Shown in pieces: positions 1-64,000 of a stretch of DNA of 64,000 nt. The position numbers and the translations under genes are program-made. The stretch spans positions 1,302,001 to 1,366,000 of the forward strand of contig NZ_JAWJEJ010000001.1 of assembly GCF_032911445.1 (NCBI RefSeq), read 5' to 3'. This DNA comes from Sphingomonas sp. HF-S4. GTDB taxonomy: Bacteria > Pseudomonadota > Alphaproteobacteria > Sphingomonadales > Sphingomonadaceae. Under the pieces are notes generated by a model. That model saw only the letters and a program-made list of their open reading frames with translations, was not told the origin of the DNA and did no database searches. Position 1 is the stretch's first letter. Every line of letters starts with the position of its first letter.

Positions 1-334
1 TGACCGAGGGGAGTTCGGCCATGAACACGAAGGTGGCGCGCAGGCCGAGGCCGGCCTCCGAGGTCACGTCGGACTGGAGGAAGGCGGCGTTGCGGCCGCG
101 GCGTAGCTTGGTCGCGGTGACGGTCACTTCGCCGGCGAGCGGGCCGATGAACGCGACCTGCGCCGAGCGGAGCGGCGGCAGATCGGGCTCGCAGTCCAGC
201 GCAGCCTGGAGCGCGAGCGCGGCGGAAAGCCCGCCATAGGCGGTGCGGCCCTGCATCCAGTCGGCCGGGATCGCGGCGCGGAAGCCGGTGTCGCTGGGCT
301 CGGCGGCGGCGAGGATGTCGGCGATCGGTGTCAT
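1..334 (-). CDS. Acyl-CoA thioesterase family protein (partial, C-terminus outside window)
   Basis: Only the first 111 codons are in the window. The protein starts MTPIADILAAAEPSDTG and has WMQGRTAYGG at residues 26-35, followed by a hydrophobic helix and AQVAFIGPLAGEV near 58-70. This is the layout of the first hotdog domain of TesB/4HBT-type acyl-CoA thioesterases, which hydrolyse acyl-CoA to free acid and CoA in the cytoplasm. The ATG overlaps the TGA of the acyl-CoA ligase gene upstream as ATGA, so the two are probably translated together; a ligase/thioesterase pair fits fatty or aromatic acid activation. The substrate cannot be told from this fragment. The family call is fairly secure, the specific function is not. 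Confidence 0.7.
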   Translation of the reverse strand, partial: MTPIADILAAAEPSDTGFRAAIPADWMQGRTAYGGLSAALALQAALDCEPDLPPLRSAQVAFIGPLAGEVTVTATKLRRGRNAAFLQSDVTSEAGLGLRATFVFMAELPSV

Positions 335-1824
335 GCGTAGCGGTCGCGCAGCGCGCGCTTGAGCACCTTGCCGATCGCGTTGCGGGGCAGTTCCTCGAGG
401 CGGTGAAGGTCGGCGAGGCGCTGGGTCTTGCCGAGCTTGGCGTTGCACCAGTCCAGGATCTCGGCGGGTTGGCCGCTGCCGACATAGAAGCCGACCGGAG
501 TCTCGCCCCATTGCTCCGAGGGCACGCCGACGACGCTGCAATCTGCCACATCGGGGTGCCCGGCGAGTACGGCCTCGAGGTCGGAGGGGTAGACGTTGAA
601 CCCGCCCGAGATGATCAGGTCCTTCTTGCGGTCGAGCAGCGTGAGGAAGCCTTCATCGTCGAAGCGGCCGATGTCGCCGTGGCGGATGAAGCGATTGCCT
701 GCTGGGTCGTACCAGGTCGCGGCATCGGTCGCCTCCGCGCGGCCGTGATAGCCCGTCATCATCGCCGCCGAGCGGCCGACCACCTCGCCGACTTCGCCCT
801 GAGGGACTTCGTGGCCTTCGTCGTCGATCAGGCGGATATCCTGACCTTCGAGCGGCTTGCCGACGGTGTGGAGCTTGTCGGGATGGGCGTTGCAGACGAG
901 GATCGTGGTACCGCCGCCTTCGGTCATCCCGTAATATTCGACGAGCAGCCCGGGCCAGCGCGCGAGGACATCGGCCTTGAGTGCGGCCGAGAAGGGCGCG
1001 CTTGTGCACGTCTTGAGCGTGAAGCTGGAGAGGTCGAACCGGTCGAACTCGGGATCGGCCATGATCCGCTGATACTGGACGGGCACCAGCATCGTGATGC
1101 TGCCGCGATGCTTCTCGGCCTGAACGAGATAGTCGCGTGCTTCGAACCTGGCGAGCAGCACCACCGTGCCGCCCCAGCCGAGCGTCGGCAGGAAGCTGAC
1201 CAGGGTGGTGTTCGAATAGAGCGGCGTGGCGACCATCGTCACTGCCTCGCCAAACCCGGCGGGGGCGCGGGCGATATGGACCCAGCGCATCGCATGGGGC
1301 TGGACGATGCCCTTGGGCGTGCCGGTGGTGCCGGAGGAATAGATGATGTTGAACGGGTCCTGGGGTCCGACCGGGGCAGGGACGGGAGTGCCGTCGCCGA
1401 GCCAGTCGTCCAGCGCATCAAGCGCGACTTTCCGCACCGGCACGGCGATGTCGTGCGCCGCGTCGTGGAACAGGATCGGCGCGGCGCAGTCAGCGACCAT
1501 CGCGGCGAGCTGGTCGGGGGTGGCCGAGGGCGCGAGTGGGGCGGCGACGCAGCCGGCCCGCAGTGCGCCGAGAAAGACCAGGGCGTAGTCGAGCGAGGAG
1601 GGGCCGAGGATCGCAACCGCTGCGCCGGGCTGGACGCCGTCGCGCTGGAGCGCGAAGGCGATGCGGTTCATGGTGCGGTCGAGCTCGGCATAGGTGATGC
1701 TTTGCTCGCCGAAGTGGATCGCGGGCTTGGCGCCGCGTTCGCGGGCATGGGCGCGGATCAGATCGGGTAGCGTGGCGAAGTCGCCAGCGAGCAGGGCCGC
1801 GGCGGTCGTGTCTGTGTCCCCCAT
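331..1824 (-). CDS. AMP-dependent acyl-CoA synthetase/ligase (ANL superfamily)
   Basis: A 497-aa adenylate-forming enzyme that would activate a carboxylic acid with ATP and load it onto CoA. The A3 phosphate-binding motif YSSGTTGTPKG is at residues 162-172. YYGMTEGGG (A5), HGDIGRFDDEGF (A7), the hinge DRKKDLIISGG (A8) and the C-terminal lysine motif NAIGKVLKR (A10, Lys near 488) are all present, so the enzyme looks intact. The usual length is about 500-550 aa. ATG start, MGDTDTTAAALL. It is translationally coupled to a thioesterase downstream (ATGA). Related families include long-chain fatty acid, malonyl, coumarate and cyclohexanecarboxylate ligases; the sequence alone does not choose among them. 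Confidence 0.85.
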   Translation of the reverse strand: MGDTDTTAAALLAGDFATLPDLIRAHARERGAKPAIHFGEQSITYAELDRTMNRIAFALQRDGVQPGAAVAILGPSSLDYALVFLGALRAGCVAAPLAPSATPDQLAAMVADCAAPILFHDAAHDIAVPVRKVALDALDDWLGDGTPVPAPVGPQDPFNIIYSSGTTGTPKGIVQPHAMRWVHIARAPAGFGEAVTMVATPLYSNTTLVSFLPTLGWGGTVVLLARFEARDYLVQAEKHRGSITMLVPVQYQRIMADPEFDRFDLSSFTLKTCTSAPFSAALKADVLARWPGLLVEYYGMTEGGGTTILVCNAHPDKLHTVGKPLEGQDIRLIDDEGHEVPQGEVGEVVGRSAAMMTGYHGRAEATDAATWYDPAGNRFIRHGDIGRFDDEGFLTLLDRKKDLIISGGFNVYPSDLEAVLAGHPDVADCSVVGVPSEQWGETPVGFYVGSGQPAEILDWCNAKLGKTQRLADLHRLEELPRNAIGKVLKRALRDRYA

Positions 1825-1915
1825 ATGTCCGCGACGCTAACCGAGCCTCGGGACGAACGCCATACGCAAGTTTCGAAAGTCGCTTAGCCCCTTCAGGGAA
1901 TGGGGTTTGTCTGGG

Positions 1916-2614
1916 TCATGCCTTCGAATCCGCCCTCTGCCCGAACAGGATCTTCCGCTCCTCCTCCGTCATCAGAGCGCTGTAAGAGCGGACTTCGCCG
2001 CCCTTATCATAGGCACGGATCGTTGCCGGGCGGGCGGCGATGCGTTCGAACCAGGCTTTCAGTGCGGGGAAGTCGTGCAGATCCTGCTTGTGCGCCTCGT
2101 GCGGGACGATCCAGGGGTAGCACGCCATATCGGCGATCGAATAGTCGCCTGCGATATAGTCGCGACCCTCGAATCGCTTGTTGAGCACGCCATACAAGCG
2201 ATTGGTTTCGTTGACATAGCGATTGATGGCGTAATCGATCTTCTCGGGGGCATACACGTTGAAATGGCCGTTCTGCCCGGCCATCGGGCCGAGGCCGCCC
2301 ATCTGCCACATCAGCCATTGCGACTGCTCGATCTTGGTGCGCTGGTCCGGGCCGAAGAACCGACCCGTCTTGTTGGCGAGATAGAGCAGAATCGCGCCGC
2401 TCTCGAACACGCTGATCGGCTCGCCGCCATCGGCCGGGGCGCGATCGATGATCGCCGGCATGCGGTTGTTCGGGCTGAACTTGAGGAATTCGGGGTCGAA
2501 TTGCTGCCCCTTGCCGATATCGACCGGGTGGATCGCATAGTCGAGCCCCGCTTCCTCAAGGAAGAGCGTGATCTTGTGGCCGTTGGGGGTGGGCCAGTAA
2601 TAGAGCTCGATCAT
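1916..2614 (-). CDS. yfcG: Nu-class glutathione S-transferase / disulfide-bond reductase YfcG-like
   Basis: A 232-aa protein with an N-terminal thioredoxin-like glutathione-binding domain (residues ~1-80; PTPNGHKITLFLEEAGLDY at the start, the SNAIL-type motif FESGAILLYLA near 69-79) and an all-alpha C-terminal domain containing DYSIADMACYPW. TPNGHK, with a Thr/Asn pair in place of a catalytic Cys or Ser, is typical of the YfcG/YghU nu class. Those enzymes bind two glutathiones and show disulfide reductase activity rather than classical conjugation. The start was set at MIELYYWPTPNG; the upstream reading-frame extension is Arg-rich and overlaps the next gene. Cytoplasmic. A general redox role is the best inference. 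Confidence 0.85.
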   Translation of the reverse strand: MIELYYWPTPNGHKITLFLEEAGLDYAIHPVDIGKGQQFDPEFLKFSPNNRMPAIIDRAPADGGEPISVFESGAILLYLANKTGRFFGPDQRTKIEQSQWLMWQMGGLGPMAGQNGHFNVYAPEKIDYAINRYVNETNRLYGVLNKRFEGRDYIAGDYSIADMACYPWIVPHEAHKQDLHDFPALKAWFERIAARPATIRAYDKGGEVRSYSALMTEEERKILFGQRADSKA

Positions 2615-2658
2615 GTGAATCTCCGTGGCTGTGCCCGGGAGATGGGCATCGCGGTTCG

Positions 2659-3873
2659 TTACGCAACCGGCGCGGGGCGCACTTTCGGCACGACGCGGAA
2701 GATCACGATCAGCAGCGCGGCGAGCGCGAGGCCGGCGGCGAGGATGAAGTTGCCGGAAGGAAAGCCGCGCTCGGCGCTGAAGGCCAGTGCCTGGCTGAGC
2801 GTGAGCGGGGCTAGGATCAGCGCGACGCTGTTGAGGCTGGCCATCCCGCCCTGGAGCGCGCCCTGATGCTGCGCGTCGGTCATCCGCGAAAGCAGCGCGT
2901 TGATCGAGGGGTATGCCAGCGCCTGGAACGCGCTGATCGGGATGAGGGCATAGACCATCCAGCCCTGGCGCGCGAAGATGTAGCCGAAGAAAACGAGGCC
3001 GCCGGCGAGGATGCCGAGCACGACGGTGCGTTCCTCGCCCCAGCGCTGGATCGCGCGGCCGGTGACCAGCGTCTGGACCAAGGCCATCGCCACGCCCGAG
3101 GCGGCGAGCGACCAGCCGATCGCCTGCTCGTCCCAGCCTAGCGCGATCTCGGACCAGAATGCCCAGGTCGATGGATAGACCATGTGCGCGAATTGCCACA
3201 GGAACGCGGCGAGCAGCAGCCAGCGGGCATTGCCCGCATGCAGCAGCGGCCTGAATGCGGCGAAGACATGCGCATTGCCCCAGCGGAAGGCGCGGCGCTG
3301 CTCGGGCAGCATCGTCTCGGGTAGCGCGATCAGGATCCAGAGTGCGTTGAGCCCGGCGAGCACCGCTGCGGCGATGAATGGCGCGCGGGTGCCGAGCCCG
3401 GCGAGCAGTCCGCCCATCGCCGGGCCGAGAATGAAGCCGATACCGAACGCCGCCCCCATCAGCCCGAAGGTCGCGCCACGCTTGTCGGGCGGCGTGACGT
3501 CTGCGAGGACGGCATTGGCGGGGCCGTAGGAGGCGCCGGCGATCCCCGCGACCATCCGGCCGACGAACAGCCAGGCGATGCTGGGGGCAGCAGCCATCAG
3601 CGCGTAATCGGCGGCGAAGGCGAGCATCGAGAAGAGCAGGACCGGGCGGCGGCCGAAGCTATCGCCCAGCGTGCCGAGGATGGGGCCTGCAAAGAACTGG
3701 GTGACGGCATAGGCGGCGAGCATATAGCCGCCGATGCGGGCGGCGTCCTCGAGCGAGACCCAGGCAAGTTCGACGATCAGGCGGGGGAGGACGGGCATGA
3801 CGATCCCGAAGCCGATCGAGTCGATCAGGATCGCGGACAGCACGATCGGCACCGCCCGATGGTGGAATTGCAT
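2659..3873 (-). CDS. MFS transporter, TCR/Tet (TetA-like drug:H+ antiporter) family
   Basis: A polytopic inner-membrane protein of 404 aa from the chosen start MQFHHRAVPIVLSAI. The first helix is followed by DSIGFGIVMPVLPRL, a loop 2-3 motif A variant GTLGDSFGRRPVLL, and GASYGPANAVLADVTPP, which together match TetA-type MFS exporters. Twelve hydrophobic segments can be counted. The start was moved 16 codons inside the open frame because AAAGGGG lies 6-7 nt before this ATG and the upstream residues are polar. It is an exporter by family; substrate unknown. A resistance phenotype is not implied, since many sphingomonads carry such paralogues. Confidence 0.8.
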   Translation of the reverse strand: MQFHHRAVPIVLSAILIDSIGFGIVMPVLPRLIVELAWVSLEDAARIGGYMLAAYAVTQFFAGPILGTLGDSFGRRPVLLFSMLAFAADYALMAAAPSIAWLFVGRMVAGIAGASYGPANAVLADVTPPDKRGATFGLMGAAFGIGFILGPAMGGLLAGLGTRAPFIAAAVLAGLNALWILIALPETMLPEQRRAFRWGNAHVFAAFRPLLHAGNARWLLLAAFLWQFAHMVYPSTWAFWSEIALGWDEQAIGWSLAASGVAMALVQTLVTGRAIQRWGEERTVVLGILAGGLVFFGYIFARQGWMVYALIPISAFQALAYPSINALLSRMTDAQHQGALQGGMASLNSVALILAPLTLSQALAFSAERGFPSGNFILAAGLALAALLIVIFRVVPKVRPAPVA

Positions 3874-3936
3874 GGCCAGCCCCCTTTGCCCCCTTGTGGA
3901 GGAACAATAGGGGTACGTCAAAGGCCGGTTCTGGCG

Positions 3937-4479
3937 TTACCCGGCTTTGCGTAGCAGCGTGAGCCTGGCCTTGCCGTGGACGCGGCTGGTGTCGACCTCG
4001 TAGCCGGCGAGCACGATCTCCTCGGGTTTGGCGGTCTCGATGCTGATCCAGGTCGCGGGGCCGACCCAGCCGAGGCGGCCAAGCTTGTCGAGCGCGACGA
4101 CGCCGGCGCCGGTGCCGTAGGGCGGGTCCATCACGATCAGGTCGAGCGGCTTGACTGCGGGGCCGAGCGCGAGTGCCGACGTGACGCGAACTTCGGCACC
4201 CTTGGCGCCCAGTTTGGCGATATTGGCCTTGAGTGCATCGAGCGCGGCTTTGTCGTGCTCAACGAACAGACACGAGGCCGCACCGCGCGACAGCGCCTCG
4301 AGTCCGAGCGCGCCCGATCCCGCGAAGAGGTCGGCGACTGCGAGCTCTTCGAAGCTGCCGATGCGGCTAGCGAGCATCGAGAACAACGCCTCGCGGGTAC
4401 GATCGGCGGTGGGGCGGGTGGTGTCGCCCTTGGGGGCGACGAGCGGACGGCCGCGCCATTCTCCGGCGATGATGCGCAC
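3937..4479 (-). CDS. rsmD: 16S rRNA (guanine(966)-N(2))-methyltransferase RsmD
   Basis: A 180-aa SAM-dependent methyltransferase that modifies G966 of 16S rRNA on the assembling 30S subunit. It starts RIIAGEWRGRPL followed by TRPTADRTREALFSML, the RsmD N-terminal signature. The SAM-binding loop is DLFAGSGALGLEALSRGA and the catalytic DPPYGTG (an N/DPPY motif) lies near residues 117-123. The start codon is GTG, sharing one G with the TAG stop of the pseudouridine synthase gene (TAGTG), so both rRNA modification enzymes sit in one transcript and are probably translationally coupled. Confidence 0.93.
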   Translation of the reverse strand: MRIIAGEWRGRPLVAPKGDTTRPTADRTREALFSMLASRIGSFEELAVADLFAGSGALGLEALSRGAASCLFVEHDKAALDALKANIAKLGAKGAEVRVTSALALGPAVKPLDLIVMDPPYGTGAGVVALDKLGRLGWVGPATWISIETAKPEEIVLAGYEVDTSRVHGKARLTLLRKAG

Positions 4480-5891
4480 TACTTCCGAGACCTCGGCGGA
4501 CGGCCCGGCTTGGCGGGCTTGCCCCGGCCACCAGCCGGGCCCTTCGTCGGACGCTGGCCGCGCGGCCGATCGACGATGTCGCCAGTGCGCGGCTCCTGCT
4601 GGTCGCGATGCGCTTTGGCGCGCGCGGCACGGGCGGGCTTGGCGACGCTATCCTCGCGCGCCGGCAGGTCGGGGCGTGCCGGCGGCGTGCCCCGGGGGGA
4701 GAAGCGGGCTTCGCGTGCCGGTGGGCGGGCGTCGTCGCGTGCGGGACGCTCGCCTATCGCGCGCGGCTTGGCGCCGGGCTTGAACCGCGATTCACTCGCG
4801 GCGGGGCGACCCTCGGCGCGCGCGGGCCGCTCCGCGCGAGCGAACGGCTTGTCGGTGGTAGGACGGCCTTCGCCGCGGGGCCGCTCGGCGCGGGCGGGCG
4901 CCCGGGCGCCGGGAGCGCCGCGCAGCTCGCCCCGTGGCGCGCGATCTTCGCCAAAAGCCGGGCGGTCAGTGCGGGCCGGTGGCGTAGCACGCGGCGTGAA
5001 GCGCGGGCCTTGCGGGGCGACGGGTGCGGGCTTGACCGGAGCGCGGCGCATGCGGCGGTCGGGCTCGACCACCGGCTGGGGCTTGGGCGCGGGTGCCTCG
5101 ACGCGGGCGCGGATCGAGAATTGCAGGTTCGACGCCGCTTTGCCCCCGCCGGGCTTGGACAGCACGGTACGGAAGGTGGCGAGGTCGCTCGGGCGGATCT
5201 CGTCGACATCGCCTGCGGGCAGGTCGCCCAGGTAGAACGGGCCGTAGCGCGTGCGGATCAGCCGGTTCACTTCGAGCCCGAGATATTCGAGCACGCGACG
5301 GACTTCGCGGTTCTTGCCTTCGGTGAGGGTCAATTCGATCCACACGTTCGCACCGGTGCGGCGCTCGATATTGGCGTTGATCGGGCCGTAGCGAACGCCT
5401 TCGATCTCTACCCCAAGCATCAACGCCTCGAGCTCGGGCTGGCTGACCTGGCCATAGGCGCGGGCACGATAGCTGCGTTCGACCCCGGTGGAGGGCAGCT
5501 CGAGCTCGCGCTTGAGCCCGCCGTCGGTGGTGAGGAGCAGCAGGCCCTCGGTGTTCAAATCGAGCCGGCCGACGGGCATGACACGGGGCAGACCCTCGGG
5601 CAGGCGATCGTAGATCGTCGGGCGGCCGGTGAAGTCGCGCTCTGCGGTGAGCAGCCCGGCGGGCTTGTGGTAGCGGAACAGCCGGGCGGGCTCGGCCGCG
5701 GCGACCGGATTGCCGTCGACGGTGACGCCGTCGAGCGAGGTGAGCAGGGTGGCAGGAGTATCGAGGACCTTGCCGTCGAGCGCGATGCGCCCTTCGGCGA
5801 TCATCCGCTCGATCTCACGGCGCGACGCAATTCCGGCACGGGCGAGCAACTTCGCGATGCGCTGGGTTTCGGGGGGCTTGGATGGGGACAC
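4479..5891 (-). CDS. rluB: RsuA/RluB-family rRNA pseudouridine synthase with long Arg/Pro/Ala-rich tail
   Basis: An S4 RNA-binding domain (residues ~10-60, QRIAKLLARAGIASRREIE) precedes the RsuA/RluB catalytic core; the catalytic Asp is D111 in GRLDLNTEGLLLL. The core ends near residue 246. Residues ~247-470 are a low-complexity, strongly basic tail of degenerate units such as RFTPRATPPAR and RFSPRGTPPAR. I chose a GTG start (VSPSKPPETQ) because the open frame further upstream runs into the divergent receiver gene and looks non-coding; no strong ribosome binding site decides this. It isomerises uridine to pseudouridine in rRNA; RluB (23S U2605) is likelier than RsuA, but the site specificity is inferred. 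Confidence 0.85.
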   Translation of the reverse strand: MSPSKPPETQRIAKLLARAGIASRREIERMIAEGRIALDGKVLDTPATLLTSLDGVTVDGNPVAAAEPARLFRYHKPAGLLTAERDFTGRPTIYDRLPEGLPRVMPVGRLDLNTEGLLLLTTDGGLKRELELPSTGVERSYRARAYGQVSQPELEALMLGVEIEGVRYGPINANIERRTGANVWIELTLTEGKNREVRRVLEYLGLEVNRLIRTRYGPFYLGDLPAGDVDEIRPSDLATFRTVLSKPGGGKAASNLQFSIRARVEAPAPKPQPVVEPDRRMRRAPVKPAPVAPQGPRFTPRATPPARTDRPAFGEDRAPRGELRGAPGARAPARAERPRGEGRPTTDKPFARAERPARAEGRPAASESRFKPGAKPRAIGERPARDDARPPAREARFSPRGTPPARPDLPAREDSVAKPARAARAKAHRDQQEPRTGDIVDRPRGQRPTKGPAGGRGKPAKPGRPPRSRK

Positions 5892-6009
5892 CGCGGCGAT
5901 ATAGCGATATTGCTCGGCGCGGCAAAAATTATTGCGGTCCGGAAGGGCTTTTGGTGCGTTGGGAGCGGTTTGCGGGGCACGGGGCCACGCCGCGGATGAA
6001 AGCGGTGCG

Positions 6010-6462
6010 ATGTTGTTCGTCAAGAAGAAGCGGCTAATCGAGCGGGTGCTGCTGGTCGAGGACGAGCCGCTGGTCGCGTTCGACACCGAGCATTTCCTGG
6101 GCAGCGAGGGGTATGAGATCGTCGCGACGGTCGATTCGGTTGCCGATGCGTTGTCGGCGATTCAAGCCGATGCGGCGATCGACCTGGTGCTCGTCGATGT
6201 CGGGCTCTCCGATGGCAGCGGAGTCGAAGTGGCGGGCGCGGCGCATGCCCGCGGCGTGCAAGTGCTGTTCGTCACCGGCAATTGTCCAGGGGAGGCGCGT
6301 AGGCTCGCGGCGGGATGTCTCGCAAAACCCTATCCGCAGCGCGACCTGCTCGCCGCGATCCAGGCGATCGAAGCGGTGATGGCGGGAAGGAAGCCGCGCA
6401 AGCTGCCGGGGAGCTTCAGCCTGTTCGCGGCGCCCGGGCCGGATCAAAAGGCGAGGACGTAG
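6010..6462 (+). CDS. Stand-alone response regulator receiver protein
   Basis: 150 aa, consisting of a single receiver (CheY-like) domain with no output domain. The acidic pair DE is at 18-19 (LLVEDEPLVA), the predicted phosphoacceptor is D63 in LVLVDVGLSDGSG, the switch Thr is in LFVTGN and the conserved Lys is in CLAKPY. The ATG start gives MLFVKKKRLIERVLLVEDE. The C-terminal ~25 residues are a basic/Pro tail. No histidine kinase lies nearby, so it is an orphan; in alphaproteobacteria such proteins often act in phosphorelays or as phosphate sinks, but that is inference. It is divergent from the pseudouridine synthase gene and its 3' end overlaps the small membrane ORF on the other strand by 19 bp. 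Confidence 0.85.
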   Translation: MLFVKKKRLIERVLLVEDEPLVAFDTEHFLGSEGYEIVATVDSVADALSAIQADAAIDLVLVDVGLSDGSGVEVAGAAHARGVQVLFVTGNCPGEARRLAAGCLAKPYPQRDLLAAIQAIEAVMAGRKPRKLPGSFSLFAAPGPDQKART

Positions 6463-6587
6463 CCCAGATAGATCGCGCCCCACAGCACTAGCGACGTGCC
6501 CGCGGCGATCAGCACGCCGGCGGCGGGCGGAAGACGCTTCTCGTCTTCGCGGAGGGCGAGTTGGTGCGGGATCGGGGTGTGGAGCAT
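6444..6587 (-). CDS. Small single-pass membrane protein (47 aa), unknown function
   Basis: Starts MLHTPIPHQLALREDEKRL, a polar and charged N-terminus, followed by one hydrophobic helix (residues ~22-46) that runs almost to the C-terminus. GAGG-type purines (GAGGCCCGCC) lie 6 nt before the ATG. It follows another tiny membrane ORF on the same strand after 8 nt, so the two look like one mini-operon. The longer in-frame extension upstream is Arg/His-rich and overlaps that first ORF, so I rejected it. I do not recognise a family. The paired arrangement and ribosome binding sites support a real gene; the function is open. Confidence 0.5.
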   Translation of the reverse strand: MLHTPIPHQLALREDEKRLPPAAGVLIAAGTSLVLWGAIYLGYVLAF

Positions 6588-6595
6588 GGCGGGCC

Positions 6596-6727
6596 TCAGC
6601 GCCAGAACAGCGCGATGACGACGGTGAGCCACGACAGTATCGACAGCGATACCGCGACGCGCGCGGCGGAATCGGTGGAAGCGCTGGTCTGCGGCGCAAG
6701 GGCGCGGCTGGCGGCAATGGCGGGCAT
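6596..6727 (-). CDS. Small single-pass membrane protein (43 aa), unknown function
   Basis: A short ORF starting MPAIAASRALAPQTSASTD with a hydrophobic segment at residues ~26-42 (VSLSILSWLTVVIALFW), ending in Arg. AGGA is placed 9 nt before the ATG. A perfect TATAAT box sits 30 bp upstream on the same strand, which is notable in such a GC-rich genome. It is followed after 8 nt by a second small membrane ORF. The codon third positions are GC-rich like true genes here. No family recognised; coding status is inferred from signals and context, not homology. Confidence 0.5.
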   Translation of the reverse strand: MPAIAASRALAPQTSASTDSAARVAVSLSILSWLTVVIALFWR

Positions 6728-6756
6728 GTTGGCAGATCCTGACAAGGGTTAACCGT

Positions 6757-6762
6757 ATTATA
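6757..6762 (-). promoter_or_regulatory. Candidate -10 box (TATAAT) for the two small membrane ORFs
   Basis: A perfect TATAAT on the minus strand, about 23 nt of predicted leader before the ATG at 6727. The hexamer 17 nt upstream (TACCTC) is a poor -35, so recognition may need an activator or a different sigma factor. The rest of the 171-bp gap up to the AmpG-like gene shows no other convincing element. Confidence 0.35.
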
Positions 6763-6898
6763 GGCGGGCCGGCCGGCTCGAGGTACGGCTCCGGGGTCTT
6801 GCGTAGCTTCAGCGGCGGGCTGTCGCCGCTCTTCGCGTTCGAGGCTATCCTTCTCCCGGGTTTTCGCTAGGTTCCTGCCGACCAAGCGAGGGTGGACG

Positions 6899-8539
6899 GT
6901 GAGTGAGAAATTGAAAGGCTGGGCATTGGCGCGCGCGGCGGCGCGCAACCGCAAGACGGCAGCGATGCTGGTGTTGGGATTCGCGTCGGGAATCCCGTTC
7001 GTGCTGCTGATCGGCACGCTCAATGCCTGGCTGGGCGAGCTCAAGGTGAGCCTCGCGACGATCGGCGTGCTCTCGTGGATCGGCCTGGCCTATGCCTTTA
7101 AGTTCCTCTGGTCGCCGGTGGTGGATCGGGCGCAGCTGCCGCTGCTCTCGCGGCTCGGCCGGCGGCGGTCTTGGCTGGTGCTGTGTCAAGGCGCGCTGGC
7201 AGTGCTGCTATGGATGCTCGCGGCGACCGATCCGGTCACGGCGATCGGCAGCTTCGCTGTGCTCGCCGTGATCGCGGCGTTCCTCTCGGCGACGCAGGAC
7301 GTGGTGATCGACGCGTGGCGCATTGAAGTCGCCGACGAGACCGCCACAGTCGACCTGCTGTCGGCGATCTACCAGCTCGGGAACCGGTTCGCGGCGTTGA
7401 CAGGCGGCGCGCTGGCGCTGGTGCTCGCGGCGCGGCTGAGCTGGCCAACGGTCTATGTCGGGTTCGGCTTCGTGATGCTCGCGGCGCTGGTGATGACTCT
7501 GTTCACGCCAGAGGAGCGGCGCGATCCGGCGGACGAGTCCTCGCCGCTTGCGGGACACAGCGTCCCCGAAAGGCGCCAGCGTGCAATAGTGCTGACGATC
7601 GTGGCGGTCTGCTGGGGCTGGGCGATCTTCATGCTCGGCAGTTTCATGGTAGCGGCGCTGACTCCGCCCGCTCCCGGCTCGATCGCGCCCTCGGCCGGAA
7701 CGTTTACCCAGAACTGGGGGCCGTGGATTATCGTTGCCACTGTCATCCTGCCCGCGCTGATCGCGGGATGGACCAACCGGCTGCCAAAGCTCGACGGCGA
7801 ATCCGAGTCCAGGTCCGGCGGGTTCGCCAATCACTGCTATCGCGCGCTGATTCTGCCGCTCGCCGAGATCGTTGGGCGGCTGCGCTGGGGCGCGTTCCTC
7901 GTGCTAGCGCTGATCCTGCTCTACCGGATCGCCGACTCGATCTGGGCGCCCTTCGCCTTCCCCTTCTATCTCAGCGAATTGCAGTACACTAACGACGAGG
8001 TCGCGTTCGCATCCAAGCTGTTCGGCGTGGTGATGACGATCATCGGTGTCGCTCTGGGTGGCGTGATGCTCGCGGCATGGGGGCGGATGCCGACCCTGCT
8101 CGCGGGGGGGATCGTCGCGGCGGCTTCGAACCTGCTCTACGCCGATCTCGCGCTTGGCGGGGCGGGGATCGACGGCTTCGCGCAACTGCTCTTTCTCGAC
8201 CATAGCGGAATCGAGCCGCGGATGCTGCGGCTGATGATCGCGATCTCTGGTGAGAACATCGCCGGCGGCCTCGCGGGCACCGCGTTCGTGGCGTACATCT
8301 CGTCGATTACTTCGCGCGAGTATAGCGCGGTGCAATATGCGCTGCTCTCGTCGATGACCTTCCTCGTCGGCGCGTTGGGCCGCGCTGCAACGGGAGAGGC
8401 GATCGAGATATACGGCTATGCGAACATCTTCTTCCTAACCGCGGGGCTTGGCGGCGTGGCAGTGGTGCTGGTGCTCGCCGAATGGTGGCGCGGGGCACCC
8501 CGCACGTCTGCCGCTGCCTCGGAAGAAATGACTGCCTGA
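6899..8539 (+). CDS. ampG: AmpG-like muropeptide permease (MFS)
   Basis: A 546-aa polytopic inner-membrane transporter of the AmpG/acetyl-CoA transporter branch of the MFS. Diagnostic stretches are MLVLGFASGIPF near the first helix, the loop with KFLWSPVVDR, and FLSATQDVVIDAWRIE (about residues 119-136), which is an AmpG hallmark. Known AmpG imports anhydromuropeptides (GlcNAc-anhMurNAc peptides) from the periplasm for cell-wall recycling. The start is GTG (SEKLKGWALARA). It is somewhat longer than E. coli AmpG, with extra loop sequence mid-protein. Its stop shares a base with the next ATG (TGATG). Substrate is inferred from family. Confidence 0.85.
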   Translation: MSEKLKGWALARAAARNRKTAAMLVLGFASGIPFVLLIGTLNAWLGELKVSLATIGVLSWIGLAYAFKFLWSPVVDRAQLPLLSRLGRRRSWLVLCQGALAVLLWMLAATDPVTAIGSFAVLAVIAAFLSATQDVVIDAWRIEVADETATVDLLSAIYQLGNRFAALTGGALALVLAARLSWPTVYVGFGFVMLAALVMTLFTPEERRDPADESSPLAGHSVPERRQRAIVLTIVAVCWGWAIFMLGSFMVAALTPPAPGSIAPSAGTFTQNWGPWIIVATVILPALIAGWTNRLPKLDGESESRSGGFANHCYRALILPLAEIVGRLRWGAFLVLALILLYRIADSIWAPFAFPFYLSELQYTNDEVAFASKLFGVVMTIIGVALGGVMLAAWGRMPTLLAGGIVAAASNLLYADLALGGAGIDGFAQLLFLDHSGIEPRMLRLMIAISGENIAGGLAGTAFVAYISSITSREYSAVQYALLSSMTFLVGALGRAATGEAIEIYGYANIFFLTAGLGGVAVVLVLAEWWRGAPRTSAAASEEMTA

Positions 8540-9297
8540 TGCCGTACATCGCCGTTATCGGGCTGCAGGTGCTGTGCATCGTCCATCTGATGCGTACCGG
8601 GCGCAATCCGCTGTGGCTGACCGCGCTGATCTTCCTGCCGGTGGTGAGCGCGCTCGCTTATCTGGTCGTCGAGGTGCTGCCGGGGATGGGCAGCAACCGG
8701 CATGTCCGCACCGCACGCGCCAAGGCGATCGACGCGATCGATCCCGAACGCGAGCTGCGCGCGGCGCTTGACGCGCTGGAGCTCGCCGATACCGCCGCCA
8801 ACCGGCTGCGCGTCGCCGATGCGCTGGCGGCGCTGGGGCGGCACGGCGAGGCGGTGCCGCTCTATCGCGAGAGCATCGCGATGACGCCGGGCGAGCCCGA
8901 TGTGCGTACGCAAGGCAAGCTCGCGCTGTCGCTGTTTGAGACGGGGCACGCCGCCGAGACGCTGACCCTGCTCGACGCGATTCCGGCGCCGATGGGGCAG
9001 AGCGAGCGCGACCGCCAGGCGCTGCTGCGCGCGCGGGCGCTAGATCATGTCGGTCGGAAAGCGGAGGCGCTCGACCTCTACGCGGATATCGTCACGCGCA
9101 TGCCCGGCGAGGAAGCGCGCTGCCGCTATGCCGCGTTGCTGATCGAGCAGGGTTGGGAGCGCAAGGCACTCGGCGTGCTTGAGGAAGTCGAGGGACGGAT
9201 GAAGCGGCTGAGCCGGCACCAGCGCGCCGCCGATGCCGGCATGTACCGCTGGGCGGGCGAAGCGCTCGCCGGGCTGCGTGAGAAGGGGATTCAATGA
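8539..9297 (+). CDS. Membrane-anchored TPR protein with PLDc_N-like N-terminus
   Basis: 252 aa. Residues 1-50 hold two hydrophobic helices (MPYIAVIGLQVLCIVHLM; LTALIFLPVVSALAYLVVEVLP) that resemble the PLDc_N segment of cardiolipin synthases but with no phospholipase D HKD motif after it. The rest (about 60-250) is helical, with TPR-like repeats such as EAVPLYRESIAMTPGEPDV and EALDLYADIVTRMPGEEA. The ATG overlaps the AmpG stop (TGATG), and its own stop overlaps the next start (ATGA). TPRs suggest a scaffold on the cytoplasmic face of the inner membrane; no partner can be named. The start was chosen by the overlap and hydrophobic N-terminus. Confidence 0.7.
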   Translation: MPYIAVIGLQVLCIVHLMRTGRNPLWLTALIFLPVVSALAYLVVEVLPGMGSNRHVRTARAKAIDAIDPERELRAALDALELADTAANRLRVADALAALGRHGEAVPLYRESIAMTPGEPDVRTQGKLALSLFETGHAAETLTLLDAIPAPMGQSERDRQALLRARALDHVGRKAEALDLYADIVTRMPGEEARCRYAALLIEQGWERKALGVLEEVEGRMKRLSRHQRAADAGMYRWAGEALAGLREKGIQ

Positions 9298-9797
9298 GGC
9301 GCTGGATTCTCGGGCTCGTCGTGCTGCTGGTCGCGGCGGTGGGCGGCTGGTTGTGGGGTTCGCCCTATCTGACGCTGATGGAACTCAAGAAAGCGGCCGA
9401 TGCGCGCGACCTGACTGCGATCTCCGCGCGGATCGATTATCCGGCGGTGCGCGCCGACCTCAAGACGCAGCTTCGCGACCGCAGCGATGACCGGCAGGGC
9501 TCTGCGCTCGATCGGCTGGGGGCAAAACTGGTCGAGCGGCTCGCCGATCCGGTGGTCGACGCGGCGGTGACGCCCGAGGGGATGCGTGCGCTGTTTGCCA
9601 GCGCGGCGGTGGCGCAGGCGGCGCGGCCAGGGATCGCCGGCGGACAATCCGGCGACTTGGCGGTCCGCCGCGTGTCGCTGCGCCGCTTCACGCTCGCGCC
9701 GACGCGCGGGGTGGGGCCGGAGATGGTGTTCGAGCTGCAGGGTCTAAGCTGGCGGGTAACTGCGGTTAGGTTGCCTGAGGGGCCGTTGCTGCGATAG
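9294..9797 (+). CDS. DUF2939 domain-containing protein
   Basis: 167 aa with an N-terminal membrane anchor (RRWILGLVVLLVAAVGGWLW) followed by GSPYLTLMELKKAADARDLTAISARIDYPAVRADLK, cut here into pieces: SPYLTLMELKKAADARD and RIDYPAVRADLKTQL. This is the characteristic start of DUF2939 proteins, which have no assigned biochemical role. It closes a three-gene unit with the AmpG-like permease and the TPR protein (ATGA overlap). Probably an inner-membrane protein with a periplasmic domain. The family assignment is from memory of the motif. Confidence 0.75.
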   Translation: MRRWILGLVVLLVAAVGGWLWGSPYLTLMELKKAADARDLTAISARIDYPAVRADLKTQLRDRSDDRQGSALDRLGAKLVERLADPVVDAAVTPEGMRALFASAAVAQAARPGIAGGQSGDLAVRRVSLRRFTLAPTRGVGPEMVFELQGLSWRVTAVRLPEGPLLR

Positions 9798-9884
9798 CCG
9801 TCATGACAGGAATTGCCAACTTGCGATCATTCAAGAAGCGCGCTTAACCTTATAGCTGGCAGGCTTTTGAGGCATATCTGAGCT

Positions 9885-10280
9885 ATGACTGTTTTCGCGT
9901 CGATGCAAAAAATGTTAGCTCGGGAATCTTCAGACAGTCAGAAGGTAGCGGTGCTCTTCCTTATATTCACGGCGGCTTTTTATGTTTTGGCCGTAGCAGG
10001 AGTTGACGATCTTGCGAGTCCGACGTTGGCGGTCGCGCTCGTTCCAGTAGCGCTCCTGTACATGACGGAGCGACTTGGTAAGGTAACATGGTTTACGGGG
10101 ATGACCTTACCCAGTCTTCTGGTGATGGCGGGAATGATTGCATTTCTCTGGGTTTTGAACGTCAGGGCGCCAGTGCCTGCAGTCTTGGTATATTGCGTCT
10201 TAACCGGCTGGATCATCACGATGGGCTTCCTGGCCTTCCGTGTCTGGACATTTGATCATCCCGCGCGACCGGTCGAATGA
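9885..10280 (+). CDS. Hypothetical four-helix membrane protein, lower GC than surroundings
   Basis: 131 aa. Four hydrophobic segments can be seen at roughly 22-40, 47-60, 73-91 and 98-117, with a short polar head (MTVFASMQKMLARESSDSQ). No recognised domain. Base composition and codon choice differ visibly from the neighbours (many A/T third positions, TTA and ATA codons), which hints at recent acquisition or weak selection. An 18-bp hairpin follows the stop by 7 nt. No strong ribosome binding site is visible before the ATG. Coding status is supported by the consistent hydrophobic pattern and the termination hairpin. Confidence 0.55.
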   Translation: MTVFASMQKMLARESSDSQKVAVLFLIFTAAFYVLAVAGVDDLASPTLAVALVPVALLYMTERLGKVTWFTGMTLPSLLVMAGMIAFLWVLNVRAPVPAVLVYCVLTGWIITMGFLAFRVWTFDHPARPVE

Positions 10281-10287
10281 GTATTAA

Positions 10288-10305
10288 GCGAGCATTGTGG
10301 CTCGC
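10288..10305 (+). terminator. Hairpin after the lower-GC membrane gene
   Basis: GCGAGC and GCTCGC form a perfect 6-bp stem with a 6-nt loop (ATTGTG). There is no following T run, so it is either a Rho-assisted stop or only a 3'-end stabilising hairpin. Confidence 0.4.
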
Positions 10306-10365
10306 GAATGTCGCCCCCCTACCAATCTCGACCGTTCACGCATGGCGAAGAAACCACGCAATGCA

Positions 10366-10806
10366 TTAAACGATTGCTCCCTCGTCCAGCGGCAGCGCGA
10401 GATCGGCAAAGGCGTTCGCCAGCGCGTGGGCGGTGAAGCCGATGCTGGTGGCGTCGCGGATGCCGAGCAGGTCGGCGAGGAGCATGTTGGCGCGTTCGGG
10501 ATGGGTGCGGACCTGGGCGATCACCTGGAGAAGCATCGCCTCGGGTCCGGTCATCCGCGCGCAGCACCAGGGGGCGATCTGGATTGGGCCCGCGGAGGCG
10601 GTCGACATCTCGGCCATCAGCGCGCGCAGCAGCACCAGCGGGCGCTGGAACCCCCGGCCGAACGCCGTGACGAAGGCGTGCGCCGTACACGCGTCATGCA
10701 GCCCATGCGCGCCCATCTGGCGGATGCCGAAGAGGAGCAGGCGCGCGCCGGCATCCTCGGGCTGGAACACCGGAAGCGTGGCGGTCAGGGTCTTGGTGGC
10801 GGTCAT
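10366..10806 (-). CDS. Conserved hypothetical protein (sphingomonad DUF6628-like)
   Basis: 146 aa, soluble, Ala/Leu-rich, starting MTATKTLTATLPVFQPEDAG. It has a helical core with GARLLLFGIRQMGAHGLHDA and ends ANAFADLALPLDEGAIV. It is rich in Cys/His positions (HDACTAHAF, PWCCARM) but these do not form a metal site I can name. It resembles a short family found in sphingomonads (DUF6628, recalled, not verified). It stands alone between convergent and tandem neighbours: 73 bp separate its start from the end of folC upstream on the same strand. Confidence 0.6.
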   Translation of the reverse strand: MTATKTLTATLPVFQPEDAGARLLLFGIRQMGAHGLHDACTAHAFVTAFGRGFQRPLVLLRALMAEMSTASAGPIQIAPWCCARMTGPEAMLLQVIAQVRTHPERANMLLADLLGIRDATSIGFTAHALANAFADLALPLDEGAIV

Positions 10807-10879
10807 GGACGACTCCCGCTGAATGTCAGGCAGCCAGTGTCGCTAGTCCGCTATTGATAGTCAATCGCAATAAGGCGCA

Positions 10880-12205
<1,326 letters not shown>

Positions 12206-12208
<3 letters not shown>

Positions 12209-12233
12209 TAGCCCCTCCCCATTAACGGAGAGG
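12206..12233 (-). promoter_or_regulatory. Hairpin that covers the folC ribosome binding site
   Basis: Read on the minus strand, CCTCTCC pairs with GGGGAGG (one G-U) across a 6-nt loop GTTAAT; the second arm continues as GGC-TA-GTG into the folC start. The SD-like GGGAGGGG is therefore inside the stem. Folding could limit folC translation when it is not read through from accD. It also looks like one half of a dispersed repeat family. Confidence 0.4.
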
Positions 12234-12314
12234 TCGGAGTAAGGCAGTGCCTCAGGCTCAAGTCTTGGTGAGACGGACAGGCCCCACTCCCAACCCCTCC
12301 CCTGAAGGGAAGGG
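12211..12314. repeat. Degenerate inverted pair of C/G-rich palindromic repeats between accD and folC
   Basis: Two hairpin units face each other. One is GCCCCTCCCC..GGAGAGG followed by a G-rich tail; the other has a C-rich lead (CCCCACTCCCAACCCC) and then CCCTCCC..GGGAAGGGG. The arrangement and wording parallel the element after 63555. No coding potential in this gap. Confidence 0.5.
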
Positions 12315-12326
12315 GCTTGAGAAGAG

Positions 12327-13187
12327 TCACGCCGCCTCTTTCGCGTTGCAGAGCAGGCCGATCAGGCGGCCGAGCACGTCGCGCAGGTCCTTGCGATGCT
12401 CGACCATGTCGACCAGGCCGTGGTCGCGATAATATTCCGAGGTCTGGAAATCGTCGGGCAGCTTCTCGCGGATCGTGTTCTCGATCACGCGGCGACCGGT
12501 GAAGGCCAGCGTGGCGCGCGGCTCGGCGATCTGGACGTCGCCGAGCATCGCATAAGCGGCCATCACCCCGCCCGAGGTGGGATCGGTAAGCACGACGATA
12601 TAGGGCAGGCCGGCGTCGTGGAGCATCTCGATCGCGACGGTGGTGCGCGGCATCTGCATCAGGCTGAGGATACCTTCCTGCATGCGCGCGCCGCCCGAGG
12701 CGGTGAACACGATGTACGGCGCGCGCGCGCCGATCGCGGCCTCGACCCCGGCGATGAACGCCTCGCCGACCGCCTGACCCATCGATCCGCCCATGAAGGC
12801 GAAGTCCTGGACGCCGATCACAGCCTTCTGGCCGTGGATCGTGCCCGAAGCGTTGAGGAACGCGTCGGGCTCGCCGGTTGCGGCGCGCGCGGCCTTCAGG
12901 CGGGCGGGATAGGGCTTCTGGTCGCGGAACTTCAAGGGATCCTCGGCGACCTTGGGGCTGGCGATCACGGTATAGCTGTTCTTGTCGAACAGATACTCGA
13001 AGCGCCGCGCCGGGCCGATGCGCTCATGATGGTCGCAGGTCGGGCAGACGTAGAGATTGTCCTCCAGCTCCTTGGTGAATACCATCGTCCCGCAGCCCTT
13101 GCACTTGTGCCAGAGATTGTCGGGGGTGTCGGTCGCCTTGGTGGTGACATAGGCGAGGGCGTTGCGGACGCGGCTGATCCAGCTCAT
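12327..13187 (-). CDS. accD: Acetyl-CoA carboxylase carboxyltransferase subunit beta
   Basis: 286 aa. The N-terminal zinc ribbon is visible as CKGCGTMVF and CPTCDHH (four Cys, residues ~29-51), followed by the carboxyltransferase fold with GGSMGQAVGEA and TASGGARMQEG. With AccA it transfers the carboxyl group from biotin to acetyl-CoA, giving malonyl-CoA for fatty acid synthesis. ATG start overlapping the trpA stop by 4 bp (ATGA). The trpA-accD-folC neighbourhood is typical, so the beta subunit is co-transcribed with tryptophan genes here. Confidence 0.96.
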   Translation of the reverse strand: MSWISRVRNALAYVTTKATDTPDNLWHKCKGCGTMVFTKELEDNLYVCPTCDHHERIGPARRFEYLFDKNSYTVIASPKVAEDPLKFRDQKPYPARLKAARAATGEPDAFLNASGTIHGQKAVIGVQDFAFMGGSMGQAVGEAFIAGVEAAIGARAPYIVFTASGGARMQEGILSLMQMPRTTVAIEMLHDAGLPYIVVLTDPTSGGVMAAYAMLGDVQIAEPRATLAFTGRRVIENTIREKLPDDFQTSEYYRDHGLVDMVEHRKDLRDVLGRLIGLLCNAKEAA

Positions 13188-13999
13188 GCGACTTCCTTGC
13201 GGGCGGCTTCCAGCGCCGCGGATAGGGATTGGATATAGGCGCGGACGGCCGCGGGCGCTTGCGTGCCGTGCTTGCCGACCAGATCGACGATCCCCGAGCC
13301 GACGACGACGCCATCGGCGACGCGGCCGATCGCCGCCGCCTGCTCAGGGGTGCGGACGCCGAAGCCGACCGCGACGGGAACGCTGGTTGCAGCCTTGAGC
13401 TTGCCCACGGCCTCCTCGATCGACGCCTGCGCGGCTTGCTGGAGCCCCGTGATTCCGGCGACCGAGACGTAATAGACGAAGCCCGACGCGCCTTCGAGCA
13501 CGGCGGGGAGGCGCGCGGCGTCGGTGGTGGGTGTGGCGAGGCGGATCGGGGCGATACCGTGATCGCGCAGCTCCGGCCCGAGTGCGTCGTCTTCCTCGGG
13601 TGGAATATCGACGCAGATCACCCCATCGACGCCGGCTGCCTGTGCGGCCTGCGCGAACCACAGGGCACCTCTGCGGACCATCGGGTTGGCATATCCCATC
13701 AGCACCAGCGGCACCTGCGGGTGGCGATCGCGAAAGGCGCGCGCGATGGCGAGCACGTCGGCGGTACGCGTGCCGGCGGCGAGGCTGCGGATGTTCGCGG
13801 CCTGGATTGCCGGGCCGTCCGCCATCGGATCGGTGAACGGCATGCCAAGCTCGATCACGTCGGCACCGCCCTCGACCAGCGCGTCGAGGATCGGGCCAGT
13901 CGCGGCGGGGGAGGGGTCACCGGCCGTGACGAAGGTCACCAGCGCAGCGCGGCCGCGATCGGAAGCGCGGGTAAACGCAGAAGTGAGACGGGCAGACAC
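13184..13999 (-). CDS. trpA: Tryptophan synthase alpha subunit
   Basis: 271 aa TIM barrel that cleaves indole-3-glycerol phosphate to indole and glyceraldehyde 3-phosphate. The catalytic acids are seen as E50 in DVIELGMPF and D61 in DPMADGPAIQ; the phosphate-binding end has VAVGFGVRTPEQ. The GTG start follows directly on the TAA stop of trpB with no spacer, so expression is matched to the beta chain, its partner in the alpha2beta2 complex that channels indole. Confidence 0.96.
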   Translation of the reverse strand: MSARLTSAFTRASDRGRAALVTFVTAGDPSPAATGPILDALVEGGADVIELGMPFTDPMADGPAIQAANIRSLAAGTRTADVLAIARAFRDRHPQVPLVLMGYANPMVRRGALWFAQAAQAAGVDGVICVDIPPEEDDALGPELRDHGIAPIRLATPTTDAARLPAVLEGASGFVYYVSVAGITGLQQAAQASIEEAVGKLKAATSVPVAVGFGVRTPEQAAAIGRVADGVVVGSGIVDLVGKHGTQAPAAVRAYIQSLSAALEAARKEVA

Positions 14000-15241
14000 T
14001 TAAATCTCCACGCCGAGCGCTTCGGCGACAGTGAAAATGTCCTTGTCGCCACGGCCGCAAAGATTAGCGAGAATGATCTGATCCTGCCGCATTTCCCGTG
14101 CCTTGCGAGCTACGGCCGCAATTGCATGCGAAGGCTCGAGCGCGGGGATAATACCCTCCGTGCGGCACAGCAGCTGGAACGCATCGAGCGCTTCCTGATC
14201 GGTCGCGCTGTCATAATCGACCCGGCCGATGTCGCGCAGCCAGGCGTGCTCGGGGCCAATGCCGGGATAATCGAGCCCGGCCGATATCGAGTGGCCCTCG
14301 GTGATCTGGCCGTCCTCGTCCTGAAGCAAATAGGTCTTGTTGCCGTGGAGAATGCCGGGCGCCCCGCCGGCAAGGCTCGCGGCGTGTTCCTTGTCGAGGC
14401 CATGACCCGCCGCCTCGACGCCGAGCATGCGCACGTCGGAATCGTCGAGGAAGGGGTGGAACAGGCCGATCGCATTCGAACCTCCGCCGATCGCCGCGAC
14501 CAGCAGGTCGGGCAGGCGACCGGTGCGCGCGAGCATCTGCTCGCGCGCTTCCCGGCCGATCACGCTCTGAAAGTCGCGGACGAGCTCGGGATAGGGGTGC
14601 GGGCCGGCGGCGGTGCCGATGATGTAAAAGGTGTCATGAACGTTGGCGACCCAGTCGCGCAGGCCCTCGTTCATTGCGTCCTTGAGCGTCGCGGCACCGG
14701 CAGTCACCGGGCGGACTTCCGCGCCGAGCAGCTTCATCCGGAAGACATTGGGTTGCTGCCGGACGACGTCGGTCGCGCCCATGTAGATCACGCAGGGGAG
14801 CCCGAACCGCGCGCACACCGTGGCGGTGGCGACGCCGTGCTGGCCGGCGCCTGTCTCGGCGATGATCCGCGTCTTGCCCATCCGGATCGCGAGCAGGATC
14901 TGGCCAATGCAATTGTTGATCTTATGCGCGCCGGTGTGGTTGAGCTCGTCGCGTTTGAACCAAACCTGCGCGCCCATTCCCTCGGGCGCGCTCGCGCGTA
15001 AGGCGTCGGTCAGCCGCTCGGCATAGTAAAGCGGACTTGGGCGACCGACATAATGCTCAAGCAGATCGTCGAACTCTGCCTGGAAGGCAGGGTCGGCCTT
15101 GGCGGCGCGATAGTGCGCCTCGAGGTCGAGGATCAGCGGCATCAGCGTCTCGGCGACGAAGCGGCCGCCGAACTGGCCGAAATGGCCGCGCTCGTCGGGG
15201 AGGTTGCGCAAGGAATTGGGCAGGGTGGCGGTGTCGGTCAT
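14000..15241 (-). CDS. trpB: Tryptophan synthase beta subunit
   Basis: 413 aa PLP enzyme that condenses indole with L-serine to L-tryptophan. K107 in [10 protein letters not shown] is the Schiff-base lysine; the PLP phosphate site GGGSNAIG and the COMM region are conserved. It begins [23 protein letters not shown] ([13 protein letters not shown] at 21-33 is the classical TrpB start). 86 bp separate it from trpF upstream, and I saw no leader peptide with Trp codons there. Confidence 0.97.
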
Positions 15242-15327
15242 GTCGGTCTCACAGGTTCGGAGGGCAGTCGCTGGCTAAGGGGCGAGCGATCAGCGCCATC
15301 GAAACGCGACACGGGGGGCGGACAACC

Positions 15328-15957
15328 TCAACATCGCGCCACCGCTTGGAGGAACGCGGCGATCTTGGCAACATCCTTGACGCCAGGGGCACTCTCGACG
15401 CCCGAGGAGACGTCGACCTGCGGGGCGCCGGTGACGCGGATCGCCTCGGCGACATTGTCGGGATCGAGGCCCCCCGAGAGCGCCCAGGGCAAAGGAGGAC
15501 GGTGGCCCTGAAGCAAGGTCCAGTCGAAGCGCAGCCCCATGCCGCCGGGCAGGGCGGCGCCTTCCGGCGTCTTGGCGTCATAGAGGATGCGATCGGCGGC
15601 GGCCTGGAAACCGGCGGCGGCGCGGAGATCGGCGGCGGTCTTGACCGCTAACGCGACCCAGACCGGCACGCGGCGGCGGATCGCGGCGGCGCGATCGGGA
15701 GTGACCTTATGGAGCTGGACCGCGTCCAGCCCGGCGGCGAGCGCCGCGTCGAGCATGGCATCGTCGGGATCGACGAACACGCCGATCTTCTGGACATGCG
15801 CAGGTGCCCGCGTGGCGAGCGCGCGCGCCTGGTCAAAGCCGAGATTGCGCGGGCTCGGCGGGAAGAACACGAAGCCGACATGGCTGGCGCCGTGGCGAAC
15901 GGCGGTATCGAGGGTTTCGAATGTGGTTAGGCCACAGATTTTTGCCTGGACGCGCAT
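15328..15957 (-). CDS. trpF: Phosphoribosylanthranilate isomerase
   Basis: 209 aa (beta/alpha)8 barrel. The catalytic Cys lies in AKICGLTTFE (C8), the general acid Asp in GVFVDPDDA, and the phosphate site in ALSGGLDPDNV. It converts N-(5'-phosphoribosyl)anthranilate to the carboxyphenylamino-deoxyribulose phosphate. It heads the trpF-trpB-trpA-accD-folC run. The promoter should lie in the 59-bp gap before the divergent P-loop kinase gene, but no clear box is visible. Confidence 0.94.
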   Translation of the reverse strand: MRVQAKICGLTTFETLDTAVRHGASHVGFVFFPPSPRNLGFDQARALATRAPAHVQKIGVFVDPDDAMLDAALAAGLDAVQLHKVTPDRAAAIRRRVPVWVALAVKTAADLRAAAGFQAAADRILYDAKTPEGAALPGGMGLRFDWTLLQGHRPPLPWALSGGLDPDNVAEAIRVTGAPQVDVSSGVESAPGVKDVAKIAAFLQAVARC

Positions 15958-16016
15958 GGCACGCCCTTAGGTGCAATCGCGCGCGACGTCACCCGCCCGG
16001 GAGGCTAAGAAAATCT

Positions 16017-16541
16017 ATGGCCGAACGCATTCTCGTCATCGGATCGCCGGGCAGCGGCAAATCGACGCTGGCGCGTGTGCTGGCCGAACAGACCGGCCTG
16101 CCGCTCTATCCTCTTGACCAACTCTATTGGCAGCCGGGCTGGGTGGAGACGCAGCGGCCCGAATTCGAGGCGCGCGTAGCGGCCATCACGGCGACGCCGC
16201 GCTGGATCATCGAGGGCAATTATTCGGGCACGCTCGCGACGCGACTGGCGCGGGCGGACAAAGTGGTGCTGCTCGATCTCTCGCCGTTTCGGTGCACCTG
16301 GCGGATCGTGCGGCGCTGGCTCGCGACGCGCGGAAGGGTTCGCGTCGATATGGCGCCCGGATGCCCCGAGCGGCTCGACCTGGCCTTCCTCTGGTATGTG
16401 CTGAGCTTCCGTTTGCGCGGGCTGCCGCGAGTCGAGGCCAGGCTGGCGGGGTTCGGGGGCGAGCTGGTCTGGCTCGGCACGCCGGCCGAAGTGCGGGGTT
16501 TCCTGTCAGGCGAGCTGCTTTACGAGGACGTCCATGAATAA
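16017..16541 (+). CDS. P-loop nucleotide/adenylate-kinase-like protein (FlaR-type)
   Basis: 174 aa. Walker A GSPGSGKSTLARVLA at about 8-22, then YPLDQLYWQPGWVE and WIIEGNYSGTLATRLARADKVVLLDL, here shortened to WIIEGNYSGT, the pattern of small proteins annotated as 'DNA topology modulation' or adenylate kinase-like. It would be a cytoplasmic small-molecule kinase; the substrate is unknown. ATG start; it is divergent from trpF, and its last 36 bp overlap the 3' end of the GNAT gene on the other strand. Confidence 0.75.
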   Translation: MAERILVIGSPGSGKSTLARVLAEQTGLPLYPLDQLYWQPGWVETQRPEFEARVAAITATPRWIIEGNYSGTLATRLARADKVVLLDLSPFRCTWRIVRRWLATRGRVRVDMAPGCPERLDLAFLWYVLSFRLRGLPRVEARLAGFGGELVWLGTPAEVRGFLSGELLYEDVHE

Positions 16542-17015
16542 CGGCGGATCGAGCGCGATCGGGAAGTCGCGCTTCTCGCCCGAGACACGATACCCCCGGC
16601 GCTCGTAGAATTCGATCAGCTTCCGCCGGACGTCGATGACGGTCATTTCCATCGCGGCCGCGCCAAACGTGTCGCGCGCGAGTTGCTCGGCGGCAGTGAC
16701 GAGCAGCTTGCCATAGCCGCCCGCCTGGAGCGTTGGATCGATGCAGAGCAGGCCCAGATACGCCAGGCCCTGTCCTCTGTCGCTCACCTGCACGCACCCG
16801 ATCGTCGTGCCGTCGCGGAGCGCGACGAGCAGGCACTGCGTGGGATCGTCGACGATTGCAGTGAGTGTCGGGATGTCGGTGCGCGCGCCATCGATCAGAT
16901 CTGCTTCGTGGGTCCAACCGCCGCGCGCGGTCTCGCCGCGATAGGCGCGCTCGATCACCGGATGGAGCGCGGGCAGGTCGTCGCGTGTAGCGATACGGAT
17001 CGTGACCTCGGCCAT
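16506..17015 (-). CDS. GNAT family N-acetyltransferase
   Basis: 169 aa. The acetyl-CoA binding motif is LCIDPTLQAGGYGKLLVTAAE (here LQAGGYGKLL, an R/Q-x-x-G-x-G/A variant), preceded by the typical TIRIATRDDLPAL start and followed by RKLIEFYERRGYRVSGE. It transfers acetyl from acetyl-CoA to an amine that cannot be predicted. Start MAEVTIRIATRDD; the longer upstream frame overlaps the LprI-like gene and was rejected. Convergent 36-bp overlap with the P-loop kinase gene. Confidence 0.82.
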   Translation of the reverse strand: MAEVTIRIATRDDLPALHPVIERAYRGETARGGWTHEADLIDGARTDIPTLTAIVDDPTQCLLVALRDGTTIGCVQVSDRGQGLAYLGLLCIDPTLQAGGYGKLLVTAAEQLARDTFGAAAMEMTVIDVRRKLIEFYERRGYRVSGEKRDFPIALDPPLFMDVLVKQLA

Positions 17016-17056
17016 TATGTGCGTGTCGGGCGGCGGCGGCGCGTTGGCAAGGGGGA

Positions 17057-17749
17057 CTATTGGTTGCCAGCGACCCAGTTGTTCGCGGGCAGGAAGGCGT
17101 CGCCCAGCGCGTACTTGCCCTTGCAATGGCGCTTGCAGCCGGGCGAGGCGCTGGCGTCGATACGAGTGACATGCCCGGTGCGGTCGCGAGCGAGGACGAA
17201 GTCGATCCAGCATGCCCCCGCGCTCCAGCTCGCCTTGGCGGGAGAAACAAGCGTCGCGACGGCGCCGGCTTCGCCGTCGTTCGCCGGGAACTTGCACAGT
17301 TGCTCGCCTTCGCGGTCGCGCGCCAGCGCGAAGTCGAACTGGCTGGCGTCGATATGCGTGATCGTCAGCGTGGCGACATCGGCAGTCTTGTAGCTCGCTT
17401 CCCAGGTCTCTTCGGTGAAGGCGCGCAACGTGTCGCGCTGCCGGGTATAGTCGGCCTCGACGGTGGCGGGATCGCAGGTCATCGCGCAGCGCGTGCGGAG
17501 GATCTGCTGCCAGTCGCGCTGCTGGTTGCGGAAGCTCGCCCTGTCGAACAGTTGGGCGAGGTGGGTGCGGTACAGCGCGGCAACCTCACCATCGAGCTTT
17601 GCGAGTTTCGGGCTGGCGCAGATCGTCTTTTCGAGCGGGTGGCTCGCTTTGGTGCAGTCGAAGCTGGCGGATTGCAGCGGCGCCGCGGCGTGGAGGCCGA
17701 ACAAGGCGAGGAGGAACGCGAACAGTCCGAAACCCGCAATCCGCACCAT
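17057..17749 (-). CDS. Secreted LprI-type (DUF1311-like) protein
   Basis: 230 aa with a signal peptide (FGLFAFLLALFGLHAAAPLQ, cleavage near residue 25). The mature N-terminus SFDCTKASHPLEKTICASP with LAKLDGEVAALYR is the lysozyme-inhibitor LprI N-terminal domain pattern: paired Cys and an L-D-x-x-V/L-A-x-x-Y helix. Further cysteines (CAMTC, CKRHC) suggest disulfides in the periplasm. The C-terminal half is unassigned. It ends 9 bp before the pyrF-side gene start region and is transcribed in the same direction. LprI inhibits lysozyme in Mycobacterium; whether this one does is unknown. Confidence 0.65.
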   Translation of the reverse strand: MVRIAGFGLFAFLLALFGLHAAAPLQSASFDCTKASHPLEKTICASPKLAKLDGEVAALYRTHLAQLFDRASFRNQQRDWQQILRTRCAMTCDPATVEADYTRQRDTLRAFTEETWEASYKTADVATLTITHIDASQFDFALARDREGEQLCKFPANDGEAGAVATLVSPAKASWSAGACWIDFVLARDRTGHVTRIDASASPGCKRHCKGKYALGDAFLPANNWVAGNQ

Positions 17750-17758
17750 CGCTGCCTC

Positions 17759-18433
17759 CTATAGGGTTGCCTCTATCTCACGTGCCGCCTGGTCGGGATC
17801 TTCGGCCTGGGTGATCGGGCGGCCGACCACCAGGATCGATGCACCAGAATCGAGCGCAGCGCGCGGGGTGACAACGCGCTTCTGGTCGCCGATGCTGCCG
17901 TTGGCGGGGCGGACGCCGGGGACGACGAAGAAACCGTCCTGCCAGGCCTTCTTCGCCGCGGCGACTTCCTCGCCCGAGCAGACGATGCCATCGACCCCGG
18001 CAGACTGCGCCAGCTCTGCGAGACGGACGACCTGCTCGTGCGGATCGGGGCTGAGCCCGATCGAGCGCAGGTCGCTGGCATCGAGGCTGGTGAGCATCGT
18101 CACGGCGACGACCTTGGTGCCGAGAGGGGCCGCAGCCTTGGCGTCCTCGAGCATCGCGCGGCCGCCGGCGGCGTGAACGGTGAGGATCGCCGGCTCAAGC
18201 GGACGCAGCGACTGGATCGCCTTGGCGACGGTGTTGGGGATGTCGTGGAACTTCAAGTCGAGGAAGATCGGTAGCCCGATCTCTGCCATCTCGCGGACGC
18301 CGTGGCGGCCATTGGCCATGAAGAATTCGAGCCCGAGCTTGATCCCGCCGACATGGTTGCGGACGCGCTGGGCGATCGCCTTGGCGCGTTCGATGTCAGG
18401 CGTGTCGAGCGCGACGTAGATCGGCGCGCTCAT
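17759..18433 (-). CDS. pyrF: Orotidine 5'-phosphate decarboxylase
   Basis: 224 aa TIM barrel catalysing OMP to UMP, the last step of de novo pyrimidine synthesis. The catalytic D-x-K-x-x-D motif is seen in FLDLKFHDIPNT (about residues 58-69); VVPGVRPANGSIGDQKR and VVGRPIT form the phosphate site. Start MSAPIYVALDTPD was chosen because it overlaps the lapA stop as ATGA. The longer open frame upstream is lapA read in another frame. Group I OMP decarboxylase of normal size. Confidence 0.95.
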   Translation of the reverse strand: MSAPIYVALDTPDIERAKAIAQRVRNHVGGIKLGLEFFMANGRHGVREMAEIGLPIFLDLKFHDIPNTVAKAIQSLRPLEPAILTVHAAGGRAMLEDAKAAAPLGTKVVAVTMLTSLDASDLRSIGLSPDPHEQVVRLAELAQSAGVDGIVCSGEEVAAAKKAWQDGFFVVPGVRPANGSIGDQKRVVTPRAALDSGASILVVGRPITQAEDPDQAAREIEATL

Positions 18434-18753
18434 GGCTGGCGCTCCGCCAGCAGGGGAAGGCCGGGTTCGGAAGAGCCGCCCGCAGGTTCGGTGGGGGCGA
18501 CGGCGCGCAGGTCGGCGAGCGCGCGTTCGAGCCCGGCAAGCCGCTGGCGCGAACGCCATCGCAGGGTCTGGTATGCGACGAGGGCAGGGAGCAGCCCGAG
18601 CAGGAAGACGATGACGAGCAGCAGCGGCAGGCTGAAATCGGCGATGAGCCCGCCCCACAGGCGAATGCCGACGCGCTCGTCGCCATTGTAGATCACGAAG
18701 GCTGCGACGAGGCCGCCCAGCAACAGCCAGAACAGCACCTTCAGAAACCGCAT
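18430..18753 (-). CDS. lapA: LapA domain-containing inner-membrane protein
   Basis: 107 aa. Two hydrophobic helices (FLKVLFWLLLGGLVAAFVI and LPLLLVIVFLLGLLPALVA) separated by NGDERVGIRLWGG, the LapA domain pattern. LapA/YciS with LapB tunes LPS synthesis in enterobacteria; in alphaproteobacteria the role is inferred. The cytoplasmic tail is Ala/Glu/Pro-rich. AAGGAAAGGA precedes the ATG. It is coupled to pyrF downstream by ATGA. The symbol is by family only. Confidence 0.75.
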   Translation of the reverse strand: MRFLKVLFWLLLGGLVAAFVIYNGDERVGIRLWGGLIADFSLPLLLVIVFLLGLLPALVAYQTLRWRSRQRLAGLERALADLRAVAPTEPAGGSSEPGLPLLAERQP

Positions 18754-18814
18754 GCCATTCCTTTCCTTGTGGCGACCGGGAGCAACTCTAGGCCGGGCGG
18801 GCGATGTTGCCAAC

Positions 18815-18841
18815 TCTCCCGCTCTCAAGAGGAGCGGGAGA
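18815..18841 (-). terminator. Hairpin downstream of the patatin gene
   Basis: A perfect 10-bp stem (TCTCCCGCTC / GAGCGGGAGA) with a 7-nt loop, 4 bp after the patatin stop and before lapA. No T run follows, so it may act as a Rho-independent stop only weakly. Confidence 0.45.
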
Positions 18842-18845
18842 TTCT

Positions 18846-21134
18846 TCAGCCGATCTCGTTTCGCAGCTCGGCAAAGAGGCCGGGAATGGCGGTCAGCCTT
18901 TGCTCTTCCTCGTCGAGGATCGCGTGGAAGGCGTGGCGCTTGATTGCGATGACGCGTTGCTCGGGAAGGCGATCGTCTAACGGCAGTGCCGAGAGGACGA
19001 TGTCGATCAGCCGGTCGGCGCCGTGGAGACGGCCCCAGAGATAGTCGTTCTCGCGATAGGCGCGGCTGAAGAACGCACCGAAGCTGTTGAACTGGATCCC
19101 CTTGAGCGTCGCCGCGGCGCCGCCGGTGCGGATTGCGGTGGCATCGTCGGGGGAGATGCGATCGACGCGGATCGGATCGAACTCGTCCATGCCCTCGCCC
19201 TGAAGCAACGGAAGAGTGGCGATGTCGAAAAAGGGGAAGCCGAGATGCGCGAGCAGCATCGGGCGGCGGAGATCCTTCGATAGTGCGCTGAACCCGTCGG
19301 ATAGGCGCGCGTCGGTGGCGTGGTCGAGCGCCTTCAATTGCATCCGGTCGGCGAGCAGGTCGAGGATCGGCCCGGCATCGTCGGTCATGTCACGCACCGC
19401 GCCACGCAGATCGGCGAAATTGTCCGAGCGCTTGAGCTCGAGATAGGCGGCAAGCGATTCGTAAATCGCCTCGCGCATCGGCAGCAGCTCGGCGTGCGAG
19501 CTGGGCAAGTCTATCTCGCTCAGCCGACGCGCGAGCAGCCGCAGGCGGCGGATGCGGAAGCCAAGGTCGTGCGCGCGGAGGAATTCGAGCGTCTGCGGGC
19601 TGGCGCCGTTTGAGAGCGTTGCGCCGAAGCGATCGCCGCCGCGGGCCTGGACCGCATGCGCTACGGCTTCGCGGATTTCGCGCAGCCTCTCGGGCGAATG
19701 GCTGTCGCCGATCGTGTAGAGCAGGCGACCGATACGATCGATCGTCCCGTCGACCTTGAGCAGGCCATAAGCGGTATGGCCGTAGCCCGCCTTGGCCGCG
19801 GCGGCGACCTGCGCGCGGCGGCGCCAGCTCGCGAGGCGCTTGGGCGTGGGATAATCGAGCCACAGGGTGTAGCCGAATAGCGCCTCGACCTGGATCTCCA
19901 CTTCGGAGCGGATCTCGGTGAGAATTCCGAGCATCCGCTCGATCCGGTCCGATCGTGCCGAGATAGCCTCCAGATTGTCGCGGATCGGCTGCTCGCGCGG
20001 CAGTTCGGAAAGCGAGCCGATGATCGTCTCGAAGAACCCCGGCTGGCCCTGGGGCGAGCCGTAGAAATCGAAGCGGAAGTCCGGAAAGGGATCGATGAAC
20101 ACGAAGCGGCGATCGACCTGGCGGCGCGCGGGGCGCTCGCGCAATGCCTCGATAGCCGGGCGGAACGGGGCGTTGGCGAGCACCGACCCGTCGATCAGCA
20201 CGGCATTCTCGGCGCGATTGTCGGTCCATTGATGCGGCAAGGCACGTTCGAGAAAGGCGTCGCGCCCCGGCCATTCGGCCTCGCGCTCGGCGAGCAGCGC
20301 ATCCATCTCGCCGATCGTCGCGGGCGGGAAGGCGCCGGGGAAGCTTGAGGTCGCACGGGCGGCGAAAGCGAGCTCCGCCGCATCGGCGAGGGGCGCCTGC
20401 TCGTCGCCATGGTCGCTGAACGAGAAGACGAGGCGATGTTCGGTCTCGGTGACCTTGGGCGGTGAATTGAGCCGCAATTCCTCGGCGTGGCCGCGAAAAT
20501 CGGTGACGGTGACGAACAGGTCGAGCGGCTGGCCGGGGGGAAGCAGGCGCCGGTAGCTGGGCCGCTGCGCCATCGCCGCGAAGGCGTCGAGCAGCGTGTT
20601 GAGCAGCCGCTTGCCGCCGAACGGGGGCTCGAACCAGCGCGAGCGGACGAAATGCTCGAGCTTGAGCCGGACCTCGTCGCGCGCGTGCGCCTCGACGGTC
20701 TCGTCGATCGTCTTGCTGCGATTGGCGACGATCCACGCGATCGGCGTCGCCCAGATCTTGGCGAAGCGGTGTGCGGGGGCCTGGCGCGGCTCGATGAGCG
20801 CTTCGACATCGGCGTGCTTCATCCACAGATCGGTGAGCGGATCCAGCGACTGACCGGTGGTGATCGCCTGGGCCAGGAAGATCGCGTTGATCCCGCCGGC
20901 GCTCGCCCCCGAGAGGATGTCGACCAGCACGCGCAGATTGATTCCCGAAGTCTCGCGGATCTCGTCGAGCAGCTGTCGATAGACGCCATTGCCGTCCTCG
21001 CCTTCACGCGCGGCACAACTCGCGCTGGCGAGCCGCCAGATCTCCTTGGTGATGCCGTGCATGTAGACGGCGAGGCTGATCCCGCCATAGCAGACGAGCG
21101 CGAGCCGCAGCTCCTTGTCGCGGATCTCGGACAT
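18846..21134 (-). CDS. Patatin-like phospholipase, DUF3376-type
   Basis: 762 aa. The patatin lipase fold has the oxyanion-side CYGGISLAVYMHG near residue 15-27, the nucleophile elbow SGASAGG with S78, and the catalytic Asp in the later IDGSVLANAPF (about residue 312). So the Ser-Asp dyad is intact. The C-terminal ~400 residues are helical and match the patatin-related DUF3376 layout. It would hydrolyse acyl esters of membrane phospholipids. No signal peptide: cytoplasmic or membrane-peripheral. Its ATG overlaps the stop of the EEP hydrolase gene (TGATG), so the two are co-expressed. Confidence 0.82.
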   Translation of the reverse strand: MSEIRDKELRLALVCYGGISLAVYMHGITKEIWRLASASCAAREGEDGNGVYRQLLDEIRETSGINLRVLVDILSGASAGGINAIFLAQAITTGQSLDPLTDLWMKHADVEALIEPRQAPAHRFAKIWATPIAWIVANRSKTIDETVEAHARDEVRLKLEHFVRSRWFEPPFGGKRLLNTLLDAFAAMAQRPSYRRLLPPGQPLDLFVTVTDFRGHAEELRLNSPPKVTETEHRLVFSFSDHGDEQAPLADAAELAFAARATSSFPGAFPPATIGEMDALLAEREAEWPGRDAFLERALPHQWTDNRAENAVLIDGSVLANAPFRPAIEALRERPARRQVDRRFVFIDPFPDFRFDFYGSPQGQPGFFETIIGSLSELPREQPIRDNLEAISARSDRIERMLGILTEIRSEVEIQVEALFGYTLWLDYPTPKRLASWRRRAQVAAAAKAGYGHTAYGLLKVDGTIDRIGRLLYTIGDSHSPERLREIREAVAHAVQARGGDRFGATLSNGASPQTLEFLRAHDLGFRIRRLRLLARRLSEIDLPSSHAELLPMREAIYESLAAYLELKRSDNFADLRGAVRDMTDDAGPILDLLADRMQLKALDHATDARLSDGFSALSKDLRRPMLLAHLGFPFFDIATLPLLQGEGMDEFDPIRVDRISPDDATAIRTGGAAATLKGIQFNSFGAFFSRAYRENDYLWGRLHGADRLIDIVLSALPLDDRLPEQRVIAIKRHAFHAILDEEEQRLTAIPGLFAELRNEIG

Positions 21135-21829
21135 CAGGCGGGGCTGACTTCGGCCCAGACGGGCAGATGGTCCGAAGCGGTTCGCGCGTTGAGGCTCTCA
21201 TGCACCCCCGCTGCGCCGATCGCCAGGTCGCGGCTGGCCATGATTCGATCGAGCCGCGCCATCGGGCGGCGGGCGTGGAAGCTCTTGCCGGTATCGGCGA
21301 AATGGAAATGCTGGGCAAAGTCGCGCAGGCAGCCGCTGTGCGCGCTCCATTCGTTGAGGTCGCCCATCAGCACCGTCGGGTATTGTTGGGCGCTAGCGTT
21401 AAGGTGCGCGATGATCGCATGCGCCTGGCGGCGGCGCCACAGCCCCGAAAGGTCGAGATGCATGCCGACGACCCGGAGCACCTGGCCGCGGACGCGGACA
21501 TCGGCCATCACTGCGCCGCGCGGCTCGAGCGCGGGCAAGTGGATCGCCTCGCAATCGAGAATCTGGGCGTCCTTCCGGACGAGCAGCGCGTTGCCGTGCC
21601 AGCCCATCGAGCGCGCACGCATCCCGAACGGGATCGGCTTCCAGTCGCCATGCTCGGCGAGCAGGTGGCCGGTCAGCACCGCCTCGCGCGTGCCGAAGCG
21701 GCGATCTGCCTCCTGCAGCGCGATGACGTCGGCGTTGACCTCGCACAGCACCTGGAGCGTCCGCTCCGGACGGCGCCGACGATCGGTTCCGATCGACTTG
21801 CGCATATTGTAGCTGGCGATCCTGATCAT
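21134..21829 (-). CDS. Endonuclease/exonuclease/phosphatase (EEP) family hydrolase
   Basis: 231 aa, metal-dependent phosphohydrolase fold. The expected residues are visible: Asn in RIASYNMRKS, the metal-binding Glu in IALQEADRRF, D-x-N in VLMGDLNEW and the terminal DHLPVWAEV His/Asp pair. Families with this fold cut DNA, nucleotides, or phospholipids such as sphingomyelin; no signal peptide is present. Coupling to a patatin lipase makes a phospholipid head-group reaction attractive, but this is inference. E. coli YbhP, next to cardiolipin synthase, is a comparable case. Confidence 0.8.
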   Translation of the reverse strand: MIRIASYNMRKSIGTDRRRRPERTLQVLCEVNADVIALQEADRRFGTREAVLTGHLLAEHGDWKPIPFGMRARSMGWHGNALLVRKDAQILDCEAIHLPALEPRGAVMADVRVRGQVLRVVGMHLDLSGLWRRRQAHAIIAHLNASAQQYPTVLMGDLNEWSAHSGCLRDFAQHFHFADTGKSFHARRPMARLDRIMASRDLAIGAAGVHESLNARTASDHLPVWAEVSPA

Positions 21830-21871
21830 GTGTGCCCCTTATCGCGGGGCCGATGGGGGCTGGGCAAGGGG

Positions 21872-22072
21872 CTAGCGCGAATGCGCCCCTTCGGCGCGCT
21901 GGACCGCGGCCTCCGCGGCGGCGGCGATCAGGCTGCGGCCGGTGCCCTCCGCAGCTTCGGGGGTCATGGAAATGGCGACGCCGTCGGGGCCGTCGAGCAG
22001 CACCAGCCCTTGTTCTGCCGTCGCGACGCCCGGTTCGCTTTCGGGTCCCTGCGGGGCGATTTTTTCGCTCAT
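21872..22072 (-). CDS. Small acidic protein (66 aa), unknown
   Basis: Starts MSEKIAPQGPESEPGVATAEQG and contains LVLLDGPDGVAISMTPEAAEGTGRSLI, shown here as LLDGPDGVAISMTPEAAEG: a short hydrophobic strand-turn-strand followed by an Ala-rich helix. Soluble and acidic. GGAGAG lies 7-8 nt before the ATG but inside a hairpin arm. GC-rich third positions and conserved-looking beta/helix pattern support coding. No family that I can name with certainty. Confidence 0.6.
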   Translation of the reverse strand: MSEKIAPQGPESEPGVATAEQGLVLLDGPDGVAISMTPEAAEGTGRSLIAAAAEAAVQRAEGAHSR

Positions 22073-22079
22073 CGATGCA

Positions 22080-22124
22080 CTCTCCCGTGCGCGCCGTTGT
22101 GCGCGATGCGACCGTTCGGGAGAG
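22080..22124 (-). promoter_or_regulatory. Hairpin sequestering the ribosome binding site of the small acidic protein
   Basis: On the minus strand CTCTCCCG and CGGGAGAG form a perfect 8-bp stem enclosing a 29-nt loop that can itself pair (GCGCAC/GTGCGC-like). The 3' arm contains the GGAGAG Shine-Dalgarno, ending 8 nt before the ATG. This could act as a thermosensor-like or protein-controlled switch; alternatively it is only a repeat. Confidence 0.4.
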
Positions 22125-22150
22125 AACTATGCAGCGCGGCGCCCGTTCCG

Positions 22151-22543
22151 TCAGCGGCCACCGGCTTCGAGCAGGCGGCGCGGGGCGGCAAGCTCCCAAC
22201 TGCGCGCGATGCGATCGCCGACATGCGCCCAATCGGTGTCGTCATGGCCGACCGCGAGGCCGATCCAGCCCGCGCCGAGATAAGCGACGCGCGAATAGCT
22301 GTCCGGCGCGAGCGCGATCAGGTTCGGGCCCTCCTCGTCATCGGCGCATTTCACCGCGACGATCGTGCTGCCATCGCCGTGATGATCGTGGCGGAACTGC
22401 GCGAACTGCTTGCCCCCGACGAAGAAGGTCGGCTGGCCGTGACTGGGGCGCTCCTCGACTTCGGGAAGGCCGAGCGCGAGCGCGCGGACTTGCTCGAGGG
22501 CGGAATCTGGATCTTGGCTCAGCTTGGCGGATTCTTGGGACAT
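22151..22543 (-). CDS. MmcQ/YjbR family protein
   Basis: 130 aa alpha/beta protein. ALGLPEVEERPSHGQPTFFVGGKQFAQF, given in parts as LPEVEERPSHGQPTF and VGGKQFAQF, is the standard start of MmcQ/YjbR (PF04237); the C-terminal WIGLAVGHDDTDW and ARSWELAAPRRL complete the fold (CyaY-like). Suggested DNA-binding by structural similarity, with no biochemical role proven. Its start overlaps the end of purN by 25 bp. Confidence 0.82.
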   Translation of the reverse strand: MSQESAKLSQDPDSALEQVRALALGLPEVEERPSHGQPTFFVGGKQFAQFRHDHHGDGSTIVAVKCADDEEGPNLIALAPDSYSRVAYLGAGWIGLAVGHDDTDWAHVGDRIARSWELAAPRRLLEAGGR

Positions 22544-23103
22544 AGGAACTCGGCAACTACCCTTGGGTAGAGCCGATGTTCCTCCTTCAGCACGCGTTCG
22601 GCAAGGCTTTCGGGGGTGTCGTCGGGCAGGATAGCGACTTCGGCCTGGCCGAGCACCTCGCCGGCGTCGAGTTCCTCGGTAACGATATGGACCGAAGCGC
22701 CGGCATGGCCGTCCCCGGCTTCGATGGCACGCGCGTGGGTATCTAGGCCCTTGTACTTGGGAAGCAGCGAGGGGTGAATGTTGACGATCCGGCCGCGCCA
22801 GCGAGCGACGAAGTCGTCGGAGAGAAGGCGCATATAGCCGGCGAGGGCGATCGCCTCGACCCCAGCCTGGCGCAGGGCTGCGTCGATTTTCGCCTCATAG
22901 TCGGGCTTCACCATGCCCTTGGGGGATTGGGCGAAGGTGGCGATGCCGTTGTCCTGCGCCCAGGCGAGGCCGGCAGCTTCGGGCTTGTCGCTGGCGACGA
23001 GCGCGACTTCGTAGGGACAGTCGGGTGCGCGCGACGCCTCGACCAGCGAGGCCATGTTCGAGCCGCGGCCGGAGATCAGGATGCCGAGCTTCTTGCGAGT
23101 CAC
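22519..23103 (-). CDS. purN: Phosphoribosylglycinamide formyltransferase (GAR transformylase)
   Basis: 194 aa. The start KKLGILISGRGSNMASLVEA gives the GRGSN substrate loop (residues 12-16), and NIHPSLLPKYKG holds the catalytic Asn and His; the distal Asp is in HIVTEELDAG. It uses 10-formyl-THF to formylate GAR in purine synthesis. GTG start; GGGAGGGG lies 5 nt upstream inside a palindrome. It follows purM on the same strand by 30 bp, as is usual. Confidence 0.95.
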   Translation of the reverse strand: MTRKKLGILISGRGSNMASLVEASRAPDCPYEVALVASDKPEAAGLAWAQDNGIATFAQSPKGMVKPDYEAKIDAALRQAGVEAIALAGYMRLLSDDFVARWRGRIVNIHPSLLPKYKGLDTHARAIEAGDGHAGASVHIVTEELDAGEVLGQAEVAILPDDTPESLAERVLKEEHRLYPRVVAEFLCPKNPPS

Positions 23104-23108
23104 GCTGC

Positions 23109-23130
23109 CCCCTCCCGCTTGCGGGAGGGG
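23109..23130 (-). repeat. Perfect palindrome between purM and purN, overlapping the purN ribosome binding site
   Basis: CCCCTCCCGC-TT-GCGGGAGGGG on the plus strand: a 10-bp perfect stem with a 2-nt spacer. Read on the minus strand the 3' arm supplies the purine run used as the purN SD, so the stem could attenuate purN translation or protect a processed end. Confidence 0.55.
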
Positions 23131-23133
23131 AGC

Positions 23134-24228
23134 CTAGCCGGCATGCGTCGCGCTCCAGTCGCTGCGCGCGCTCCAGGTCTCGGCGGGCCCGGAGACGGTG
23201 CAGCCGCGCGGGCCTTCCTCGACCGCGCCGATGCGGAATACCGTCTCGCCGGCTTCGGTAAGCTCGGCAGCAACTACTTCGGCATGCTCGGGGTCCACTG
23301 CCGCGACCATGCCGATCCCGCAATTGAAGGTCCGCGCCATCTCCTCGGGCTCGATATTGCCCTGTGCCTGGAGAAACGCCATTAGCCGCGGCAGCGGCCA
23401 GGCGCTCGCGTCGATGCGGGCATGGCAATTCTCGGGCAGCACGCGCGGGACATTTTCGAGCAGCCCACCGCCGGTGATGTGGGCGAGGCCGTGGATCGTG
23501 CCTTTCCGGAGCTGGGGCAGCAGGCTCGCGACATAGATGCGCGTCGGTGCCATCAGCGCGTCGAGCAGGATCACGTCCTGGTCGAACACCGCGGGGCGAT
23601 CGAGCTTCCAGCCCTTGTCCGCGGCGAGGCGGCGGACGAGCGAGAAGCCGTTCGAGTGGATGCCGGTCGAGCCGAGGCCTAGCAGCACGTCGCCGGGGCG
23701 GATCGCGCTGCCGTCGAGCAATTGGTCGCGCTCGACCGCGCCGACGCAGAAGCCAGCAAGGTCGTAGTCGTTCTCGGCATACATGCCCGGCATCTCAGCG
23801 GTCTCGCCGCCGATCAGCGCGCAGCCGGCCTGGCGGCATCCGTCGGCGATCGAGGCGATGACGCGCTCGGCGGTCTCGGGGACCAGCTTGCCGCTGGCGT
23901 AATAGTCGAGGAAGAACAATGGCTCGGCGCCCTGGACGACGAGGTCGTTCGCGCACATCGCGACGAGGTCGATGCCGACGCCGTCATGCGCGTCGTGCTC
24001 GATCGCGAGCTTCAATTTGGTGCCGACGCCATCGTTCGCCGCGACCAGCAGGGGGTCCTTGAACCCCGCCGCCTTGGGGTCGAACACCCCGCCGAACCCG
24101 CCCAAGGCGGCGTCGGCGCCGGGGCGGCGGGTGGATTTGGCCAGCGGGCCGATGGCGCGCACCAACGCGTTGCCGGCCGCGATCGAGACGCCCGCCTGGG
24201 CGTAGGTATACCCTTTGTCTTCGCTCAT
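23134..24228 (-). CDS. purM: Phosphoribosylformylglycinamidine cyclo-ligase (AIR synthetase)
   Basis: 364 aa. [11 protein letters not shown] and [16 protein letters not shown] near the N-terminus, [19 protein letters not shown], and [11 protein letters not shown] are classical PurM motifs of the ATP-binding PurM/SelD fold. It closes the imidazole ring of purines (FGAM to AIR). I set the start at [14 protein letters not shown]; the 27 residues of frame upstream are not PurM-like and lie in repeat-rich DNA. It is divergently oriented to the DUF2066-hdaA-ppk1-ppx run. Confidence 0.96.
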
Positions 24229-24266
24229 GCGGAGCCGCTTAGCGGGGAGTTGCGGGAATCGGAACA

Positions 24267-24379
24267 CCCGTTCGTGCTGTCGGGCAGAAGAAGGGCGAAG
24301 CATCGACAAGCTCTGTCCGAATGAGGATGGTAAAACACCTTGCTCGTTCGCTCTGAGCTTGTTGAATGGCCGTTCTTCT
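24267..24379. repeat. Degenerate copies of the GAGCTTGTCGAAGC repeat family in the purM/DUF2066 divergent gap
   Basis: Segments such as CATCGACAAGCTCTGTCCGAA and TCGTTCGCTCTGAGCTTGTT match, with mismatches, the two arms of the clean inverted repeat at 62736-62831, including the AGAAGAAGG / CCGTTCTTCT inner parts, but here the halves are in swapped order. The 221-bp gap holds this and must hold both promoters. Confidence 0.5.
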
Positions 24380-24449
24380 CCCGGCTCCGAGGCGAACGGC
24401 GCAATCGCTGCTTGGCTTCCCGCGCCCGCTTCGCCAAAAGGGCGGCCGC

Positions 24450-25733
24450 ATGCAGTTGTCCCGGATTTCGCTCACCATCGGATTGGCCGGCGCGCTCGCA
24501 CTTGCGGGCGCCAGCGTGGTCGTCGCGCAGGGGCCGGGCGGCGCCAGCGCGGTGCCGATCGACGCATCGGGGAGCTTCGAGGTTTCGGGCGTCCAGGTCG
24601 ATGTCAGCGGCAAGACCGCGGAGATCGCGCGCCAGGGCGGGTGGCGGATCGCGCAGCGCAAGGGCTGGGAAATGCTGTCACAGCGGCTGACCGGCAAGAA
24701 GTCGAGCCTCGGCGATTCGGCGCTCGACGCGCTGGTCACCGGGATCGTCGTCGAGCGCGAGCAGATCGGCCCCAATCGCTATGTCGCCAAGCTCGGCGTG
24801 CTGTTCGATCGCGGCAGGGCGGGAGCGATCCTCGGCGTCTCGACTGCAGTGAGCCGCTCTGCGCCGATGCTGTTGGTCCCGCTGGAGTTTTCGGGCGGAG
24901 TCGGCCGCGTGTTCGAGCGCGAGACCGCCTGGTCGCGCGCGTGGAACCGCTTCCGCAGCGGTGGCAGCACGATCGACTATGTCCGGCTGCGCCCGACGGG
25001 CTCCGACGCGATGCTGGTCAATGCCGGGCAGACGCTGCGCCGCGGGCGCAACTGGTGGCGCACGGTGCTCGACCAATATGGTGCGTCCGACGTGCTCGTC
25101 GCCGAGGTGCAGCTTCGCCGCGAATATCCCGGCGGGCCGATCATCGGCATCTTCGCCGCCAATCACGGCCCCGACAAGCGCCCGATCACCAGCTTCGCGC
25201 TGCGGGTCGACAATGGCGAATCGCTCGATGCACTGCTCGATGCGGGCATCCAGCGGCTCGACCAGGCCTATCAGAAGGCGCTGGCGTCGGGGACCCTGCG
25301 ACCCGATCCACTGCTCGCGGTGCGGCCGCCGGTGGCCAAGACTGCCGAACAGCTCGCTGCCGAGGCCGAAGCTGCCGCAGCCGCAGCAGCTGCCGCCGCG
25401 GTCACGCCGGAGGCGAGTGCAAGCGGCACGGCGAGTGCCACGTATACGGTGCAGGTCGAGACGCCCAACGTCGCCGCGCTCAATGCCTCCGAATCGGCGA
25501 TTCGCGGTGTGCCCGGTATTCGCTCGGCTGCGACGACCAGTCTGGCGCTGGGCGGGATCTCGGTGATGCGCGTCGCGTTCGACGGGCCGCAGGCGAGCCT
25601 GCGCTCGGCGCTCGAGGCGCGCGGCTGGCAGGTGCAGGAAGGCGCCGGCGTGCTGCGCATCCGTCGTGGTGGCGGGAGCGCGCCTGCGGCGTCGCCCAGC
25701 CCGCAGAATACGGCGACCCCGGCGGCCAAATGA
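24450..25733 (+). CDS. DUF2066 domain-containing exported protein
   Basis: 427 aa with a cleavable signal peptide ([21 protein letters not shown], cut near residue 29). Residues ~40-260 match DUF2066: [21 protein letters not shown], shown in part as [14 protein letters not shown], and later [13 protein letters not shown]. An Ala-rich linker (about 305-325) leads to a C-terminal domain of ~90 residues. Periplasmic; role unknown. The start was moved to [12 protein letters not shown], which gives a normal signal peptide. It opens the operon and overlaps hdaA by ATGA. Confidence 0.75.
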
Positions 25734-26335
25734 GCCAGTTGCGCCTTCCGCTCGGACTGCCCGAAGCAGGCGAGACGGAATTCCTGGTCGGCGAATCGAA
25801 CGCGCGTGCCGTCCATCAACTCGAACATTGGGCGACCTGGCCGGTGATGAGTGCGCTGCTCGTCGGCCCGCGCAAATCGGGGCGCAGCCTGCTCGCGCGG
25901 ATCTTCGCGTCGAAGAGCGGCGGGCGGATCTTCGACGATGCCGATCGTGCCAGGGAGACGGACGTCTTCCACGCCTGGAACCAGGCGCAGCAGGAGCGGC
26001 GGCCGCTGCTGATCGTGGCCGAAACGCCACCGCCGATCTGGGACGTCAAGCTGCCCGACTTGCGCTCGCGGCTTGCCGCTTCACCCTTGCTTGAGCTTGG
26101 ACCACCGGACGACGCGCTCGTGCCTCAGTTGATCGAGCGTGCCTTTGAACGGCACCTGCTCCATGCCAAGCCCGATGTTGTTGCCTGGCTCGCCAAGCGC
26201 ATCGAACGCAGCCATGTTGCGATACTGCGCGTTGCCGATGCACTGGAGTCGGAAACCGACAATCGCCTCTCGATCCCGGCGGTGCGCGAGGCGCTGGCGG
26301 CGAACGGTCTCATAACCGCAACGGACGAACCCTAG
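25730..26335 (+). CDS. hdaA: HdaA-type DnaA regulatory inactivator
   Basis: 201 aa, DnaA-like AAA+ without the DNA-binding domain IV. The N-terminus [11 protein letters not shown] carries a sliding-clamp-binding motif (QLRLPL, residues 3-8). Walker A is GPRKSGRSLLAR (46-57) and the Walker B region IFDDADRA. In E. coli and Caulobacter, Hda/HdaA bound to the beta clamp stimulates DnaA-ATP hydrolysis after initiation, preventing re-initiation. ATG overlaps the DUF2066 stop. The next gene is ppk1, a conserved link in alphaproteobacteria. Confidence 0.9.
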   Translation: MSQLRLPLGLPEAGETEFLVGESNARAVHQLEHWATWPVMSALLVGPRKSGRSLLARIFASKSGGRIFDDADRARETDVFHAWNQAQQERRPLLIVAETPPPIWDVKLPDLRSRLAASPLLELGPPDDALVPQLIERAFERHLLHAKPDVVAWLAKRIERSHVAILRVADALESETDNRLSIPAVREALAANGLITATDEP

Positions 26336-26381
26336 GGCCATGACCAAGCCAGCACGCAAGCGGGCCGAAGAGGGACCTAGA

Positions 26382-28523
26382 ATGACGGATACGCCGAGCG
26401 AACCGGTGAAGCGCTATTTCAATCGCGAGTTGAGCTGGCTCGCCTTCAATCGCCGGGTGATGGAGGAGGCGTGCAACCGCGCGCATCCGCTGCTCGAACG
26501 GCTGCGCTTCCTGTCGATCTCGGGATCGAATTTCGATGAGTTCTTCATGGTCCGAGTCGCCGGGCTGATGGGGCAGCAGCTCCAGCAGGTCGAGGCGCGC
26601 TCGGCCGACGGGCGGACACCCGGGCAGCAGCTCGCGGCGATCTCCGAAGAGGCCGAGATCCTCGCCGACAGCCAGCAGAGCGTGTGGCACGACATTCGCG
26701 TCCAGCTCGTCGAGGTCGGCATCCACGTTCTCGAATCCGACGAGATCGAGGGCGAGACCGAAGCGTGGCTGGAGAAGCATTTCCGCGACCAGATCTTCCC
26801 GATCCTGACTCCGCAGGCGCTCGATCCAGCGCATCCGTTTCCGTTCATCCCCAACCAGGGGTCGAGCGTTATCTTCGACCTAGTCCGGCGATCGGACCGC
26901 GAGCCGATCCGCGAGCTCGTACTGCTGCCGACGACGATGCCGCGCTTCGTCCGCCTGCCTGGCGAGCCGGCGCGCTATGTTGCGGTCGAGACCCTGCTCA
27001 AGCGCTTCTCGCATTTGCTGTTCCCAGGCTACGACGTGCTGGGATCAGCGGCGTTCCGCGTGCTGCGCGACAGCGACCTCGAAATCGAGGAAGAAGCCGA
27101 AGACCTCGTCATGACCTTTCGCTCGGCGATCAAGCGCCGGCGGCGGGGACGCGTGATCCGCCTCGAAATGGAGGACGGTATCGCCCCCGAGCTGGAGGCG
27201 GTGCTCAAGGAGGAACTGGGCGGCAGCGAAGCGCTGCTGACCGAGACCGGCGGGTTCCTGGGCATCGGCGACCTCTCGGCGCTGGTCGACGAGGACCGTC
27301 CCGACCTCAAGTTCACGCCGTTCGTCGCGCGCTTTCCCGAGCGGATCCGCGAATATGGCGGCGATTGCTTCGCGGCGATCCGCGCCAAGGACATCATCGT
27401 CCACCACCCCTATGAGAGCTTCGACGTGGTGCTCTCGTTCCTCGGGCAGGCGGCGAGCGATCCCGACGTGGTGGCGATCAAGCAGACGCTCTATCGCGCC
27501 GGCAAGCAGCCGGCGGTGATCAATGCCCTCATTGCTGCTGCGGAAGCGGGCAAGTCGGTCACCGCGGTGGTCGAGCTCAAGGCCCGGTTCGACGAGGAGC
27601 AAAACCTCTATTGGGCGACCGCGCTCGAGCGCGCAGGCGTCCAGGTCGTCTATGGCTTCATCGACTGGAAGACCCACGCCAAGATCTCGATGGTGGTGCG
27701 GCGCGAGGGCAATGGCTTCCGCACCTATTGCCATTTCGGGACGGGAAATTACCACCCGATCACCGCGCGCATCTACACCGACCTGAGCTTCTTCACGGCC
27801 GATCCGCGGCTAGGGCGCGATGCGGCGCAATTGTTCAACTATGTCACCGGCTATGTCGAGCCCGAGTCGCTCAACCTGCTCAACATCAGCCCGCGCGACC
27901 TGCGCAACCAGCTCATCACGCTGATCGACGCCGAGATCGCGCATGCCCGCGCTGGAAGGCCTGGGGCTATCTGGGCCAAGATGAACTCGGTGGTCGATCC
28001 CACGGTGATCGAGAAGCTCTACGAGGCAAGCGGCGCCGGGGTGGAGATCGACCTCGTGATCCGCGGCATATGCTGCCTGCGGCCGGGCGTGCCGGGGCTG
28101 TCGGAGAATATCCGGGTCAAGTCGATCGTCGGGCGCTTCCTCGAGCATAGTCGCATCTGGGCGTTCGGCAGCGGCAAGGGGCTGCCGAGCGACGGCGCCA
28201 AACTGTTCATCTCCTCGGCCGACTGGATGCCGCGCAATTTCGATCGCCGCGTCGAATTCATGCTGCCGGTCCTCAACAAGACCGTGCACGATCAGGTGCT
28301 CGACCAGGTGATGGTCGCCAATCTGCTCGACGACGAGCAGAGCTGGCAGCTCCAGCCCGACGGCCGTTATGTCCGCGCCGAGCCGGGCGAGACGCCGTTC
28401 AACCTGCATCGCTATTTCATGACGAACCCCTCGCTCTCCGGGCGCGGCGCGGCGCTCGAAAAGCGCAAGCCGGTTCCCAAGCTGTCGCTCAAGCGGCGGC
28501 GAGCCCCGAAAAAGGAAAGTTGA
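26382..28523 (+). CDS. ppk1: Polyphosphate kinase 1
   Basis: 713 aa from the chosen start MTDTPSEPVKRYFNRELSWLAF. The N-terminal domain has RYFNRELSWLAFN and the C-terminal phospholipase-D-like halves have KTHAKISMVVRR (autophosphorylated His region, about residue 430-441), FGTGNYHPITARIYTD and FISSADWMPRNFDRRVE. It makes polyphosphate from the gamma phosphate of ATP, at the membrane periphery. An ATG 14 codons upstream (26340) is also possible; I preferred this one because GAGGGA lies 6-7 nt before it and the upstream residues are Lys/Arg-rich filler. It overlaps ppx by one base (TGATG). Confidence 0.93.
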   Translation: MTDTPSEPVKRYFNRELSWLAFNRRVMEEACNRAHPLLERLRFLSISGSNFDEFFMVRVAGLMGQQLQQVEARSADGRTPGQQLAAISEEAEILADSQQSVWHDIRVQLVEVGIHVLESDEIEGETEAWLEKHFRDQIFPILTPQALDPAHPFPFIPNQGSSVIFDLVRRSDREPIRELVLLPTTMPRFVRLPGEPARYVAVETLLKRFSHLLFPGYDVLGSAAFRVLRDSDLEIEEEAEDLVMTFRSAIKRRRRGRVIRLEMEDGIAPELEAVLKEELGGSEALLTETGGFLGIGDLSALVDEDRPDLKFTPFVARFPERIREYGGDCFAAIRAKDIIVHHPYESFDVVLSFLGQAASDPDVVAIKQTLYRAGKQPAVINALIAAAEAGKSVTAVVELKARFDEEQNLYWATALERAGVQVVYGFIDWKTHAKISMVVRREGNGFRTYCHFGTGNYHPITARIYTDLSFFTADPRLGRDAAQLFNYVTGYVEPESLNLLNISPRDLRNQLITLIDAEIAHARAGRPGAIWAKMNSVVDPTVIEKLYEASGAGVEIDLVIRGICCLRPGVPGLSENIRVKSIVGRFLEHSRIWAFGSGKGLPSDGAKLFISSADWMPRNFDRRVEFMLPVLNKTVHDQVLDQVMVANLLDDEQSWQLQPDGRYVRAEPGETPFNLHRYFMTNPSLSGRGAALEKRKPVPKLSLKRRRAPKKES

Positions 28524-30016
28524 TGGCAACACTCCTCCGCAAAGCGGAGCAACAGGTTGCGCCCGCCAAGGCACGTCAGGCGATCATCGACATCGGTTCG
28601 AACTCGGTGCGCCTCGTCGTCTATGAAGGCGCAGCGCGGCTGCCGGCCGTGCTGTTCAACGAAAAGGTGATGGCCGGGCTCGGCCGGTCGCTGAGCGAAA
28701 CCGGGGCGATCGACAAGAGCGGGCTCAAGCGCGCGCGCGGCGCGCTCTCGCGTTTTGCGTCCCTGGCGCGTGAAATGCAGGTAAGCGAATTGCGCACGGT
28801 GGCGACCGCGGCGGTGCGCGACGCCTCCAATGGCGGCGAATTGATCGCGGCGGCCGAGAAGCTGGGCCTGACCGTCGAGCTGCTCTCGGGAGTCGAGGAA
28901 GCGACGGCCTCGGGCCTGGGGGTGCTGTCGGGGATACCCGAGGCCGATGGCGTGGTCGGCGATCTCGGCGGCGGCAGCCTCGAGCTTGTGCGCGTGGTCG
29001 CGGGCACGGTGACCGACCGGGTGTCGTTTCCGCTTGGCGTGCTGCGGCTCGGGGCGATCCGCGCAGAGGGCAAAGGTGCGCTCGACCGGCGGGTGGCCAA
29101 GCTGATCGCCGAGTCGGGCTGGGCAGGGCGTGGCAAGGACTTGCCCTTCTATCTGGTCGGCGGATCGTGGCGTGCGCTGGCGCGGCTCGACATGCATCGG
29201 ACCGGCTATCCGCTGCCGGTAGTCCACCAATATCCGATCGCTCTTGATCGTGTCGGGGCGCTGCAGCAGGTGCTCGCCGAGATTCCGCGGGCCGAACTCA
29301 AGGCAATCCCGGACATTTCGGGTGCGCGCATTCCGACGCTTGGCGATGCGACCGCGCTGCTGGCCAGCGTGCTCAAGCATCTCGGCAGCAGCGGCAGCCT
29401 CGTCTCCGCCTATGGGCTGCGCGAGGGGCTGCTCTACCAGCGGCTCAGCCCCGAGCAGCGCCGCGAAGACCCGCTGATCGCCGCCGCACGCGACGAGGGC
29501 GAGCGCTCGGGACGCTTTCCCGAGCATGGCGACGTCATCGACGCCTGGATCGCGCCGTTGTTCGACGACGCGCCCGAACTGGCCCGGCTGCGCCACGCGG
29601 CGTGCCTGCTCGCCGATGTCGGCTGGCGCGCCAACCCCGAATTCCGCGCCGAACGGGGCATGGAGATCGCGCTGCACGGCAATTGGGTGGCGATCGACGC
29701 GATCGGCCGCGCGGTGCTCGCACAGGCGCTCTACACTGCGCTGGGCGGCGGTCTCGGCACCCCGACGCAGCTCGAACAACTCGCCGACGAAGCATCACTG
29801 GCGCGGGCGCGGCTCTGGGGGCTTGCGATCCGGCTGGGCCAGCGGCTGAGCGGCGGAGTCGCCGCGCCGCTCAGGCGCTCGCACGTCGCGCTCGAGGATG
29901 GAACGCTTGCGTTGGCGCTCGAACCCGAGGACGAAGCCCTGTATGGCGAGGCGGTCGAGAAACGCCACAAGGCACTGGCCGCGGCGTTCGGCAAGGAGCC
30001 GGTATTGGAAGTTTAA
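28523..30016 (+). CDS. ppx: Exopolyphosphatase / Ppx-GppA phosphatase
   Basis: 497 aa. Actin/Hsp70-fold motif IIDIGSNSVRLVVYEG near 19-34 and the phosphate motif GDLGGGSLELVRV near 151-163, then a C-terminal HD-like region (GRFPEHGDVIDAWIAPL) found in longer Ppx. It removes terminal phosphate from polyP, or the 5' phosphate from pppGpp. Co-translated with ppk1, giving synthesis and breakdown from one mRNA. Its TAA shares the TTAA with the convergent I78-like gene. Confidence 0.92.
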   Translation: MATLLRKAEQQVAPAKARQAIIDIGSNSVRLVVYEGAARLPAVLFNEKVMAGLGRSLSETGAIDKSGLKRARGALSRFASLAREMQVSELRTVATAAVRDASNGGELIAAAEKLGLTVELLSGVEEATASGLGVLSGIPEADGVVGDLGGGSLELVRVVAGTVTDRVSFPLGVLRLGAIRAEGKGALDRRVAKLIAESGWAGRGKDLPFYLVGGSWRALARLDMHRTGYPLPVVHQYPIALDRVGALQQVLAEIPRAELKAIPDISGARIPTLGDATALLASVLKHLGSSGSLVSAYGLREGLLYQRLSPEQRREDPLIAAARDEGERSGRFPEHGDVIDAWIAPLFDDAPELARLRHAACLLADVGWRANPEFRAERGMEIALHGNWVAIDAIGRAVLAQALYTALGGGLGTPTQLEQLADEASLARARLWGLAIRLGQRLSGGVAAPLRRSHVALEDGTLALALEPEDEALYGEAVEKRHKALAAAFGKEPVLEV

Positions 30017-30300
30017 CCGCAACCGCTACGCGTGATCTTGCCGCTGGCATCGGTGTAGAGGTTTAGCCGGTCGACGCGGAAATCCATCGTCGCCGCCGAG
30101 TCGGGGGCAAGCCAGCGCACCGTTTTGGCACCCGACAGCTTGAGCGCCTCTGCCTCCACTGCGGCACTGCGCGTCTTTCCGACCAGCGTGCCCAGCTTGG
30201 CGGCATTGCACTCGACGCCCGGCACTTCGGCTCCGGGCGGCGGAGTCTGGGTGCAGCCGATCGTCGCAAGCGCGAGGGCGGGGAGGGCGAAGCGGATCAT
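30013..30300 (-). CDS. Lipoprotein with peptidase inhibitor I78-like domain
   Basis: 95 aa. Signal peptide with lipobox LATIGC (Cys16 lipidated). The mature part has CNAAKLGTLVGKTRSAAVEAE, given in part as AAKLGTLVGKTRS, and ends DRLNLYTDASGKITRSGCG; the pattern 'A-x-x-L-x-G-x ... R-V-D-x-L-N-x-x-x-D-x-x-G-x-I-x-x-x-x-C-G' is the I78 inhibitor family. It would be anchored in the outer or inner membrane facing the periplasm and might restrain a serine protease. Overlaps the rnd stop by ATGA, so it is downstream of and coupled to rnd. Confidence 0.75.
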   Translation of the reverse strand: MIRFALPALALATIGCTQTPPPGAEVPGVECNAAKLGTLVGKTRSAAVEAEALKLSGAKTVRWLAPDSAATMDFRVDRLNLYTDASGKITRSGCG

Positions 30301-31472
30301 TCGGAAGGTTCCTCGGTTCGTGTCATCTTGAGCTTTCCGTTGCGCACGGTGAACCCAAGCTGACCCTCGACGAGCTGGAGCGCATCGCGGCCGAACTGCT
30401 CGAAGCGCCAGCCTTCAAGGATCGGGAGCCCCTCTCGCACGCCTGCGGCGAGCGATTCGAGATCGTCCGAGCGGGCGAGCAGGCGGGCGGCGACGTTGAT
30501 TTCCTTGGCGCGGATCTTGAGCAGCAGCTTGAGCAGATCGGCGACAAGCGCGCCGTCCTTGCCGAGCGCAGGCTTGCGGTCGTCGCGCGCGGGGAGTTCG
30601 TCGCCCGACATCGGCTTGGCGCCTTCGAGCGCTGCCATCAACCGCCCGCCGATATCGTTGCCGCCCCAGGCCGGCGAGAGCCCGCGGACCTTGGCGAGAT
30701 CGCCTTGTTTCCGCGGGGGATTGCCAGCGAGATCGGCGAGGGTCTCATCCTTTATGATGCGGCCGCGCGGCAGGTCCTTGCCCTGCGCCTCGATCTCGCG
30801 CCAGCGGGCGAGCGCCTTGAGGCGGCCGAGCACCTCGGGCTTCCGGCTCGAGATGCGGACGCGCTGCCACGAGAGATCGGGGTCGTTGTGATAATTCTCG
30901 GGATCGGCGAGCCGCTCCATTTCCTGGTCCAGCCAGGCGCCGCGGCCGGTCTTTTTGAGCTTCTCGAGCATCCGCGGGAAGATCTCGGAGAGGTAGGTGA
31001 CGTCGCAGATGGCATAATCGATCTGGCGCTTGTCGAGCGGGCGGCGGCTCCAGTCGGTGAAGCGGGCGCCCTTGTCGACGGTGATGCCGAGATAGGTATC
31101 GACGAGGTTCGAATAGCCGATCTGCTCGCCCTGCCCGAGCGCCATCGCCGCGACCTGGGTGTCGAACAGTGGGTGCGGGGTCTTGCCGGTGAGGTTGTAG
31201 ACGATCTCGATATCCTGACCGCCGGCATGGAAGACCTTCAGGACGTCTTCGTTGTTGACCAGCAGATCGAGCAGCGGCTGCATGTCGATACTGCCCATCG
31301 GATCGATCGCCGCGGCTTCCTCGTCGTCGGCGATCTGGATGAGGCAGAGCTCGGGCCAGTAGCTGTTTTCCCGCATGAACTCGGTGTCCACGCAGATGTA
31401 CGGCTTGTTGGCAAAGCGGGCGCAGAGATTGGCGAGGGCGGCGCTGTCTTCGATCAGACCATGAATATGCAT
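30297..31472 (-). CDS. rnd: Ribonuclease D
   Basis: 391 aa. The DEDDy exonuclease core shows D-x-E in CVDTEFMRENSYWPEL (residues ~26-41), GGQDIEIVYN, and Y-x-x-x-D in DYAICDVTYL; one HRDC domain (ARWREIEAQGKDLPRGRI) follows, then a second helical region. RNase D trims the 3' ends of tRNA precursors and small RNAs. Start MHIHGLIEDSAAL; the upstream extension is rejected. It is divergent from aspS, so tRNA processing and charging share a regulatory gap of 96 bp. Confidence 0.92.
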   Translation of the reverse strand: MHIHGLIEDSAALANLCARFANKPYICVDTEFMRENSYWPELCLIQIADDEEAAAIDPMGSIDMQPLLDLLVNNEDVLKVFHAGGQDIEIVYNLTGKTPHPLFDTQVAAMALGQGEQIGYSNLVDTYLGITVDKGARFTDWSRRPLDKRQIDYAICDVTYLSEIFPRMLEKLKKTGRGAWLDQEMERLADPENYHNDPDLSWQRVRISSRKPEVLGRLKALARWREIEAQGKDLPRGRIIKDETLADLAGNPPRKQGDLAKVRGLSPAWGGNDIGGRLMAALEGAKPMSGDELPARDDRKPALGKDGALVADLLKLLLKIRAKEINVAARLLARSDDLESLAAGVREGLPILEGWRFEQFGRDALQLVEGQLGFTVRNGKLKMTRTEEPSE

Positions 31473-31568
31473 CGAGCGCCCATAGACCGGACTTCGGGTT
31501 GACAAAAGAGGGTGGGAGGGGAAAGCGCAGCCGATCCCGTTTCACTCACGTAAAAGTTGATGCCCGAC

Positions 31569-33383
31569 ATGCACGCCTATCGCACGCACACCTGCGCCCA
31601 GCTCCGCGCCGCCGATGTCGGCCAGACCGTCCGCGTCTCTGGCTGGGTGCACCGCAAGCGCGATCATGGCGACCTGGTTTTCATCGATCTGCGCGACCAT
31701 TATGGCATCACCCAGATCGTCACCGACGTCAGCGGCCCAGCCTTTGCCGCGATCGAGTCGTTGCGCAGCGAGTCGGTGATCACGGTCACCGGCACCGTGG
31801 TCGCGCGCGACGCCGCTGCGGTGAACCCCAACCTGCCCACCGGCGAGGTCGAGCTCCGTGCCGCCGAAGTCACCGTGCAGGGCGCCGCGCAGGAATTGCC
31901 GCTGCCGGTGTTCGGCGACCAGGAATATCCCGAGGATATTCGCCTGCGTTATCGCTTCCTCGATCTGCGCCGTGAGCGGCTGCACAAGAACATCCTGCTG
32001 CGCTCGAACGTCATCGCCTCGCTGCGCCGTCGGATGATCGACCAAGGCTTCACCGAGTTCCAGACGCCGATCCTAACGGCCTCTTCCCCCGAGGGCGCGC
32101 GCGATTATCTGGTCCCGTCGCGGGTCCACCCGGGCAAGTTCTACGCGCTCCCCCAGGCGCCGCAAATGTTCAAGCAGCTGCTGATGGTCGCCGGCTTCGA
32201 TCGCTATTTCCAGATCGCGCCGTGCTTCCGCGACGAGGATGCGCGCGCCGACCGTTCGCCGGGTGAATTTTACCAGCTCGATTTCGAGATGAGCTATGTC
32301 ACGCAAGACGATGTTTTTGCGGCAATCGAGCCCGTGCTGCACGGCGTGTTTGAAGAGTTTGCAGACTGGGAGGGCAAGGGCCGCAGCGTCTCGCCGCTGC
32401 CGTTCCAGCGCATCCCGTACCGCGAGTCGATGCTCAAGTACGGCAACGACAAGCCCGATCTGCGCAACCCGCTGCTGATCACCGACGTCTCGGACTTCTT
32501 CAAAGGTTCGGGCTTCGGGCGTTTCGCGTCGATCGTCGAGGGCGGCGATATCGTCCGCGCGATTCCGGCGCCGGGCACGCATGAGAAGAGCCGGAAGTTC
32601 TTCGACGACATGAACAGCTGGGCGCAGTCGGAAGGCTTCCCGGGTCTCGGCTACGCCACCCAGAAGGACGGCGTGTTCGGCGGCCCGATCGCCAACAACC
32701 ACGGCCAGGACGGTATGAAGGCGATCGCCGAGGCGATGGGCCTCGGCCCCAACGACGGCATCTTCTTCGCCGCCGGCAAGGAAGCGCAGGCCGCCAAGCT
32801 TGCCGGCCTCGCTCGTACCCGCGCGGCCGAGCAGCTCGAACTGATCGACGCGTCGCGCTTCGAATTCTGCTGGATCGTCGATTTCCCGATGTTCGAGGCC
32901 GACGAAGACACCGGCAAGATCGACTTCAGCCACAACCCGTTCAGCATGCCGCAGGGCGAGCTCGCGGCGCTGGAGGGCAAGGACCCGCTCGATATCCTCG
33001 CCTATCAGTACGACATCGTCTGCAACGGCGTCGAGCTGAGCTCGGGCGCGATCCGGAACCACAAGCCCGAGATCATGTACAAGGCGTTCGAGATTGCCGG
33101 GTACAGCCAGACCGATGTCGACACCAACTTCGCGGGCATGATCAATGCGTTCAAGTTCGGCGCCCCGCCGCACGGGGGATCGGCGCCGGGCGTCGACCGC
33201 ATCGTCATGCTGCTGGCCGATGAGCCCAACATCCGCGAGGTGATCGTCTTCCCGATGACCCAGAAGGCCGAGGACCTGATGATGCAGGCGCCGAGCTTCG
33301 TCAGCGAGAAGCAGCTCAAGGAACTCAACATCCGCCTCGCGCCGCAGGTGGCGGCGGATCTTGCCAAGCAGGCGAACGACTAA
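31569..33383 (+). CDS. aspS: Aspartyl-tRNA synthetase
   Basis: 604 aa class II aminoacyl-tRNA synthetase. N-terminal OB-fold [21 protein letters not shown], shown as [17 protein letters not shown]; motif 2 [19 protein letters not shown] (about residues 219-237); the bacterial GAD insertion in the middle; motif 3 [16 protein letters not shown]. It is the long bacterial type, possibly non-discriminating (also charging tRNA-Asn), which cannot be told from sequence alone. An ATG 9 nt upstream (MPDMHAYR) is an alternative; MHAYRTHTC is the usual start in relatives. Confidence 0.94.
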
Positions 33384-33412
33384 CCGGCGGCAAGCGCCGG
33401 GCAGGAGAGACT

Positions 33413-34804
33413 ATGTCGGACGAGGCTAACGCTCGGGCCCGCGCTCGGGCGGAAGCTACCATCGGTATCGCCGACCTGTTCACGATCGGCATCGGCCCGT
33501 CGAGCTCGCACACCGTGGGACCGATGCGCGCCGCCGCGGCTTTTGCCGAGACCGCGCTCGATCGCGGTACGCCGACTGCTGTCTCTTGCGAGTTGTTCGG
33601 CTCGCTCGCGCTCACCGGCCGCGGCCATGCCACCGACACCGCGGTGATGCTCGGCCTTGCCGGCTACCGCCCAGAGACCGTTGACCCCGACGCGGTTGCT
33701 ACGATCGTAGACACGATCCGTGCCGAGGCGACGCTGGTGCTCGGCGGCCATGTATCCGTCCCGTTCGTCGACGGGCATCATCTCGTGTTCCGCGAGGATC
33801 GCTTCCTCTCCGCACACCCCAACGGCATGCGTTTCGTCGCGCATTATGCCGAGGGCGAGCCCTATGAGAGCTTCGTCTATTCGATCGGCGGCGGCGCGAT
33901 CGTCGAGGGCGGGTGCGAGCCACCCCAGGCCAATGTCGCGCTCCCGTTCGCGTTCAGCTCGGGCGCCGAGTTGCTCGCCGTGGGCGAAGCGCAGGGCGTG
34001 AGCATCGCCGATATCGTCCGCGCCAACGAAGCGGCGTGGCGCGATGATGCCGAGACAGACGCGTTCCTCGACAGCCTGCGCGCGGCGATGTCGGCGTGCA
34101 TCGACCGCGGCTGCCGCGGAGAAGGGGAGTTGCCCGGCGGGCTCAAGGTCAAGCGCCGCGCGCGCGACCTCCACCAGCGCCTGATCGCGCGGGGACCGCG
34201 CAGCGATCCTTCCCTCGTGTTCGACTGGGTCAGCCTTTGGGCGCTCGCGGTCAACGAGGAGAACGCCGCCGGTGGCCGCGTCGTCACATCGCCGACCAAT
34301 GGCGCCGCTGGGGTGATCCCGGCGGTGCTGCGCTACTACGAGACCTTCTGCGCGAGCCCCACGCCGGCAGGCGCCCGCGTGTTCCTGCTCACCGCGGCGG
34401 CGATCGGGTTTCTCTACAAGAAGCGGGCCTCGATCTCCGCCGCCGAGATGGGGTGCCAGGGCGAAGTCGGCGTCGCCTGCTCGATGGCCGCCGCGGGCCT
34501 AGCCGCCGCGCTCGGCGCGACCAACGCCCAGATCGAGAATGCCGCCGAGATCGGCATGGAGCATAATCTTGGCCTGACTTGCGATCCGATCGGCGGGCTC
34601 GTCCAGATCCCGTGCATCGAGCGCAACACAATGGGCGCGATCAAGGCGATCAACGCCGCTTATCTCGCGATGCACGGCGACGGCAGCCACATCGTCAGCC
34701 TCGACGCGGTGATCGAGACGATGCGCCAGACTGGCGAGGACATGCGCTCGAAGTACAAGGAAACTGCCCAGGGCGGCCTCGCGGTTAACGTCGTCGCCTG
34801 CTAG
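33413..34804 (+). CDS. sdaA: L-serine ammonia-lyase, single-chain Fe-S type
   Basis: 463 aa. The N-terminal beta domain begins after a charged leader with TIGIGPSSSHTVGPMRAA, the signature of iron-sulfur serine dehydratases. The C-terminal catalytic domain carries cluster cysteines in CQGEVGVACSMAAAG and CDPIGGLVQIPCIERN. It deaminates L-serine to pyruvate and ammonium; oxygen-sensitive 4Fe-4S enzyme. The leader is Ala/Arg-rich for ~15 residues. AGGAGAG precedes the ATG. It is followed at 25 bp by a D-2-hydroxyacid dehydrogenase on the same strand. Confidence 0.93.
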   Translation: MSDEANARARARAEATIGIADLFTIGIGPSSSHTVGPMRAAAAFAETALDRGTPTAVSCELFGSLALTGRGHATDTAVMLGLAGYRPETVDPDAVATIVDTIRAEATLVLGGHVSVPFVDGHHLVFREDRFLSAHPNGMRFVAHYAEGEPYESFVYSIGGGAIVEGGCEPPQANVALPFAFSSGAELLAVGEAQGVSIADIVRANEAAWRDDAETDAFLDSLRAAMSACIDRGCRGEGELPGGLKVKRRARDLHQRLIARGPRSDPSLVFDWVSLWALAVNEENAAGGRVVTSPTNGAAGVIPAVLRYYETFCASPTPAGARVFLLTAAAIGFLYKKRASISAAEMGCQGEVGVACSMAAAGLAAALGATNAQIENAAEIGMEHNLGLTCDPIGGLVQIPCIERNTMGAIKAINAAYLAMHGDGSHIVSLDAVIETMRQTGEDMRSKYKETAQGGLAVNVVAC

Positions 34805-34828
34805 TCGCTTCCCGCGAGGGAGAAGGCG

Positions 34829-35845
34829 ATGCGTGTCGCGATTTTCAACACCAAGGCCTATGATCGGCGCTTCCTGACGCAGGCTAATGCCGGGTTCGGG
34901 CACGACCTCCATTTCCTCGAGCCCCGGCTCGACCTGGCGACTGCGCCGCTCGCGGCGGGGCACCAGGCGGTATGCGTGTTCGTCAACGACGTGCTCGACG
35001 CGGGGGTGCTCGGAAAGCTCGCTGAGGGCGGCACGAAGCTGGTCGCGCTGCGCTGCGCCGGGTTCAACAATGTTGATATTGCCGCGGCCGAGCGGCTCGG
35101 GATCACGGTGGTGCGCGTGCCCGCCTATTCGCCGCATGCCGTGGCCGAATTCACCATCGCGCTGCTGCTCGCGGTCGATCGCAAGGTGCCAAGGGCTTGG
35201 GCGCGCGTGCGCGAGAATAATTTCGCGCTCGACGGGCTGATCGGGCGCAACCTTCACGGCCGCACCGCCGGCGTGATCGGCACCGGCAAGATCGGCGCGC
35301 TGGTAGCGCGGACGCTGCGGCTCGGCTTCGATTGCGAGGTATTGGCAAGCGACGTCGTCGAGGATCCCGAACTCGCCGCGATCGGCGTGCGCTATGTCGA
35401 TTGCGCCACGCTGCTGGCAGAGGCGGAGATCGTCACGCTGCACTGCCCACTGACTCCTGAGACGCGCCACCTGATCGACGCCGATGTAATCGCGCGCGCT
35501 CGCGATGGCCTGGTCATCGTGAATACTAGCAGAGGCGCGCTGATCGACACTGCCGCACTGATCGGCGGGCTCAAGGCCCGGAAGGTCAGCGCGGTGGCAC
35601 TCGACGTCTATGAGCAGGAGGCCGACCTGTTCTTCGAAGACCTCTCCGATGAGATCGTCTCGGACGATCTGTTCCAGCGGCTGCTCACCTTTCCGAATGT
35701 GCTGGTGACCGGGCATCAGGCCTTCCTCACCGAGGAAGCCCTGGAGGCCATCGCGCGCACCACGCTGTCGAGCATTAGCGATGCCGAGGCGGGCCGTGCG
35801 CTCGCCAATCGCGTCGATACCCGGCTGGTTGCGGGATCGCGCTGA
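34829..35845 (+). CDS. ldhA: D-lactate dehydrogenase (2-hydroxyacid dehydrogenase family)
   Basis: 338 aa. Starts RVAIFNTKAYDRRFL, the LdhA/DdlA type. NAD-binding Rossmann loop GVIGTGKIGALVA near 150-162; catalytic Arg in VNTSRGALIDT (about 235), Glu in DVYEQEADLFFED and His in VTGHQAFLTEEAL (His near 297). All catalytic residues are present. It reduces pyruvate to D-lactate with NADH. Lying just after serine deaminase, which produces pyruvate, the pair may form a small pyruvate/redox balance unit; this is inference. Confidence 0.9.
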   Translation: MRVAIFNTKAYDRRFLTQANAGFGHDLHFLEPRLDLATAPLAAGHQAVCVFVNDVLDAGVLGKLAEGGTKLVALRCAGFNNVDIAAAERLGITVVRVPAYSPHAVAEFTIALLLAVDRKVPRAWARVRENNFALDGLIGRNLHGRTAGVIGTGKIGALVARTLRLGFDCEVLASDVVEDPELAAIGVRYVDCATLLAEAEIVTLHCPLTPETRHLIDADVIARARDGLVIVNTSRGALIDTAALIGGLKARKVSAVALDVYEQEADLFFEDLSDEIVSDDLFQRLLTFPNVLVTGHQAFLTEEALEAIARTTLSSISDAEAGRALANRVDTRLVAGSR

Positions 35846-35880
35846 CTGCCCATACGTTGCTTCGCAGACAAGGAGGCGGG

Positions 35881-36654
35881 ATGGCGATCGATCTCAGCGA
35901 CTACGAGGCGGGCGACGCCTTTGACGGGCACTATAAAAAGGCGCTCAAAAAGCTCCAGAAGCGGCTCAGCCGCATCCACTATGCGCACATCGTGCACAAA
36001 CGGCGCGCGATCGTCGTTTTCGAGGGCTGGGATGCTGCGGGCAAGGGCGGGATCATCCAGCGGCTTACCGCGGAATGGGATCCGCGCTATTACGAGGTCT
36101 GGCCGATCTCGGCGCCGACTCCCGAGGAACTGGCGCACCATTTCCTCTGGCGCTTCTGGCGGCGGCTGCCCGCACAGCACAATATCGCGATCTTCGACCG
36201 CAGTTGGTATGGCCGGTTGCTGGTCGAGCGGGTCGAGGGCTTCGCCAAGGAGGCGGAGTGGCGGCGCGGCTATGACGAAATCAATGATTTCGAGGCCCAA
36301 CAGGTCGAGACCGGCGCGACACTGGTCAAGGTGTTCGTTCACGTCACCCAGACAACGCAGGACGAGCGGCTACGCGCGCGGCTCGACCATCCCTGGAAAC
36401 GCTGGAAGACCGGCCTCGACGATTATCGCAACCGGGCGAAGCGGGCGGATTATCTCGAGGCGATGGCCGAGATGTTCGAGCGCACCGACACCAAGCTTGC
36501 CCGCTGGATCGTGGTGGACGGCAATGACAAGAAGGCGGCGCGCATTGCCGCGCTGACCGCGATCGCCGATGCGCTGGAGAAGCGAGTGCCGATGGAGCCG
36601 CCCGAACTCGACCCCGAAGTCGAGAAGATCGCGAGGAAAGCGCTCGGGCGCTAA
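35881..36654 (+). CDS. ppk2: Polyphosphate kinase 2 family protein
   Basis: 257 aa. PPK2 core: Walker A FEGWDAAGKGGIIQR (residues 47-61), Walker B with FDRSWYGRLLVER, and the lid with RLRARLDHPWKRWKTGLDD, shown in part as DHPWKRWKTG. PPK2 enzymes move phosphate between polyP and nucleotides, usually making NDP or NTP from polyP. It is the short single-domain class; the exact nucleotide preference is not evident. Good SD (GGAGGCGGG) just before the ATG. A second polyP gene about 7 kb from ppk1-ppx. Confidence 0.88.
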   Translation: MAIDLSDYEAGDAFDGHYKKALKKLQKRLSRIHYAHIVHKRRAIVVFEGWDAAGKGGIIQRLTAEWDPRYYEVWPISAPTPEELAHHFLWRFWRRLPAQHNIAIFDRSWYGRLLVERVEGFAKEAEWRRGYDEINDFEAQQVETGATLVKVFVHVTQTTQDERLRARLDHPWKRWKTGLDDYRNRAKRADYLEAMAEMFERTDTKLARWIVVDGNDKKAARIAALTAIADALEKRVPMEPPELDPEVEKIARKALGR

Positions 36655-36655
36655 C

Positions 36656-37294
36656 TCAGTCCGGCAGTTGCTCGAGCGCGGCGAACATGTCCGCGGCGAT
36701 CGCCGGGGCGGCGGTGTCGTCGCTTGAGTCCAGCAGTCGCCTGGCTTCGGCTTCGAGCGCCGCGGGCCGCTCTTTCGCCGGCAGCGCGACGATCCGGGCA
36801 TAGCTGTCCGCGGCGCGGACCCAGGTGCCGTTGACGCCTTCGACATCCTCGACCGAGCGGGCGAAGGGCGAACCCTCCTGGTGGAATTGCTTGCCGTCGC
36901 GCTTGAAGACCGCGACGACCAATGCACCGACCGCATATTGCTGGCGGATGCAGGCGCCCATCAATGCGCTCGGGTGCACGATATGGAGCGGGGTCGGGAA
37001 ACGCGGCGTCGGCCGGTCGTCGATCGAGACATAGCCGGAAACGGCGAGCGGCTCGGCGGGGAGCACGCCCTTGATCGCGCGGATCGGCTCCAGCCGCACC
37101 TGCGGCTTGCCCCAATTGCCGTCCTTGAGCGCCTCGGACGCCGGCCCCGACGCGACGCGGGCCAGCACGACCAGATCAGCCTTATCGACTAGTTCGTAAT
37201 TGCTCGGGACGCGGTAGCCCGGCACCACGGAGCAGGCATATGCAGGCGTCGCCCCGATAGCGGCGAGGGCAAGCAGGGGCGTGCGAAGCTTCAT
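36656..37294 (-). CDS. Secreted protein of unknown function
   Basis: 212 aa with a signal peptide (TPLLALAAIGATPAYA, cut near residue 20 before CSVVPGYRVP). The mature protein has Cys21 immediately at the cut and an internal Cys in SALMGACIRQQYAVG, a conserved-looking ADLVVLARVASG strand and a Glu/Ala-rich C-terminal helix. The pattern 'C-x-x-x-P ... DLVV-x-ARV' resembles small NTR-like secreted domains, but I do not claim a family. Its start overlaps the carbonic anhydrase stop (ATGA). Probably periplasmic. Confidence 0.65.
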   Translation of the reverse strand: MKLRTPLLALAAIGATPAYACSVVPGYRVPSNYELVDKADLVVLARVASGPASEALKDGNWGKPQVRLEPIRAIKGVLPAEPLAVSGYVSIDDRPTPRFPTPLHIVHPSALMGACIRQQYAVGALVVAVFKRDGKQFHQEGSPFARSVEDVEGVNGTWVRAADSYARIVALPAKERPAALEAEARRLLDSSDDTAAPAIAADMFAALEQLPD

Positions 37295-37920
37295 GCCGGA
37301 GCGAATGCTCCGTCCTCGTCCATAACGTGAAGCACGCCGTCGCGGATCGCGAAGTAGGCGCCGTGGATCTTGAGCGTGCCCTCAGCCTCGCGCTCGGGGA
37401 TGCACGGGAAGGTGCGCAGATTGGCGATCGATACGCGCACCGTCTCGAGTTCGAGCGCGTGGATCGCCTCGGGGCCGTCGCCATGCTCGGCGATGATCCG
37501 CTCGCGTGCCTCGTCGAGCATATCGACCCAATGCGCGATAAAGCCGCCGCGCCCCGCGGGCGCGCCCTTGAAGCGCTGAGTCAGCGCCGCATGGACGCCG
37601 CCGCAGGCGCCGTGGCCAAGTACGACGATCTCGGGGACTTCGAGCTGCGTCACGGCGAATTCGAGCGCCGCCGAAACGCCGTGCCGGCCGCCGCCGAGCT
37701 CGAACGGCGGGACAAGGTTGGCGATGTTGCGGACAACGAAGATTTCGCCTGGCGAAGTGTCGAACACCTGCGCGGGATCGACTCGGCTGTCCGAACACGC
37801 GATCACCATCACCTTCGGGCTCTGGCCCTCGGAGAGCTCGTCCCAGCGTTCGCGTTGTTCGCTGTAGCCATTCTGGCGGAAGCGCTGATAGCCGGTGAGC
37901 AGGGCGTTATAGTCGGTCAT
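37291..37920 (-). CDS. can: Beta-class carbonic anhydrase
   Basis: 209 aa. Zinc ligands and catalytic residues: C42, D44 and R46 in ACSDSRVDP, H103 and C106 in LGHGACGGVHAAL. It interconverts CO2 and bicarbonate, feeding carboxylases such as acetyl-CoA carboxylase. Starts MTDYNALLTGYQRFRQNGY, the common beginning of this group. No signal peptide, so cytoplasmic. It is divergent from lipA and co-translated with a secreted protein gene downstream. Confidence 0.93.
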   Translation of the reverse strand: MTDYNALLTGYQRFRQNGYSEQRERWDELSEGQSPKVMVIACSDSRVDPAQVFDTSPGEIFVVRNIANLVPPFELGGGRHGVSAALEFAVTQLEVPEIVVLGHGACGGVHAALTQRFKGAPAGRGGFIAHWVDMLDEARERIIAEHGDGPEAIHALELETVRVSIANLRTFPCIPEREAEGTLKIHGAYFAIRDGVLHVMDEDGAFAPA

Positions 37921-38035
37921 CGCGTCTCTTTAGCCCAATGCGCGCGGTTGCGAAGCCGGCGTGCAATCGAAAACTGCAACCCGGCATGCAAGCGCAGTTG
38001 TTGTGTGTGCAAGCGCGGATCGCTATCTGGCCCTC

Positions 38036-38968
38036 ATGAACGAGATGTCGCCGCTGCCCCGCCCCGAGCGCGTACGCAAACCCGACTGGATCCGCGTCAA
38101 GGCGCCGACTTCGGAGGGCTTCGCCGCGACGCGCGCGCTGATGCGATCGAAGAGCCTCACCACGGTGTGCGAGGAAGCCGCCTGCCCGAACATCGGCGAG
38201 TGCTGGTCGAAGAAGCACGCGACGGTGATGATCCTGGGCGACACGTGCACGCGCGCCTGCGCCTTCTGCAACGTCAAGACGGGTATGCCGCGTGCCGTCG
38301 ACCCGATGGAGCCGCAGAACGTCGCCGATGCCGCGGCGCAGATGGGGCTCGAGCATATCGTCATTACTTCGGTCGATCGCGATGATCTTCCCGACGGTGG
38401 CGCGAAGCAGTTCGTCAAGGTGATCGAGGCGATCCGCAAGTCGAACCCGACGACGACGATCGAGATCCTCACGCCCGATTTCCGCAACAAGCACGAAGCG
38501 GCGGTCGAGATGATCGTCGCGGCGCGGCCCGATGTCTACAACCACAATCTGGAGACCGTGCCGCGGCTGTATCCGACGATCCGCCCGGGCGCGCGCTATT
38601 ACGCCTCGCTGCGGCTGCTCGAGACGGTCAAGCGGCTCGATCCGTCGATCTTCACCAAGTCTGGGATCATGCTCGGGCTCGGCGAGGAGAGGCTCGAGGT
38701 CCATCAGGTAATGGACGACATGCGCAGCGCCGACATCGATTTCCTGACGATGGGCCAGTATCTCCAGCCGACCCCGAAGCACGCCAAGGTGATCGATTTC
38801 GTCACGCCGCAGGCGTTTGGTTCCTATGGGGCGATTGCGCGCGCCAAGGGCTTCCTGCTGGTTGCCTCGTCGCCGCTGACCCGGTCGAGCTATCACGCCG
38901 GTGACGATTTCGCGAAGATGCGCGATGCGCGAGCGGCCAAGCTGGCGAAGGCTGCCGCAGCCGTCTGA
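38036..38968 (+). CDS. lipA: Lipoyl synthase
   Basis: 310 aa radical SAM enzyme. Auxiliary cluster Cys at 45, 50 and 56 ([12 protein letters not shown]); radical-SAM cluster Cys at 71, 75 and 78 (CTRACAFC); the C-terminal Ser ligand in [10 protein letters not shown]. It inserts two sulfurs into octanoyl-protein to give lipoate on E2 and GcvH. Start [18 protein letters not shown]; the longer frame upstream has no LipA-like residues. It overlaps the next gene as TGATG. Confidence 0.96.
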
Positions 38969-39423
38969 TGCCCAAGCATAGCGAGACGCGCGCGCTGCCT
39001 TATACGCCGGAGCAGATGTTCGACCTCGTCGCCGATGTCGAGCGTTACGGCGAGTTCCTCCCCTGGGTCAGCGCGGTGCGGGTGCGCGCGAACAGCGATA
39101 CGCAGATGGTTGCGGATCTGATCGTCGGGTTCAAGGGATTACGCGAGAGCTTCACCTCGCGCGTCGAAAAGCAGCGCCCGGGGCATATTCGCGTCGACTA
39201 TCTCGAAGGGCCGCTCAAGCACCTCAACAACGACTGGACGTTCCGCAGCGACGGGCAGGGCGGCTGCCTAGTCGATTTCTGCGTCGACTTCGCGTTCAAG
39301 AACCGCGTTTTCGAGATGCTCGCGGGGCAAGTGTTCGATCGCGCGCTCCGGAAGATGATCAACGCCTTCGAGGAGCGCGCCGCGCGACTCTATGGCGATG
39401 CGGGCACCCATAGCGCTGCCTGA
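38968..39423 (+). CDS. Coq10/RatA-like START-domain protein
   Basis: 151 aa SRPBCC fold. Starts PKHSETRALPYTPEQMFDLVADVERYGEFLPW, here as YTPEQMFDLVADVERY, and has VGFKGLRESFTSRVE and the GPLKHLNNDWTF strand, all typical of the family named Coq10 in eukaryotes and RatA (toxin) in E. coli. The coenzyme-Q chaperone role is likelier here than a ribosome toxin, because it is co-translated with lipA and has no antitoxin partner; that is inference. Confidence 0.85.
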   Translation: MPKHSETRALPYTPEQMFDLVADVERYGEFLPWVSAVRVRANSDTQMVADLIVGFKGLRESFTSRVEKQRPGHIRVDYLEGPLKHLNNDWTFRSDGQGGCLVDFCVDFAFKNRVFEMLAGQVFDRALRKMINAFEERAARLYGDAGTHSAA

Positions 39424-39525
39424 GACCGCCCTGACGCTGTCCAGCCTCCGATCGTCCCGCGAGCACTGTCTCCGGGATGACGCACTGCACAAAGTCCCTC
39501 TACTTCTACGCTCACGAGGGAGATC

Positions 39526-40422
39526 ATGATGCACGCCTATGATATCGATGTCGGGCCGTGGCGCACCGGCAATCCGGACCGCGGCGAGGATGGATGGTGC
39601 TATGGGCTGCCGCCGGGGATAGCGCCCGAGCAATGGCCACTCGATCCCGTGACGGGCCATCCACTGGTGCATGGCTTCACGCTGTTGCTTCCCGAAGACT
39701 ATCGCGTGCATGGGCCGGAGATCGTCGCGCTCTCGTTCTTCGCGACGCCGGTGGATGGCAATGACGGGGGTGCCTCGGTGTGGAACGATGCCGTCGCCGC
39801 GCTGATCGATGCACCGGGCGATACGGCGCCCGACGATCCCGTGCTGTCGGCATGGTGGCAGCGCGCACGCCAGGCGCATCCCCGGCTGCATCGAATGCGG
39901 GACATCCTCGATTACGCCTATGCCGCCGTGCTGCTGACGCGGGCGGAATATGAAGGACCGCCCTGTGCGCCGCCTGCGCCGATCGCCGATCCGTCGCACG
40001 ATGCGGCGGCCCCGGCATGGTTGTCAGAGGGCGCGGCACCGGCCTTCGAGAGGTTCAGCGGGCGGACTCCGTTCCGCGACCCCGCCGAGCCCTGGTCGAT
40101 CCATTGCCCGCTGCGGCTGATCGCGCGCGCGGACGACCCCAATGCCGGGCTGGCCCCGCAGGAGACGTGGGGTAACGAGGATGCCGCGAACGGCTATCGC
40201 TCGCCTTATTACACTGCGCCGGACGGCGAATGGCGTGAACAGCCCTGGCTCAAGGACCATGCGCCCAACCATCTCGGCGGGACGATGCGCCCGATTCAGG
40301 GCGTACCCGAGTTCAGTCCCTATTATATCGAGTTCGAGGAGGCGCTTGGCGGGTATAATTTCGGCGGCGGCAATGCGCAGCTCGACATCCGCGAGCTGGA
40401 GTTTGACTGGGCCTGCGGCTGA
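39526..40422 (+). CDS. Hypothetical protein, Trp/Pro-rich, possibly YwqG/DUF1963-like C-terminus
   Basis: 298 aa, soluble and acidic, without signal peptide. Many Trp, Pro and Tyr. The C-terminal part with HLGGTMRPIQGVPEFSPYY and FNFGGG-like GGYNFGGGNAQLDI loosely recalls the 'H-x-L-G-G' block of the DUF1963/YwqG family, but the match is weak. A central Ala/Pro-rich linker (~145-175) divides two parts. GAGGGAG stands just before the ATG-ATG start. It is flanked by lipA-coq10 and convergent pncC, alone in its transcript. Function unknown. Confidence 0.55.
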   Translation: MMHAYDIDVGPWRTGNPDRGEDGWCYGLPPGIAPEQWPLDPVTGHPLVHGFTLLLPEDYRVHGPEIVALSFFATPVDGNDGGASVWNDAVAALIDAPGDTAPDDPVLSAWWQRARQAHPRLHRMRDILDYAYAAVLLTRAEYEGPPCAPPAPIADPSHDAAAPAWLSEGAAPAFERFSGRTPFRDPAEPWSIHCPLRLIARADDPNAGLAPQETWGNEDAANGYRSPYYTAPDGEWREQPWLKDHAPNHLGGTMRPIQGVPEFSPYYIEFEEALGGYNFGGGNAQLDIRELEFDWACG

Positions 40423-40425
40423 CGC

Positions 40426-40959
40426 TCAGGCGTCGGCGCCAGACGCTTCGGCGGGCTCGCCCGGCATCAGCAGTTCGAGCGCGCACAGCGCCGCCTGGAG
40501 CCGCACCCCGGCGCGGCCGGTATCCTCGAAATGTCGCGCATCGGCGACGATGTGCTGCGGATCGGCGCCGCGCTCGGCCTGGGCGAACACTACGGTGCCG
40601 ACCGGCTTCTTCTCGCTGCCGCCGTCGGGGCCGGCGATGCCGGTGATCGCCACCGCCACATCGGCGTTGCTGCGTCTCAGCGCGCCCTGCGCCATGCTCC
40701 AGGCAACCGCGATCGACACCGAGCCGAAAGTCTCGAGCACGTCGCTGCTGACCTTGAGCACCTCCATCTTGGCTTCGTTCGAATAAGTGACGAAGCCGGC
40801 CTCAAACACATCGGACGAGCCGGGAATCTCGGTGAGCGCGGCGCTGACCAGCCCGCCGGTGCAGCTTTCGGCCACGGCGATCTTCCGCCCCGCGGCACGA
40901 TTGGCCTCAAGCACCTTGCGGGCCGAGTCGACGAGTTGGGGCGGGAGAATCGTGTCCAT
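40426..40959 (-). CDS. pncC: CinA C-terminal-domain nicotinamide-nucleotide amidase
   Basis: 177 aa, only the C-terminal domain of CinA. IAVAESCTGGLVSAALTEIPGSS, shown as AVAESCTGGLVSAALTE, carries the nucleophilic Ser-Cys region; VAITGIAGPDGGSEKKPVGTV is given as ITGIAGPDGGSEKKPVG. PncC deamidates NMN to nicotinic acid mononucleotide for NAD recycling. Acidic Ala-rich C-terminal tail. It lies 39 bp after ispDF on the same strand and ends 3 bp from the convergent unknown gene. Confidence 0.9.
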   Translation of the reverse strand: MDTILPPQLVDSARKVLEANRAAGRKIAVAESCTGGLVSAALTEIPGSSDVFEAGFVTYSNEAKMEVLKVSSDVLETFGSVSIAVAWSMAQGALRRSNADVAVAITGIAGPDGGSEKKPVGTVVFAQAERGADPQHIVADARHFEDTGRAGVRLQAALCALELLMPGEPAEASGADA

Positions 40960-40998
40960 AGGCTCAGGCCTCTGCCACTGGGATGTTTCCGTGGCGAG

Positions 40999-42138
40999 TC
41001 ATGCCGTCGCCGCGGGCAGGCGGACGGTGGCGATCGCCTGCGCGGCCATGCCTTCGCCCCGTCCTGTAAAGCCAAGCCGCTCTGTCGTGGTGGCTTTCAC
41101 GCTGACCTGGCCGACTGCGAGACCGAGTATAGCGGCGATGCTGCCGCGGATGCTGTCCCGATGCGGACCGATCTTGGGGGCTTCGCAGAGAATCGTCACG
41201 TCGATGAAGTCGATGATCCCGCCCTCTGTGGCAAGTAGCGTGGCAGCGTGTTCGAGGAAGCGCGCCGAAGCGGCGCCGCGCCATTGCGGGTCGCTTGGGG
41301 GGAAATGCATGCCGATATCGCCCGCGCCGATCGTGCCGAGCAGCGCGTCGGTGATCGCGTGGAGCGCGACATCGGCGTCGCTATGGCCCGAGAGGCCCTT
41401 GTCATGGGGGATACGGATGCCGCCGAGCCAAAGCTCCTTGCCCGTGGCGAAACGATGAACGTCGAAGCCCTGCGCGGTGCGGACCCGCAGCGTCGCCGCG
41501 TGGCGCGCCTCGGCGGCGGCGAAGTCGGCGGGATGGGTGATCTTTTCCAGGGCGATGTCTCCGGGGACGAGCGCGACTTGACGGCCGAGCGCGCGGACCA
41601 TCTGCGCGTCGTCGGTAGCTTCGCGATCGGCGGGCCACGCGGCGTGCGCTGCGCGGACCGTGGCGGTGCGGAAGGCCTGCGGGGTCTGGACGCGGACGAC
41701 GCCGTCGCGCGGCACGGTCTCGCCGAGCACCTCGCCCCCGCGCGCGAGTGTATCTGCGACGGGGAGAGCGGGGAGGGCGCCTTCGTGGGTTTCCAGCGCG
41801 GCAAGCAGCGCGTCGATCACGGCATGCGAGAGAAAGGGGCGGGCGGCGTCGTGGATCAGCACGCGTTCGGCGTCGATCGCGGCGAGGCCATTGGCCACCG
41901 ACTCGCGGCGGGTGGCGCCGCCGAGAACGTGGCGGGCCGTGCCAATAGCGGCGGTAAGGGCTGGTTCCTGCCCTTCGCCGATCACCACCACGACGTCGTC
42001 GATTGCAGGATGTGACGACAGCGCGGTATAGCTGTGCGCCAGCATCGGCCTGCCGGCTACGGTCGCAAATTGCTTGGGCACGGTCCCGCCGATGCGCGTC
42101 CCTTGCCCGGCGGCGACGATTAGCGCTGCGATCTTCAT
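40999..42138 (-). CDS. ispDF: Bifunctional IspD/IspF: MEP cytidylyltransferase and MECDP synthase
   Basis: 379 aa fusion. IspD part (residues ~1-220): ALIVAAGQGTRIGG nucleotide loop, LIHDAARPFLS and a C-terminal KITHPADFAAAEA. IspF part (~225-379): QGFDVHRFATG and GHSDADVALHAITDALLG zinc-binding residues (Asp, His), and MHFPPSDPQW. It catalyses steps 3 and 5 of the MEP pathway to isoprenoids; the fusion is common in alphaproteobacteria. Start MKIAALIVAAGQG; the 20 upstream codons lack IspD features. Divergent from dusB. Confidence 0.95.
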   Translation of the reverse strand: MKIAALIVAAGQGTRIGGTVPKQFATVAGRPMLAHSYTALSSHPAIDDVVVVIGEGQEPALTAAIGTARHVLGGATRRESVANGLAAIDAERVLIHDAARPFLSHAVIDALLAALETHEGALPALPVADTLARGGEVLGETVPRDGVVRVQTPQAFRTATVRAAHAAWPADREATDDAQMVRALGRQVALVPGDIALEKITHPADFAAAEARHAATLRVRTAQGFDVHRFATGKELWLGGIRIPHDKGLSGHSDADVALHAITDALLGTIGAGDIGMHFPPSDPQWRGAASARFLEHAATLLATEGGIIDFIDVTILCEAPKIGPHRDSIRGSIAAILGLAVGQVSVKATTTERLGFTGRGEGMAAQAIATVRLPAATA

Positions 42139-42222
42139 CGCGGCGGGGCGTAGCGTGGAAGCCCCGGCTTGCCAATCCGGGGTTGTGCAGCTAGGCATCG
42201 CTGCCTATTTTTCAGGCAGATC

Positions 42223-43221
42223 ATGCGCGAACTCGCTCCTATCCAGATCGGCCTCGTCCGGGTCGAAGCCCCGGTGCTGCTTGCGCCGATGACCGGCGTG
42301 ACCGACCTGCCGTTTCGCCGCGTCGTGCGGCGCTATGGCTCGGGGCTCAACGTCACCGAAATGGTCGCCAGCCAGGCGGCAATCCGCGAGACCCGTCAGT
42401 CGCTCCAGAAATTCGCCTGGGACCCGATCGAGAACCCGGTGTCGATGCAGCTCGTCGGCTGTACGCCGCATGAGATGGCCGAGGCCGCCAAGCTCAGCGA
42501 AGAGCGCGGCGCGGCGATCGTCGACATCAATATGGGGTGTCCGGTCAGGAAGGTGACCAGCGGCGATGCAGGCTCGGCGCTGATGCGCGACTTGAAGCTC
42601 GCCGCATCGCTGATCGAGGCGTGCGTCCAGGCGGTTAGCGTGCCGGTCACGGTCAAGATGCGGATGGGCTGGTGCCATGACAGCCTCAACGCCCCCGAAC
42701 TCGCGCATATCGCCGAGGATCTGGGCGCAAAGATGATCACGGTCCACGGCCGTACGCGCAACCAGATGTACAAGGGCAGCGCCGACTGGGCCTTCATCCG
42801 CCAAGTGAAGGACGCCGTGTCGATTCCGGTGATCGCGAATGGCGACATCTGCACAATCGAGGACGCGCGCGCTGCGCTCGAGCAGTCCGGCGCCGACGGC
42901 GTGATGATCGGCCGTGGCGCCTATGGCCGACCGTGGATCCTGCGCCAGGTGATGGACGCGCTGACCGGCAAGCCCGAGCTTCCTGAGCCCTCGCTCGACG
43001 AGCAATATCGCGTGATCGTCGAGCATTATGTCGATACGCTCAGCCATTATGGCAACGAAGTCGGCGTCAACATGATGCGCAAGCATATCGGCTGGTATAC
43101 CAAGGGTATCCATGGCTCGGCTGAGTTCAGGAACAATGTGAACAAGCAGGCCGATCCCAAGGTCGTGCTCGAGATGCTCGCGGAATTCTATGCGCCATGG
43201 TCTTCGCGCGCGGCAGCCTGA
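42223..43221 (+). CDS. dusB: tRNA-dihydrouridine synthase (DusB/NifR3)
   Basis: 332 aa FMN TIM-barrel. [19 protein letters not shown] at the start, the active-site Cys in [12 protein letters not shown], the [13 protein letters not shown] segment and the flavin site [13 protein letters not shown]. It reduces uridine in the D-loop of tRNA. Known historically as nifR3 because it precedes ntrBC, exactly as here; its 3' end overlaps ntrB by 25 bp. Start [12 protein letters not shown] with an AGG 8 nt upstream; the extension upstream is rejected. Confidence 0.94.
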
Positions 43222-44294
43222 GGCGCGCCAAGCCGGAACCGACGGGACCCGGCTTTGGCGAGCTGTTCGCGGCGTTGCCCGTCGCCGTGCTGGTGATCGA
43301 CCCCGACGGCCGCATCGCCCATGCCAATTCGGCCTGCGAGCTGCTGCTCAACCATAGCGAGACGACGATGGTCGGGCAGCCGTATGACGCGGTGCTGCTG
43401 CCGCCCGAGGATTATGCCGATCGCCGCGACGGCCATGGCTTCGCCGCCTTCGACACCGAGATCGAGGCGGTTCGAGGCCCCAAGATGCGCGTCGATTTCG
43501 TCGAAAGCCCGATCGCCGACAAGCCCGGCTGGCGCATCGTCACGCTCCACCACGCGCCGCAGTCGCGCCGAGTCGCGCAGGGTGCCGACCGCACGGCGGG
43601 TGCGCGCGCGGCAGTCGGCGCGGCGGCGATGCTCGCGCACGAGATCAAGAACCCGCTTTCCGGGATCCGCGGCGCGGCGCAGCTCCTCCAGAATGCCGGC
43701 GAGGATGCCGAGCTCACCCAGCTCATCACCACCGAAGTCGACCGCATCGTCGCGCTGATCGACCGGATGCAGGACTTCACCGATACGCGCCCGCTCAAGC
43801 TGGCGCCGACCAACATCTATCCTTTGCTCGATCACGCCCGGCGCGTGGCGCTGGCGGGGTTCGCGCGCGACATGGTGATCGAGGAGCATTTCGATCCCTC
43901 GCTGCCGCCGGTGCTGATCGATCCCGACGCATTCCTCCAGGTGCTGCTCAACCTGCTCAAGAACGCGGCCGAAGCGCTGGGAGGTGCAGTGGCCGATCCG
44001 CGGATCATGCTGTCGACCGCCTATCGCCACGGTATGTCGGTGAGCACGGGACAGGGGCGCCCGCGGCAGAAGCTGCCGATCGAGATTCTCGTGGTCGATA
44101 ATGGTCCGGGTGCGCCGGCGGACATCGCCGAACATCTGTTCGAACCGTTCGTGTCGGGAAAGCCGGAGGGGAAGGGATTGGGGTTGCCGCTCGTCGAGAA
44201 GCTGGTTCGCGATCAAGGCGGCATCATCCAATATGCCCGAGAGCGCGAGCCCGAAGTGACCGTATTCCGCATCCTGCTGCCGAGGGCGGCGTGA
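43197..44294 (+). CDS. ntrB: Nitrogen regulation sensor kinase NtrB
   Basis: 365 aa cytoplasmic histidine kinase. N-terminal PAS domain (residues ~15-120), phosphorylated His148 in [15 protein letters not shown], HATPase with N-box [31 protein letters not shown] and [12 protein letters not shown]. No transmembrane segment. It responds to GlnB/PII and phosphorylates NtrC under nitrogen limitation. It begins inside the end of dusB and its stop overlaps the GTG of ntrC (GTGA), so dusB-ntrB-ntrC is one translational unit. Confidence 0.94.
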
Positions 44295-45733
44295 ACGGAT
44301 CGGTCCTGATCGTCGACGACGACGCGGCGATCCGCACCGTCGTCGCCGCCGCGCTCAAGCGCGAGGGGCATCAGGTGACCACCGCTGCAAGCATCGCCGA
44401 GCTGCGCCGCGCGCTGGCCGCCGGCGTGCCCGACGTACTGGTAACCGACGTGGTGCTGCCCGACGGCAACGGGCTCGACGTCGCCGCGGGGCTGGCCAGC
44501 GAATATCCCGAGCTGCCGATCATCGTCTTCTCGGCGCAGAATACGCTGGCGACCGCGGTGCGCGCCACCGAAGTCGGCGCGTTCGACTATCTGCCCAAGC
44601 CGTTCGACTTGGACGTGCTCGCCCAGGCGGTACGCGGCGCGATGGCGCGGCGGCAACGCGAGCCGGCCGAACTGCCCGAGGCCGAGATCGCCGGAGGATC
44701 GACGCTGATCGGGCGCTCGCCGGCGATGCAGGAAGTCTATCGCGTGATCGCTCGAGTGGTCGCCAACGACCTGACCGTGCTGATCTCGGGCGAGTCCGGC
44801 ACCGGCAAGGAGCTCGTCGCCAAGGCGGTCCACGATCTCGGTCCGCGTCGCCGCGCGCCGTTCGTGGCGCTCAACATGGCGGCGATCCCGCGCGAGCTGA
44901 TCGAGGCCGAACTGTTCGGGCACGAGCGCGGCGCCTTCACCGGCGCGGCGACGCGGGTGGCGGGCAAGTTCGAGCAGGCGGCGGGGGGCACGCTGTTCCT
45001 CGACGAGATCGGCGACATGCCGATGGACGCGCAGACGAGGCTGCTGCGCGTGCTCCAGTCGGGCGAGTTCACCACCGTCGGCGGTGCGCGGACGATCCGC
45101 GCCGATGTCCGCATCGTCGCCGCGACAAACAAGGATCTGGGCGTGCTGATACAGACCGGGCAGTTCCGCGAAGACCTGTTCTACCGGCTCAACGTCGTGC
45201 CGGTGAGCCTGCCTTCGCTACGCGAGCGCCGCCAGGACGTGCCGCTGCTCGCGCGCCATTTCCTCGATCGAGCGGCCGAGGCTGGGCTACCGCGAAAGCA
45301 GCTCGCCAAGGACGCGGTCGCGGTGCTCGAAGGCTATGACTGGCCCGGCAATGTCCGCGAGCTGGAAAACCTCATGCGCCGCATCGCTGCGCTCAGCCGC
45401 GACGAATGGATCGATGCCGAGGGCATCCGCGGCGCGATCGGCGAGGCGAGCAGCTTCCAGCCGGCGACTCGCGATCCCGGGATCGACGCGGCGGTACGCG
45501 CCCGGCTCGAGCGGATGGCGATCGAAGAGCCGCGCACGCTCGACGACGGCACGCTCTACGAACGGATCATCGGCGAAGTCGAACGTCCGTTGATCGAGGC
45601 GATGCTTGCCCGTCACCAGAACAACCAGCTTCGCGCGGCGCGAGCCTTAGGGATCAATCGTAACACGCTGCGGAAAAGGCTCGATACGTTGGGGATCGAT
45701 ATGGGCGGTGATCGACCAGTCGGCTCCGATTAG
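44291..45733 (+). CDS. ntrC: Nitrogen regulator NtrC (sigma-54 activator)
   Basis: 480 aa. Receiver with D53 in [15 protein letters not shown]+ domain with Walker A GESGTGKE (167-174), the sigma-54 contact loop GAFTGA (214-219) and Walker [15 protein letters not shown]-terminal Fis helix-turn-helix [20 protein letters not shown]. All elements for activating RpoN promoters of nitrogen-assimilation genes are intact. GTG start. It ends 60 bp before ntrY. Confidence 0.95.
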
Positions 45734-45793
45734 CGACGAGTAACCAAAAATTATGTGTTCTTTTTGCCACAATCTCGTTGTATCCCGGCAACG

Positions 45794-48052
45794 ATGGATG
45801 CCGTGACCGAGCCGATCACCGAAGCAGCACCGCGCAAGCGGCGCTTCGGTGTCACGCCCGCGGTCGAGGTCGGGGTTCTGGTAGTCGCAGTTGCGATCGC
45901 CGGTCTAACCTATGCGATGGCGATCGGTCGCGACTCTTCCGAGCAGCTATTGGCGCCGCCGACGATCGCACTCCTTCTCGTCGCCAACCTCATCTCTTGC
46001 GGTTCGCTGATCGTGCTGTTGGGCAGGCGCGTGGCGAAACGGCATGCGTCGCGATCGGCTTCAGGCGGGGACGGACGACTCCACGTACGGCTCGTTGCAA
46101 TTTTCTCGGTGCTCGCCTCGGTGCCTACCGTGCTGCTTGCGGTGATCGCATCGCTGCTCTTTCAGTATGCGGCCGAATTCTGGTTCTCCGATCGCAACCG
46201 CGGGATACTCGAAAATTCGCAACGGCTGGCGCAAGAATCCTATGCCCAACTGTTGAGCTATGTCGACAATGAGAATGTCGCGATGGCGAACGACGTGCGG
46301 CGCATGCTGTTCGAATATCGCTGGGAGCCGGACAGCAAGGAATTCTACGGCACACTCGCCCAGGGTGTGTATCAACGCAGCCTGTCGAATGCGGTGCTTT
46401 TCTCCGTCGATGCCAAGGGGCAAATCCAGACACTTGCGATCGTCAAAAATTCCGATCGCAACCCGATGCAGGACATCGAGTTCAACGATATCAAGAAGAT
46501 GCAGGCTGGCGCACCAAGCGTAGTGGGTACCAACGCTCAGCGGACCTATTCGCTCGCCCGTGTCGAGGGGACCGAGCTTTACCTGTATGCGACGCGCGAA
46601 GTCGGTGCGAAGGAAATGGCCGACCGTGTCGAGCGGGTTCGCACCGTCCTCACCGATTATCAGACGCTGCTGAGCCGTACGCGCGCCTTCCAGGTTCAGT
46701 TTAATATCGCGTTGCTGGTTATCTCGCTGTTCGTCATCGGTGTGGTAGTCTTCATCGCCCTTGCGGTTGCGGACCGGCTGGTCCGCCCGGTCAACGAACT
46801 CGTCGGCGCGGCGCGTAAGGTTGCGGCCGGTGATCTCAAGGCACGGGTGCCCGAGCGCAAGACGCGCGACGAGATCGGCGTGCTTGCCGGGGCGTTCAAC
46901 CAGATGACCAGCCAGTTGCAGGCACAGACCAACGCGCTGGTCACCGCCAATGCCCAGCTCGAGAGCCGGCGCGCGCTGATCGAGGCAGTGATGTCCGGCG
47001 TGTCGGCGGGCGTGGTCTCGATCGGCTCGGACCGCACGGTGCGGCTGATGAACGCCTCGGCGCTGGCGCTGCTGCGTTGCGACGAGGTGGACTCGGTAGG
47101 CAAGCCGCTCGGCGTGATCGCGCCCGAGCTCGAAGCGCTGCTCGACGCACCCGAGCGCGAGGCGGTGGTCCAGGTCACCGTCGGCGGCGAGGCGCGGACG
47201 CTCGCGGTCAAGATAACGTCGGACGAGGCCGGGCAGGTGCTTACCTTCGACGACATCACCCAGCAACTGCTCGACCAGCGCCGCGCGGCCTGGTCCGACG
47301 TGGCGCGGCGGATCGCGCACGAGATCAAGAACCCGCTTACGCCGATCCAGCTCGCCGCCGAGCGGCTCCAGCGCCGCTACGGCAAGCAGATCGAGGGCGG
47401 GGAGGGCGTTTTCAGCCAGCTGACCGGGACGATCGTGCGCCAGGTCGGCGACCTGCGCCGGATGGTCGATGAATTCTCCTCCTTCGCGCGGATGCCGAAG
47501 CCGCTGTTCCGCCGCGAATCGCTGCTCGACATGGCGCGCCAGGCGATGTTCCTCCACGAAGTCGCGCATCCGACGATCCGCTTCGAGCTAGACGTGCCCG
47601 ACGAGCCGCCGAGCCTCGTCTCGGATCGCCGCCAGATGGGGCAGGCGCTGACCAACGTCATCAAGAACGCCGTCGAGGCGATCGAGGCGCGGGGCGAAGG
47701 CGAGGCGCTGCCGCAGGGCGAAGTCGTGCTGACGATCCGCCAGCAGAACCCGCAGCACATCCTGCTCACCATCGCCGACAACGGCATCGGCCTGCCCGTC
47801 GAGCGAGACCGCATCGTCGAGCCCTATATGACCACCCGCAGCCGCGGCACCGGCCTCGGCCTCGCGATCGTCAAGAAGATCGTCGAGGAGCATTGCGGCA
47901 CGATCGGCTTCAGTGACCGTGCGGGCGGCGGGACGGTCGTCTCGATCGGCTTCGACACCGACGCGCTTGATAAACTCGCGCAACAGAACTCCGACGGCGA
48001 GGCCGCCGAACCGCGCGCGCCTGCCCTTACCAGAACCGGAAAATCTTCATGA
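45794..48052 (+). CDS. ntrY: Membrane sensor kinase NtrY
   Basis: 752 aa. About four transmembrane helices: two near the N-terminus (VGVLVVAVAIAGLTYAMA; LLLVANLISCGSLIVLLG), one before and one after a periplasmic stretch (ALLVISLFVIGVVVFIALA), then HAMP, PAS and the kinase core with His509 in [14 protein letters not shown] and HATPase motifs VIKNAVEAI, IADNGIGLP and RGTGLGLAIVKK. Partner of NtrX; in alphaproteobacteria the pair affects nitrogen, redox and envelope genes. I chose MDAVTEPITEAAP; a GTG 13 codons upstream is the alternative. AT-richer leader of 60 bp probably holds a promoter. Confidence 0.92.
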   Translation: MDAVTEPITEAAPRKRRFGVTPAVEVGVLVVAVAIAGLTYAMAIGRDSSEQLLAPPTIALLLVANLISCGSLIVLLGRRVAKRHASRSASGGDGRLHVRLVAIFSVLASVPTVLLAVIASLLFQYAAEFWFSDRNRGILENSQRLAQESYAQLLSYVDNENVAMANDVRRMLFEYRWEPDSKEFYGTLAQGVYQRSLSNAVLFSVDAKGQIQTLAIVKNSDRNPMQDIEFNDIKKMQAGAPSVVGTNAQRTYSLARVEGTELYLYATREVGAKEMADRVERVRTVLTDYQTLLSRTRAFQVQFNIALLVISLFVIGVVVFIALAVADRLVRPVNELVGAARKVAAGDLKARVPERKTRDEIGVLAGAFNQMTSQLQAQTNALVTANAQLESRRALIEAVMSGVSAGVVSIGSDRTVRLMNASALALLRCDEVDSVGKPLGVIAPELEALLDAPEREAVVQVTVGGEARTLAVKITSDEAGQVLTFDDITQQLLDQRRAAWSDVARRIAHEIKNPLTPIQLAAERLQRRYGKQIEGGEGVFSQLTGTIVRQVGDLRRMVDEFSSFARMPKPLFRRESLLDMARQAMFLHEVAHPTIRFELDVPDEPPSLVSDRRQMGQALTNVIKNAVEAIEARGEGEALPQGEVVLTIRQQNPQHILLTIADNGIGLPVERDRIVEPYMTTRSRGTGLGLAIVKKIVEEHCGTIGFSDRAGGGTVVSIGFDTDALDKLAQQNSDGEAAEPRAPALTRTGKSS

Positions 48053-49428
48053 GCCTCGATATCCTCGTCGTCGACGACGAACGTGACATCCGCGAACTGG
48101 TCGCCGGCGTGCTCGAGGACGAAGGCTACGCCACCCGCGGTGCCGCCGACAGCGATGCCGCGCTCGAAGCGATTGCCGAGCGCCGGCCGAGCTTGGTGCT
48201 GCTCGACGTGTGGCTCCAAGGCTCTCGGCTCGACGGGCTCGAACTGCTCGACGAGATGAAGCGGCGCGATCCCTCGATCCCCGTGCTGGTGATCTCGGGG
48301 CACGGCAATATCGACACCGCGGTCGCCGCGATCCGCCGCGGCGCCTCCGACTTCATCGAGAAGCCGTTCGAGGCCGAGCGGCTGCTGCTGCTCGTCGAGC
48401 GCGCGACCGAGACCGAACGGCTGCGCCGCGAAGTCGTGTCGCTGCGCGCCTCGGTTGGCCGGGAGACGGACCTCACCGGCAATTCGGCGGCGATCAACAC
48501 CGTGCGCGCTACCTTGAAGCGCGTCGCGTCGACCGGCAGCCGGGTGCTGATCACCGGCGGGCCGGGGGTGGGCAAGGAAGTCGCGGCACGGCTGCTCCAT
48601 GGCTGGAGCCAGCGCACTGCTGCGCCGTTCGTGATCGTCAGCGCGGCGCGGATGACGCCCGAGCGAGTCGAGGAGGAATTGTTCGGAGTGGAGGAGGGTG
48701 GCGACCTGGTCCGCCCCGGGCTTCTCGAACAAGCCCATGGTGGCACGCTGTTCCTCGACGAGATCGCCGATATGCCGGTGGCGACGCAGGCGCGGATTTT
48801 GCGCGTGCTCACCGATCAGAGCTTCAGCCGCGTCGGCGGCACGCGGGTCGTCAAGGTCGATGTCCGTGTCGTCTCGGCGACTGCGCGCGACTTGATGGCC
48901 GAGATTGCCGCGGGGCGCTTCCGCGAGGATCTCTATTACCGGCTCAACGTAGTTCCGGTTGCGATTCCCCCTTTGACCGAGCGGCGGGAGGACATCCCGG
49001 TGCTCGTCGAGCATTTCGTCGCGCATTATGCCAGCGAGCGCCGCGTGCCGACGCCCGAGATCGCACCCGATGCGATCGTCGCGCTGCAAAGCTATGAATG
49101 GCCGGGCAATGTTCGCCAGCTGCGCAATGTCGTCGAGCGCACGGTGATCCTCGCGCCGGGGGATCGGATCGGGCGGATCGACCTAGACCTGCTGCCTCCC
49201 GAGGTGCTGGGGCGACAGGGGGAGGCGGGGCCCGGCGGCGGCGCCACCGCGATCATGGGCGCGCCGCTCAAGGAAGCGCGCGAGAGCTTCGAGCGCGAGT
49301 ATCTGCGCGTCCAGATCCGCCGCTTCTCGGGCAACATCTCGCGCACCGCGAGCTTCATCGGGATGGAGCGCTCGGCGCTGCATCGCAAATTGAAGCTGCT
49401 CGGGATCACCGAGACGCGCGACGAGTAG
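48049..49428 (+). CDS. ntrX: Response regulator NtrX
   Basis: 459 aa. Receiver with D53 in LVLLDVWLQGS; AAA+ domain with Walker A GGPGVGKE (170-177) and Walker [15 protein letters not shown]-terminal Fis-type HTH GNISRTASFIGMERSALHRK. The place where NtrC has GAFTGA reads GVEEGGD, so the sigma-54 contact loop is missing, as is known for alphaproteobacterial NtrX, which can act at sigma-70 promoters. ATG overlaps the ntrY stop (ATGA). Confidence 0.94.
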   Translation: MSLDILVVDDERDIRELVAGVLEDEGYATRGAADSDAALEAIAERRPSLVLLDVWLQGSRLDGLELLDEMKRRDPSIPVLVISGHGNIDTAVAAIRRGASDFIEKPFEAERLLLLVERATETERLRREVVSLRASVGRETDLTGNSAAINTVRATLKRVASTGSRVLITGGPGVGKEVAARLLHGWSQRTAAPFVIVSAARMTPERVEEELFGVEEGGDLVRPGLLEQAHGGTLFLDEIADMPVATQARILRVLTDQSFSRVGGTRVVKVDVRVVSATARDLMAEIAAGRFREDLYYRLNVVPVAIPPLTERREDIPVLVEHFVAHYASERRVPTPEIAPDAIVALQSYEWPGNVRQLRNVVERTVILAPGDRIGRIDLDLLPPEVLGRQGEAGPGGGATAIMGAPLKEARESFEREYLRVQIRRFSGNISRTASFIGMERSALHRKLKLLGITETRDE

Positions 49429-49429
49429 C

Positions 49430-49747
49430 CTAGGGCGTAGCAAGCTTCATCAGGCTGATCCCGGCGACGATCAGCGCGGCCGCGGCGAGCCGCATCGGGC
49501 TGGCGCTTTCGCCGAGCAGCACTACGCCGACGATGAAGGCCCCGACCGCGCCGATCCCGGTCCATATCATATAGCTGGTGCCGAGCGGAAGCTGGCGCAT
49601 CGCCCAGGCGAGCAGGCCGAAGCTCAGGAACATGAAGACGAAGGTGGCGATCGCCGGACCGGGCCGCGTGAAGCCGTCCGACAGCTTCATGAAATAGGCC
49701 CAGACGACTTCGAGCAGGCCGGCGAAGAACAATGCGATCCAGGCCAT
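49430..49747 (-). CDS. gdx: Guanidinium exporter Gdx (SugE, SMR family)
   Basis: 105 aa, four transmembrane helices. [19 protein letters not shown] with the essential Glu13 in LLEVVW, then [19 protein letters not shown] and [20 protein letters not shown]: these match the Gdx/SugE branch (GTGIGAVG, LLGES-x-PMRL) rather than EmrE. Gdx swaps protonated guanidinium for two protons. Start chosen at MAWIAL, after an AAAGGAGG site; the long upstream frame is non-coding. The leader holds an ACGG-loop hairpin (see regulatory entry). Convergent with ntrX. Confidence 0.93.
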
Positions 49748-49752
49748 CGGGC

Positions 49753-49780
49753 CCTCCTTTGGAAGGCCGGGCCGTCCCGG
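49753..49780 (-). promoter_or_regulatory. Candidate guanidine-II (mini-ykkC)-like leader element of gdx
   Basis: On the minus strand CCGGG-ACGG-CCCGG forms a 5-bp stem with a tetraloop fitting the ACGR consensus of guanidine-II hairpins. It is followed directly by CTTCC-AAA-GGAGG, which can pair (one G-U) and hide the SD of gdx. A true guanidine-II switch has two ACGR hairpins; upstream I see only GAGG-CCACGC-CCTC, not canonical. The gdx context makes the call plausible, but it is only half supported. Confidence 0.35.
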
Positions 49781-49982
49781 GCATTGGCCTGCGAAGATGC
49801 AGGGGAGGGCGTGGCCTCGCGCCGCCGATCTAGGGAAATCGCATCGCGGCTTCAAGCGGGCATATGGACGCGGCGGGGCGCAGCGCCTAGACTGACCCAA
49901 GCGCCGAGGTGGCGCGACATTCCGACGCCGGGAACCGGCGCGACGCGGGACATGAGCCCGCCAAGAATAGAAGGAAATCAAC

Positions 49983-50474
49983 ATGGCCGAGAAGCAGACC
50001 TCGCTTCAGGATCTTTTCCTCAACTCGCTCCGGCGCTCGAAGGTGCCGGTCACCATGTTCCTGGTGAAAGGCGTCAAGCTCCAGGGCATCGTCACCTGGT
50101 TCGACAATTTCTCCGTGCTGCTGCGCCGCGACGGCCAGTCGCAGCTCATCTACAAGCACGCCATCTCGACGATCATGCCGGCGGGCCAGATCGACCTTGC
50201 CGCGCTCCTCGAATCCGCTGGAGAGTTCCAGCACAAGAACCCGGTCTTGCAGGAAATTTTCCTCAACGCGGTCCGCAAGCAGCAGGAAAACGTCACGATG
50301 TTCCTGGTCAACGGCGTGATGCTCCAGGGCCAGATCGCTGCGTTCGACCTGTTCTGCATGCTGCTCCAGCGCGAGGGCATGGCGCAGCTGGTCTACAAGC
50401 ACGCCGTCTCGACGATCCAGCCGGCGCATCCGCTCAACCTCGCCGAGGAAACGAACGGCACCGACGGCGATTGA
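49983..50474 (+). CDS. hfq: RNA chaperone Hfq with two tandem Sm domains
   Basis: 163 aa, twice the core size. Sm domain 1 spans about 7-66 ([18 protein letters not shown] to [10 protein letters not shown]), a linker 67-87, and Sm domain 2 about 88-148 ([18 protein letters not shown] to [10 protein letters not shown]). Both keep the Sm2 signature YKHA(I/V)STI and a Phe in FD-x-F for uridine binding at the proximal face. They differ: the rim patch is RRSK in domain 1 and RKQQ in domain 2, and the distal-face Lys is K in domain 1 but M in domain 2. A pseudo-hexamer of three chains is expected. Short acidic C-terminus. Followed by hflX after 7 bp. Confidence 0.93.
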
Positions 50475-50481
50475 TGGCCGC

Positions 50482-51774
50482 ATGAGTACTGGTTTCGATC
50501 GCGACGCCGACGAGTTCACCCGCGGCGCGCGTGCGGTTGTCGTCTATCCCGACATGGGCGGCAGCTCGCGCGACGCGGAGGCTCGGCTGGAGGAGACTGC
50601 CGGGCTCGCCGCGGCGATCGGGGTCGAGGTGCGCGAGAAGCTCGCGGTGAAGCTCCGGCAACCCAAGCCGGGGACGCTGATCGGCTCGGGCCAGGTCGAG
50701 GCGATCGCGGAAAGCGTTCGCGATTCCGAGCTTCAGCTCGCCGTCTTTGACGCAGCCCTGACGCCCGTCCAGCAACGCAACCTCGAGACCGCGCTCGGTT
50801 GCAAGGTAATCGACCGCACCGGCCTGATCCTCGAGATTTTCGGGGAGCGCGCGCGCACGGCCGAGGGCCGGCTCCAGGTCGAGCTTGCGCATCTCGACTA
50901 CCAGGCGGGCCGGCTGGTGCGTAGCTGGACGCACTTGGAGCGCCAGCGCGGCGGCTTCGGCTTTCTCGGCGGCCCGGGCGAGACCCAGATCGAGGCCGAC
51001 CGCCGGCTGATCCGTGACCGGATGGCGCGGCTCAAGAAGGAACTCGACCAGGTCAGCCGCACTCGCACGCTTCACCGCGACCGGCGCCAGCGCGCACCCT
51101 GGCCCATAATTGCGCTCGTTGGCTATACCAATGCGGGAAAATCGACACTTTTCAATAGGTTGACCGGTGCTGACGTCATGGCGGAGAATTTGCTGTTCGC
51201 TACGCTCGATCCGACGCTGCGGCAGATCGCATTGCCCGGGATCGACAAGGCGATCCTGTCGGATACGGTGGGGTTCGTTTCCGAACTGCCGACCCAGCTC
51301 GTCGCCGCGTTCAAGGCGACGCTGGAGGAGGTGGTTTCGGCCGACTTGCTCATCCATGTCCGTGACATCGCGCACCCCGACAGCGAGGCGCAGCGCGCCG
51401 ATGTCGAAAAGGTGCTCAGCGAGATCGGGGTGGCCGAAGCTACGCCGCGCTTTGAGGCATGGAACAAGCTAGACCTGCTCGACGACGAGCGCCGCGCACA
51501 GGCGCTTGAGGACGCGGGCCGGCGCGAGGACGTGATGCCGATCTCGGCCTGGACGGGGGAGGGCGTCGATACGCTGATCCAGACCGTCGCCGCGCGACTG
51601 ACCGCGGGGCATCGCCGCTACACGGTCACGCTACCCACCAGCGACGGGGCGGGCGCGGCGTGGCTCCACCAGCATGGCGAGGTCGTCGAGCAGCGAATCG
51701 AGGACGAGCAGGCGGTGTACGAAGTGCGAATGGCGCCGGGCGACTATGAGCGGTTTTTGACACGGCAGGGTTAA
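50482..51774 (+). CDS. hflX: GTPase HflX
   Basis: 430 aa. The N-terminal HflX domain has PKPGTLIGSGQVEAI and RTARTAEGRLQVELAHL, shown as ARTAEGRLQVELAHL, with GGPGETQIEADRR before a coiled-coil; the G domain follows with GYTNAGKSTLFN (G1, about residue 214-225), DTVGFVSELP (G3) and NKLDLL (G4). It binds 50S and can split stalled or heat-damaged ribosomes. ATG 7 bp after hfq, a conserved hfq-hflX pair, with ATG chosen over no better option. A ribosome binding site is not obvious, which suggests coupling to hfq. Confidence 0.95.
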   Translation: MSTGFDRDADEFTRGARAVVVYPDMGGSSRDAEARLEETAGLAAAIGVEVREKLAVKLRQPKPGTLIGSGQVEAIAESVRDSELQLAVFDAALTPVQQRNLETALGCKVIDRTGLILEIFGERARTAEGRLQVELAHLDYQAGRLVRSWTHLERQRGGFGFLGGPGETQIEADRRLIRDRMARLKKELDQVSRTRTLHRDRRQRAPWPIIALVGYTNAGKSTLFNRLTGADVMAENLLFATLDPTLRQIALPGIDKAILSDTVGFVSELPTQLVAAFKATLEEVVSADLLIHVRDIAHPDSEAQRADVEKVLSEIGVAEATPRFEAWNKLDLLDDERRAQALEDAGRREDVMPISAWTGEGVDTLIQTVAARLTAGHRRYTVTLPTSDGAGAAWLHQHGEVVEQRIEDEQAVYEVRMAPGDYERFLTRQG

Positions 51775-51780
51775 GCCCGT

Positions 51781-52785
51781 TTAGCGTCGATCGGGATCGA
51801 GCAGCGCCTTGAGGATCGTTTCGGACCGGCGCTGGCCATAGCCGCGGCCATAGGCGCTCGACGTGATCGCCACCACCATGCGGCGCGACGGGACGACATA
51901 GATCTTGTTGCCGCCATTGCCCGAGGCGAACGACACGCGCACATCCTGCCCGCCGATCTGATGGGTCTTGGCGTACCAGAAATAGCCATAGGCATCGGCA
52001 TAGGGATCGCTGTCGGCGATCGGCACGCGCGGCGCGAGCGCCTCGCGCAGCCAGGTGGCGCTGACGATCCGGCGGCCCCGATACACGCCCTCACCACGGA
52101 CCATCTCGCCGATCGCAGCGAACCCGCGTGCCGTCAGCCACAGATTTCCCTGGCCCTTGGTGTAGCCCGCGACATCGCTCGCCCAGCGCCGTTGCGTGAT
52201 TCCGAGCGGGCGGAACAGATGATCGTCGGCAAAATCGACCATCGAGCGCCCCGACGCCCGAGCGACGACGATGCCGGCGAGATAGGCGGTGAGCGAATTG
52301 TAGCGATAGACCGTGCCCGGCGGGTCGGCGCGGGGAACGCCCAGAGTAAAGGCAAGTGGGTCGCTCGCTTCGTCGAGCAGATCCTCGTTGCCCGGAGACT
52401 TGGGATCCTCGTCGAACGCCGCGAGCCCCGATCGCATCGTCAGCACATCGGCCAGCGTAACGCTGCCGATCGCGCTGTCCTTGGCCTCGGACCAATAGGC
52501 CGAGACGGGGTCGCGGAGGCTTCGAATGCCGCCGCGGTCGAGGGCGATGCCGACCAGCAGGCTGGTGACGCTCTTGCCTGCCGAGCGGATGTCATGGAGC
52601 GTGTCGGGCGTCTCACCGTTGTAATAGCGCTCGGCGATGCGTTTGCCGTCGCGCAGCACCACGACTGCCTTGAGGTCGGGATGCTCGTCGCGGTCCCAGC
52701 GGGCGAGCACGGCTTCGAGTTGCTTATCGGTTCGTGCTGCGGCGGGGGCAGCGATCAACAACGAAGTCATCCATAAGAACTTCAT
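51781..52785 (-). CDS. Serine hydrolase of the class C beta-lactamase/PBP-like family
   Basis: 334 aa with a signal peptide (FLWMTSLLIAAPAAA, cut near 17). The S-x-x-K nucleophile is in IRSAGKSVTSLL (about residues 67-78), a Tyr motif appears in YRYNSLTAYL (Y-x-N/S), and the third box region near the C-terminus has a FASGNGGNKIYVVP stretch. Such proteins are esterases, peptidases or lactamases; a true AmpC is not implied. Periplasmic. Convergent with hflX. Confidence 0.8.
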   Translation of the reverse strand: MKFLWMTSLLIAAPAAARTDKQLEAVLARWDRDEHPDLKAVVVLRDGKRIAERYYNGETPDTLHDIRSAGKSVTSLLVGIALDRGGIRSLRDPVSAYWSEAKDSAIGSVTLADVLTMRSGLAAFDEDPKSPGNEDLLDEASDPLAFTLGVPRADPPGTVYRYNSLTAYLAGIVVARASGRSMVDFADDHLFRPLGITQRRWASDVAGYTKGQGNLWLTARGFAAIGEMVRGEGVYRGRRIVSATWLREALAPRVPIADSDPYADAYGYFWYAKTHQIGGQDVRVSFASGNGGNKIYVVPSRRMVVAITSSAYGRGYGQRRSETILKALLDPDRR

Positions 52786-52818
52786 GTGGCTTCCCCCTTT
52801 TCGATTGGCTGAGGCAAA

Positions 52819-52896
52819 CCGTCATCCCGGCGAAAGCCGGGATCTCATGCGAAAGATCCCTGCGGCCTGAGATCCCGGCTTTCGCCGGGATGACGG
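52819..52896. repeat. 29-bp perfect inverted repeat of the GTCATCCCGGC family
   Basis: Two 29-bp arms (52819-52847 and 52868-52896) are perfect reverse complements around a 20-bp centre. Each arm is itself a hairpin: ATCCCGGC-GAAA-GCCGGGAT with a GNRA-type tetraloop. It lies in the 129-bp gap between the serine hydrolase start and the mazG stop, where it may act as a transcript end. Confidence 0.8.
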
Positions 52897-52914
52897 AAAG
52901 TACGAGTTACGACA

Positions 52915-53664
52915 TTAGCGCGCCTTGACCCTCTGCCAGAGCGCTTCCTTGCCGTCGAGGTCGAGGCCTTCGAACGAATCCCCAGCTTCGGCTTCCATCG
53001 CCTTGAAACGCTTTTCGAACTTAGCGTTTGCGCCGCGCAGCGCGGCTTCGGGATCGACACCCTGTTTCCGCGCCCAATTGACCATTGCGAAGAGCAGGTC
53101 GCCGATCTCTTCCTCGGTCTCATCCGGCGTCTGCGCGGCCTCGACCTCGGCGAGTTCCTCGTCGATCTTGGCGCGGGCGCCGCTGGCGTCGGGCCAGTCG
53201 AAGCCGGTGCGCGCGGCGCGCTTCTGGAGCTTTTCGGCGCGGAGGAGGGCGGGGAGGCCGAGCGCGACGCCGTCGAGCGCACTTTCATGGCCCTTGGCGC
53301 CCCGCTCGGCGGCCTTGATTTGTTCCCACAAATGATGACCGCCCTCGGTTGCCCCGAGGAAGATATGCGGGTGGCGGCGCTCCATCTTGTCGCTGATCGT
53401 ATCGATCACGTCCTGGAGCGCGAAATGCCCGGCTTCCTCGGCGATGCGGCTGTGGAACACGACCTGAAGGAGCAGGTCGCCCAATTCGTCCTTGAGATCG
53501 GCCATGTCGCCCTGGGCGATCGCGTCGGCGACCTCATAGGCTTCCTCGATCGTATAGGGTGCGATCGTCTCGAAGGTCTGGACGGTATCCCATTCGCAGC
53601 CGGTCTTGGGATCGCGCAGGCGGGTCATGATCGCGGCGAGACGGGCGATGGTCGGTTCGGTCAT
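52915..53664 (-). CDS. mazG: Nucleoside triphosphate pyrophosphohydrolase MazG
   Basis: 249 aa. Two MazG cores are visible: EEAYEVADAI with KDELGDLLLQVVFH (about residues 39-72) and, later, EEIGDLLFAMVNWAR (near 200); E-E-x-x-E and E-x-x-D metal sites are present in the first. It cleaves NTPs to NMP and PPi, including abnormal nucleotides, in the cytoplasm. Start MTEPTIARLAAIMTRLRDP; the longer frame upstream is an Arg-rich shadow. The WG-repeat gene ends 38 bp upstream on the same strand. Confidence 0.92.
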   Translation of the reverse strand: MTEPTIARLAAIMTRLRDPKTGCEWDTVQTFETIAPYTIEEAYEVADAIAQGDMADLKDELGDLLLQVVFHSRIAEEAGHFALQDVIDTISDKMERRHPHIFLGATEGGHHLWEQIKAAERGAKGHESALDGVALGLPALLRAEKLQKRAARTGFDWPDASGARAKIDEELAEVEAAQTPDETEEEIGDLLFAMVNWARKQGVDPEAALRGANAKFEKRFKAMEAEAGDSFEGLDLDGKEALWQRVKAR

Positions 53665-53702
53665 CGCCGAGCGATAGGCGATGCGTGGCGATCGGCAAAG
53701 CC

Positions 53703-54341
53703 TCAGCGCGGGCAGCCGCGCGCCGATTTGGCGGGGCGCCGCGCGGCGAGTTCGGCGGTGGTGTAGCGCAACGGCACCAGCTCGCGGCCGTGACAGTCGA
53801 TCACGCCCCAGCGGCCGCCGGTGACGACGTGATGCTCGCCGGCGTCGACCGGCGTGATCGCGCAGCCGATGCACACCGCGGCGCGGCCATTCTCGAAGGG
53901 TTCGCCCCAATCATAGCCGGTGCGGATGCGAACGCGCAGGCGCCGGTCGACATAGGCCAGGCGGCCGTCGATCCGCGCGCGGGCGCGGCCCTGCGAGAAC
54001 GGATCGGGACCATTGTCGAACACGAACATCTGGGCCATGCGGCCGTCGCGGTGGCGATAATAGATGCCGGACCGGGAGATCGAGACCTGCGCGAGGCCCT
54101 GGTCGTAATGGAGGCTCTCGACGATGTGTGGGGCGATTTGGGGATGCTCGATGTCGGTGGTGGCGCAGTCCTTGGCCATTTCGAAGCTGCCGGTTTGGTC
54201 GGAATAGAAGCAGGCTTCGGTATAGGCCGGTTCGACGCTTTGCGCGGTGGCGGGAGATGCCGAGCATAAGGCGAGGATCGCGAGGGGAATGGCTCGGATT
54301 AGCGTCCGGAACGCCGCATCGGCTAGAACGATAATATACAT
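53703..54341 (-). CDS. Exported WG (KWG)-repeat protein
   Basis: 212 aa with a signal peptide (AIPLAILALCSASPATA, cut near residue 34). Repeat-like segments in the mature protein: DPFSQGRARARIDGRLAYVDRR, shown as FSQGRARARIDGRLAYVD, GEPFENGRAAVCIGC and GGRWGVIDCHGRELVP. These are the 'F-x-x-G-x-A-x-V ... G-K-W-G-x-I-D' pattern of WG repeats. Probably a periplasmic or surface binding protein. The ATG lies in AT-rich DNA, a likely promoter region (54342-54390), and other start codons inside the signal peptide are possible. Confidence 0.7.
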   Translation of the reverse strand: MYIIVLADAAFRTLIRAIPLAILALCSASPATAQSVEPAYTEACFYSDQTGSFEMAKDCATTDIEHPQIAPHIVESLHYDQGLAQVSISRSGIYYRHRDGRMAQMFVFDNGPDPFSQGRARARIDGRLAYVDRRLRVRIRTGYDWGEPFENGRAAVCIGCAITPVDAGEHHVVTGGRWGVIDCHGRELVPLRYTTAELAARRPAKSARGCPR

Positions 54342-54387
54342 TATGTAAAATCCAGATAAGTTTTTACTGGGTCGTCGTCCAAGGCCA

Positions 54388-54497
54388 CCGTCACCCCGGC
54401 CTTATGCCGGGATCCACCCCCGCCGCGCCGGCTGGACAAGCCGACCATCGCCGAAGCTTGCCGCCCGGTGGACGCCGGCACAAGGCCGGGGTGACGG
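54388..54497. repeat. Second GTCA(T/C)CCCGGC-family inverted repeat
   Basis: Arms CCGTCACCCCGGCCTT (54388-54403) and its exact reverse complement (54482-54497) are 78 bp apart; the inner parts also show CCGGGATCCACC / GGTGGACGCCGG-type pairing. The whole gap from 54342 to 54671 carries no gene. After this repeat I see only unremarkable sequence leading to the next start, with GGAG about 10 nt before it. Confidence 0.6.
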
Positions 54498-54671
54498 AGT
54501 ATTTGCCGAACACGCGGATTCCGATCGCGCGTGTCGATCGGCCCGCTCTGGGCTCGCCGCGTTCGTAGGCGCTCAAACCTCGCGTTAGCGAACCTGCAAA
54601 TCTCCCATGACAAATTGCGCGTGACATTACAGGACGGCGCAACCCGATTGCGCGCCCCGGAGAGACGATAC

Positions 54672-56072
54672 ATGCCACTTCGTGCCTTGCGCACCCCGAT
54701 CGACCGCGGCGCGCTGGCGCTGGTCGGCTTTGCGCTGGCGGTCGCGGCGTTTCTCGCCTTTGCGCCCGCGCTGTTCAACGATGGCGATACGAGCTGGCAC
54801 CTGGGCGCCGGGCGGCTGATCCTCGCGACCGGATCGGTGCCCGAGGGCGATCCCTTTTCGTTCACCTTTGCCGGGCGGCCATGGATCGCGCACGAATGGC
54901 TGGCGGAAGTGATGATGGCGGCGGCGTTCACGGCGGCTTCGTGGGGCGGGCTGGCGGTGCTGACCGCGGGCGCGGTCGGCGGGCTGCTCGTGCTGCTCGG
55001 GCTCGAGCTGCGCCGCTGGCTCGCGGTGCCGCGGGTGATCGTCGCGCTGACCTTGGTCGCGGCGATGCTGGCCCCCTTCACCCTCGCCCGGCCCCACATC
55101 TTCGCCTGGCCGCTGCTCGCCGGCTGGACGATCGTGCTGCTGCGCGCGCGCGAGGCCGGGCGCGCGCCGCCGCTGCTCGCCGCGCCGCTGATGATCGTGT
55201 GGGCGAACCTCCATGCCAGCTTCATCGTCGGGCTGGTGCTGGTCGGCGTGTTCGCGCTCGAGGCGCTGGTGCAGGCGGCGGACCGGCGCGGGGCCTTTTT
55301 CGGCTGGGCGGGTTTCGGGCTGGCGTCGCTGGCGCTGTCGCTGCTGACGCCGCACGGGGTGCATGGCCTGCTCTACCCGCTCCAGGTGAGCGGGATGAAG
55401 GCGCTGCCGCTGATCATGGAATGGCGGCGGACCGAGCCGGGCCAGGACTGGCTGTTCCTGGCGATCGTCGCTGGGACCGGGCTGCTGGCGCTGGTCCGCC
55501 GACCGCGATTGTCGGTGGTGCGGATCGTGCTGCTCGCGGCGATCCTGTACCTGGCGATCGCACATGTCCGTCATCAGCCGCTGGTGGCGATCCTTGGCGT
55601 GCTGCTGCTCGCCGGGCCGCTCTCGGGTGCATCGCCGCAGCCGGTGCGCAGTGCGCGGCTGGCCGTGGCGATGTTCGCGCTGGGACTGGCGCTGATCGCG
55701 GCGGTGCGGCTGCCGCTGGCGATTCCGCGCCAGGACAGCGCCTCCAACCCCATTACCGCGATCGCTCACATTCCGTCTGAGCTACGCGGACGCCCGGTGC
55801 TCAACGCCTATGGCTTTGGCGGGCCGCTGATCCTTGCCGGTATCCGGCCGTTCATCGACGGGCGTGGCGACATGTATGGCGATGCCTTCCTGTTCGAGCA
55901 TCAGCGCATCATCCAGGGCGACGCGCAGGCGCTGACACGCGCAGTGCGGCGCTGGGGGATCCGCTGGACGATCCTCGAGCCCGAGAACCCGCTGGTCGCC
56001 CTGCTCGACCGTACGCCCGGATGGCACCGCGTCTATGCCGACCGCTGGGCGATCGTCCACGCCCGCGACTGA
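54672..56072 (+). CDS. Polytopic membrane protein, GT-C glycosyltransferase-like
   Basis: 466 aa with about 10 hydrophobic helices. After the first helix comes FNDGDTSWHLGAGRLILATG and then DPFSFTFAGRPWIAHEWLAEV, shown as GRPWIAHEWLAEVM; D-x-x-W-H and H-E-W-L in the first periplasmic loop recall polyprenol-dependent GT-C proteins. A soluble C-terminal domain (~385-466) contains NAYGFGGPLI and FIDGRGDMYGDAF. Substrate unknown. Start MPLRALRTPIDRG with GGAG upstream; the first 47 codons of the longer frame are rejected. Confidence 0.7.
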   Translation: MPLRALRTPIDRGALALVGFALAVAAFLAFAPALFNDGDTSWHLGAGRLILATGSVPEGDPFSFTFAGRPWIAHEWLAEVMMAAAFTAASWGGLAVLTAGAVGGLLVLLGLELRRWLAVPRVIVALTLVAAMLAPFTLARPHIFAWPLLAGWTIVLLRAREAGRAPPLLAAPLMIVWANLHASFIVGLVLVGVFALEALVQAADRRGAFFGWAGFGLASLALSLLTPHGVHGLLYPLQVSGMKALPLIMEWRRTEPGQDWLFLAIVAGTGLLALVRRPRLSVVRIVLLAAILYLAIAHVRHQPLVAILGVLLLAGPLSGASPQPVRSARLAVAMFALGLALIAAVRLPLAIPRQDSASNPITAIAHIPSELRGRPVLNAYGFGGPLILAGIRPFIDGRGDMYGDAFLFEHQRIIQGDAQALTRAVRRWGIRWTILEPENPLVALLDRTPGWHRVYADRWAIVHARD

Positions 56073-56074
56073 CG

Positions 56075-56752
56075 TCAGATATCGTCGCGGCGGAGGCGGC
56101 GTTTGGGTTGGGGCTCGGGCGCGACGCTGGCGTCGGTGCCGGTTTCGCTGGCGCCCGCCTTGGGCACCAGGATCAGCGTCTGGTTCTCGACGCGCCAGCT
56201 ATGCAACTTGGACAGGAAGTTCATGCCGAGCACGTCGAGATTGCCGAAATTGTCCGAGACCACGACGCCAAGGTCCTGGGTTTCGAGCGGGCCGATCGCG
56301 AGCTGCTCGATGCGGCCGCGCCGGGCAGTGACCGTGCCGTTGGCGGTCTCGATCATCACCGGCATGCCGCGGCTCTCGCCGATACCCGCCGCGGCGGCGG
56401 TGCGTGCCGAGATCGCCGTGATCGTCGCGCCACTATCGATCAGCATGCGCTTCTCGACGCCGTTCAACTTCACCCGCGCCCAGAAATGGCCGTCGGGCGC
56501 CATGCGAATGCGCACGGTCTCGCCATCGACCTGCTGGTCGTCGATGCCGAGCTTTGCCGTGGCGGCGGCGAAGACCGCGCCGATCTCGTGCCGGTGCGCG
56601 ACCGCGAGGACAGTCAGCACGATGATCAGCGCCCAGGTGACCAGCGAGCGCAGCACGAAGCCGATCGACAGTTTCCGGACCGAGAGCGCGCTGAGGACGA
56701 GCACGAGCACGCCCACCAGATAGATCAGGTCCATGCTGTCCCATTCGCTCAC
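56075..56752 (-). CDS. Retropepsin-like aspartic protease (TIGR02281 / clan AA)
   Basis: 225 aa. Two membrane helices at the N-terminus (LIYLVGVLVLVLSALSV; LVTWALIIVLTVLAVA), then a retropepsin-like domain with the catalytic Asp in RMLIDSGATITAIS (about residues 102-115) and the end strand NLDVLGMNFLSKL. The C-terminus is Pro/Arg-rich. It would be active in the periplasm as a dimer, anchored in the inner membrane. Its start overlaps the stop of the MBL gene (ATGA). Confidence 0.85.
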   Translation of the reverse strand: MSEWDSMDLIYLVGVLVLVLSALSVRKLSIGFVLRSLVTWALIIVLTVLAVAHRHEIGAVFAAATAKLGIDDQQVDGETVRIRMAPDGHFWARVKLNGVEKRMLIDSGATITAISARTAAAAGIGESRGMPVMIETANGTVTARRGRIEQLAIGPLETQDLGVVVSDNFGNLDVLGMNFLSKLHSWRVENQTLILVPKAGASETGTDASVAPEPQPKRRLRRDDI

Positions 56753-57519
56753 GCGCGCATCTCCAGGCCGTCAAAGCCGGGCTCGACCCCTGGAGGCAGC
56801 TCGGCAGTCAAGCGCATATAGTCCATCGATTGGTCCATATGAACCAGCGCGGCGCGACGAGGGTGCAACGCCCCTACCCAGCCCAGCACCTGCTGAAGGT
56901 TGGGATGCGTGGGGTGCGGCGCGCGGCGCAGGGCATCGACCACCCAGATGTCGAGCCCGGAATAGAGCACCCGCATTTCGTTCGTCATCTCATGGAAGTC
57001 TGTGGCATATCCTATTGATTTATATTCACTATCGAATCGAAGGCCGGCCGAGACGATGCCGCCGTGCGGCTGGTCGGCGACGGTGATGCGTATGTCGCCG
57101 ATGACGAGGCTGTCGGAGAGCGTCTCCAGCGCCACGGTCGGGCGATAGCCGGCGCGACCGAAGAAGGCGTAGTGGAACTTGGCCTCGAGCTGCTCGCGGG
57201 TGAACGGCCGCGCATAGCCACGCACGGGCTCTCCGTTGCGGATGTGCATGAGCTGGCGGAGGTCGTCCACGCCGTGGGTATGGTCGGCATGGTCGTGGGT
57301 CCAGATCACCGCGTCGACATTCGAGACGCCCGCGGCGAGCAGCTGCTCGCGCATGTCGGGGCTGGTATCGACCAGGATCGTGGTGGTGTCCGTGGAGACG
57401 AGAACCGAGGCGCGGGTGCGGCGGTTGCGCGGCTCGTTCGGATCGCAGGCGCCCCAGTCGTTGCCGATCCGCGGCACGCCCGAGGAGGTGCCCGAGCCGA
57501 GGATGCGGATCTTCAGCAT
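56749..57519 (-). CDS. MBL-fold metallohydrolase (PhnP-like)
   Basis: 256 aa. The metal motif H-x-H-x-D-H is in WTHDHADHTHG (about residues 74-84); an upstream LGSGTSSGVPRIG block with CDPNEPRNRR is typical of PhnP-type cyclic phosphodiesterases; further ligands are in YATDFHEM and PHPTHPNL. It probably hydrolyses a small phosphodiester. Next to tatD and metG this order is common in alphaproteobacteria. ATG start MLKIRILGSGTSSG. Confidence 0.88.
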   Translation of the reverse strand: MLKIRILGSGTSSGVPRIGNDWGACDPNEPRNRRTRASVLVSTDTTTILVDTSPDMREQLLAAGVSNVDAVIWTHDHADHTHGVDDLRQLMHIRNGEPVRGYARPFTREQLEAKFHYAFFGRAGYRPTVALETLSDSLVIGDIRITVADQPHGGIVSAGLRFDSEYKSIGYATDFHEMTNEMRVLYSGLDIWVVDALRRAPHPTHPNLQQVLGWVGALHPRRAALVHMDQSMDYMRLTAELPPGVEPGFDGLEMRA

Positions 57520-57529
57520 CCGCCTCCGC

Positions 57530-58309
57530 TCACGCCAGCGTCTTGGCGAAGAGCGTGTGGAAGTTCGCGCGGGTGGCCTCGGCCAGCGCCTCGGGGTCTT
57601 CGCCGCGGAGCTGGGCGAGGAAGCGGCACGTGTCCGCCACGAAGGCGGGTTCGCCGGTCTTGCCGCGATGGGGCACGGGGGCGAGGAACGGCGCGTCGGT
57701 CTCGATCAGGAGGCGGTCGAGCGGCAGGCGCGCGGCGGTTTCCTGGAGGTCCTTGGCATTCTTGAAGGTCACGATACCGGAAATCGACACGTAGAGCCCG
57801 AGTTCCAGGGCGATATCGGCAAAGGCGCCGCTCGCCGTGAAGCAGTGGATCACGCCGGGGAACGCCCCCTTCCCCATTTCGTCGCGAAGGATCTCGGCAG
57901 TGTCGTCCTCGGCGTCGCGGGTGTGGACGATGATCGGGAGCTGGGTCTCGCGCGACGCGGCGAGGTGCGCGCGGAAGCTGGCGCGCTGGCGGTCGCGGTC
58001 CGAATGGTCGTAATAATAATCGAGCCCGCTCTCGCCGATGCCGACGACGCGGGGGTGCCGGGCGCGCTCGACGAGCTTGGTCGTGTCGACATCGGGATGC
58101 TGGTCGGCCTCGTGCGGGTGGATGCCGACGCTGGCCCAGACGTCCGCCTCGCGCTCGGCGACATGGATGACGTCATCCCATTCGTTCTCGCGGGTCGAGA
58201 TGTTGAGCATCGCCACCACGCCGGCGGCGCGGGCGCGTGCAAGCACCTCGGGCTGCTGCTCGCCCAGGCCCTTGTAGATCAGGTGGCAGTGGCTGTCGGC
58301 CAGTCTCAC
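57530..58309 (-). CDS. tatD: TatD family metal-dependent hydrolase
   Basis: 259 aa amidohydrolase fold. H7 and H9 in DSHCHLIYKG, Glu in GIGESGLDYYY, His in IIVHTRDAEDDT and HCFTA, and Asp in IETDAPFLAP complete the two-metal site. TatD-type enzymes are 3'-5' DNA exonucleases or D-aminoacyl-tRNA/peptide hydrolases. The GTG start (MRLADSHCH) overlaps the TGA of metG as GTGA, so it is coupled to metG. Confidence 0.92.
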   Translation of the reverse strand: MRLADSHCHLIYKGLGEQQPEVLARARAAGVVAMLNISTRENEWDDVIHVAEREADVWASVGIHPHEADQHPDVDTTKLVERARHPRVVGIGESGLDYYYDHSDRDRQRASFRAHLAASRETQLPIIVHTRDAEDDTAEILRDEMGKGAFPGVIHCFTASGAFADIALELGLYVSISGIVTFKNAKDLQETAARLPLDRLLIETDAPFLAPVPHRGKTGEPAFVADTCRFLAQLRGEDPEALAEATRANFHTLFAKTLA

Positions 58310-59805
58310 GCGTCGCTCGCCTGCAATTCCAGTCGCGGGAAGATGGGGCTCGGCGCGGCGATGCGGAAGTCCTCGTCGTCCTCGGAGGGAAGCTGGGCCA
58401 GCAATTTGCCTGCCGACGTCGGGATCACCGGCAGGATCGTCGTGGCGAGGCGGCGGATCGCGCGGAGCAGGGTGCGCAGGACGGCGTTCATCCGCTCGGG
58501 GTCGGTCTTCCGCAGCGCCCAGGGGGCCGCGGCGTCGATATATTGGTTGCAGGCGAACACGCCGGTCATCCACGCCTCGACGCCTTGGCTGAGCGCGAGA
58601 TCGTCAAACGCGGTGCGGAAGGCGGCGCAGGCGACGTCCACCTCGGCGAGCAACGCCGCGTCGGCCTCCTCTGCCCTGCCCCCGGGGACATGGCCCTCGC
58701 AATTCTTGGCGATGAAGGCGAGCACGCGCTGGGCGAGGTTGCCGAAGCTGTTCGACAGATCGGCGTTGGCGCGGGTGACGATCGCTTCGTCGCTGAACGT
58801 GCCGTCATTGCCGAAGCTGACGTCGCGCAGTAGGAAATAGCGCAACGCATCGACGCCGTAGAGCTCGGCGAGCTGCATCGGATCCACGACGTTGCCGACC
58901 GACTTGGACATCTTCTCACCGCGGTTGAGCAGGAAGCCGTGGCCGAAGACCTGCTTGGGCAGCGGCAGGTTGGCCGACATCAGGAAGGCGGGCCAATAGA
59001 CTGCGTGGAAGCGGACGATGTCCTTGCCGATCAGATGGATGTCCGCCGGCCAGTATTTGGCGAAGCGTTCCCTATCGTCGGGATAGCCCGCTCCGGTGAT
59101 GTAGTTGGTCAACGCATCGACCCAGACGTACATGACGTGATCGGGCGATCCGGGCACCGGCACGCCCCAGTCGAAGCTGGTGCGGCTGACCGAGAGGTCG
59201 ACCAGCCCGCCCTCGACAAAGCGCAGGATCTCGTTGCGGCGAGATTCGGGGCGGATGAAATCGGGATTGGCGGCGTAGAAATCGAGCAAAGGCTGCTGGT
59301 ACTTCGAAAGCTTGAAGAACCAGGTCTCCTCGGCCGTCCATTCCACGGGGGTGCCCTGAGGTGAGAGTTTCCCCCCTTCCCCGTCGGTCAGTTCCTTCTC
59401 TTCGTAGAATGCCTCGTCGCGAACCGAATACCAGCCTTCATAGCGATCTAGATAGAGGTCGCCGGCATCTGCCATCGCCTGCCAGATCGCCTGGCTCGCG
59501 GCATAATGTTCGGGCTCTGAAGTACGGATGAAGCGATCGCACGAGATGTCGAGTTTCTCTGCCATCTCACGGAAGTAGCTCGACATTTCGTCGGCGAGCT
59601 CGCGGGCTTCGATGCCGCGGTCGCGCGCGGTCTTGACCATCTTGAGGCCGTGCTCGTCGGTGCCGGTCTGGAAGAACACGTCGCGGCCGTGCTGGCGCTG
59701 GTAGCGCGCGATCGCGTCGGCGGCGATCATCTCATAGGCATGGCCGATATGCGGACGGCCATTGGGGTAATGGATTGCGGTGGAGATGTAGAAGGGATCG
59801 GCCAT
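58306..59805 (-). CDS. metG: Methionyl-tRNA synthetase (short form)
   Basis: 499 aa class I synthetase. The HIGH signature is at residues 19-22 (GRPHIGHAY) and KMSKS near 297 (RGEKMSKSVGN). The N-terminal catalytic domain lacks the four-Cys zinc knuckle of the long type and the protein ends without the C-terminal EMAP-like dimer domain, so it is the short MetG2-like form. It charges initiator and elongator tRNA-Met. MADPFYISTAIHYPNG is the start. tatD and the MBL gene follow on the same strand. Confidence 0.95.
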   Translation of the reverse strand: MADPFYISTAIHYPNGRPHIGHAYEMIAADAIARYQRQHGRDVFFQTGTDEHGLKMVKTARDRGIEARELADEMSSYFREMAEKLDISCDRFIRTSEPEHYAASQAIWQAMADAGDLYLDRYEGWYSVRDEAFYEEKELTDGEGGKLSPQGTPVEWTAEETWFFKLSKYQQPLLDFYAANPDFIRPESRRNEILRFVEGGLVDLSVSRTSFDWGVPVPGSPDHVMYVWVDALTNYITGAGYPDDRERFAKYWPADIHLIGKDIVRFHAVYWPAFLMSANLPLPKQVFGHGFLLNRGEKMSKSVGNVVDPMQLAELYGVDALRYFLLRDVSFGNDGTFSDEAIVTRANADLSNSFGNLAQRVLAFIAKNCEGHVPGGRAEEADAALLAEVDVACAAFRTAFDDLALSQGVEAWMTGVFACNQYIDAAAPWALRKTDPERMNAVLRTLLRAIRRLATTILPVIPTSAGKLLAQLPSEDDEDFRIAAPSPIFPRLELQASDA

Positions 59806-59867
59806 GCCGCGGCTTTAGGAGCGGCGCGCATCCTGGGCAACCTTCCCTAACGCGCTCCACTGCAGGG

Positions 59868-60359
59868 CTAGTCGCCGCACAACCTTCTTCCACCCGCGTC
59901 GCGCATCGCGGCGGCTTCGGCGGTGGATTCGCTGAGGCGGGTGGCTTCGAGGCCAGTGAAGGCGGCGCGGCGAGCGCAGAGCTTCTTGCACGCGTCTGGC
60001 AACACGCCCGGGAACTTGATCCGGTCGCCGTCATAGCTCGCGTCGAAAGTGCACCCTTCCCCGCCCAGCGTGACCTTGAGCGTGCTGCCGCTGCGCTCGA
60101 CGGTGCCGGCGCCGCTGCAGGTGATGCGGTCGCCATAATCGACATAGGCGCCGATGCGATAGGCCGAGCCGGTGCGGACGACGCAGATCCGGTCGGTATC
60201 GCGGGCGTAGAGCCCGGTCAGGTCGCTGTCGTCGGGGTCGCGGACCAGCCCGCGCTCGATTGCCGCGCTTTCGAGATCCTGCGGGGCCTGGACGTTGCCG
60301 CCGCCCTCCCCGCCCGAACAGGCCGCCAGCAGCAGGACCAGCGCCAGCGCGGCCCTCAT
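59868..60359 (-). CDS. Small lipoprotein, unknown function
   Basis: 163 aa. Signal peptide with lipobox LLLAAC (Cys14), then [11 protein letters not shown]. The mature part contains [35 protein letters not shown] and [17 protein letters not shown], a beta-rich Cys-containing domain, and a C-terminal helix. No family recognised; a sphingomonad-type envelope lipoprotein is likely. ATG overlaps the hisI stop (ATGA). Confidence 0.65.
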
Positions 60360-60718
60360 GCGTCGCGGACCAGGCGTCCGTCCTCGATGCGGCGGAAGAA
60401 GCAGCTCCGCTCGCCGGTGTGGCAGGCTGGCCCCTGAGGCTCGACCTTGAGCCAGAGCGCGTCCTGATCGCAGTCGATCCGCGCCTCGACTACCTTGAGG
60501 ACGTGCCCCGAAGTCTCGCCCTTCTTCCAGAGCCGGTTGCGGCTGCGCGACCAGAAATGCGCCTCGCCGGTGGCGAGCGTGGCTTCGAGCGCGTCGGCGT
60601 TCATATGCGCGAGCATCAGCAGCTGGCCGGTCGCCACGTCGGTCGCGACGGCGGTGATCAGCCCGGCGGCGTCGTATTTGGGGTTCAGGGCGAGGCTGGT
60701 GTCGCGGTCGTCGGTCAC
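60356..60718 (-). CDS. hisI: Phosphoribosyl-AMP cyclohydrolase
   Basis: 120 aa. Metal and catalytic motif [19 protein letters not shown] (about residues 52-70) and [20 protein letters not shown], shown as [17 protein letters not shown] with the Cys ligands. It opens the ring of phosphoribosyl-AMP in histidine synthesis. It stands alone, not fused to HisE, and away from other his genes. GTG start ([13 protein letters not shown]). No clear ribosome binding site. Confidence 0.94.
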
Positions 60719-60780
60719 GCGTTCGCTCTAACCAAGTCGTGGAGGTCACGGAAGGGCGCAGTATAGTCCCTCCCCCGCCC

Positions 60781-60858
60781 CCTCCCGCTCCGCGGGAGGG
60801 AAGCACAGGCGGCACGCTCTGGATTCTTTCGCTCCCCTTCCGCTTGCGGGTGGGGAGC
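60781..60858. repeat. Two C/G-rich hairpins upstream of hisI
   Basis: CCTCCCGC-TCC-GCGGGAGG (60781-60799) and GCTCCCC..CCGC-TT-GCGG..GGGGAGC (60831-60858) lie between the DUF7218 gene and hisI. They resemble the palindromes at 23109 and 63555 and could end the upstream transcript. Confidence 0.5.
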
Positions 60859-60881
60859 GGAGGAGGACCTGCCCTTGGGCC

Positions 60882-61130
60882 TCAATGCTCGCGAATCGCG
60901 TCGGCGAGTTCGTCCTTGTCCATCTTCGAGCCGCCTTCGATGCCGATCTCCTTGGCTTCGTCATAGAGTTCGTCCTTCGAGCGATCCTCGAGGTGCGTGC
61001 CCTTGTGGTCCAGCGTGCCCGCCGCCTTGGCATTGGCGATGCGCGCGGCCTTTTCCTTCGAGGCACCGTCTTTGCGAAGATCCTCGTAAAGCTTGTCGTT
61101 CTTGATCTGGGGTCCGTGGTCCTTGGCCAT
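60882..61130 (-). CDS. Small Rho_N-like/DUF7218 protein
   Basis: 82 aa, highly charged. MAKDHGPQIKNDKLYEDLRK, then GASKEKAARIANAKAAGTLDH and a C-terminal helix-turn-helix-like RSKDELYDEAKEIGIEGGSK, shown as DELYDEAKEIGIEG with KDELADAIREH at the end; this is the Rho-N/SAP-like pattern of short stress proteins (DUF7218, recalled). Possibly nucleic-acid binding. AAAGGAG 8 nt before the ATG decides the start. Divergent from purF. Confidence 0.75.
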   Translation of the reverse strand: MAKDHGPQIKNDKLYEDLRKDGASKEKAARIANAKAAGTLDHKGTHLEDRSKDELYDEAKEIGIEGGSKMDKDELADAIREH

Positions 61131-61198
61131 GCCGGGGCTCCTTTCGCCTTGAAAAACCAACGAAACCGGGACCAAGTTCAATTAACCGTGACAAACCG

Positions 61199-61227
61199 GC
61201 GACAAACGCGGGCGAAGCGCCTATATG
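61199..61227 (+). promoter_or_regulatory. Candidate sigma-70 promoter for purF
   Basis: GCGACA (4/6 to TTGACA), 17-bp spacer, TATATG (4/6 to TATAAT), 35 bp before the purF ATG. Position is sensible for a short leader and the GAGGG ribosome binding site. No PurR-type operator or purine riboswitch fold seen. Confidence 0.35.
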
Positions 61228-61261
61228 GCCGGCAACGCGTTCCCAACCCCCTTGAGGGCTG

Positions 61262-62722
61262 ATGCTTACCACACACCCGTTCGACGATGACAAGCTGCGC
61301 GAAGAGTGCGGCATTTTCGGTGTTTCCAACGTCGAAGGCGCTGCGGCGCTCGTGGCGCTGGGACTCCATGCGCTCCAACACCGCGGCCAGGAGGCAGCGG
61401 GCATCACGAGTTTCGATGGCCACCAGTTCCACTCGCATCGCGCGATGGGGCATGTCGCGGGCAATTTCGACCGCGACGACGTGATTCGCAGCCTTTCGGG
61501 CGGCACCGCCGCGGGGCATGTCCGCTATGCGACCACCGGCGACACTGCGATCCGCAATGTCCAGCCGCTCTATGCCGAGCTGGCCACCGGCGGCTTCGCG
61601 GTGGCGCATAACGGCAACATCTCGAACGCGATGCGACTGCGGCGCGATCTGGTCCGCCGCGGCTCGATCTTCCAGTCGACCAGCGACACCGAAGTGATCA
61701 TCCACCTCGTCGCGACATCGCATTACCGCACGCTGATGGATCGCTTCATTGACGCGTTGAAGCAGGTCGAGGGCGCCTATTCGCTGATCTGCATGACCCC
61801 GGAAGGCATGATCGCCTGCCGCGACCCCCTCGGTATCCGCCCGCTGGTGATGGGCAAGCTCGACGATGCGATCATCTTCGCCTCCGAGACGGTGGCGCTC
61901 GACGTGGTCGGTGCCGAGTACGTCCGCGACGTCGAACCGGGCGAACTGGTTATCGTGAAGGGCAGCGAGATCAGCTCGCACAAGCCCTTCGCACCGCAAG
62001 CCGCGCGGCCCTGCATCTTCGAGTACGTCTATTTCTCACGTCCCGATTCGATCAGCGACAATCGCTCGGTCTATTCGGTCCGGAAGGCGATCGGCGCGCA
62101 GCTGGCGATCGAATCGCCGGTCGAGGCCGATCTGGTCGTCCCCGTCCCCGATTCGGGTGTGCCGGCGGCGATCGGCTATGCGCAGCAGAGCGGCATCCCG
62201 TTCGAGCTGGGGATCATCCGCTCGCACTATGTCGGCCGCACCTTCATCCAGCCGGGCGACAAGGTCCGCCACCTCGGCGTAAAGCTCAAGCACAACGCCA
62301 ACAAGGACCTGATCAAGGGCAAGCGCATCGTCCTGATCGACGATTCGATCGTGCGCGGCACCACCAGCCTCAAGATCGTCCAGATGATGCACGAGGCGGG
62401 CGCCGCCGAAGTGCATATGCGCATCGCCAGCCCGCCGACGCGGCATTCGTGCTTCTACGGCGTCGATACGCCCGAACGCGCCAAGCTGCTCGCCGCCAAG
62501 CTCGACGTCGAGGGGATGACCGGGTTCATCCATGCCGACAGTCTGGCATTCATCAGCATCGACGGGCTCTACAAGGCGCTGGGCGAAGCGCACCGCGCCG
62601 ACATCCACCCCAAATATTGCGATGCCTGCTTCACCGGCGACTATCCAACCACGCTCACCGACCAGGACGAGTTGGCGCCGCCGCCGGACCAGTTCGCGCT
62701 GCTCGAAGAGCGTGTGGGCTGA
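61262..62722 (+). CDS. purF: Amidophosphoribosyltransferase
   Basis: 486 aa. A short propeptide ends before the catalytic Cys of the glutaminase domain in REECGIFGVSN (Cys16); VGHVRYATTGD-type GHVRYATTGDT and the PRPP-binding VLIDDSIVRGTTSLKIV follow. It makes phosphoribosylamine, the committed step of purine synthesis. Bacillus-type PurF with a cleaved leader is suggested by the 15 residues before Cys; whether a Fe-S cluster is present (Cys in CDACF, ...) is plausible from the C-terminal Cys. GAGGG 4 nt before the ATG. Confidence 0.95.
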   Translation: MLTTHPFDDDKLREECGIFGVSNVEGAAALVALGLHALQHRGQEAAGITSFDGHQFHSHRAMGHVAGNFDRDDVIRSLSGGTAAGHVRYATTGDTAIRNVQPLYAELATGGFAVAHNGNISNAMRLRRDLVRRGSIFQSTSDTEVIIHLVATSHYRTLMDRFIDALKQVEGAYSLICMTPEGMIACRDPLGIRPLVMGKLDDAIIFASETVALDVVGAEYVRDVEPGELVIVKGSEISSHKPFAPQAARPCIFEYVYFSRPDSISDNRSVYSVRKAIGAQLAIESPVEADLVVPVPDSGVPAAIGYAQQSGIPFELGIIRSHYVGRTFIQPGDKVRHLGVKLKHNANKDLIKGKRIVLIDDSIVRGTTSLKIVQMMHEAGAAEVHMRIASPPTRHSCFYGVDTPERAKLLAAKLDVEGMTGFIHADSLAFISIDGLYKALGEAHRADIHPKYCDACFTGDYPTTLTDQDELAPPPDQFALLEERVG

Positions 62723-62735
62723 GGGCATCCACATA

Positions 62736-62831
62736 TTCCGTTCGCGTTGCGCTTGTCGAAGCGCCGTCCTTCTTCCTAGAGGGCGGGGCAAGCGCAGTAC
62801 GGCGCTTCGACAAGCTCAGCGCGAACGGGAA
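62736..62831. repeat. Inverted repeat of the CGCTGAGCTTGTCGAAGC family between purF and the SDR gene
   Basis: Arms of about 32 bp (62736-62768 and 62799-62831) match with two substitutions in 30; the core GCTTGTCGAAGCGCCGT is perfect. The centre is 30 bp. The right arm ends at the first ATG of the next gene. Same family as the worn copy at 24267. Confidence 0.75.
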
Positions 62832-62836
62832 TGGTA

Positions 62837-63547
62837 ATGTCCGAACGTCCTCTTCAAGATAAGATCGCCCTCGTCACGGGCGCCAGCCGCGGCATTGGTG
62901 CCGCTACGGCTCGGGCGCTCGGCGCTGCCGGCGCGCATGTCGTGCTGACCGCGCGTACCGCGGGCGGGCTCGAGGAAGTCGAGGAGGCGATCTACGCGTC
63001 CGGAGGCAGCGCGACGATCGCGCCGATGGACCTGACCGAGAATGAGAGCATCGCGCGGCTGGCGGCTGCGGTGTCGGAGCGTTGGAACGCGCTCGACCTG
63101 CTCGTGCTCAATGCGGCGTCGCTGGGCAGCCTGACCGCGGTCGGCGCGATCGACTTCAAGGAATTCGCCAAGGTGCTGACGCTCAACGTCACCGCGCAGG
63201 CGGCGATGCTCGCCTCGTTCGACCCGCTGCTGCGTGCGGGAAGCCAGGCGCGGGTGATCGGGCTGACCTCGAGCGTCGGGCGGACGCCGCGGGCCTATTG
63301 GGGGAGCTATGGCGCCTCCAAGGCGGCGTTCGAGAATCTGCTGCTGAGCTATGGCGAGGAAGTGCGCCATGTCAGCGGCGTGCGCGTGGTGATCGTTGAT
63401 CCCGGCGCGACCCGGACCAAGATGCGTGCGCGCGCCTTCCCGGGCGAGAATGCCGAGACGGTGAAGGCGCCCGAAGTGGTGGCCGAGCGGATATTGGCGC
63501 TGGCGATCGACGGGTTCGAGACCGGGCATTTCGAGCGGGTGGAATAA
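62837..63547 (+). CDS. Short-chain dehydrogenase/reductase (SDR)
   Basis: 236 aa. NAD(P)-binding TGASRGIGAATARAL (about residues 14-28), the LNAAS variant of NNAG, catalytic Ser in GLTSSVG and Y-x-x-x-K in SYGASKAAFENLL. Substrate cannot be inferred. The start MSERPLQDKIALVTG is preferred over the ATG 6 nt earlier, which has its purines too close; the 5' end directly abuts a repeat arm. Classical SDR, lacking a membrane segment. Confidence 0.85.
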   Translation: MSERPLQDKIALVTGASRGIGAATARALGAAGAHVVLTARTAGGLEEVEEAIYASGGSATIAPMDLTENESIARLAAAVSERWNALDLLVLNAASLGSLTAVGAIDFKEFAKVLTLNVTAQAAMLASFDPLLRAGSQARVIGLTSSVGRTPRAYWGSYGASKAAFENLLLSYGEEVRHVSGVRVVIVDPGATRTKMRARAFPGENAETVKAPEVVAERILALAIDGFETGHFERVE

Positions 63548-63554
63548 CCTGTTC

Positions 63555-63700
63555 GCCCCTCCCTGCTTGCGGGGAGGGGCCGGGGGGTGGGTTCAGCGAC
63601 GGACGAGGCTCGATGCCTCGACCAGCGCTTCGATGCTGGGCTTAAGAGCTCTTTGAGCAGACGCGCGCACCCACCCCTACCCCTCCCTTTCAGCGAGGGG
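63555..63700. repeat. Composite palindromic element between the SDR and the cytochrome gene
   Basis: Hairpin 1 GCCCCTCCC..GGGAGGGGC (63555-63580) and hairpin 2 CCCCTC..GAGGGG (63680-63700) are joined by inward arms GGGGTGGGT and ACCCACCCC (63584-63592, 63669-63677). The two genes converge here, so the element may act as a bidirectional terminator. The 172-bp gap holds no gene. Confidence 0.6.
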
Positions 63701-63719
63701 AGTAGTCGGGGCCCGACGC

Positions 63720-64000
63720 TCAATTGCCCTTGAGGATTTCCGCCCAATCCTCGTTCGCACGGCGCTTGAGATACGCGTGGACCGCTTTGGCATCGTCCTC
63801 TCCCAGCACGTCGGCGAAGCTCGCCATGCCCTTTTCGAGGCGGGCTCCACGCAGGACGATGTCGAGGAATTGCTGGTGCGTCGCCGGGGTCATCCGGCGC
63901 AGATCCTTGATCCCGCCGCGCGCGGCCTCGCCGTGGCAGGTGGCGCAATGCTGGGCGTAGAGCTCCTCGCCATGGGCGACGATCTCCGGCGCTGCCACGG
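63720..64000 (-). CDS. C-type cytochrome domain protein (partial, N-terminus outside window)
   Basis: About 93 C-terminal codons. One heme-binding CATCH (C-x-x-C-H) in ELYAQHCATCHGEAARGG, shown as YAQHCATCHGEAARG, and the distal Met in LEKGMASFADVLG (GMASFADVL). The wording FADVLGEDDAKAVHAYLKRRA matches the C-terminal cytochrome c domain of PQQ-dependent quinohemoprotein alcohol dehydrogenases, so the missing part may be a large beta-propeller; a small cytochrome is the alternative. A GTG at 63998 is not credible as start. Periplasmic electron transfer. Confidence 0.75.
   Translation of the reverse strand, partial: VAAPEIVAHGEELYAQHCATCHGEAARGGIKDLRRMTPATHQQFLDIVLRGARLEKGMASFADVLGEDDAKAVHAYLKRRANEDWAEILKGN

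Follow-up and report, generated by a model that had tools for sequence, protein, structure and literature searches.

The hfq locus and its neighbourhood

The window analysed here is a stretch of 64,000 nucleotides from Sphingomonas sp. HF-S4. It contains an hfq gene whose product carries two complete Sm domains in one chain (Table 1), as an earlier sequence-only reading had proposed: the Pfam Hfq model matches twice within one open reading frame of 163 residues. The whole protein scores 192.5 bits against this model (PF17209; cut-off 27), in two stretches, and 290.5 bits against the NCBIfam model NF010691 (PRK14091, 'RNA chaperone Hfq'; cut-off 270), with residues 1–160 spanning profile positions 16–174 of 176. 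A profile scan of the genome found no second Hfq locus. The best named relative is the protein of Sphingomonas naasensis, at 96% identity, in a comparison from which records very near the window were perhaps excluded.

Table 1. Features of the hfq locus (window positions) and suhB matches elsewhere in the genome; sites follow E. coli Hfq numbering
Feature	Position	Strand	Remarks
Gene block dusB-ntrB-ntrC-ntrY-ntrX-(SMR-like)-hfq-hflX	42223-51774		
Likely ribosome-binding site of hfq, AAGGA	49971..49975	+	Read from sequence
hfq, two-domain form	49983..50474	+	163 aa plus stop; single open frame ATG to TGA, uninterrupted
Sm domain 1 (D1)	50004..50192	+	PF17209 match, 105.1 bits (genome scan, coordinates converted to window)
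D1 rim codons R17 R18 S19 K20, sites 16-19	50031..50042	+	Translation, alignment
D1 K29, site 28, changed from N	50067..50069	+	K in 147/147 D1 outside g12
D1 K32, site 31, kept	50076..50078	+	K in 147/147 D1 outside g12
Linker, residues 67-89	50181..50249	+	23 aa from D1 site 64 to D2 site 8
Sm domain 2 (D2)	50247..50435	+	PF17209 match, 91.4 bits (genome scan, coordinates converted to window)
D2 rim codons R98 K99 Q100 Q101, sites 16-19	50274..50285	+	Translation, alignment
D2 N110, site 28, kept	50310..50312	+	N in 147/147 D2 outside g12
D2 M113, site 31, changed from K	50319..50321	+	M in 147/147 D2 outside g12
hflX, usual downstream neighbour	50482..51774	+	ORF; starts 7 bases past hfq stop
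suhB sRNA matches	G000:C2:83838-83913 and G000:C1:1474261-1474336		Window genome, outside the window

The two domains of the window protein have the same residue at 35 of the 60 sites aligned. Both contain Q8, K56, H57 and YKHA.ST, which we take to be the Hfq proximal pocket and Sm2 motif. The separate Sm2 motifs noticed earlier are present, as YKHAIST in one half and YKHAVST in the other. The comparisons below cover 161 two-domain loci, comprising 80 from sampled genomes (41 genera), 80 from named records and the window itself; they correspond to 151 distinct proteins, and the named and sampled genomes may overlap. The gene is neither a frame error nor a one-off assembly artefact: at all 161 loci both domains lie in one frame. 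Fourteen proteins of a single genus, g12, were counted apart. The remaining 147 loci represent 137 distinct proteins, so that counts over them are not counts of independent events. The linker measures 21–25 residues in all 147 proteins outside g12 and 16–23 residues in the 14 of g12.

The names dusB, ntrB, ntrC, ntrY, ntrX, hflX and mazG used here are presumptive, hflX being named after its homologue next to hfq in E. coli. A relative of HflX is encoded directly downstream of hfq at 157 of the 159 two-domain loci with room for it; loci L085 and L173 have a two-domain hfq and no HflX match. Upstream, ntrX was found at 153 of the 158 two-domain loci where there was room for it, at all 11 single-domain loci of the same family, and at 1 of 39 loci in other families. 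Between ntrX and hfq, the window has a short membrane-protein gene on the minus strand (49430–49747), by eye of the small multidrug-resistance (SMR) or SugE type, a relative of which occurs in the fetched stretch of just 5 of the other 160 two-domain loci.

Distribution of the two-domain form

The two-domain architecture itself is not new. It is covered by the full-length model NF010691, and Yang et al. (2010; PMC2877685) reported two Sm-like domains in the Hfq of Zymomonas mobilis and of six other species of Sphingomonadales, and posed the question of whether three proteins form the ring. The window protein shares the architecture of Z. mobilis ZMO0347 and of NF010691/PRK14091, passing the cut-off of the model over the length of the protein. 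A term search of two later papers on Zymomonas hfq (PMC7546472, PMC9797736) recovered neither 'hexamer' nor 'trimer'.

Of 296 genomes sampled from the order, 290 gave an Hfq match. Among the 213 genomes of the window's family, 202 have two matches and 11 have one; the latter belong to seven genera (g7, g13, g18, g28, g39, g44 and g47). The 83 genomes of other families comprise 76 with one match, one with two on different contigs and six with none (hand counts for both groups). From the 202 two-match genomes of the family we fetched 80, and every one of these has both domains in one frame. The duplication is thus a sphingomonad trait, as had been surmised, and it falls short of being universal in the family, given the 11 single-match genomes. 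The accompanying mention of a duplicated Hfq in Novosphingobium finds indirect support in a Burkholderia paper, which credits N. aromaticivorans with two hfq-like copies (PMC3474761).

In a scan of the class, the NF010691 cut-off, which would miss strongly diverged tandems, was exceeded in at least 3 of 240 genomes, all from the window's family. Scanning with the Pfam model gave a pair of matches in 2 of 58 genomes of a class sample, each belonging to the window's genus; a phylum sample of 60 genomes had 3 such cases, namely those two and G553, where the matches lie on different contigs. Hfq matches on separate contigs occur in two genomes outside the family, G001 (C9 and C82) and G553 (C53 and C111); the second match of G001 is a fragment covering 38 profile positions. 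Two records under other names, Bacillus sp. 2B10 (L076) and Microvirga sp. SRT01 (L080), carry a Sphingomonas-like two-domain hfq, and these genomes are probably mislabelled.

Origin of the duplication

We built a tree covering 21 taxa, using dusB, ntrB, ntrC, ntrY, ntrX, hflX and mazG, with ntrB and ntrC masked in g18, g47 and g12. The 10 two-domain taxa group together in a single clade (support 100/100), outside which lie the family's seven single-domain genera, g7 branching first. In this tree g35 is represented by hflX alone and g12 by a single genome, and support is weak at some inner nodes. Since the two-domain taxa form one clade, the two-domain Hfq would most simply have arisen once, by internal duplication. 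Methionine at site 24 is found in 10 of 11 single-domain proteins of the family, in 139 of 147 D1 and in 144 of 147 D2; 38 of 39 single-domain proteins of other families have valine. The sharing of M24 by both domains and the family's single-domain proteins agrees with an internal duplication of a gene that the family already had.

Earlier versions of the analysis gave other pictures. The unmasked seven-gene tree grouped g12 with the single-domain genera g18 and g47 at 100/100, and the gene-by-gene trees disagreed with one another. One cause of the disagreement is that the ntrC query picked up ntrX and ntrY paralogues in g18, g47 and g12, as did the ntrB query in g47; the fetched 20 kb of the corresponding loci (L216, L220 and L227) contain no true ntrB or ntrC, the queries matching paralogues or nothing there. 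Domain loss, or a suspected transfer of ntrYX-hfq-hflX, was considered and dropped once the paralogue hits were masked. In a tree of HflX alone, ten single-domain proteins of the family are nested among two-domain ones, with supports of 0.008 and 0.876 at the key nodes, which speaks weakly against a single clade.

A FastTree phylogeny of the individual domains (60 columns) places D2, including that of g12, in one group. The same tree puts eight divergent D1 of g12 beside the D2 group with a support of 0.0, and its deep support is poor; the position of these eight is probably a product of long-branch attraction. We draw no conclusion from this tree.

Asymmetry of the two domains

Alignment of the halves with single-domain Hfq reveals domain-specific residues at sites 28, 31, 41 and 63. 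At each of these sites both domains are at least 95% conserved and yet differ: K in D1 and N in D2 at site 28, K and M at site 31, N and L at site 41, M and Q at site 63. The D2 changes outside g12 are found in 142 of 147 proteins for N41L and in all 147 for M63Q. Single-domain Hfq of the order has N28 and K31 in 50 of 50 proteins, and so have 54 of 54 further single-domain proteins, 40 of them from the class and the other 14 from the rest of the phylum, which were the better-scoring matches and not a random sample. Sites 28 and 31 together thus carry a charge of +1 in single-domain Hfq, +2 in D1 and 0 in D2. The N28K/K31M pair is common to all sampled members outside g12, and within g12 nearly so. 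One stem change per site would suffice to account for these counts, and the balanced charge sum may be a coincidence, as in phylogenetic terms there are just two stem changes.

The sequence-only reading had called the faces of the two domains unequal on the basis of a distal K32 against M113 and of a rim of RRSK (residues 17–20) against RKQQ (98–101). Both differences are present in the translation as claimed; N28K (residue 29), N41L and M63Q had been left unmentioned. The new element is the strictly conserved, charge-balanced asymmetry, most simply of a single origin. The accessible part of the account of Z. mobilis Hfq by Yang et al. (2010) describes neither the N28K/K31M pair nor the one-sided rim decay nor a single origin. 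Nor did the literature searched, in which most subscription papers were lacking, yield an account of this residue pattern.

We compared the variability of the faces, the assignment of sites to proximal, rim and distal face being presumptive. The mean entropy of the distal face is 0.03 bits in D1, 0.01 in D2 and 0.08 in single-domain proteins; that of the proximal face is 0.00, 0.21 and 0.04, and that of the rim 0.17, 1.40 and 0.11, respectively. The mean entropy of D2 is 0.61 bits against 0.25 in D1. The mean net charge of sites 16–19 is 2.90 in D1, 0.76 in D2 and 2.86 in single-domain proteins. On these figures the D2 rim has drifted and lost charge, the D1 rim staying basic. R16 is retained in 115 of 147 D2, and arginines at sites 16, 17 and 19 are more numerous in D1 in 83 of 147 proteins, equal in 59 and more numerous in D2 in 5; the window's own RKQQ is therefore a mild case. 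Outside g12, Q8, K56 and H57 are kept in all 147 copies of each domain. D2 thus has an otherwise almost invariant distal face and a proximal face that keeps these three residues, with site 41 changed to leucine. The location of N41L in the proximal pocket counts against a clean split of functions between the halves.

The 14 Hfq proteins of g12 are diverged and 140–169 residues long. K28 is present in D1 of all 14, where site 31 is R in eight and K in six; N28 is present in D2 of all 14, where site 31 is M in eight, A in three, and L, R and S once each. Four of the 14 (L137, L140, L145 and L146) have Q at site 57 of D1, with H57 kept in D2. The distal Q33 is lost from D2 in nine of the 14, the four just named among them, and retained in all 14 D1. 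These losses may represent a further division of faces between the halves.

Predicted structure

AlphaFold2 models the window chain with a pLDDT of 90.5 and a pTM of 0.85 from an alignment of 53 two-domain proteins, and the g12 relative L140, which is 42% identical to the window protein, with 91.9 and 0.87 from 23 sequences. In the linker region the model blocks 71–90 have a pLDDT of 77–82. Each half superposes on solved single Hfq chains (Foldseek, VIA); the matches consist of single Hfq domains and are silent on the arrangement of D1 and D2. The high single-chain pTM fits a close packing of the two domains, whichever contact they use. The 35 distinct PDB sequences matched, the longest of 114 residues, include no two-domain Hfq.

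The best solved relative is Caulobacter crescentus Hfq (PDB 6gwk; 74% identity by Foldseek, 70% by VIA), which resembles the window protein in fold, basic rim and acidic tail. In Caulobacter the acidic tail lies over the basic rim and holds annealing in check (PMC6561178). The C-terminal tail of the two-domain proteins has on average 15.6 residues, 5.2 of them D or E. An acidic tip (at least three D/E in the last six residues) is present in just 100 of 161 proteins, and we therefore do not call it general.

A probable ring with alternating surfaces

The usual Hfq ring is built of six identical units. Single Hfq proteins of Alphaproteobacteria, with N28 and K31 in 40 of 40, have one Sm domain per chain and six identical subunits, unlike the window protein. 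The opposite and strictly kept distal changes of D1 and D2 suggest that a uniform ring has become an alternating one. The explanation we favour, and consider probable, is that three chains form a pseudo-hexamer with alternating surfaces, which would serve as the sole Hfq of the genome. D1 and D2 would lie side by side, and three chains would close the ring. Its units would then alternate in distal charge at sites 28 and 31 (+2/0/+2/0) and between a strong and a weak rim. With +2 in D1 and 0 in D2, such a ring would keep the usual sum of +6 in a redistributed form. The distal face would be likely to gain a three-fold register for A-rich RNA, and the rim to offer about three strong annealing patches instead of six, served by three C-terminal tails per ring rather than six. 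The proximal pore would still take the U-rich ends of sRNAs, and the window Hfq would act as an sRNA/mRNA matchmaker in a form particular to two-domain sphingomonads. The sequence comparisons favour this alternating ring as evidence, not as proof. The three-chain hexamer, which the earlier reading had also envisaged, draws its support from the high pTM of the two-domain chain and from the balanced charge.

A rather less likely alternative accepts the alternation and denies it a function: the D2 surface would have drifted by constructive neutral evolution, with N28K and K31M compensating each other. The high variability of the D2 rim (1.40 bits) is in keeping with this, as are the changes of g12 in both domains. 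Results on E. coli Hfq bear on it as well. There R16A almost abolished sRNA–mRNA chimeras, and K31A lowered them, yet was mild in reporter assays (PMC12262471), so that K31M may have little effect, a point that also tells against the favoured explanation. A further objection to the latter comes from simulations of Pseudomonas Hfq, where the N28 backbone assists in holding nucleotide three of the A-R-N repeats and the K31 backbone contacts the A nucleotide (PMC8121710). With the RNA contacted through the backbone, the altered side chains may have another role, for instance towards a partner protein; in Hfq–Crc assemblies N28 and R19 touch Crc (PMC9890229). The N41L change on the proximal face of D2 and the arginine counts, equal in 59 of 147 proteins and higher in D2 in 5, also weigh against the favoured explanation. 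Against neutral drift stand the invariance of sites 28 and 31 in 147 of 147 copies of either domain outside g12 and the fact that the distal face is the best conserved of D2 (0.01 bits), which drift alone does not explain.

In a second alternative, which we regard as unlikely, six chains would assemble into a D1 hexamer and a D2 hexamer, giving a stacked double ring of two RNA-binding rings joined by the linkers. A linker of 21–25 residues may be long enough for this, and the faces differ as they might in two specialised rings. However, the D1 ring would then carry a charge of +12 at sites 28 and 31 and the D2 ring 0, against +6 in a mixed ring, and most D2 rim patches are weak. The high single-chain pTM also fits close D1–D2 packing, though it is compatible with stacking too. 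That D2 is a degenerating extension outside a hexamer formed by D1 alone is very improbable: D2 is the more diverged domain (0.61 against 0.25 bits), but in every one of the 147 proteins it retains Q8, K56, H57 and the YKHA/ST core, and it is modelled with high confidence, superposes on Hfq and is present in every genome of the clade that was fetched.

The alternating ring that we prefer admits a stronger, evolutionary form, which we put forward tentatively as one that may or may not hold. Through one duplication and two complementary distal changes, six equivalent RNA sites would have become two sets of three, the annealing arginines becoming concentrated on one type of unit and g12 going further in the same direction. 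If true, bacteria would here offer a parallel to the transition from homomeric to heteromeric Sm rings. Eukaryotic Sm and LSm proteins form rings of unlike Sm subunits derived from an ancestor with like subunits, and are alike in principle to the ring proposed here. Unlike them, the window Hfq is an Hfq by sequence, has both types of domain in one chain and not as separate chains, and would be expected to form a ring of six domains and not seven. Sm/LSm heteroheptamers are mentioned in the Zymomonas paper (PMC2877685). The number of rim patches or distal sites that an Hfq ring needs is hard to ask when the six units are identical; with paired units that carry opposite changes, it becomes testable by domain-specific variants, for example in Zymomonas.

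Small RNA matches in the genome

A search of the whole window with Rfam at gathering thresholds gave no match. Elsewhere in the window genome, the suhB model gave two matches (48.6 and 44.4 bits; gathering score 41; Table 1). In a control set of 14 genomes, two gave a suhB match, one of them above the cut-off. In Sphingopyxis, SuhB together with Hfq represses the translation of thnR, according to a review (PMC6563040).
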